From positions 1-21,873 of the IMG/VR virus record IMGVR_UViG_3300018416_004042: 21,873 nucleotides of DNA, one strand, 5' to 3'. Source of the stretch: a virus. A model generated the notes under the pieces. It did not search any database, was not told the DNA's origin, and saw only the letters and a program-made list of their open reading frames with translations. The position numbers and the translations under genes were made by a program. This document shows, one piece after another, positions 1 through 21,873 of this stretch; positions within the stretch are counted from its first letter, which is position 1, and each line of letters starts with the position of its first letter.

Positions 1-8
1 CAAAAATC

Positions 9-497
9 ATGAAAAAATTAATATTACTATTATTACTAGTTACACCTTTAGCACAAGCACAATCTCATGCTAAAGGTACTGGAATTGTAACTCATGTTGA
101 ACATAATTATATTAATGTGACCAATAAAGTAAAAACAAATATATGTGAACCAGTCAATGTTCCTATTTACGGAGATGGAAACGGCAATCCAGTTGTTGGA
201 GCAATTATTGGTGGAGTAATTGGAAGTCGTTTTGGTGGAGGTGATGGCAAAACTGCAGCAACTGTAATTGGCGCAATTGCTGGTAGCGAAATGAGTCGTA
301 ATTCTAATCGAGAAATTATTGGATACAAAACTGAAGAACATTGCAGAACTCAAGTTTCGTATGTAAATGAGAAAGTGAACAATGGATACACAATTCATTA
401 TATGTTCAATGGATTTGATTTAACTACAACTTCAGATAGACCATATAATGTTGGCGATGAAATTCAACTAAATTTACAAGTTTTTCCGTTAAAGTGA
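9..497 (+). CDS. Exported glycine-zipper (17 kDa surface antigen-like) protein
   Basis: The 162-residue product starts with a clear signal peptide: Lys-Lys, a run of Leu/Ile, then an Ala-Gln-Ala cleavage site near residue 18. Residues about 63-95 form a glycine zipper (GAIIGGVIGSRFGGG followed by TVIGAIAGSEM), the hallmark of the Rickettsia 17 kDa antigen / glycine-zipper 2TM family. The C-terminal part (GY.IHYMFNG, then YNVGDEIQLNLQVFP) fits the usual small beta domain of that family. There is no lipobox Cys right after the signal peptide; two Cys (about 46 and 112) might form a disulfide. The expected place is periplasm or outer membrane of the infected cell. A cellular envelope protein in a T4-like phage is unusual. 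A role in envelope modification or superinfection exclusion is only a guess. The upstream control region is cut off by the window edge. Confidence 0.75.
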   Translation: MKKLILLLLLVTPLAQAQSHAKGTGIVTHVEHNYINVTNKVKTNICEPVNVPIYGDGNGNPVVGAIIGGVIGSRFGGGDGKTAATVIGAIAGSEMSRNSNREIIGYKTEEHCRTQVSYVNEKVNNGYTIHYMFNGFDLTTTSDRPYNVGDEIQLNLQVFPLK

Positions 498-505
498 TAT
501 AAATA
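498..505 (+). promoter_or_regulatory. Possible T4-type late promoter TATAAATA
   Basis: The octamer matches the T4 late promoter consensus TATAAATA exactly and lies between genes. In DNA this AT-rich one or two chance matches per strand are expected, and transcription from it would begin at or inside the adjacent terminator hairpin. The call is therefore weak. Confidence 0.25.
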
Positions 506-510
506 AAACT

Positions 511-537
511 GAGATGCGGAATGTTCCGGTCTCTTTT
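511..537 (+). terminator. Rho-independent terminator after the glycine-zipper gene
   Basis: A hairpin of GAGA + CGGA pairing with TCCG + TCTC (small internal bulge, loop ATGT) is followed directly by TTTT. It sits between the glycine-zipper gene and hsp20, so it separates two transcription units. Confidence 0.6.
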
Positions 538-571
538 AACTAACCTTGCTTAATATAAGGAGGTCATTAAT

Positions 572-1048
572 ATGACAAGTGTAAAGCAACTATTCCCACG
601 TGCCTCATTCGTAGGCTTCGATCATTTGTTAGCAGAGCTAGATCAAGTGGCTCGACAAGCAAACGATCACTATCCACCTCACAATATTCTTAAAGTATCA
701 CCTGAAGAATACGTCATTGAACTAGCAGTCGCTGGATTCAAGCGTTCTGACATTGATATTGAGGTAAACGATAGAACTCTAACTGTACGTGGAGAGCAAA
801 ACCAAACCGACAATGAATATATCCATCGTGGTATTTCGTCAAAACGGTTTGTAAGAACTTTCAGATTGTCTGAGTACGTACAAGTACAAGGAGCAAATCT
901 AACTGATGGAATCCTGTCAATTGAATTGAAGGTAGTACTACCAGAAGAAAAGCGGCCCCGTAAAGTTAGTATCAATTATAACAACGAGGTAATCACACAT
1001 GACACAAATCAAAAATCTTCTCAGTTACTTACAGAAAATGTTGAGTAG
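572..1048 (+). CDS. hsp20: Small heat-shock protein, Hsp20/IbpA family
   Basis: A 158-residue ATP-independent holdase chaperone of the alpha-crystallin family. The alpha-crystallin domain spans about residues 37-135: the strand VIELAVAGFKRSDIDIEV, then TLTVRGEQ, then RTFRLSEYVQVQGANLTDG and the A/GxxL-type GILSIEL around residues 113-119. A PEEKRPRKVSI tail holds the V-S-I (IxI/V-like) motif at about 132-134 that mediates oligomer contacts. Hsp20 is a common auxiliary gene of marine T4-like phages, thought to help folding or assembly during infection. The start at 572 is set by a near-perfect Shine-Dalgarno sequence AAGGAGGT at 557-564. It follows a terminator and probably leads a short operon with the next small genes. 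Confidence 0.95.
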   Translation: MTSVKQLFPRASFVGFDHLLAELDQVARQANDHYPPHNILKVSPEEYVIELAVAGFKRSDIDIEVNDRTLTVRGEQNQTDNEYIHRGISSKRFVRTFRLSEYVQVQGANLTDGILSIELKVVLPEEKRPRKVSINYNNEVITHDTNQKSSQLLTENVE

Positions 1049-1181
1049 CACTATTGATAATATGGTACAAGCACGCCAAAAACAAGTTGAAGCTTATTTA
1101 GCTCGATCTGTTGACTTGGCTGACTTGGAAAGACGGATGAGAGAAATCAGTAAGCCTGGTATTCAGGCACCACACTGGTAA
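999..1181 (+). CDS. Small DUF3563-like protein
   Basis: A 60-residue, probably helical protein overlapping the 3' end of hsp20 by 50 bases in another frame. The segment EAYLARSVDLADLERRMREI matches the pattern of the DUF3563 family (a short bacterial protein with a YLA.S.DL.DLERR core). GAGGT at 986-990, 8 bases upstream, supports the start at 999; an in-frame ATG at 1038 is an alternative that would reduce the overlap. Function is unknown. The family assignment comes from memory of the motif, not a search. Confidence 0.7.
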   Translation: MTQIKNLLSYLQKMLSSTIDNMVQARQKQVEAYLARSVDLADLERRMREISKPGIQAPHW

Positions 1182-1259
1182 TATATAATATATGAGTTGA
1201 GGAGCATCTCATACAAAACAAAAGCTCCGCCTTAAAACACACAACACAGGAGAACTAAT

Positions 1260-1463
1260 ATGTTCACACCAAACTTTTATATCGATCAATTCCAAGCAAC
1301 AAAGAAAATTGTTGCAGATCAAATCTTCAAAGACCAACCTGAATTACAAGTAGTTGCTGTCAATTTTATTGATACACAGACACTATTTGCTAAAATGATA
1401 GTGGATAACAGCATCACTGTTAATAAACTTATCTGGGCTAAATTGACTGAGAGGACTACATAA
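1260..1463 (+). CDS. Small phasin-like conserved phage protein
   Basis: A 67-residue protein preceded by a good Shine-Dalgarno (CAGGAGAA) about 6 bases from the ATG. The pattern FYIDQFQATKKIVADQIF followed by FIDTQTLFAKMIVDN resembles the amphipathic helices of phasin-like proteins encoded by marine phages and bacteria. It overlaps the next gene by one base (TAATG), so the two are probably translationally coupled. Phasins coat polyhydroxyalkanoate granules, but a granule role here is not shown; membrane or chaperone-like association is equally possible. Confidence 0.7.
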   Translation: MFTPNFYIDQFQATKKIVADQIFKDQPELQVVAVNFIDTQTLFAKMIVDNSITVNKLIWAKLTERTT

Positions 1464-1684
1464 TGAGTAACAAAAACCCTTTTGAAATTCGTCAAGATGT
1501 TTTAGCAATGGCTAAAGATTACATGGACAAACAATGGGAAATGAACTATATGTTTAGCCAGCAACTGTTTGAACAAGGTAAGAAAACAGCCGAAGAAATG
1601 CAATCTGTATTGAAGCCTTACAGTATGGATGAATTGATGAAAAAGGCTCAAGAAATGTATGCCTTTGTCGCTAAGAAAGACTAA
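1463..1684 (+). CDS. Small phasin-like helical protein
   Basis: A 73-residue protein, almost entirely predicted helix with heptad-like hydrophobic spacing (NPFEIRQDVLAMAKDYMDKQ, then MFSQQLFEQGKKTAEEM). Similar short proteins beginning NPFEIR/NPYDIR-DVL-MA recur near hsp20 and gene 43 in marine T4-like phages (recollection, not a search). It starts inside the stop of the preceding gene and is followed by a terminator, so it closes the hsp20-led operon. Function unknown. Confidence 0.75.
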   Translation: MSNKNPFEIRQDVLAMAKDYMDKQWEMNYMFSQQLFEQGKKTAEEMQSVLKPYSMDELMKKAQEMYAFVAKKD

Positions 1685-1694
1685 TGGCTTTGTT

Positions 1695-1718
1695 GATGAG
1701 GGCTTCGGCCCTCATCTT
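1695..1718 (+). terminator. Hairpin terminator with UUCG tetraloop
   Basis: A perfect 9-bp stem (GATGAGGGC / GCCCTCATC) closed by the very stable TTCG loop lies 10 bases after the phasin-like gene. The T-tract after it is weak (TTAATT), so it may act partly as an mRNA 3'-end stabiliser. Confidence 0.7.
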
Positions 1719-1741
1719 AATTAAATAATGGAAATAATATT

Positions 1742-2020
1742 ATGATTAAATTATTACGACTAACTTCTGGTGAAGAGATTATTGCTGAAGTATCTGAAGT
1801 ATCTGGTGGATATACAATTGAGGATGTTTCAATTTTACTTCCAACTGAAAATGGAATTGGTCTTGCTGATCTAATGCCATACTCAAAAATGAATCAGCAA
1901 AAGACATTCATCAAAGAATCTTCGGTCTTATTCGTTACAGAACCGGTTGATGGTTTAGCAGATCAATATAAGTCTATTCACTCAAAGATTTTTACTCCTA
2001 CTAGAAATATTGTCTCTTAA
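1742..2020 (+). CDS. Sm/LSm-like phage protein
   Basis: A 92-residue protein starting MIKLLRLTSGEEIIAEV, the pattern of the first two strands of an Sm/Hfq-like barrel (G-E-E-I-I-A-E-V). It continues with YTIEDVSILLP and SSVLFVTEPVDGLADQYKSI. An Sm-like protein of putative cyanophage origin with this type of sequence has been described structurally; that link is from memory. Sm proteins form rings that bind RNA, so a role in phage RNA metabolism is possible but unproven. Its position just before the polymerase gene, separated only by a promoter, is worth noting. Confidence 0.65.
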   Translation: MIKLLRLTSGEEIIAEVSEVSGGYTIEDVSILLPTENGIGLADLMPYSKMNQQKTFIKESSVLFVTEPVDGLADQYKSIHSKIFTPTRNIVS

Positions 2021-2023
2021 TGG

Positions 2024-2052
2024 TGTACAATTATACGAATTTGTTGTATAAT
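2024..2052 (+). promoter_or_regulatory. Promoter upstream of the DNA polymerase gene
   Basis: TGTACA at 2024-2029 and TATAAT at 2047-2052 with a 17-base spacer, 27 bases upstream of the polymerase start. The same -35-like TGTACA recurs before other units in this window. An inverted repeat TTATAC (2031-2036) / GTATAA (2046-2051) overlaps the -10 box and could be an operator. Confidence 0.75.
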
Positions 2053-2078
2053 AGTTATATTAATTATGGAGATAAGCT

Positions 2079-4604
2079 TTGGAATTTTACACGAACGTAG
2101 CTAGATACGGAAACACTCTTCTTTACCGTGGTTATAAAGATGGCCACAAGTTTGAAGATCGAATTCGATTTACACCTACACTATATCAAGCAGATCCTGC
2201 TGGAACCGCGTATACTATGGACGGTATTCGTGTGTCTCCACGTTTGTTTGATACAATGCGAGAAGTAAAAGACTATACCCAACAATGGAAAAATGTTGGT
2301 GGTGCCGATAAAAAGTTGTATGGCAATACAAACTTTATTACACAATTCATTCAAGAAAAATTCCCCGACAATATAGACTTTAATCGTGACCTGGTCAATG
2401 TTTCTACAATTGACATCGAGGTTGCATCTGATGATGGCTTCCCAGAGCCAGATCAAGCCTTGCATGAAGTTATTACTATTACAATCAAAAATAATATTGA
2501 TAACATCTATTATGTCTGGGGTTTGAATCAATATGATCCATTAGCTTGTTCTATTGATGGTTGTAATACATCAAATATTAATTACGTGCAATGTTCTAAC
2601 GAACGAGAACTACTTCTTCGATTTCTAGCTCATTGGAATTCAAAGACTCACTGCCCCGATGTTATCACAGGTTGGAACAGTCGGTTCTTTGATATTCCAT
2701 ATCTTGTAAATCGTATCGTACGTATTGTTGGCGAAGATTTTGCAAAGAAAATGTCGCCTTGGGAACTCATTTCTGCACGTGATATTACCATTAACGGTCG
2801 TAGTCAACAATACTATGAACTTACTGGTATTGCTCAACTTGACTATCTAGAACTCTTCAAAAAGTTTGGTTACTCGTATGGTGCTCAAGAATCTTACAAA
2901 CTAGATCATATTGCTAATGTTGTCTTAGGTGAAAACAAACTGTCTTACGAAGAATTCTCTTCCCTTCATTCTTTGTACAAACACAATTATCAAAAGTTTG
3001 TTGACTATAACATTAAAGACGTTCAACTCGTAGATCGACTTGAAGATAAGATGGGATTGATTACCCTAGCACTTACGATGGCTTATCGTGGTGGTGTTAA
3101 CTATACTGATACTCTTGGCACCACCGCAATTTGGGATGCAATCATCTATCGTGATTTGTGTAACCAAGGTATTGTTGCTCCAACAGCCGAAGATAAATTC
3201 AAATCTGATTATCCTGGTGGTTATGTCAAGCCGCCACATGTTGGTTTACATGAATGGGTTGTATCTTTCGATTTGAACTCACTGTATCCAAACATTATTG
3301 TTCAATGGAACATGTCACCTGAAACAATCGTTGATAATGTACGTGAAAATATTGATCCAGATAAATGTTTGGCTGGCTATCAAAATCAAAACCCCGATTA
3401 TGCTCTTGCTGCAAATGGTGTTTACTTTCGTAAAGATAAGCAAGGTGTTCTACCAAAGATCATTGTTGACTATTACGATGAACGTAAAGCTGTCAAAAAG
3501 AAAATGCTTGCAGCTCAGCAAGAAAAAGAAACCATCGACAAAAATAACAAGATTGAATTGTATCGCGTAGAACGTGATATTGCTAGATATGAAAACCAGC
3601 AGATGGCTATTAAGATCTTGCTCAACTCACTTTATGGCGCACTTGGCAATAAGTACTTCCGTTACTTTGACTTGCGCGTTGCCGAAGGTATTACTCTTAC
3701 TGGTCAGACTGTGATTCGTTGGGCTGAACGTTCTGTCAATGAATTTATGAATAAGATCATCGGCACTAAAGATAAAGATTACATTATTGCAATTGATACT
3801 GATTCTGTGTATGTTAACTTTGGTCCATTGGTAAATAAGTACGTCAAAGAAAATCACGTTCAAAACATTGATAAGATTTGCGAAGATCAATTTCAACCAA
3901 TGCTTCAAAAATCGTATCAAAAACTATTTGATCAGTTTGGTTGTTATATTCCACGCATGGAGATGGGTCGTGAAGCAATTGCTGATCGTGGAATCTGGAC
4001 TGCAAAGAAGCGTTACATTCTTAATGTCCATAATAATGAAGGTGTTCAATACGCAGAACCAAAACTAAAAATCATGGGTATTGAAGCTATTAAGTCTTCT
4101 ACACCATCGGCATGTCGTGATGCACTGAAAAATCTTTTCAAGGTAATCATTTCTGGTTCAGAAACAAAAACACAAAAAGCTATTCAAGAATTCAAAGAAT
4201 ACTTTTCTTCTCTTCCTCCAGAACAAGTTGCCTTTCCTCGTGGTGCTAACGATATTAGCAAATGGTCTAGGTCTCGTGGTGAACTATATACAAAGGGTAC
4301 ACCAATTCATATTCGCGGTGCTATCTTGTACAACCACTATCTCAAAGATAAAGACCTTAGCAAAAAGTATACAACGATCAACAATGGTGAAAAGGTGAAG
4401 TTCTGTTATCTTAAGATGCCTAATCCTATTCGTGAAAATGTCATTGCTTTCCCAGACTATCTTCCACCTGAACTTCAGCTACATGATTATATTAACTATG
4501 ACCTTCAGTTTGAAAAGACTTTCTTAGACCCAATTACCCCGATTCTAGAGGCTGTTGGCTGGACGGCCGAGTCAAAAGTGTCTCTAGAGGACTTCTTTTC
4601 CTAA
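2079..4604 (+). CDS. 43: Family B DNA polymerase with 3'-5' exonuclease (gp43-like)
   Basis: The replicative polymerase, 841 residues versus 898 in T4. Exonuclease motifs: ExoI IDIEV with D112 and E114 (same numbers as in T4), ExoII GWNSRFFDIPYL with D205, ExoIII NIKDVQLVDR with D314. Polymerase motifs: A at VVSFDLNSLYPNI (D398), B at KILLNSLYG (K512, N516), C at AIDTDSVYV (D573, D575). All catalytic acids are present. The start is TTG at 2079 with GGAG at 2068-2071, 7 bases upstream; the resulting N-terminus MEFYTNVARYGN aligns with T4 MKEFYISIETVGN. The C-terminus SLEDFFS looks like the sliding-clamp-binding tail of T4-type polymerases. It has its own promoter and is followed by a terminator, so it appears to be a single-gene unit. 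The weak start codon may limit its level. Confidence 0.98.
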   Translation: MEFYTNVARYGNTLLYRGYKDGHKFEDRIRFTPTLYQADPAGTAYTMDGIRVSPRLFDTMREVKDYTQQWKNVGGADKKLYGNTNFITQFIQEKFPDNIDFNRDLVNVSTIDIEVASDDGFPEPDQALHEVITITIKNNIDNIYYVWGLNQYDPLACSIDGCNTSNINYVQCSNERELLLRFLAHWNSKTHCPDVITGWNSRFFDIPYLVNRIVRIVGEDFAKKMSPWELISARDITINGRSQQYYELTGIAQLDYLELFKKFGYSYGAQESYKLDHIANVVLGENKLSYEEFSSLHSLYKHNYQKFVDYNIKDVQLVDRLEDKMGLITLALTMAYRGGVNYTDTLGTTAIWDAIIYRDLCNQGIVAPTAEDKFKSDYPGGYVKPPHVGLHEWVVSFDLNSLYPNIIVQWNMSPETIVDNVRENIDPDKCLAGYQNQNPDYALAANGVYFRKDKQGVLPKIIVDYYDERKAVKKKMLAAQQEKETIDKNNKIELYRVERDIARYENQQMAIKILLNSLYGALGNKYFRYFDLRVAEGITLTGQTVIRWAERSVNEFMNKIIGTKDKDYIIAIDTDSVYVNFGPLVNKYVKENHVQNIDKICEDQFQPMLQKSYQKLFDQFGCYIPRMEMGREAIADRGIWTAKKRYILNVHNNEGVQYAEPKLKIMGIEAIKSSTPSACRDALKNLFKVIISGSETKTQKAIQEFKEYFSSLPPEQVAFPRGANDISKWSRSRGELYTKGTPIHIRGAILYNHYLKDKDLSKKYTTINNGEKVKFCYLKMPNPIRENVIAFPDYLPPELQLHDYINYDLQFEKTFLDPITPILEAVGWTAESKVSLEDFFS

Positions 4605-4644
4605 ACTGTATCAAAAAAGATACAAAATGTTACAAATATTTTTT

Positions 4645-4706
4645 CCTTTAGAATCAATAACTTAGGGCTACCGCAGTTGTAAGTTATTGATTCTAAAGGC
4701 TTTTTT
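4645..4706 (+). terminator. Strong terminator with 20-bp stem after the polymerase gene
   Basis: Left arm 4645-4664 and right arm 4680-4699 pair perfectly over 20 bases around a 15-base loop, followed by C and six T. The pair T4658-A4686 is C-G in copy 2 (20024-20052), a compensatory change. It ends transcription from gene 43. Confidence 0.92.
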
Positions 4707-4721
4707 ATTTTCACAAAACAG

Positions 4722-4758
4722 TGTACATTCTCTCCAGATATGGTATAATAGTACCATA
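4722..4758 (+). promoter_or_regulatory. Promoter with operator-like palindrome, copy 1
   Basis: TGTACA (4722-4727), 16-base spacer, extended -10 TGGTATAAT with TATAAT at 4744-4749. A palindrome TATGGTA-N6-TACCATA (4739-4745 and 4752-4758) spans the -10 and the likely start site, a typical repressor position. It drives the accessory cluster starting at 4780. Confidence 0.8.
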
Positions 4759-4779
4759 AATTGATAAAGGAATGAAAAT

Positions 4780-4947
4780 ATGTGTAAAATTAAAGACATC
4801 TATACCACAGCTAAAGAGCTTCTTGAATTAGCTGCTGATGGTCAAATTGATTTTGACGATGCTGCTCAACAACTAATGGATCAATATCCAGTTTTAACAC
4901 GTAGCCAAGCGATTGGCTTTTTAGAAGATGCTTCTCAATTCGCCTAA
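4780..4947 (+). CDS. Small helical protein, first gene after cassette copy 1
   Basis: A 55-residue acidic protein beginning MCKIKDIYTTAKELLEL, with further helical segments (IDFDDAAQQLMDQYP, SRSQ-like turn, AIGFLEDASQFA). AAAGGA at 4766-4771, 8 bases before the ATG, is a good ribosome-binding site; the closer ATG at 4772 is in another frame and soon terminates. It is the first gene downstream of an apparently regulated promoter. I do not recognise a family. Confidence 0.7.
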   Translation: MCKIKDIYTTAKELLELAADGQIDFDDAAQQLMDQYPVLTRSQAIGFLEDASQFA

Positions 4948-4958
4948 GGAGATACAAT

Positions 4959-5453
4959 ATGTCTAAGTTGGTAATTTTTACTCAAGTTCGCGAAAACTAT
5001 GGTGCCCATAATTGGGACGGCAAAGGAGAATGCCCTCAGTACTGGAAGTTCAAAGGTGGTCACACATATGTGGTAGAGAACCTCACCAGCGAGCATATCA
5101 ACCGAATTGCACAGGGTGGCATCCCCACTCTCAGCGCGCTGGTTGAGTGCAAAAACGAGTCTTGGGAAGAGTATATCCTGGAATGGAATATTGTGGGAGA
5201 TTCAGACACTCCTTGGGAAGAGTGGGAAAGCCCTACTGAGTTCTACTGGGGTGGGGATCGTTGGCTCGCTCGTTGTGTCACTGAGAACGACGGTGACATG
5301 CGGCAGGGCATTGTGCGTAAACTGGAGCAGTGGATACCTCTAAAAGGAGGGGATCGTTCAGATTATTCGGCACGTTTTGACATGGCAGATGGTGAAAACA
5401 TTGCCTATTCAGATCTGTCGGATTGGTTTGCTGCAGAGGAGGCGGCGGCTTAA
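4959..5453 (+). CDS. Conserved phage protein of unknown function, GC-rich
   Basis: A 164-residue soluble protein, rich in Trp and acidic residues, with the recognisable opening TQVRENYGAHNWDGKGECP and a YWKFKGGHTYVVENL segment. Similar proteins occur in assorted environmental phages (recollection). It has a Shine-Dalgarno AAGGAGAT just upstream. Its base use is visibly more GC-rich (about half G+C by eye, with codons such as CTG, GCG, CGG, GGG) than the surrounding AT-rich genes, which suggests recent acquisition from a different genome. It lies directly behind the mobile-looking cassette. Function unknown. Confidence 0.8.
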   Translation: MSKLVIFTQVRENYGAHNWDGKGECPQYWKFKGGHTYVVENLTSEHINRIAQGGIPTLSALVECKNESWEEYILEWNIVGDSDTPWEEWESPTEFYWGGDRWLARCVTENDGDMRQGIVRKLEQWIPLKGGDRSDYSARFDMADGENIAYSDLSDWFAAEEAAA

Positions 5454-5750
5454 TTGACTAATGACTTTTTCAAACCTACTTTAGAGTGGATTAAAAATGA
5501 TTTTGAATCTAACCGTTTTCGCTTTTGCGTTGAGCTTTTGGCTTGGACTTTTAGCATCGGTTGCTCCATTACTATGGCGGCAACAGTCCCTAACCCGCCT
5601 CTTATTTGGATGTATCCTGTTTGGATCAGCGGGTGCTCTATGTACGCTTGGGCTGCTTATTCTCGCAAATCATTTGGCATGCTCGCTAATTACATGCTAT
5701 TAGTTGGTATTGATGTTGTTGGTTTAGTAAGGATGATTATAAGTGGCTAA
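5454..5750 (+). CDS. Small multi-pass membrane protein
   Basis: A 98-residue protein with three likely membrane segments: about residues 24-45 (FCVELLAWTFSIGCSITMAA), about 49-68 (LIWMYPVWISGCSMYAWAAY) and about 74-95 (FGMLANYMLLVGIDVVGLVRM). The start is TTG immediately after the stop of the preceding gene (TAATTG), with AGAGGAGG at 5435-5442 upstream, so it is translationally coupled. The pattern of a VPNPP loop between helices recurs in marine phage proteins of unknown role. The overlapping hydrophobic frame at 5497-5703 is a shadow. Confidence 0.75.
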   Translation: MTNDFFKPTLEWIKNDFESNRFRFCVELLAWTFSIGCSITMAATVPNPPLIWMYPVWISGCSMYAWAAYSRKSFGMLANYMLLVGIDVVGLVRMIISG

Positions 5751-5976
5751 TGTACATTTTCAACGTAAGATCGCATCAGATGAATTATCTGATACTTTGT
5801 ATTTTTCAACTGGCACATGTGCTGTTCGAACACGATCACCAAATAACTGGGTTTTAGCGACAAAAGAAATAAAGGTCGTAATTGTAAATACCCGTAATAT
5901 TACTGTGAATGGTGATAAGTGCAAGTCAATAGCAGAAGCTAAATTCGTTATACACGACTTAGCATTTGGAGATTAA
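5743..5976 (+). CDS. Hypothetical protein, GTG start
   Basis: A 77-residue, probably beta-rich protein (FQRKIASDELSDTLYFSTG, then WVLATKEIKVVIVNTRNI). The GTG start overlaps the previous stop by 8 bases and has AAGGA at 5729-5733, 9 bases upstream. Ordinary composition for this genome. No family recognised. Confidence 0.6.
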   Translation: MANVHFQRKIASDELSDTLYFSTGTCAVRTRSPNNWVLATKEIKVVIVNTRNITVNGDKCKSIAEAKFVIHDLAFGD

Positions 5977-5978
5977 CT

Positions 5979-6377
5979 ATGAAGATAAATCATGCACCAA
6001 TATTTGATGTAGAAAAAGCTATAGCTCATTATGAAAAGAAAGACAAAGTACAAATCAAATATGTCTGTACGACTGACCTTAGGGCTAGCGATACTCCTGT
6101 TGATGTTTTCTATAGGGAATCCCCTCATCCTGAGTTTGGCAATCGTTATTTTGGTCTTTACCGTAATTATAAAGGAGACACAATGATCACCAACGCGGAC
6201 ATTGTAGAGTCACTTGAGTTTGGTATGATTAAAGATAAAGATGGTAAATATTGGTATAGTTCAACTCACCACGATTGTTTATTCATTGATGGTAATATGA
6301 TTGATGGTGGACGAGAATATATTCGATCATCTGGTCCTGTAGAAGTTTTCAAAATAGTAAATGGCGAGTTTGTATGA
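5979..6377 (+). CDS. Conserved hypothetical protein
   Basis: A 132-residue soluble protein with many Tyr/His/Asp residues; segments FYRESPHPEFGNRYFGLYRN and YWYSSTHHDCLFIDGNMIDG look like a beta-rich core. It begins two bases after the previous stop and overlaps the following deaminase gene by 4 bases (ATGA), so it belongs to the same operon. A tie to the deaminase is possible by position only. Function unknown. Confidence 0.7.
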   Translation: MKINHAPIFDVEKAIAHYEKKDKVQIKYVCTTDLRASDTPVDVFYRESPHPEFGNRYFGLYRNYKGDTMITNADIVESLEFGMIKDKDGKYWYSSTHHDCLFIDGNMIDGGREYIRSSGPVEVFKIVNGEFV

Positions 6378-6685
6378 GCTTTGGTAGCTATAGTTTAACT
6401 GCTGAGATCTTTGACAAGCGTGGTCGAAGAATTTCAAGCGGTAAAAACTTTTATCAAAAGTCGCATCCCTTTCAAGCTAAGTGTGCTAAAAGGGCTGGAA
6501 AAGAAGATGCAATATATCTACATGCTGAGATTCATGCTATTGTGAAGTGTAAAAATTTGACAGATGCTTATAAGATCCGAGTAGAGAGATTTGATAAGCA
6601 TGGAAACCCAATGATAGCTAAACCATGTCCCATTTGTCAGATAGCTATTCAAGAAGCTGGAATTGAAATAGTGGAGCATACATAA
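6374..6685 (+). CDS. Compact zinc-dependent deaminase-fold protein
   Basis: A 103-residue protein carrying the two zinc motifs of the cytidine-deaminase superfamily: HAE at H50-E52 (within YLHAEIHAIVKC) and PCPIC at P84-C88. H50, C85 and C88 would bind zinc and E52 would be the proton shuttle. It is much shorter than dCMP deaminases such as the one at 11442 and belongs to a small phage-type deaminase group. Substrate is unknown: free nucleosides, nucleotides or a base in nucleic acid are all possible. It overlaps its upstream neighbour (ATGA) in an operon of accessory genes. Confidence 0.8.
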   Translation: MSFGSYSLTAEIFDKRGRRISSGKNFYQKSHPFQAKCAKRAGKEDAIYLHAEIHAIVKCKNLTDAYKIRVERFDKHGNPMIAKPCPICQIAIQEAGIEIVEHT

Positions 6686-6686
6686 T

Positions 6687-6923
6687 ATGACAATACCTAT
6701 TGAAAGATATTATTCTATTGCAAACGCTCAAGACTTTATGCTAGATCTAATGGATCCGAAGAAAACTCCACGAATACCTAAAGCTATTCGCAATCGAGCT
6801 GCTTTTTGCCTACGGCATTACCCAAGTGATTATTATTTGTATGAAATGGCAAAACAATGCCCAGACCTAATTCAACATCCGGAGATTGAAAGTGCTGAAC
6901 GAACTGGAGAAAAACAATGCTGA
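6687..6923 (+). CDS. BPSL0761-like small protein
   Basis: A 78-residue protein with the pattern RNRAAFCLRHYPSDYYLYEMAKQ, which resembles the BPSL0761 family (short proteins with an R-x-x-A-x-x-LLRHYPS core found in bacteria and phages). It starts one base after the deaminase stop and overlaps the next gene by 7 bases. Function unknown; the family link is from memory. Confidence 0.65.
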   Translation: MTIPIERYYSIANAQDFMLDLMDPKKTPRIPKAIRNRAAFCLRHYPSDYYLYEMAKQCPDLIQHPEIESAERTGEKQC

Positions 6924-7123
6924 TTGAAGTAGCTAAAACTGATGGATATAAGCTTATTGCGTCTAAGAATAGAGTGACAAGTACGAATGATTTATTTCAA
7001 ATCGTTCTTACACAAGAACTTATTAATGAAGATTCATCTTCAGAAGTTGTTTCTAAACACCAATATTTTATGACAGAACAAGAATTGAAAAATTTTATTG
7101 ATGTGCTATGTACAAAGTGTTGA
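6917..7123 (+). CDS. Hypothetical small protein
   Basis: A 68-residue protein (MLIEVAKTDGYKLIASKN, ending FIDVLCTKC). It shares a 7-base overlap with the previous gene and has a GGAGAAA ribosome-binding region inside it. The last codons contain the -35 element of the next promoter (TGTACA at 7109-7114). No family recognised. Confidence 0.6.
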   Translation: MLIEVAKTDGYKLIASKNRVTSTNDLFQIVLTQELINEDSSSEVVSKHQYFMTEQELKNFIDVLCTKC

Positions 7124-7137
7124 TAATGGTGTATAAT
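7109..7137 (+). promoter_or_regulatory. Promoter for the MazG/primase unit
   Basis: TGTACA (7109-7114), 17-base spacer, TATAAT (7132-7137), 27 bases before the next start codon. The -35 lies inside the preceding coding sequence. Confidence 0.7.
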
Positions 7138-7163
7138 ATTAAACATATTGTAAAGGAAAAATT

Positions 7164-7592
7164 ATGAGTAAAGATTGGTCTAATGATATTGCAGAAATGC
7201 ATAAAAAATTTGGTGTACATGAATGGTTTGATTCAAACCATGTAAATAAAAAACTTATGGATAAGTACCTTCGTTTTCGTCTAGCAATGTGTAAAGAAGA
7301 ACTAGACGAAACTTTATTAGCTATTGAAAACAAAGATCCTGAAGAAGTTGTTGATGGTCTAATTGACCTCTGTGTCTTTGCTATTGGTACCCTTGATGTT
7401 TTTGGTGTTGATGCAAACGAAGCTTGGGATCGAGTTCATGATGCAAACATGGCAAAATCTCCAGGTGTTAAAGAAGGTCGTCCAAACCCATTTGGTCTAC
7501 CAGACTTAATCAAACCAGAAGGTTGGTCAGCGCCGAATCATAGCGGCAATCATGGACAATTATCAGATGCATTATTCACTGACTCTATTTAA
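7164..7592 (+). CDS. MazG-like all-alpha NTP pyrophosphohydrolase
   Basis: A 142-residue enzyme of the all-alpha NTP-PPase superfamily, which hydrolyses (d)NTPs to the monophosphate and pyrophosphate. The metal-binding motif is visible as EELDE at residues 45-49 followed by EEVVDGLIDL with E61, D64 and D68. The C-terminal GLPDLIKPEGWSAPN pattern is typical of phage members. AAAGGA about 8 bases upstream sets the start. In a phage that makes hydroxymethyl-dCMP, this enzyme is a candidate for removing dCTP or dUTP (the job of gp56 in T4), but specificity cannot be read from sequence. It overlaps the next gene by 41 bases. Confidence 0.85.
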   Translation: MSKDWSNDIAEMHKKFGVHEWFDSNHVNKKLMDKYLRFRLAMCKEELDETLLAIENKDPEEVVDGLIDLCVFAIGTLDVFGVDANEAWDRVHDANMAKSPGVKEGRPNPFGLPDLIKPEGWSAPNHSGNHGQLSDALFTDSI

Positions 7593-8496
7593 TAATATAT
7601 TTGATAATAAGACACACAAACGTCAAGATTTTTCGGATTGGGAACACTTTGAAAATCTTCTTTATGATCTCTCATTAGTTCCTAAGAAAGATAAAAAGTC
7701 AGCTAGTCTTATTTCGCCAGCAACGTATATGCCTGATACTACACGTGCAAATGATAATGTAGTGAATTGGGCAGGTTGGGCTGCGATTGATGTTGACAAC
7801 CATCAGTTTCATGGTAATTTGGAAAAAGAATTATATGATAGATACGGTAACTATTATTATGTTTGTTACTCTACTGCTAGCAGCACACTTGAGTATCCAA
7901 AGTTTCGGCTTGTCTTCCCGCTTAAAACAGAGGTTAGATCGAACGAAATTCGAAAATTCTGGTATTCTCTTAACGAAGAACTTGGATGCATCGGAGACAA
8001 GCAAACTAAAGACTTATCTAGAATGTATTATATTCCAGCAACGTATACTGGTGCTAATAACTTTATTTTTACTAATAGCATTGGTTCTTTTATTGATCCC
8101 TATGCTTTAATTGATAAGCATCCATTGCCTGAAAAGAAGGGTAGTACTTTTTTTGATCGACTACCTGACACAATGCAAAAGATGATTATTCAACACCGCA
8201 AAGATCAGATGCAAAATCGATCTATTACTTGGACATCATATCGTGATTGTCCGTTCGTCAACAAAAAACTTATTTCAGAATATAAGTTAATTAGTGATAC
8301 TGGTTGGTATCATAAAATGTATCAAATTATGGTTTCAATTGCAGGTAACGCAGTAAAACGTGAGTATCCTATCACAGTAGATGAAATTACTCAACTGTGT
8401 AAAGAACTAGATCTTGAAACTGGTAATTGGTATAAAAATCGTCCATTAAATAAAGAGGCTGAACGAGCTATTGAGTTCGTATATTCGAATTTATGA
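7552..8496 (+). CDS. Putative archaeo-eukaryotic-type primase (PrimPol-like) protein
   Basis: A 314-residue protein. WAAIDVDNH (D80, D82) resembles the DxD motif of archaeo-eukaryotic primases. STASSTLEYPKFRLVFPL (107-124) matches the second conserved block, in which related Rep/primase proteins have S-x-x-S-x-x-x-x-P-x-x-R-x-x-x-P. DLSRMYYIPATY (154-165) matches the third (D-x-S-R-x-x-x-x-P). The C-terminal half (about 235-314) is helical. This could be the phage primase, since no DnaG-type gp61 gene adjoins gp41 here. It lacks an adjoining helicase domain. The start overlaps the MazG-like gene by 41 bases without a clear Shine-Dalgarno; ATG 7567 is an alternative. Family call by motif only. 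Confidence 0.55.
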   Translation: MDNYQMHYSLTLFNNIFDNKTHKRQDFSDWEHFENLLYDLSLVPKKDKKSASLISPATYMPDTTRANDNVVNWAGWAAIDVDNHQFHGNLEKELYDRYGNYYYVCYSTASSTLEYPKFRLVFPLKTEVRSNEIRKFWYSLNEELGCIGDKQTKDLSRMYYIPATYTGANNFIFTNSIGSFIDPYALIDKHPLPEKKGSTFFDRLPDTMQKMIIQHRKDQMQNRSITWTSYRDCPFVNKKLISEYKLISDTGWYHKMYQIMVSIAGNAVKREYPITVDEITQLCKELDLETGNWYKNRPLNKEAERAIEFVYSNL

Positions 8497-8927
8497 AATT
8501 TAATGCTATTATAGATATTGATCGTGAAAAATTAAAATTACGAGCCCTAGATGAAGCGAGGTTAATTTATGCAAAAGATTCAACACGTAAAAATCGGTCG
8601 TTGGAAGAAATTTTACAGACGTGTATGTATGGACATGCAGCTGAAATATATCTTATGGAGTGCGGATTTACTGATGATCCGCGCCCATATAAAGATCTTT
8701 TGGAGAAAGACGGTACGCCGATTGAAGTCAAAGTTACCGAAGGTAAATATTATGTCCCGTTTGTATTAGCCCGAGCTGAGCGTGCTGCTAGAGAGGAGTG
8801 GCGAGATTATCCAAATAAGCTTTATGTCTTTATTGCAGATCGCAATACATTAGACTATGAGTTATATGGAATCTATACTTGGAACGGTGAAAATTTTTGT
8901 TTACATTCTAAAAGTTATGGTGTATAA
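8493..8927 (+). CDS. Putative PD-(D/E)XK nuclease-fold protein
   Basis: A 144-residue protein whose conserved residues fit the PD-(D/E)XK layout: a helix with E51 (YGHAAEIYLMECGF), D68 in RPYKDLLEKDG, and the E-x-K element at IEVKV (E78, K80), followed by a helix (LARAERAAREEW) and a strand (KLYVFIADR). Such proteins cut or repair DNA. The gene overlaps the primase-like gene by 4 bases (ATGA), so the two are probably co-translated. No specific family recognised; structural prediction would settle it. Confidence 0.6.
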   Translation: MKFNAIIDIDREKLKLRALDEARLIYAKDSTRKNRSLEEILQTCMYGHAAEIYLMECGFTDDPRPYKDLLEKDGTPIEVKVTEGKYYVPFVLARAERAAREEWRDYPNKLYVFIADRNTLDYELYGIYTWNGENFCLHSKSYGV

Positions 8928-8928
8928 T
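8900..8928 (+). promoter_or_regulatory. Promoter for the dATP/dGTPase-like unit
   Basis: TTTACA (8900-8905), 17-base spacer, TATAAT (8923-8928). The -10 overlaps the stop codon of the nuclease-like gene; the next start is 27 bases downstream. Confidence 0.65.
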
Positions 8929-8954
8929 ATACATATTAATTACGGAACTATATT

Positions 8955-9272
8955 ATGAAATACGATCAAAACAAACCACCACTCGGACTAATTCCACCTG
9001 AAGCACTTTTTGAAGTTGCAAAGGTATTTTCTTTTGGTGCTGAAAAATACGGTGAAAATAATTGGCGTGCAGATGGTGCATCTACATCATGGACTCGAAC
9101 TTACTCTTCTATTCAACGACACCTCAATGCTTGGATGATGGGTGAAGATAAAGATCCAGAATCTGGTGAAAACCATCTTGCTCATGCAACAACTCAACTC
9201 ATTATTCTAATGGTACACCAAATGGATCATCCAAATAATGATGACAGATGGAATACAGGTAAGAAAAAATGA
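8955..9272 (+). CDS. dATP/dGTP diphosphohydrolase-like protein (MazG-like N-terminal family)
   Basis: A 105-residue protein with the highly characteristic opening KYDQNKPPLGLIPPEAL, then FSFGAEKYGENNWR, SSIQRHLNAWMMGEDKDPES and GENHLAHATTQLIIL. This is the family formerly annotated as DUF5664, now linked to dATP/dGTP diphosphohydrolases related to MazZ. The expected activity is (d)NTP to dNMP plus pyrophosphate, with the acidic residues of the GEDKDPESGENHLAH block binding metal. It would tune the dNTP pool during infection. It overlaps the next micro-ORF by 4 bases. Confidence 0.85.
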   Translation: MKYDQNKPPLGLIPPEALFEVAKVFSFGAEKYGENNWRADGASTSWTRTYSSIQRHLNAWMMGEDKDPESGENHLAHATTQLIILMVHQMDHPNNDDRWNTGKKK

Positions 9273-9367
9273 ATGAAGAAGATCACGACGAAGCAAAAGC
9301 AATTATGGGAATTGTTTTTCTCTTAGGTGTTATTGCTTGGCTGGGATTAACACTAATTTTATCATGA
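9269..9367 (+). CDS. Membrane micro-ORF, 32 residues
   Basis: MNEEDHDEAKAIMGIVF then a hydrophobic stretch (LLGVIAWLGLTLILS): an acidic N-terminus and one membrane helix. It starts in ATGA overlap with the preceding gene and overlaps the next micro-ORF by 4 bases. Too short for family assignment; compact packing favours it being real. Confidence 0.5.
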   Translation: MNEEDHDEAKAIMGIVFLLGVIAWLGLTLILS

Positions 9368-9483
9368 AAATAAAAATTGAAATATCAATTGATACACTGT
9401 TAGAAGAAGATAAAGAAGAGTTAAAAGACTTAATAGAACTTCTTCAAATTCTCAAACAAGAATCGGAGGATCTAGATGATTGA
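9364..9483 (+). CDS. Acidic helical micro-ORF, 39 residues
   Basis: MKIKIEISIDTLLEEDKEEL followed by a leucine-rich acidic helix (IELLQILKQESEDLDD). ATGA overlap with the previous micro-ORF; its 3' end carries the ribosome-binding site CGGAGGA (9464-9470) of the next one. Function unknown. Confidence 0.5.
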   Translation: MKIKIEISIDTLLEEDKEELKDLIELLQILKQESEDLDD

Positions 9484-9538
9484 AATAATTATTCTCATGT
9501 GGGCTGTTAGTCTTGCGCTAGCTGTTACCACTGAGTAA
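9476..9538 (+). CDS. Hydrophobic micro-ORF, 20 residues
   Basis: A 20-residue peptide, MIEIIILMWAVSLALAVTTE, essentially a single membrane helix. It has a strong Shine-Dalgarno CGGAGGA ending 5 bases before the ATG, the main reason to accept it. It is the last coding element before the inverted repeat and promoter at 9544-9597. Confidence 0.4.
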   Translation: MIEIIILMWAVSLALAVTTE

Positions 9539-9543
9539 AAAGA

Positions 9544-9567
9544 ATTTTTGTCAATGTCGACAAAAAT
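9544..9567 (+). promoter_or_regulatory. Inverted repeat directly upstream of the winged-helix gene promoter
   Basis: ATTTTTGTC (9544-9552) pairs with GACAAAAAT (9559-9567) around a 6-base centre. No T-tract follows, so a terminator is unlikely. It abuts the -35 box at 9569, a position suited to an activator or operator site. Confidence 0.5.
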
Positions 9568-9568
9568 G

Positions 9569-9597
9569 TGTACATACCACTAAAACTGTGGTATAAT
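9569..9597 (+). promoter_or_regulatory. Promoter of the winged-helix protein gene
   Basis: TGTACA (9569-9574), 17-base spacer, extended -10 TGGTATAAT with TATAAT at 9592-9597. One of the best matches to the promoter type seen across the window. The leader to the start codon is about 45 bases. Confidence 0.8.
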
Positions 9598-9650
9598 ATA
9601 ACTATCTTATGAAATATAAGATGTAATTTGTAAACTTAACTTAAGGTGAA

Positions 9651-9932
9651 ATGAAAATGACTGTAACTACTAAAACTGTAACTAAAGAAGCTCGTGTAAT
9701 TGCTGCTCTTCAGACTGATTCAAAAGGTTTGACTGCTGCTCAGATGAAATCTCGTTTTGGTGTAGCAAATCCTACTGCTACAGTAACAACACTTCGTCAG
9801 AAAGGCTATGCAATCTACGCAAACCGTCGCACTAACAAAGGTGGTGAAACTCGTACCTTTTATCGTCTAGGTACTCCTTCTCAGGCGATTGTTGCTGCTG
9901 GTTACAAAGCCCGTGCAATGGGTCTTGTATAA
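9651..9932 (+). CDS. Winged helix-turn-helix DNA-binding protein
   Basis: A 93-residue basic protein. KEARVIAALQTDSKGLTAAQMKSRFGV fits the first helices of a winged HTH; NPTATVTTLRQKGYAIYANR supplies the recognition helix and wing, and ETRTFYRLG the last strand. Similar small HTH proteins occur in cyanophages and pelagiphages. It is a single-gene unit between a strong promoter and a strong GC-rich terminator, suggesting high, independent expression. It is a candidate regulator of the TGTACA promoters or a nucleoid-type protein, but this is inference. AAGGTG lies upstream of the start; ATG 9657 is an alternative. Confidence 0.75.
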   Translation: MKMTVTTKTVTKEARVIAALQTDSKGLTAAQMKSRFGVANPTATVTTLRQKGYAIYANRRTNKGGETRTFYRLGTPSQAIVAAGYKARAMGLV

Positions 9933-9940
9933 GTAGATGT

Positions 9941-9970
9941 GGTGCCGGCGCAATGCCGGCACCTTTTTTT
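9941..9970 (+). terminator. GC-rich terminator after the winged-helix gene
   Basis: A perfect 9-bp stem GGTGCCGGC / GCCGGCACC with loop GCAAT followed by seven T. It is strikingly GC-rich for this genome and should be very efficient. Confidence 0.95.
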
Positions 9971-9979
9971 ATTATATAG

Positions 9980-9985
9980 TATAAT
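9980..9985 (+). promoter_or_regulatory. Possible -10 box for the modification gene block
   Basis: TATAAT follows the terminator and precedes the hydroxymethylase start by 12 bases. No matching -35 is seen. If used, the transcript would have only a few leader bases. Confidence 0.3.
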
Positions 9986-9997
9986 GATTATAGGTTA

Positions 9998-10681
9998 ATG
10001 CAAACATATAAAGTACAAGATATTCGAGATCATTTTATCAATGAATTAAAAGCTGAACGCTTTACTGTAGATAAAACTGGTCAAAAGACTATTGAAATTC
10101 TTGGTGCATCATTTATTGCTGATGAATCGGCAATCTTTGGTACTCCAGTTGATGAGTATATTGAAAAAGAATTTGCGTGGTATCGATCAATGTCTACAAA
10201 TATTAAAGACATTTATGGACCTGATCGTAATCCACCACTGGCTTGGCGGTATGCAGCAAATATGCATGGTGAAATTAATTCAAACTATGGACTACTCATT
10301 TGGTCAGAAAAGTATTTCAATCAATTTGATCGTGTTGTACAAGAATTAGATAAAAATCCCGATGGCCGTAGAGCTACCATGATTTATAATCGTCCTTCTA
10401 TTTGGGCTGAATATAATGAAAATGGTAAGTCTGATTTTATTTGTACAAATGCTGTAAGTTATTATATTCGTGATAAGAAACTACATGCAGTAGTTCAAAT
10501 GCGATCTAATGATGTTGTCTTTGGTTATAAGAATGATTATGCATGGCAACATGAAGTTATGATTCTACTAATTGATCGTTATCTTGATCTAAATATTTTT
10601 TCTGATCTTGAAATAGGTGATATTTATTGGCAAGTTCAAAATCTCCATGTATATGAACGACACTTTGATTTAGTAAAATAA
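9998..10681 (+). CDS. 42: Deoxycytidylate (dCMP) hydroxymethylase, gp42-like
   Basis: Converts dCMP plus methylenetetrahydrofolate to 5-hydroxymethyl-dCMP; the 227-residue product aligns along its length with T4 gp42 (246). Shared blocks include DKTGQKTIEILGASFIADE, GEINSNYGLLIWSE, NPDGRRATMIYNRPS and QMRSNDVVFGYKNDYAWQ. The catalytic Cys is C149 in FICTNAV. D180 in YKND stands where thymidylate synthases have the dUMP-selecting Asn, the switch that gives dCMP specificity in gp42 (T4 C148 and D179). This is the strongest sign that the phage replaces cytosine with 5-hydroxymethylcytosine. The start gives MQTYKVQDIRDHF, aligning with the T4 N-terminal region. It follows a terminator and leads the modification genes. 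Confidence 0.95.
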   Translation: MQTYKVQDIRDHFINELKAERFTVDKTGQKTIEILGASFIADESAIFGTPVDEYIEKEFAWYRSMSTNIKDIYGPDRNPPLAWRYAANMHGEINSNYGLLIWSEKYFNQFDRVVQELDKNPDGRRATMIYNRPSIWAEYNENGKSDFICTNAVSYYIRDKKLHAVVQMRSNDVVFGYKNDYAWQHEVMILLIDRYLDLNIFSDLEIGDIYWQVQNLHVYERHFDLVK

Positions 10682-10682
10682 T

Positions 10683-11438
10683 ATGAAAGTCTATATTGGT
10701 CCTTATAAAAATTGGTTTGGTCCTTATCAACTAGCTGAAAAGTTGATGTTCTGGATACCAAAGGAAAAAGATGAGTATGGTTTTGAGCAGCCTGCTGATT
10801 GTGTACACCACTTTGGCGAGTGGCTTGCTCACGGTAGTATAGAGCCTGAACCAGAAGTAGGTGACATTCAAAAATGGGGAGATCGTCCACACACTTGGTT
10901 GTATAAGTTTCTAAGTTGGATTGACAGCAAGAAGAAGCAAAAGATTGAAATACATATTGATCGCTGGGACACTTGGAGTATGGATAATACCCTTGCTCTT
11001 ATTGTTCTTCCTATGCTCAAGCAGTTACGCGATAGTAAACATGGGTATTCTTATGTTGATATTGAAGATGTACCTGAAAATCTAAGACTTATTGATCACC
11101 TACTTGACAACGATGATGAATATGGTTCACAACTTAGTTTGTTTAATAACAAAGTTTGTAATCCAGAAGATATTTCAATTGGTGAAGATCAATGGAACTG
11201 GGTACTTAACGAAATGATTTTTGCGTTTGAATGCAAAGTTAATGATGAATGGGAAGATCAGTTTGAGTCTGGTGAATGGGATATGGCTTGGAAGAAACTG
11301 GAAGGTGGAGTTAGTCAACTCATAGAAGGACCTAATCATACCAAAGTGTATGACTGGGAAGCACGTAAAGCATATGAAGCAAGAATTCAAAATGGTTTTA
11401 GACTCTTTGGAAAGTACTATCAAAATCTTTGGGATTAA
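10683..11438 (+). CDS. Conserved phage protein of unknown function
   Basis: A 251-residue acidic, Trp-rich soluble protein. The opening MKVYIGPYKNWFGPYQLAE, the block IHIDRWDTWSMDNTLALIVL, the motif YVDIEDVPENLR and the WNWVLNEMIFAFE block recur in many environmental tailed phages (recollection). It starts two bases after the hydroxymethylase stop and is followed closely by dCMP deaminase, so by position it belongs with nucleotide or DNA-modification functions. No catalytic motif is recognised. Confidence 0.85.
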   Translation: MKVYIGPYKNWFGPYQLAEKLMFWIPKEKDEYGFEQPADCVHHFGEWLAHGSIEPEPEVGDIQKWGDRPHTWLYKFLSWIDSKKKQKIEIHIDRWDTWSMDNTLALIVLPMLKQLRDSKHGYSYVDIEDVPENLRLIDHLLDNDDEYGSQLSLFNNKVCNPEDISIGEDQWNWVLNEMIFAFECKVNDEWEDQFESGEWDMAWKKLEGGVSQLIEGPNHTKVYDWEARKAYEARIQNGFRLFGKYYQNLWD

Positions 11439-11441
11439 TAT

Positions 11442-11876
11442 ATGACATGGGATGAAAGATATCTAGATTTAGCTGAAAATGTTTCATCGTGGTCAAAAGA
11501 CCCATCTCGTAAAATTGGTGCTGTTGCTGTTGGTAACAAAGGACAAATATTATCTCAAGGCTACAATGGGTTTCCACGTGGCATTAGTGATAATGTAGAA
11601 CGATATAACGATAAAGAAACTAAGTATCGATATGTTGTTCACGCAGAAATGAATGTCATATATAATGCTACATACAATGGAATATCTCTTGATGGTGCTA
11701 CATTATATGTTACTGGTTTACCTGTTTGTTCTGAATGCGCAAAAGGTATTATTCAAACCGGTGTGAAACGAGTAGTAATGCGTGCAACTGATGTTCCAGA
11801 AAAATGGTTTATTTCATTTGCAACTACTGCTAAAATGTTTAATGAAGCAAATATTGAATGGGAATTATTAGAATGA
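11442..11876 (+). CDS. cd: dCMP deaminase
   Basis: A 144-residue zinc enzyme converting dCMP to dUMP, the precursor for ThyX. Motifs: DPSRKIGAVAV near the N-terminus, the HAE zinc/proton-shuttle motif at H67-E69 (VVHAEMNVIYNA), and the cysteine pair C96/C99 in PVCSECAKGI. It is shorter than T4 Cd (193 residues), closer to typical bacterial and marine phage forms. It draws on the same dCMP pool as the hydroxymethylase two genes upstream, so the pair partitions dCMP between dTMP and hydroxymethyl-dCMP. Its stop overlaps the next start (ATGA). Confidence 0.93.
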   Translation: MTWDERYLDLAENVSSWSKDPSRKIGAVAVGNKGQILSQGYNGFPRGISDNVERYNDKETKYRYVVHAEMNVIYNATYNGISLDGATLYVTGLPVCSECAKGIIQTGVKRVVMRATDVPEKWFISFATTAKMFNEANIEWELLE

Positions 11877-13240
11877 AAATTGCTTTTGTGTTTGGTAAAG
11901 GCCTAGATGGCTGTGGAGTAGAAAAGGTTGGATATGAATGGCAACGCTACGATCCACAAAACATTCACGTGTACTCATTGGCTGAAAGGTCTTTTGTGCG
12001 ATCTGGCGGTCATATTAAAAACTCTATTTCCTTTAAGCCAAATGAAATTCCTACAATCGCTAAAAAGCTAAATGATGAATATGACATTGTGGTACTCAAT
12101 TCATATCCATCTCCCATGCACGCGCGCGAGTCAGTAGTTTCTTTTTACAAAGACCTAGTACTTAAGCTTGAGAAGCCAATTGTCGTGTCAATGATGCATG
12201 AAATCAAGCGAGCAAACTTTGACCGTATTCCAATGCACTTAGCGATTGCTAATGCGTCAGACTTCGTGTTCAACTTTTCTACAAAGACAGATTATTCCGT
12301 TGATGTATCAAAAGTTCTTACGAATAAAAAGATCGGTGAACGCATCGCACGCATGAAGCTACCTTTCACTGTATCTGACTACGATAAATATGTGATTCCA
12401 TTCGAGCAAAAAGATAAGCGCATCATTTATACTGGTCGATGGACTACAATGAAAGATCCAGCACGTTTGATTGACCTGTATCCATTGCGTCAAGATTTGA
12501 ACATGGCCATTCATGGAATTGAGCGTTCAATTGGTGCTAAATTCGATATCATTGATAGATCAAATTACAAAGCTAAGTTTGAAAAGTACGATGACAGTAG
12601 TTCAATCATTCAATCCTTTGGCCCTTATGAATACCAAGATGGAATGAAGCTATTAAGCTCGGCGATGTTTGGTTATTCTGGTTTCCGTCTACCAAGAGAA
12701 CCACACAACTATGGTGATCGCTTTGAATACACACAAATGGAAATGATGGCCGTTGGATCTGTAGCTATGTTTGATAAACACTATGGCGAAAATAACATCG
12801 ATGACAATGGAAAGCGGTTCATTGATAATCCACAAATTGCGGTATGGTCAGATCGTGAAGACCTACAAGATACTATGGACCAATTATTAAATATCGCAAC
12901 TAATAAGGTTCTTTATGAACAATATGTTGAAGCAAGTAGAGCCTTCGTTAGTCAAGAAACTGATGCGTCAATCGTTATTCCAAAAATGTTAGAGCACATC
13001 ACTAAGTTTGGTAAGCAAACTGATAAGTGGACACATAACCAATTGCTTGAAAAGTGTTATGGCCAAGATATTTCTCAAGAGTTCGAAGCTATGATGAACG
13101 AATACACGCCTGCTCTTGGTTGTAAAGAAGTAGAAGAAAAATCATTATCTTATTTTGTAAATAAAAAACGAATAGTTATGAAGAGCTTAAAAGCAAAGGC
13201 TAAAGCTACTTCAACTGGATCCTTGGAGGAATTCTTTTGA
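11873..13240 (+). CDS. DNA alpha-glycosyltransferase, T4 AGT-like (acts on 5-hydroxymethylcytosine DNA)
   Basis: A 455-residue GT-B-type glycosyltransferase. The N-terminus MKIAFVFGKGLDGCGVEK aligns with T4 alpha-glucosyltransferase MRICIFMARGLEGCGVTK. Other matching blocks are IVVLNSYPSP (T4 ILIINSVPAT), GRWTTMKDP (T4 GRTTTWKG), and FEYTQMEMMAVGSVAMFDK (T4 LEYTHLELGACGTIPVFWK). T4 AGT moves glucose from UDP-glucose to hydroxymethylcytosine in DNA; the donor here may differ. ATG 11873 is chosen over 11858 because it gives the ATGA overlap and the T4-like N-terminus. The protein is about 55 residues longer than T4 AGT, mainly a C-terminal extension ending GSLEEFF, which resembles the polymerase's clamp-binding tail. 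GGAGG near its end serves the next gene. Confidence 0.88.
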   Translation: MKIAFVFGKGLDGCGVEKVGYEWQRYDPQNIHVYSLAERSFVRSGGHIKNSISFKPNEIPTIAKKLNDEYDIVVLNSYPSPMHARESVVSFYKDLVLKLEKPIVVSMMHEIKRANFDRIPMHLAIANASDFVFNFSTKTDYSVDVSKVLTNKKIGERIARMKLPFTVSDYDKYVIPFEQKDKRIIYTGRWTTMKDPARLIDLYPLRQDLNMAIHGIERSIGAKFDIIDRSNYKAKFEKYDDSSSIIQSFGPYEYQDGMKLLSSAMFGYSGFRLPREPHNYGDRFEYTQMEMMAVGSVAMFDKHYGENNIDDNGKRFIDNPQIAVWSDREDLQDTMDQLLNIATNKVLYEQYVEASRAFVSQETDASIVIPKMLEHITKFGKQTDKWTHNQLLEKCYGQDISQEFEAMMNEYTPALGCKEVEEKSLSYFVNKKRIVMKSLKAKAKATSTGSLEEFF

Positions 13241-13596
13241 AACGTATAGTATTTGATTTAGATGACACCATCTGCTTTCCTAATCATAGCGGCAAAGATA
13301 CGTATATGAAGTATGCTATGGCTAAACCAAATACACCAGTTATTGATGGAATGCTTAAGCTAAAAGAACAGGGTTACTATATCATTATTCATTCTGCACG
13401 TAGGATGTTAACGCATAATGGTGACTTGCAAAAAATTCTTGCTGATGTACAACATATAACTATTCATTGGTTACATGATTACGGTGTACCGTACGATGAA
13501 TTGGTCTTTGGTAAACCATACGCTGACACTTATTATGTAGATGATAAAGCAATGACAATTGAAGGATTTTTAGAATGGGCAAATTCAACGTCGTAA
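13237..13596 (+). CDS. HAD-family phosphatase of the capsule/sugar-nucleotide type
   Basis: A 119-residue HAD hydrolase. Motif I is FDLDDTI (D8, D10), motif II is HSAR (after YYIII), and the end FGKPYADTYYVDDKA supplies the motif III/IV Lys and acidic residues. Short HAD proteins of this pattern (FGKP.AD.Y.DDKA) sit in capsule and sugar-nucleotide clusters. Expected role: dephosphorylating a sugar phosphate in donor synthesis. The start is TTG, overlapping the glycosyltransferase stop, with GGAGG 7 bases upstream. It overlaps the following nucleotidyltransferase gene by 22 bases. Confidence 0.85.
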   Translation: MKRIVFDLDDTICFPNHSGKDTYMKYAMAKPNTPVIDGMLKLKEQGYYIIIHSARRMLTHNGDLQKILADVQHITIHWLHDYGVPYDELVFGKPYADTYYVDDKAMTIEGFLEWANSTS

Positions 13597-15062
13597 TTCC
13601 AGCTGCCGGAGCAGCAACTCGTCTTCGTCCGCTTTCTTCTAATACATCAAAGATCATGGTTCGCGTAAATGGCAAACCATGTCTTGATTATATTATCGAA
13701 GGATTAGGAAAAGATGTAAATGAGATCATCATTGTTGATGGTCAATTCAATGACATTAGAGAATACTGTAAAATCCGTCATCCTAATATTAAGTTTGTAA
13801 AGCAACCATCTCTTGATGGTCCACGCGATGCTATCAAATATGGTATGAATGAAATCATAGATGATAAATTGCCTATTGTAGTATGGTTGGGTGATGCAAT
13901 TATTCTAGAAAAGAATATGCCATTGGGCACAAACTTCTTATTAACAAAATCAGTTGATAATCATTCTGCTTGGTGTATGTGGGATGGAGAACAATATTAT
14001 AATAAGCCAAAGAGTCTTATTGAAGAAGCAGTAGCTCTTGTTGGGTTATATTCGTTTGCAAATGGTAAAGCTGCAAAGTTGGCTTTTAACAATACGGATG
14101 GATATGACATCTCAGAAGCATTGGTTGAATACTCAAAATGTGGTCCTTATCATTTTGATAACATCGTAACTGAAGAATGGTATGATATCGGAGATCTTCC
14201 GAATTACTATAAGACAAGTGCCGCGCTATTGAACCTAAAAGCTCGTGCGTTCAACCATATTGAATATAATTTTGAACTTGGCACTCTTCGTAAAAGCCCG
14301 GATTATCACGATGAACATTCGGTAAAAACTCTAATGGCAGAAAAGATGTGGTATGATAGTCTTACGCCAGAGCAATCTATGTTTACGCCTAGGATTCTAC
14401 CTTCTAAGACTCATTTGGTTATGTCTTATGAGTCTGGTACTTTGTTATCTGATTTGATGCTCTATGATAACCTATCAGATAGTAGTTGGGATTACATCAT
14501 AGATCGTATCTTTAAGATCAAGCTAAAGTATTTCAACTATGAATCAAACGATATGGAATTCATTCAAAAGTTTTCTTCTTTGTCTGAATCTATGTGGATC
14601 AATAAATCTAAAGAACGATTGAATGACCTTGAATTTACAAATAGCCAAACACAAAAATTGGTTAATATCTCAACCAAAGCATGGAGAAATACTAAACCAA
14701 TCTTTGGTATGCATGGAGACTTGCATTTTGGAAATGTACTATATAATCAGCAGACCGATCAATTCAAGTTGATCGATCCAAGAGGAAACTATGGTGGTAG
14801 ACTTGGAAATGAAGGTGATAACCTTTATGATTGGGCTAAACTAGCGCATGACTTATATCATGGTTATAATGCGATGGTTTCAAATGTACAACAAAATCTA
14901 TATGTAAAAGATTTGTTTGTGCGAAAGCTTAAAGAACATAATCTACCAGTTGACGTTATTTTAGAAAGTGGCCTATTGCTTATTGCGACATGCATTGGCC
15001 TACACAAGGACGACGTCCATAGACAATTAAGAATGAAAACATACGTGGAAAGTCAATTATGA
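13575..15062 (+). CDS. Sugar nucleotidyltransferase fused to an APH/choline-kinase-like kinase
   Basis: A 495-residue two-domain enzyme. Residues 1-220 are a nucleotidyltransferase: IPAAGAATRLRPLS (the G-x-x-T-R-L-x-P loop, about 12-19), K26, WLGDAI with D107, and EWYDIGDLPNYY near 201-212 as in glucose-1-phosphate thymidylyltransferase-like proteins. Residues about 240-495 are a phosphotransferase: MHGDLHFGNVLY with D382 and N387 (Brenner motif) and LIDPRG with D401 (metal ligand), then NLYDWAKLAHDL as in capsule-linked kinases. Together they could phosphorylate and nucleotidylate a sugar or small alcohol to give an activated donor. GAAGGA 8 bases upstream supports the start. The neighbours suggest the donor feeds the adjacent DNA glycosyltransferase. 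Substrate cannot be deduced. Confidence 0.85.
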   Translation: MGKFNVVIPAAGAATRLRPLSSNTSKIMVRVNGKPCLDYIIEGLGKDVNEIIIVDGQFNDIREYCKIRHPNIKFVKQPSLDGPRDAIKYGMNEIIDDKLPIVVWLGDAIILEKNMPLGTNFLLTKSVDNHSAWCMWDGEQYYNKPKSLIEEAVALVGLYSFANGKAAKLAFNNTDGYDISEALVEYSKCGPYHFDNIVTEEWYDIGDLPNYYKTSAALLNLKARAFNHIEYNFELGTLRKSPDYHDEHSVKTLMAEKMWYDSLTPEQSMFTPRILPSKTHLVMSYESGTLLSDLMLYDNLSDSSWDYIIDRIFKIKLKYFNYESNDMEFIQKFSSLSESMWINKSKERLNDLEFTNSQTQKLVNISTKAWRNTKPIFGMHGDLHFGNVLYNQQTDQFKLIDPRGNYGGRLGNEGDNLYDWAKLAHDLYHGYNAMVSNVQQNLYVKDLFVRKLKEHNLPVDVILESGLLLIATCIGLHKDDVHRQLRMKTYVESQL

Positions 15063-16252
15063 AATATGCTAGTATTGTTCCATTGATCGGTGGAGAAACC
15101 ATCGCGATGGAAAAAGTCTTTGGTAAAAAACCGGAATATATTTTAAGCTATGAAGCCTTCTCAAACAACGATCAACATATTGTTAACCATTATAAGAACA
15201 CAGTTCCCTACCATGTTCTTAACCCTTCTGACAGCATCAGTAACTTTGATCGTGTTGACGTTGTCAACACTGTTTGTCCTTGTGCTGGGCTTAGTTCTCT
15301 TTCTCCATCAGCAAGTTCTAATAATTCTGCGAATGATTGGATGTTTATTACTTCTGAGTTTGTGTTGGGTTCTTTATCCCCTAGAGTATTTTGGGGTGAG
15401 AACGCACCAAGACTTGCTTCAAAGATGGGCGAACCGATTGTCAAAAGGTTAAGAAAGATTGGTGAGAAGTATGGTTATACATTTAGCATCTTTAAGACTA
15501 AATCAGTTCTACATGGATTGAGTCAAGTAAGAGATCGTACGTTTTATTTCTTTTGGAAAGGAGATGTTGTACCAGTATTTCCATACATTGAACGCCCTAA
15601 CGAAACTATTGAAGATACCATTCGAAGTGCTAAGGCCAAGGATGGAGATCCAATGGGAGTATTGACTAATACAAAGAAACCATCTGATAACCCATTCTAT
15701 CGTTATGTTCTTCAAGTAATGGAAGGTGGAATTAGCCATGTTGATTTTGCTAAGAAAATTGATAAGACCACAAATCCATTAGACTACATTGAGAATGCCG
15801 GCGTCTCATATCTTGATGTCGCAAAGTGGATGCGTGAAAATAACTATGAGCGAGAAGCTCGTAAGTGCGAACGCATGCATAAGAAACTAAAGGATGGTGG
15901 AAACATCATGCGTAAGACTACTGAGATTCCAAAGGGAATTATTGGAGCCTTTGTTGGTCATATGCCAACTTCTCTTACTCATCCTGATGAAGATCGTTAT
16001 ATTAGCATTCGTGAAGCATTGAGCATTATGAAGCTACCAGAAGACTTTCAACTACAAGGCGGTCTTCGTAACCTAAACCATATTTGCCAAAACGTACCAG
16101 TTACTACAGCAGCAGACATGGCTCAATACGTAAAAGATTACCTTGAAGGAAATTTAGATACATTACGTACAGATTTTCTTATACAAGACAATAAAACAAA
16201 ATCAATAAATGACTATTCTAATGGTGTACAACTTGATGAGTTTATGGTATAA
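15059..16252 (+). CDS. C5-cytosine DNA methyltransferase homolog
   Basis: A 397-residue protein with C5-MTase motifs in order: a divergent motif I (VPLIGGETIAME, 7-18, instead of DLFxGxGG), motif IV CPCAGLSSLSP with the Pro-Cys nucleophile C75, motif VI FWGENAP (E114, N115), motif VIII GLSQVRDR (Q156, R158, R160), a target-recognition region about 170-300, then motif IX/X (ISIREALSIMKLPEDF, QNVPVTTAADMAQYV). The catalytic residues are intact while the cofactor loop is unusual. It starts in ATGA overlap with the nucleotidyltransferase-kinase gene. In a phage with hydroxymethylated C5 ordinary methylation would be blocked, so it may act on unmodified DNA or have another C5 chemistry. Its C-terminus QLDEFMV is encoded across the next promoter. 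Confidence 0.85.
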   Translation: MKYASIVPLIGGETIAMEKVFGKKPEYILSYEAFSNNDQHIVNHYKNTVPYHVLNPSDSISNFDRVDVVNTVCPCAGLSSLSPSASSNNSANDWMFITSEFVLGSLSPRVFWGENAPRLASKMGEPIVKRLRKIGEKYGYTFSIFKTKSVLHGLSQVRDRTFYFFWKGDVVPVFPYIERPNETIEDTIRSAKAKDGDPMGVLTNTKKPSDNPFYRYVLQVMEGGISHVDFAKKIDKTTNPLDYIENAGVSYLDVAKWMRENNYEREARKCERMHKKLKDGGNIMRKTTEIPKGIIGAFVGHMPTSLTHPDEDRYISIREALSIMKLPEDFQLQGGLRNLNHICQNVPVTTAADMAQYVKDYLEGNLDTLRTDFLIQDNKTKSINDYSNGVQLDEFMV

Positions 16253-16253
16253 T
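16225..16253 (+). promoter_or_regulatory. Promoter of the uvsX-41-thyX unit
   Basis: TGTACA (16225-16230), 17-base spacer, extended -10 TGGTATAAT with TATAAT at 16248-16253. The whole promoter lies within the last codons and stop of the methyltransferase homolog; uvsX starts 34 bases downstream. Confidence 0.8.
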
Positions 16254-16287
16254 AGTAATTACACTAACAAAATAAGGTGAGTAATAT

Positions 16288-17358
16288 ATGAGCGTTATGG
16301 ACAGACTTAAAAAGAACTCGAAGCTTAAGCATACCGAAGTTCTTTCAAAATCAAAATTCTTTGCCGAGAAAGATATGATTACAACTGACGTGCCTATGAT
16401 TAACGTAGCACTATCAGGTTCTATTGATGGTGGACTTACACCAGGACTTACAGTTCTTGCTGGTCCAAGTAAACACTTCAAAACTTCTTTTGCTTTGCTA
16501 ATGGCTGGTGCTTATATGAAAAAGTATCCAGATGCCATTATGCTATTCTATGATTCTGAATTTGGTTCGCCACAATCTTACTTTGAATCATTTGGTATTG
16601 ACGTTGAGCGTGTACTGCATACTCCAATTACTAACGTTGAAGAACTAAAGTTTGATTTGATTGGCCAACTAGAAGAAATCAGTCGTGATGATAAAGTTAT
16701 TGTTGTGATTGATTCAATTGGTAACCTTGCATCTAAGAAAGAATTAGACGATGCTATCAATGAAAAATCTGTTGCTGACATGTCCCGTGCAAAAGCCCTG
16801 AAAGGTCTCTTCCGTATGTCAACACCATATTTGACTATGAAAGACATTCCAATGCTTGCAGTAAATCACACATATCAAGAAATTGGTTTGTTCCCTAAAG
16901 CAATTGTTTCAGGTGGCACAGGTATCTACTATTCAGCAGATACAATTTGGATCCTTGGTCGTCGTCAAAACAAAAAAGGTACAGAAGTTACTGGTTACGA
17001 CTTTGTAATTAATGTTGAAAAGTCTCGTTTTGTTAAAGAAAAATCAAAGGTTCCTGTTACAGTTACTTGGGAAGGTGGCGTAGAAAAGTATTCGGGTCTA
17101 CTTGAAGTTGGTTTGGCTGGTGGTTATGTGCAAAAGCCAAGTAATGGTTGGTATGAATCTATTAATCCTACAACAGGTGAATTACTTACTGTCAATAAAG
17201 TACGTGAAGCAGAAACTTCAAAGGAAGAATTCTGGACTCCAATCTTTGAAAAGACAAATTTCAAAGAATTTGTTAAGAAGCATTACACCATTGGCTATAA
17301 ATCAGAAATTGACGATGCATTACTAGAGGGTGTACTTTTAGGTGAAGACGATGTATAA
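16288..17358 (+). CDS. uvsX: UvsX-type RecA-like recombinase
   Basis: A 356-residue strand-exchange ATPase (T4 UvsX 391). Walker A is GPSKHFKTS at 59-67 (T4 GPSKSFKSN), Walker B VIVVIDSIGNL with D142, and SGGTGIYYSADTIWILGRRQ holds the DNA-binding loop 2 region. It acts in recombination-dependent replication and repair with the replisome. The ribosome-binding site is AAGGTGAG about 9 bases upstream. It is followed by a small gene and gp41 helicase in one operon. Codons near the end create a TGTACT/TATAAT promoter-like pair. Confidence 0.95.
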   Translation: MSVMDRLKKNSKLKHTEVLSKSKFFAEKDMITTDVPMINVALSGSIDGGLTPGLTVLAGPSKHFKTSFALLMAGAYMKKYPDAIMLFYDSEFGSPQSYFESFGIDVERVLHTPITNVEELKFDLIGQLEEISRDDKVIVVIDSIGNLASKKELDDAINEKSVADMSRAKALKGLFRMSTPYLTMKDIPMLAVNHTYQEIGLFPKAIVSGGTGIYYSADTIWILGRRQNKKGTEVTGYDFVINVEKSRFVKEKSKVPVTVTWEGGVEKYSGLLEVGLAGGYVQKPSNGWYESINPTTGELLTVNKVREAETSKEEFWTPIFEKTNFKEFVKKHYTIGYKSEIDDALLEGVLLGEDDV

Positions 17359-17665
17359 TATATCTAGATATGATTATGAAAGAGTTTCATTCAAAGAAGA
17401 TTCTGATCACGACTCTTTCAAAATTCTAACTGGTCAATTTGCTGGAACTATTGTAACTTTTGGTCGTCTATCGTTAGAAGAAATTAATAATAATAATACT
17501 AAAGAACTTGAGGGTAGACTTTCGTTTGAATATGAAATTGAAAAAAGCCCGATGGAAAGATTAGAATTACAAGAAAGTCCAGCATTTGAAAATTATCTTG
17601 GTGATATGTTAACTCATATTATTGAAACCGCATTTGAAGATGGACAATATAAAATTGGTGACTAA
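17351..17665 (+). CDS. Hypothetical protein between uvsX and gp41
   Basis: A 104-residue acidic protein, MYNISRYDYERVSFKED then FKILTGQFAGTIVTFGRLSL and a C-terminal helix (FENYLGDMLTHIIETAFEDG). I choose ATG 17351, which overlaps the uvsX stop by 8 bases and has AGGTGA 5 bases upstream; the in-frame GTG 17342 is less likely. T4 has gene 40 at the equivalent place but no similarity is evident. Its stop overlaps the helicase start (TAATG). Function unknown; translational coupling suggests a replication-related role. Confidence 0.75.
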   Translation: MYNISRYDYERVSFKEDSDHDSFKILTGQFAGTIVTFGRLSLEEINNNNTKELEGRLSFEYEIEKSPMERLELQESPAFENYLGDMLTHIIETAFEDGQYKIGD

Positions 17666-19038
17666 TGGATCCTAATATTCAGACTACAGTATTACGTAAT
17701 CTCATTAATAACGAGCAGTATACGCGTAAGGTTATTCCTTTCCTAAAGAAAGAATACTTTGAAGATATACACAAAGATGTGTTTGATCAAATTGTAAACT
17801 ATGTTGGCAAATACAATAAACTTCCAACAGGTGAAGCTCTTGGTATTGAACTTGAATCTGCAAATCTGACAGATGGACAATACCAACAGTCTATTTCAAT
17901 CGTACAAGAAATTTCAAAGTCTGAAAATACTGATATTGAATGGCTTGTCGATCAGACTGAAAAATGGTGTCAAGATCGAGCCATTCATATTGCAATCATG
18001 AAGTCTATTGGTATTCTTGATGGTAAAGATAAAGAACTTACTAAAAATGCATTACCAGATCTTTTAACTGAAGCTTTGTCAGTTGCATTTGATACTAATA
18101 TTGGTCATGATTATTTGAATGACTACGATAGTCGTTATGATTTCTATCACAAACAGGAAGAACGTATTCCATTTGATTTAGATTACTTCAATCAAATTAC
18201 AAAGGGTGGTTTACCTAACAAAACACTAAATATCGCTTTGGCTGGTACTGGTGTTGGTAAATCTTTGTTTATGTGTCATGTCGCTGGATCAGTATTATCA
18301 CAGGGCAAGAACGCATTGTACATTACAATGGAAATGGCTGAAGAACGTATCGCAGAACGTATCGATGCTAATCTAATGAATGTACCAATTGATCAGCTTT
18401 CAAATCTATCTAAAGATATGTTTGGAAATAAAGTTGCGCAAATTGCTAATAGAGCAAATGGTAAATTGGTTATTAAAGAGTATCCAACCGCCTCAGCTCA
18501 TGTTGGTCATTTTCGAGCTTTATTGAAAGAACTTAAACTTAAGAAAAACTTTGAACCTGATATTATCTTTATTGATTATCTCAATATTTGCGCATCTTCA
18601 AGAATGAAAGGAATGGGCGGTGCAATCAACTCATACTCATACATCAAAGCAATTGCCGAAGAAATTCGTGGCCTTGCTGTCGAATTTAACGTACCAATCG
18701 TATCTGCAACTCAAACAACAAGAAGTGGATACTCCAACTCCGATGTCGGACTTGAAGACACCTCCGAATCGTTCGGTTTGCCGGCTACTGCAGACTTAAT
18801 GTTTGCGTTAATTTCTAATGAAGAGCTTGATGCTTTGAATCAAATCTTAGTTAAGCAATTAAAGAATAGATATAATGACCCATCATCAAATAAACGATTT
18901 GTGATTGGCGTTGATCGTAGTAAAATGAAATTATATGATGTTGAACCAAATGCTCAAAATATTATTGATTCAGGTCAACAGTCTTCAATGATTCCTTCTA
19001 CTGCAAACGTTAGAAACTTCTCAGAATTTAAGGTATAA
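17665..19038 (+). CDS. 41: Replicative DnaB-like helicase (gp41-like)
   Basis: A 457-residue hexameric 5'-3' helicase (T4 gp41 475). Residues 1-140 form the helical N-terminal domain. The RecA-like domain has Walker A AGTGVGKS at 193-200, ALYITMEMAEERIAERI (the DnaB SLEM-like motif), Walker B DIIFIDYLNI with D304, and IVSATQTTRSG as the H3/sensor Gln motif. It would unwind duplex ahead of the gene 43 polymerase. The start overlaps the upstream stop by one base. A gp61-type primase gene does not follow, in contrast to T4. Confidence 0.95.
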   Translation: MDPNIQTTVLRNLINNEQYTRKVIPFLKKEYFEDIHKDVFDQIVNYVGKYNKLPTGEALGIELESANLTDGQYQQSISIVQEISKSENTDIEWLVDQTEKWCQDRAIHIAIMKSIGILDGKDKELTKNALPDLLTEALSVAFDTNIGHDYLNDYDSRYDFYHKQEERIPFDLDYFNQITKGGLPNKTLNIALAGTGVGKSLFMCHVAGSVLSQGKNALYITMEMAEERIAERIDANLMNVPIDQLSNLSKDMFGNKVAQIANRANGKLVIKEYPTASAHVGHFRALLKELKLKKNFEPDIIFIDYLNICASSRMKGMGGAINSYSYIKAIAEEIRGLAVEFNVPIVSATQTTRSGYSNSDVGLEDTSESFGLPATADLMFALISNEELDALNQILVKQLKNRYNDPSSNKRFVIGVDRSKMKLYDVEPNAQNIIDSGQQSSMIPSTANVRNFSEFKV

Positions 19039-19039
19039 A

Positions 19040-19732
19040 ATGAAAGTAAAGTTAATTAGTTATTCAACTCCGGCAAATGAGATCTCTCATGATCTTGGTG
19101 ACGTACAAGATCTGATTGCATTCTGCGCTCGAGTGTCTAATCCATCTAATCAAATTAATAGTGAAACTTCTGAGAAGCTTATCAAGTATCTTATTAAGCA
19201 TGCGCATTGGTCTCCATTAGAAATGGTTTCGGCTTGTTTAGAAATTGAGACAACTCGCGACATCGCTAGACAAATTCTTCGTCACCGTTCGTTTTCTTTT
19301 CAAGAGTTTTCTCAACGCTATGCTGATCCAGCTTCTTTGGGAGAACAGTTTGTACTTCGCGAAGTTCGCCTTCAAGATACTAAGAATCGCCAAAATTCTG
19401 TAGAGATTGATATTAATACTGATGAAGGCCGACGTCTTGCTTGGATGTGGGAAGAACAGCAGAAACGTGTTATTGCTGTCGCTAAAGAAGCTTATGAGTG
19501 GGCTATTAGCGCTGGCATTGCTAAAGAGCAAGCTCGAGCAGTTTTACCTGAAGGTAACACTAAGTCTAAGATGTACATGAACGGAACTCTTCGTAGTTGG
19601 ATTCATTACATTGACTTGCGTTCTTCCAATGGTACACAAAAGGAACATATGGAAATTGCTCGCACTTGTGCTGAAGTAATTGCTAAAATCTTTCCATTAG
19701 CAAAGGAGCTATCATGTGGCGCAGAGAATTAA
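19040..19732 (+). CDS. thyX: Flavin-dependent thymidylate synthase ThyX
   Basis: A 230-residue enzyme making dTMP from dUMP with FAD, NADPH and methylenetetrahydrofolate. The signature RHRx7S is present exactly (R81-H82-R83 to S91 in RHRSFSFQEFSQR). HAHWSPLEM and KSKMYMNGTLRSWIHYIDLR supply the substrate and FAD regions. It complements dCMP deaminase: dCMP to dUMP to dTMP. The single TS-fold protein in the window is the dCMP hydroxymethylase, so ThyX takes the thymidylate role. It begins one base after the gp41 stop. Confidence 0.97.
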   Translation: MKVKLISYSTPANEISHDLGDVQDLIAFCARVSNPSNQINSETSEKLIKYLIKHAHWSPLEMVSACLEIETTRDIARQILRHRSFSFQEFSQRYADPASLGEQFVLREVRLQDTKNRQNSVEIDINTDEGRRLAWMWEEQQKRVIAVAKEAYEWAISAGIAKEQARAVLPEGNTKSKMYMNGTLRSWIHYIDLRSSNGTQKEHMEIARTCAEVIAKIFPLAKELSCGAEN

Positions 19733-19968
19733 TATCAACGTATTATAAGACTAGAGATTTGGTTGCTAAGGTTATTCATCAAGATCGGATGTTCATTATT
19801 GAGTACTATAATAATGGTACTAAGTTTCATACCGAGGAATATCCAGACAAATCAATCCATTATGCTGAAGATGCAGCTGAGAACTGGGCTCTAGGAATCA
19901 AGAAGCTGGAAGAGGGTATAGAACCCCTAAGTGACCCCCACAAGACCAAAAATTGGCCATTTCCGTGA
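19714..19968 (+). CDS. Hypothetical protein after thyX
   Basis: An 84-residue protein (MWRRELISTYYKTRDLVAKV, then FIIEYYNNGTKFHTEEYPD and a helix AEDAAENWALGIKKLEEG). It overlaps the thyX end by 19 bases with AAAGGAG at about 19703-19709 as ribosome-binding site, so it is the last gene of the uvsX operon before the terminator cassette. No family recognised. Confidence 0.7.
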   Translation: MWRRELISTYYKTRDLVAKVIHQDRMFIIEYYNNGTKFHTEEYPDKSIHYAEDAAENWALGIKKLEEGIEPLSDPHKTKNWPFP

Positions 19969-20010
19969 ATTTGTATCAAAAAAGATACAAAATGTTACAA
20001 TTCTTTTTTT

Positions 20011-20072
20011 CCTTTAGAATCAACAACTTATGGATTAAGGGTTTCTAAGTTGTTGATTCTAAAGGCTTTTTT
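20011..20072 (+). terminator. Strong terminator with 20-bp stem, copy 2
   Basis: Arms 20011-20030 and 20046-20065 pair fully around a 15-base loop, followed by C and six T. C20024-G20052 replaces the T-A pair of copy 1. It ends the uvsX-41-thyX operon. Confidence 0.92.
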
Positions 20073-20097
20073 ATTTTCATTTATTTTCACAAAACAG

Positions 20098-20134
20098 TGT
20101 ACATTCTCTGCAGCTATGGTATAATGGTACCATA
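20098..20134 (+). promoter_or_regulatory. Promoter with operator-like palindrome, copy 2
   Basis: TGTACA (20098-20103), 16-base spacer, TATAAT (20120-20125). The palindrome TATGGTA-N6-TACCATA (20115-20121 and 20128-20134) again spans the -10; only its centre differs from copy 1. Drives the 20157 accessory cluster. Confidence 0.8.
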
Positions 20135-20156
20135 AATTGATAAACAGGAGCAGAAA

Positions 20157-20495
20157 ATGAAAGCAACAGTATACCAGATGGAAGATCAAGTAGCAGTTAA
20201 AGTGGCAATCATTGATTGTGGAAAATTCCTTAGCATTGACGAAATGCTTGAGTATGCTTATCATCGCACTCAGAACATTCATGGTTCTTGGTCAAAAGGT
20301 GAGTTTTTCTCTGATGGTAGTGTCAATCAAGATTTTCACAAAGACATCGAAGTTGTTAAAGACCTCGAAGTTTACGATGGTGTTGAATATGGCCATCGCT
20401 CAAGCATGATGCGTGATCGTATCGAGATTGATGGTACAATGTACGAAGTTAGAGCGTTTGGTTTTGAAGAATACACTGACGCAGTTGCGGCTTAA
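20157..20495 (+). CDS. Conserved hypothetical protein, first gene after cassette copy 2
   Basis: A 112-residue acidic protein; the segment YAYHRTQNIHGSWSKGEFFSDG and the later YGHRSSMMRDRIEIDGTMYE with RAFGFEEYTD look like a conserved beta-rich domain that I recall from other marine phages without a function. CAGGAG lies about 7 bases upstream. As the first gene behind an apparently regulated early-type promoter it is probably expressed early and strongly. Confidence 0.75.
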   Translation: MKATVYQMEDQVAVKVAIIDCGKFLSIDEMLEYAYHRTQNIHGSWSKGEFFSDGSVNQDFHKDIEVVKDLEVYDGVEYGHRSSMMRDRIEIDGTMYEVRAFGFEEYTDAVAA

Positions 20496-20506
20496 GGAGA
20501 AATATT

Positions 20507-20674
20507 ATGATTCGATTAGTTGTTGGGTTTATGATTGTGTTTGGCGCCACTGGTGGCATTGAAACTGGAGATGCTACTCTTCTGCAAGGTATGATTTCCG
20601 CTGCAATTGGTCTTGGACTTGCGTATTGGCCAATTGCAGATGGTACAGTTAATCGCATTTCAGAGGATGCCTAA
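20507..20674 (+). CDS. Small membrane protein
   Basis: A 55-residue protein with two hydrophobic segments (MIRLVVGFMIVFGATGG and LLQGMISAAIGLGLAYWPIA) and a short polar tail. AAGGAGAAA upstream is a good ribosome-binding site. It ends in TAATG overlap with the next gene. No family recognised. Confidence 0.65.
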   Translation: MIRLVVGFMIVFGATGGIETGDATLLQGMISAAIGLGLAYWPIADGTVNRISEDA

Positions 20675-20877
20675 TGCTTCAGTTGGAATGGATAGAAGTA
20701 ACATTTCTACTTTTGTTCTTTTTAGCTGGTATGATTTTTAATTATAGAGCTGGAAGAGATGCTGGGGTAGCATATGGAATTGACTCTACTTTAACGTTTC
20801 TAGAAAAACAAAAAATTATTATTATTGATCACAATACTGGTGATTTCAGACCATACATTGAAGAAGGTGAAAAATGA
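20674..20877 (+). CDS. Small single-pass membrane protein
   Basis: A 67-residue protein with one N-terminal membrane helix (VTFLLLFFLAGMIFNY) and a soluble tail containing AGRDAGVAYGIDSTLTFLEK, a pattern of Gly-rich turn plus helix. Start and stop both overlap neighbours, showing tight operon packing. Function unknown. Confidence 0.65.
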   Translation: MLQLEWIEVTFLLLFFLAGMIFNYRAGRDAGVAYGIDSTLTFLEKQKIIIIDHNTGDFRPYIEEGEK

Positions 20878-21167
20878 TGAATCGCACAAAAAGTTATATC
20901 GCGTCATATGATACACAAAGCGTCAATGACATGCAAATGCTTGCCGAAGCTCGTAAACTTGTTTCTGGCATGAATCGTCTTTTGAAAGCTGATGGTCATC
21001 AGCAACAGTATCGCTTGGTAGTTCGTGGCCGTAAGCCAATACAAAAGTCTATCATTACTAATTGGCGCACTGGCAAAACGTCAGTAACCGGTTATGACTG
21101 GGCTGGTAACATAGTTGGTGGTTTGGCTAATGCGACTAAACTTGATGCTTACATTTATCGTCGATGA
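20874..21167 (+). CDS. Hypothetical basic protein
   Basis: A 97-residue basic protein: a helical half (DMQMLAEARKLVSGMNRLLK) followed by a basic strand-rich half (YRLVVRGRKPIQKS, then RTGKTSVTGYDWAGN). The basic character would allow nucleic-acid contact, but no motif is recognised. Overlaps its neighbours by 4 bases on each side. Confidence 0.65.
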   Translation: MMNRTKSYIASYDTQSVNDMQMLAEARKLVSGMNRLLKADGHQQQYRLVVRGRKPIQKSIITNWRTGKTSVTGYDWAGNIVGGLANATKLDAYIYRR

Positions 21168-21394
21168 GATCAACACCAGAATCGATTCTAGAAAAAGCTA
21201 AAAAAAGATTGGCAAAGGGAGAAGATCCTGACACAGTTCTAGAAGAATTTAGTACACTATATACTAAGTCTCTATTACATCCAATTCTTATAGCAATAAA
21301 GCAACAACCTGAAATTGATTACGAAGATTCTAGAAAAAGATACGATGAACAAATGGCAAGCAGAAAAAAACCATCTGATCATGTAAAAGAATAA
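21164..21394 (+). CDS. Small helical protein with GluTR-dimerisation-like motif
   Basis: A 76-residue helical protein. KRLAKGEDPDTVLEEFSTLYTKSLLHPIL resembles (split here: RLAKGEDPDTVLEEF and LYTKSLLHP) the C-terminal dimerisation helices of glutamyl-tRNA reductase, a short module also found alone in phages. No catalytic part is present, so a heme role is not implied. It is the last protein gene before the tRNA cluster. Confidence 0.65.
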   Translation: MRSTPESILEKAKKRLAKGEDPDTVLEEFSTLYTKSLLHPILIAIKQQPEIDYEDSRKRYDEQMASRKKPSDHVKE

Positions 21395-21411
21395 GGTAAT
21401 TAAAGAATAAT

Positions 21412-21496
21412 GCCTCGGTGGTGAAATTGGTAGACACAAGGGACTTAAAATCCCTCGCCGAAAGGTGTGCCGGTTCGACTCCGGCCCGAGGCACCA
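21412..21496 (+). tRNA. tRNA-Leu (UAA)
   Basis: Acceptor arms GCCTCGG/CCGAGGC, anticodon loop CTTAAAA giving UAA, a long variable arm typical of Leu, T-loop TTCGACT, and encoded CCA. Reads UUA (and UUG), a frequent codon in this genome. Confidence 0.95.
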
Positions 21497-21503
21497 TATT
21501 AAA

Positions 21504-21580
21504 GGGCCTTTAGCTCAGTTGGTCAGAGCGTTCGACTCATAATCGATTGGTCACAGGTTCAAGTCCTGTAGGGCCCACCA
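21504..21580 (+). tRNA. tRNA with CAU anticodon, probably tRNA-Ile2
   Basis: Acceptor GGGCCTT/AGGGCCC (one G-T pair), anticodon loop CTCATAA, T-arm ACAGG/CCTGT, encoded CCA. The anticodon arm and following bases (CGACTCATAATCG, TTGGTC) resemble bacterial tRNA-Ile2, whose C34 is changed to lysidine to read AUA. Elongator tRNA-Met is the alternative. Confidence 0.85.
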
Positions 21581-21598
21581 AAGTTTATAAATTGTAAT

Positions 21599-21715
21599 AT
21601 GATTGATTTTATTTTAATGGTAATAGGTAAAATTATAATTGGTGTTATGGCGTTTGCGCTTTTTATATTTTTATTTGTTATATTTTCAGTTTCATATGGA
21701 GTAATCACTGCCTGA
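21599..21715 (+). CDS. Possible membrane micro-ORF between tRNA genes
   Basis: A 38-residue frame, MIDFILMVIGKIIIGVMAF followed by another hydrophobic stretch, ending SYGVITA; its stop lies inside the first bases of tRNA-Arg. No Shine-Dalgarno is seen, and T-rich DNA gives hydrophobic frames by chance. It is kept because it fills the gap exactly. Confidence 0.35.
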   Translation: MIDFILMVIGKIIIGVMAFALFIFLFVIFSVSYGVITA

Positions 21716-21788
21716 CCATAGCTCAGTTGGATAGAGCAACAGCCTTCTAAGCTGTGGGTCGCAGGTTCGAATCCTGCTGGTCAGGCCA
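21712..21788 (+). tRNA. tRNA-Arg (UCU)
   Basis: Acceptor CTGACCA/TGGTCAG, D-arm GCTC/GAGC, anticodon stem ACAGC/GCTGT with loop CTTCTAA giving UCU, T-arm GCAGG/CCTGC, discriminator G, encoded CCA. Reads AGA/AGG. Confidence 0.95.
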
Positions 21789-21808
21789 TTTTTATAAGAA
21801 GGACTTAA

Positions 21809-21873
21809 ATGATCGATAAACGAATCTTAAATATTTTATCTAGTGAAGGTGTTCGTCAACAAGATACTATTGA
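21809..21873 (+). CDS. Start of a further gene (cut by window end)
   Basis: An ATG with AAGAAGGA (21796-21803) at good distance opens a frame, MIDKRILNILSSEGVRQQDT, that runs off the window. The beginning looks like a short helix-turn segment. Too little to identify. Confidence 0.6.
   Translation, partial: MIDKRILNILSSEGVRQQDTI

Follow-up and report, generated by a model that had tools for sequence, protein, structure and literature searches.

Single phage promoters assisted by IHF, such as Pe of phage Mu, are already known. Another early phage promoter, lambda pL, is stimulated by IHF. For Mu Pe, deletion of the IHF site lowers transcription, according to work cited in PMC3820752. A different kind of element, the PeSL cassettes of T4-type phages, combines a stem-loop with an early-type promoter and lies in intergenic plastic regions, as related in PMC4503421 (citing Arbiol 2010 and Comeau 2014). 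In bacteria, the tssD2 promoters of Vibrio fluvialis have an IHF site, TAACTTATTGATT, whose binding and function have been proven by EMSA and mutation (PMC5963220).

In this work, we describe an element present twice in a 21,873-bp stretch of viral DNA (hereafter, the window). The phage is T4-type, with a gp43 54.6% identical to that of phage C48C1 and at most 48.6% identical to those of cyanophages. Each copy is probably a promoter module, in which a helically phased IHF-type site would activate a sigma70-type promoter resembling early ones. As in Mu Pe and lambda pL, a site with the IHF consensus lies 5' of a sigma70 early promoter, here a predicted one. The element differs from both in that several such promoters occur per genome, with the site mirrored in the group of the window and set at fixed distances of 19, 30 or 40 bp from the -35 box, and in that the arrangement is spread over many uncultivated phages, including T4-type ones. 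With PeSL cassettes, as far as these are outlined in PMC4503421, it shares a sigma70-type promoter with a stem-loop, an intergenic, plastic setting, the occurrence in several copies and a T4-type carrier; by the same account, it departs from them in its long, AT-rich stem of conserved IHF-like sequence, in the lack of a U-tract conserved throughout the family, and in having phasing as its conserved feature. The module would thus work like an IHF-assisted early promoter, while looking like a PeSL. A literature search found no repeated, helically phased architecture over hundreds of phage contigs, and searches on the motif letters and on IHF with T4-like early promoters returned nothing relevant.

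Two copies of the element in the window

The copies occupy positions 4607-4779 and 19972-20156, with the following features.

4607..4624, + strand: small hairpin TGTATC-AAAAAA-GATACA, 5' of copy 1, inside the repeated stretch
4639..4644, + strand: T6 tract outside the distal arm, at the place expected for the A/T tract of IHF sites
4652..4664, + strand: predicted distal IHF-consensus site AATCAATAACTTA, left stem arm of copy 1
4665..4679, no strand: 15-nt spacer/loop of copy 1, sequence unconserved
4680..4692, - strand: predicted promoter-proximal IHF-consensus site, right stem arm of copy 1, read on the + strand as TAAGTTATTGATT
4701..4706, + strand: T6 of copy 1, counted as the proximal site's A/T tract and also as U-tract of a possible terminator
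4722..4749, + strand: sigma70-type promoter TGTACA-16-TATAAT, 30 bp past the end of the proximal TTGAT core
4780..7123, + strand: cargo site 1, eight small ORFs, one deaminase-like (6374-6685), filling the gp43-mazG gap
19972..19989, + strand: small hairpin of copy 2
20004-20010: T-tract outside the distal arm, copy 2
20018..20030, + strand: predicted distal IHF-consensus site AATCAACAACTTA, left stem arm of copy 2
20031..20045, no strand: 15-nt spacer/loop of copy 2, unrelated to that of copy 1
20046..20058, - strand: predicted promoter-proximal IHF-consensus site of copy 2, read on the + strand as TAAGTTGTTGATT
20067-20072: T-tract outside the proximal arm, copy 2
20070..20089, + strand: 10-bp tandem duplication, TTTATTTTCA twice, one extra helical turn between site and promoter
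20098..20125, + strand: sigma70-type promoter TGTACA-16-TATAAT, 40 bp past the end of the proximal TTGAT core
20157..21394, + strand: following gp41/thyX, five small ORFs forming the cargo of site 2

The two stretches are 84% identical overall in pairwise comparison. Each contains a hairpin (4645-4699 and 20011-20065) with a perfect 20-bp stem and a 15-nt loop, and these two are the only perfect hairpins with a stem longer than 10 bp in the window. The stems differ solely by a compensated pair, T4658-A4686 versus C20024-G20052, and the loops have no clear similarity to each other. The duplication and the stem change had been recognized in an earlier, sequence-only reading, which described near-identical duplicated cassettes with unrelated loops and a single compensated stem difference; RNA folding, which it proposed as a check, indeed gave strong structures, of -38.3 kcal/mol for copy 1 (z about -9) and -36.7 kcal/mol for copy 2 (z about -8). 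An assembly error in a single record is excluded, because both loci recur, at more than 99.7% identity, in four more contigs of the same population (L005-L008). An Rfam search matched the three tRNAs and nothing else.

Copy 2 contains an exact tandem duplication of the 10-bp sequence TTTATTTTCA (20070-20079 and 20080-20089), which copy 1 lacks and which is responsible for most of the 12-bp difference in length between the copies; the sequence-only reading had overlooked it. Being located between hairpin and promoter, it shifts the latter by one helical turn. Four other strong promoters on the + strand, TGTACA-17-TATAAT at 2024, 7109, 9569 and 16225, have no phased IHF-consensus site; their spacer is 17 bp long, as against 16 bp in the two promoters of the modules. 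Boxes of the type TGTATCA/TGTTACA, found 5' of the distal arm (4607-4635 and 19972-19999 in the window), accompany 28 of 69 oriented elements of the family, about 2 being expected.

Similarity of the stem arms to IHF sites

The four stem arms of the window each conform to the IHF consensus WATCAANNNNTTR (consensus from PMC5963220), with AATCAA(T/C)AACTTA as their conserved core. The compensated stem pair falls on an N of this consensus. T6 or T7 tracts are found about 8-15 nt outside all four arms, on the WATCAA side, and it is at this outer placement that strong IHF sites carry an A/T tract. The same composition recurs throughout the family in flanks not imposed by the search: in 141 distinct pairs, A is found beside ATCAA in 94% and A/T at -15..-11 in 86-97%, while single sites, among the matches listed, feature W at +1 in 94% and A/T at +11..+17 in 80-94%. 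Both the core consensus and the A/T tract of an IHF site are thus present, and TAAGTTATTGATT is identical at 12 of 13 positions to the proven V. fluvialis site. The promoters differ: that of tssD2 is sigma54-dependent and served by the activator VasH (PMC5963220), while those described here are sigma70-like, with no known activator.

We infer that the arms are IHF-type binding sites. No IHF/HU gene (PF00216) was found in 43 carrier records, mostly fragments, whereas a control search was positive in 9 of 14 genomes; the binder, if IHF, is therefore likely to be the host's. The same half-site, as AAAAAGTCGTTTAAAATCAATAACTT(A/G), was also noted once each in the Xanthomonas phages CP1 (L462, 1346) and phiXacJX1 (L463, 1058), near an HNH gene and, in phiXacJX1, also near the gene of the terminase small subunit; there it may have a part in DNA packaging as an IHF site.

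Helical phasing of the sites with sigma70 promoters

A promoter scoring at least 10/12 and directed away from one arm is found in 92 of 135 elements; with a score of at least 11 required, 70 remain, while inward-directed promoters number 3 and shuffled flanks give 5. When promoters were taken as the starting point, 86 sites were found 5' of 375 promoters, against an expectation of 1.9. The -35 box lies 19-20, 29-30, 39-40 or 51 bp past the proximal TTGAT, with hardly any values in between; measured from the promoter-proximal arm, the groups are 19-21, 29-31 and 39-41 bp. The window copies, at 30 and 40 bp, are offset by exactly the 10-bp duplication, one turn. With each of 41 first-gene families counted once, R(10.5) is 0.895 and 10.5 bp is the best of the periods tested (p about 5e-15; all phasing p-values given here assume independent elements, an assumption that related phages violate, so that the figures per family are to be preferred). 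Phasing is found in both classes of -35 box, with R=0.98 for TGTAC* and R=0.86 for TTGAC*.

The relation holds without any hairpin. Collection-wide scans were run for TAAG-N3-TTGAT followed, at any distance from 15 to 45, by a consensus promoter; their figures include matching sites from loci fetched earlier. In the TTGACA class, at least 104 distinct sites gave R=0.736 with a best period of 10.5 bp (p about 4e-25), and in the TGTACA class at least 76 gave R=0.717 with a best period of 11.3 (p about 1e-17). Among the matches listed, newly fetched loci, taken once per first-gene family (n=91), gave R=0.66, while control TTGAT sequences outside an IHF context, 5' of the same promoters, were unphased (n=113, R=0.057, p=0.69). 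The partner arm is absent, again among the matches listed, in 96 of 104 TTGACA and 49 of 76 TGTACA cases, and these sites are phased too. A further control motif, TTGATNNNTAAG, looked phased but coincides with the element's own flank TTGATttaTAAGG, and was discarded as invalid. In 369 bacterial genomes the promoter pattern produced one match; since the amounts of bacterial and phage DNA are too unequal for a comparison of rates, the argument rests on phasing.

What is constrained is the helical spacing between site and promoter, and this persists even where there is no hairpin. As in IHF-dependent sigma70 promoters, the site keeps to a fixed helical face, with a period of about 10.5 bp and with controls in support; such a conserved face marks a protein on duplex DNA, not an RNA hairpin. 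Because most phased sites lack a partner arm, the core unit consists of a sigma70 promoter and one IHF-like site in phase with it; the second, inverted site, and with it the hairpin, is an elaboration.

Phasing alone, on the other hand, names no protein, and a transcription activator other than IHF, encoded by host or phage, might bind the phased half-site. The IHF consensus is looser than the preferred half-site, which has C before TTA as searched and an N3 that is mostly TAA, TGA or CAA, and looser, too, than TAAG N3 TTGAT, as used in the scans. However, the core, the place of the A/T tract and the 12/13 match to the Vibrio site all fit IHF, as do six phased sites of general IHF consensus found, among the matches listed, outside the selected half-site class; moreover, the gap between arms ranges from 7 to 22, more than a rigid dimer would tolerate. 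We consider a different activator unlikely, and retain IHF as the preferred reading.

Covariation of the arms and the role of the hairpin

At the free N3 positions, the two arms are concordant in 76 of 141 pairs, versus about 30 expected by permutation and a maximum of 45 in 5000 shuffles. Since the arms covary, the palindrome is maintained, either by selection or by templated correction, which is known to act on palindromes in phages. This observation weighs against IHF, a single site of which does not require a palindrome. It also upholds, in part, the claim of the sequence-only reading that structure, and not just sequence, is conserved; the data do not, however, support RNA structure as the point of the element, because a U-run is infrequent, mismatches carry no RNA-strand bias and phasing persists without hairpins. 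Specifically, a U-run of at least 5 separates hairpin and -35 box in only 21 of 69 promoter-oriented elements, and discordant arm pairs, read on the promoter strand, are wobble-only in 7 cases and A-C-only in 7. The interpretation of the copies as terminator-promoter cassettes accounts for just a part of the observations: both window copies have a U-run and may act as terminators, but most of the family has no such run. Nor do the loops appear to act as distinct RNA tags, as had been supposed: they are unrelated in nearly every element of the family, which fits a free DNA spacer better.

These data also bear on the possibility that the element is a PeSL-type cassette, that is, an intrinsic terminator and a promoter serving as recombination homology to shuttle cargo, its conservation being due to homogenisation or lateral spread. 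One RB49 terminator-promoter does have the same order, stem-loop first and promoter next, and the U-runs of the window copies, the variable cargo and the hypervariability of site 1 would all agree with such a cassette. Yet the scarcity of U-runs in the family and the unbiased mismatches are at odds with it, as is helical phasing, found even in hairpin-free sites; furthermore, RB49 stems are GC-rich, and the terminator-promoter stem GGGCTATCC/GGATAGCCC contains no motif pair and does not resemble the element. We regard this explanation as quite improbable, and an IHF-type promoter module as preferable to it.

Distribution of the family

Scanned for the inverted pair, viral contigs yielded 112 stretches; related pairs with unrelated loops are present in more than 100 uncultivated phage contigs, mostly between genes and with different genes behind them. 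Gaps between the arms are mainly of 9-10, 13-15 and 19 bp, and of 85 distinct elements, 80 are not located in any ORF of at least 100 aa. Exact copies may be numerous within a record: nine in one of 158 kb, five in one of 54 kb and four in one of 46 kb. A reversed control pattern was found in none of 38 records, and in a motif-blind scan the motif hairpins ranked among the strongest of their carriers, with none in four non-carriers. In the nine-copy record (L349-L356), stems extend over up to 30 positions, preceded by A-runs and followed by T-runs, like bidirectional terminators.

T4-type relatives chosen by protein alone contained 5 exact pairs in 2 of 78 gp43 loci and none in 77 gp41 loci, an everted control giving 0; as most such relatives are without the pair, the latter is lineage-specific. 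The inverted pair is absent from RB49, T4, KVP40, P-SSM2, C48C1 and four others, and BLAST searches with the arm consensus and 15 representative modules retrieved no isolate phage carrying the module. Copies can spread within a genome, because the two found 13.9 kb apart in one contig (L044, 1151 and 15073) share identical 14-nt loops, unlike those of the window.

In bacterial genomes, the same pair is mainly found inside MITE-like palindromes, mostly without strong promoters. Many such palindromes occur in MAGs of Bryobacterales, Methylobacter, Parabeggiatoa and Thiomicrorhabdus (L194-L257), with an inner pair ATCAAYAACTTA-N18-TAAGTTRTTGAT and ends which differ. The occurrence of this pair, 18 bp apart, in several bacterial groups is what could suggest that a palindromic, MITE-like mobile element was inserted twice in the window. 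The bacterial palindromes, however, differ from the phage elements in flanks and gap and are mostly devoid of a promoter, while the elements of phages retain orthologous positions behind gp41/thyX, with outer flanks varying between lineages. Such an origin is highly improbable.

A possible mechanism

The IHF-assisted promoter module is supported by the consensus match, the A/T tract, phasing, recurrence and variable cargo. The mechanism that we infer, comprising IHF binding, bending, activation, early timing and termination, would be as follows. The proximal site, 30 or 40 bp 5' of a strong, early-type sigma70 promoter, would be bound by IHF of the host or by another protein that prefers the same sequence. 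The resulting bend in the DNA could bring RNA polymerase into contact, on one helix face, with DNA further upstream or with IHF itself. This contact might raise or license transcription of the accessory genes behind the promoter; alternatively, the outcome could be anti-silencing on AT-rich DNA. The mirror site, 15 bp further 5', would strengthen the bend or double the occupancy; it also creates the palindrome seen as a hairpin. In this phage, the hairpin and its 3' U-run may additionally, as a secondary role, end transcripts from the upstream gene, namely gp43 and the gene before 19972.

More tentatively, many uncultivated phage lineages may share one grammar, an IHF-type half-site located whole turns 5' of a sigma70 promoter and sometimes palindromic, which would enlist the host's bending protein, possibly against silencing of AT-rich DNA; we would not give this extension quite as good a chance of being right as of being wrong. 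It could also be workable on base-modified DNA, since IHF recognizes the shape of DNA through the minor groove and hence tolerates base modification. If true, a host nucleoid protein would be built into the expression programme of these phages, a common and so far unrecorded way of using a host protein to switch on genes; the grammar would also offer a testable rule for locating promoters in uncultivated phages, and a reason for the recurrent palindromes with unrelated loops in their genomes.

Genes located downstream of the elements

Behind 67 promoter-oriented elements, 39 families of first genes were found. In relatives, the element persists after gp41/thyX with a varying first gene behind it (a112, F5, F10 or F11 types), a97 recurring further downstream. 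The gp43-mazG gap (4605-7163 in the window) is hypervariable, spanning 2563 bp in the window and from 54 to about 4200 bp in relatives, and is a hot spot for cargo. The same stem-loop and early-type promoter thus recurs in relatives with different cargo, which the sequence-only reading had proposed to look for, and its view of the accessory clusters as exchangeable cargo is plausible. The PeSL-like exchange it envisaged agrees with the variable cargo and the hypervariable site 1, but no recombination junction was seen.

Elsewhere in the window, the regions 9998-16252 and 7164-9272 contain genes of the modified-DNA type (ThyA-like, dCMP deaminase, MazG, HAD, NTP transferase and C5 methylase), together with a dATP/dGTP diphosphohydrolase N-domain (PF18909) and T4 alpha-glucosyltransferase-like, AGT-like (PF11440) sequences, a set which suggests modified DNA. 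ThyX is present alongside the ThyA-like gene, and both types of thymidylate synthase are therefore found in the window.
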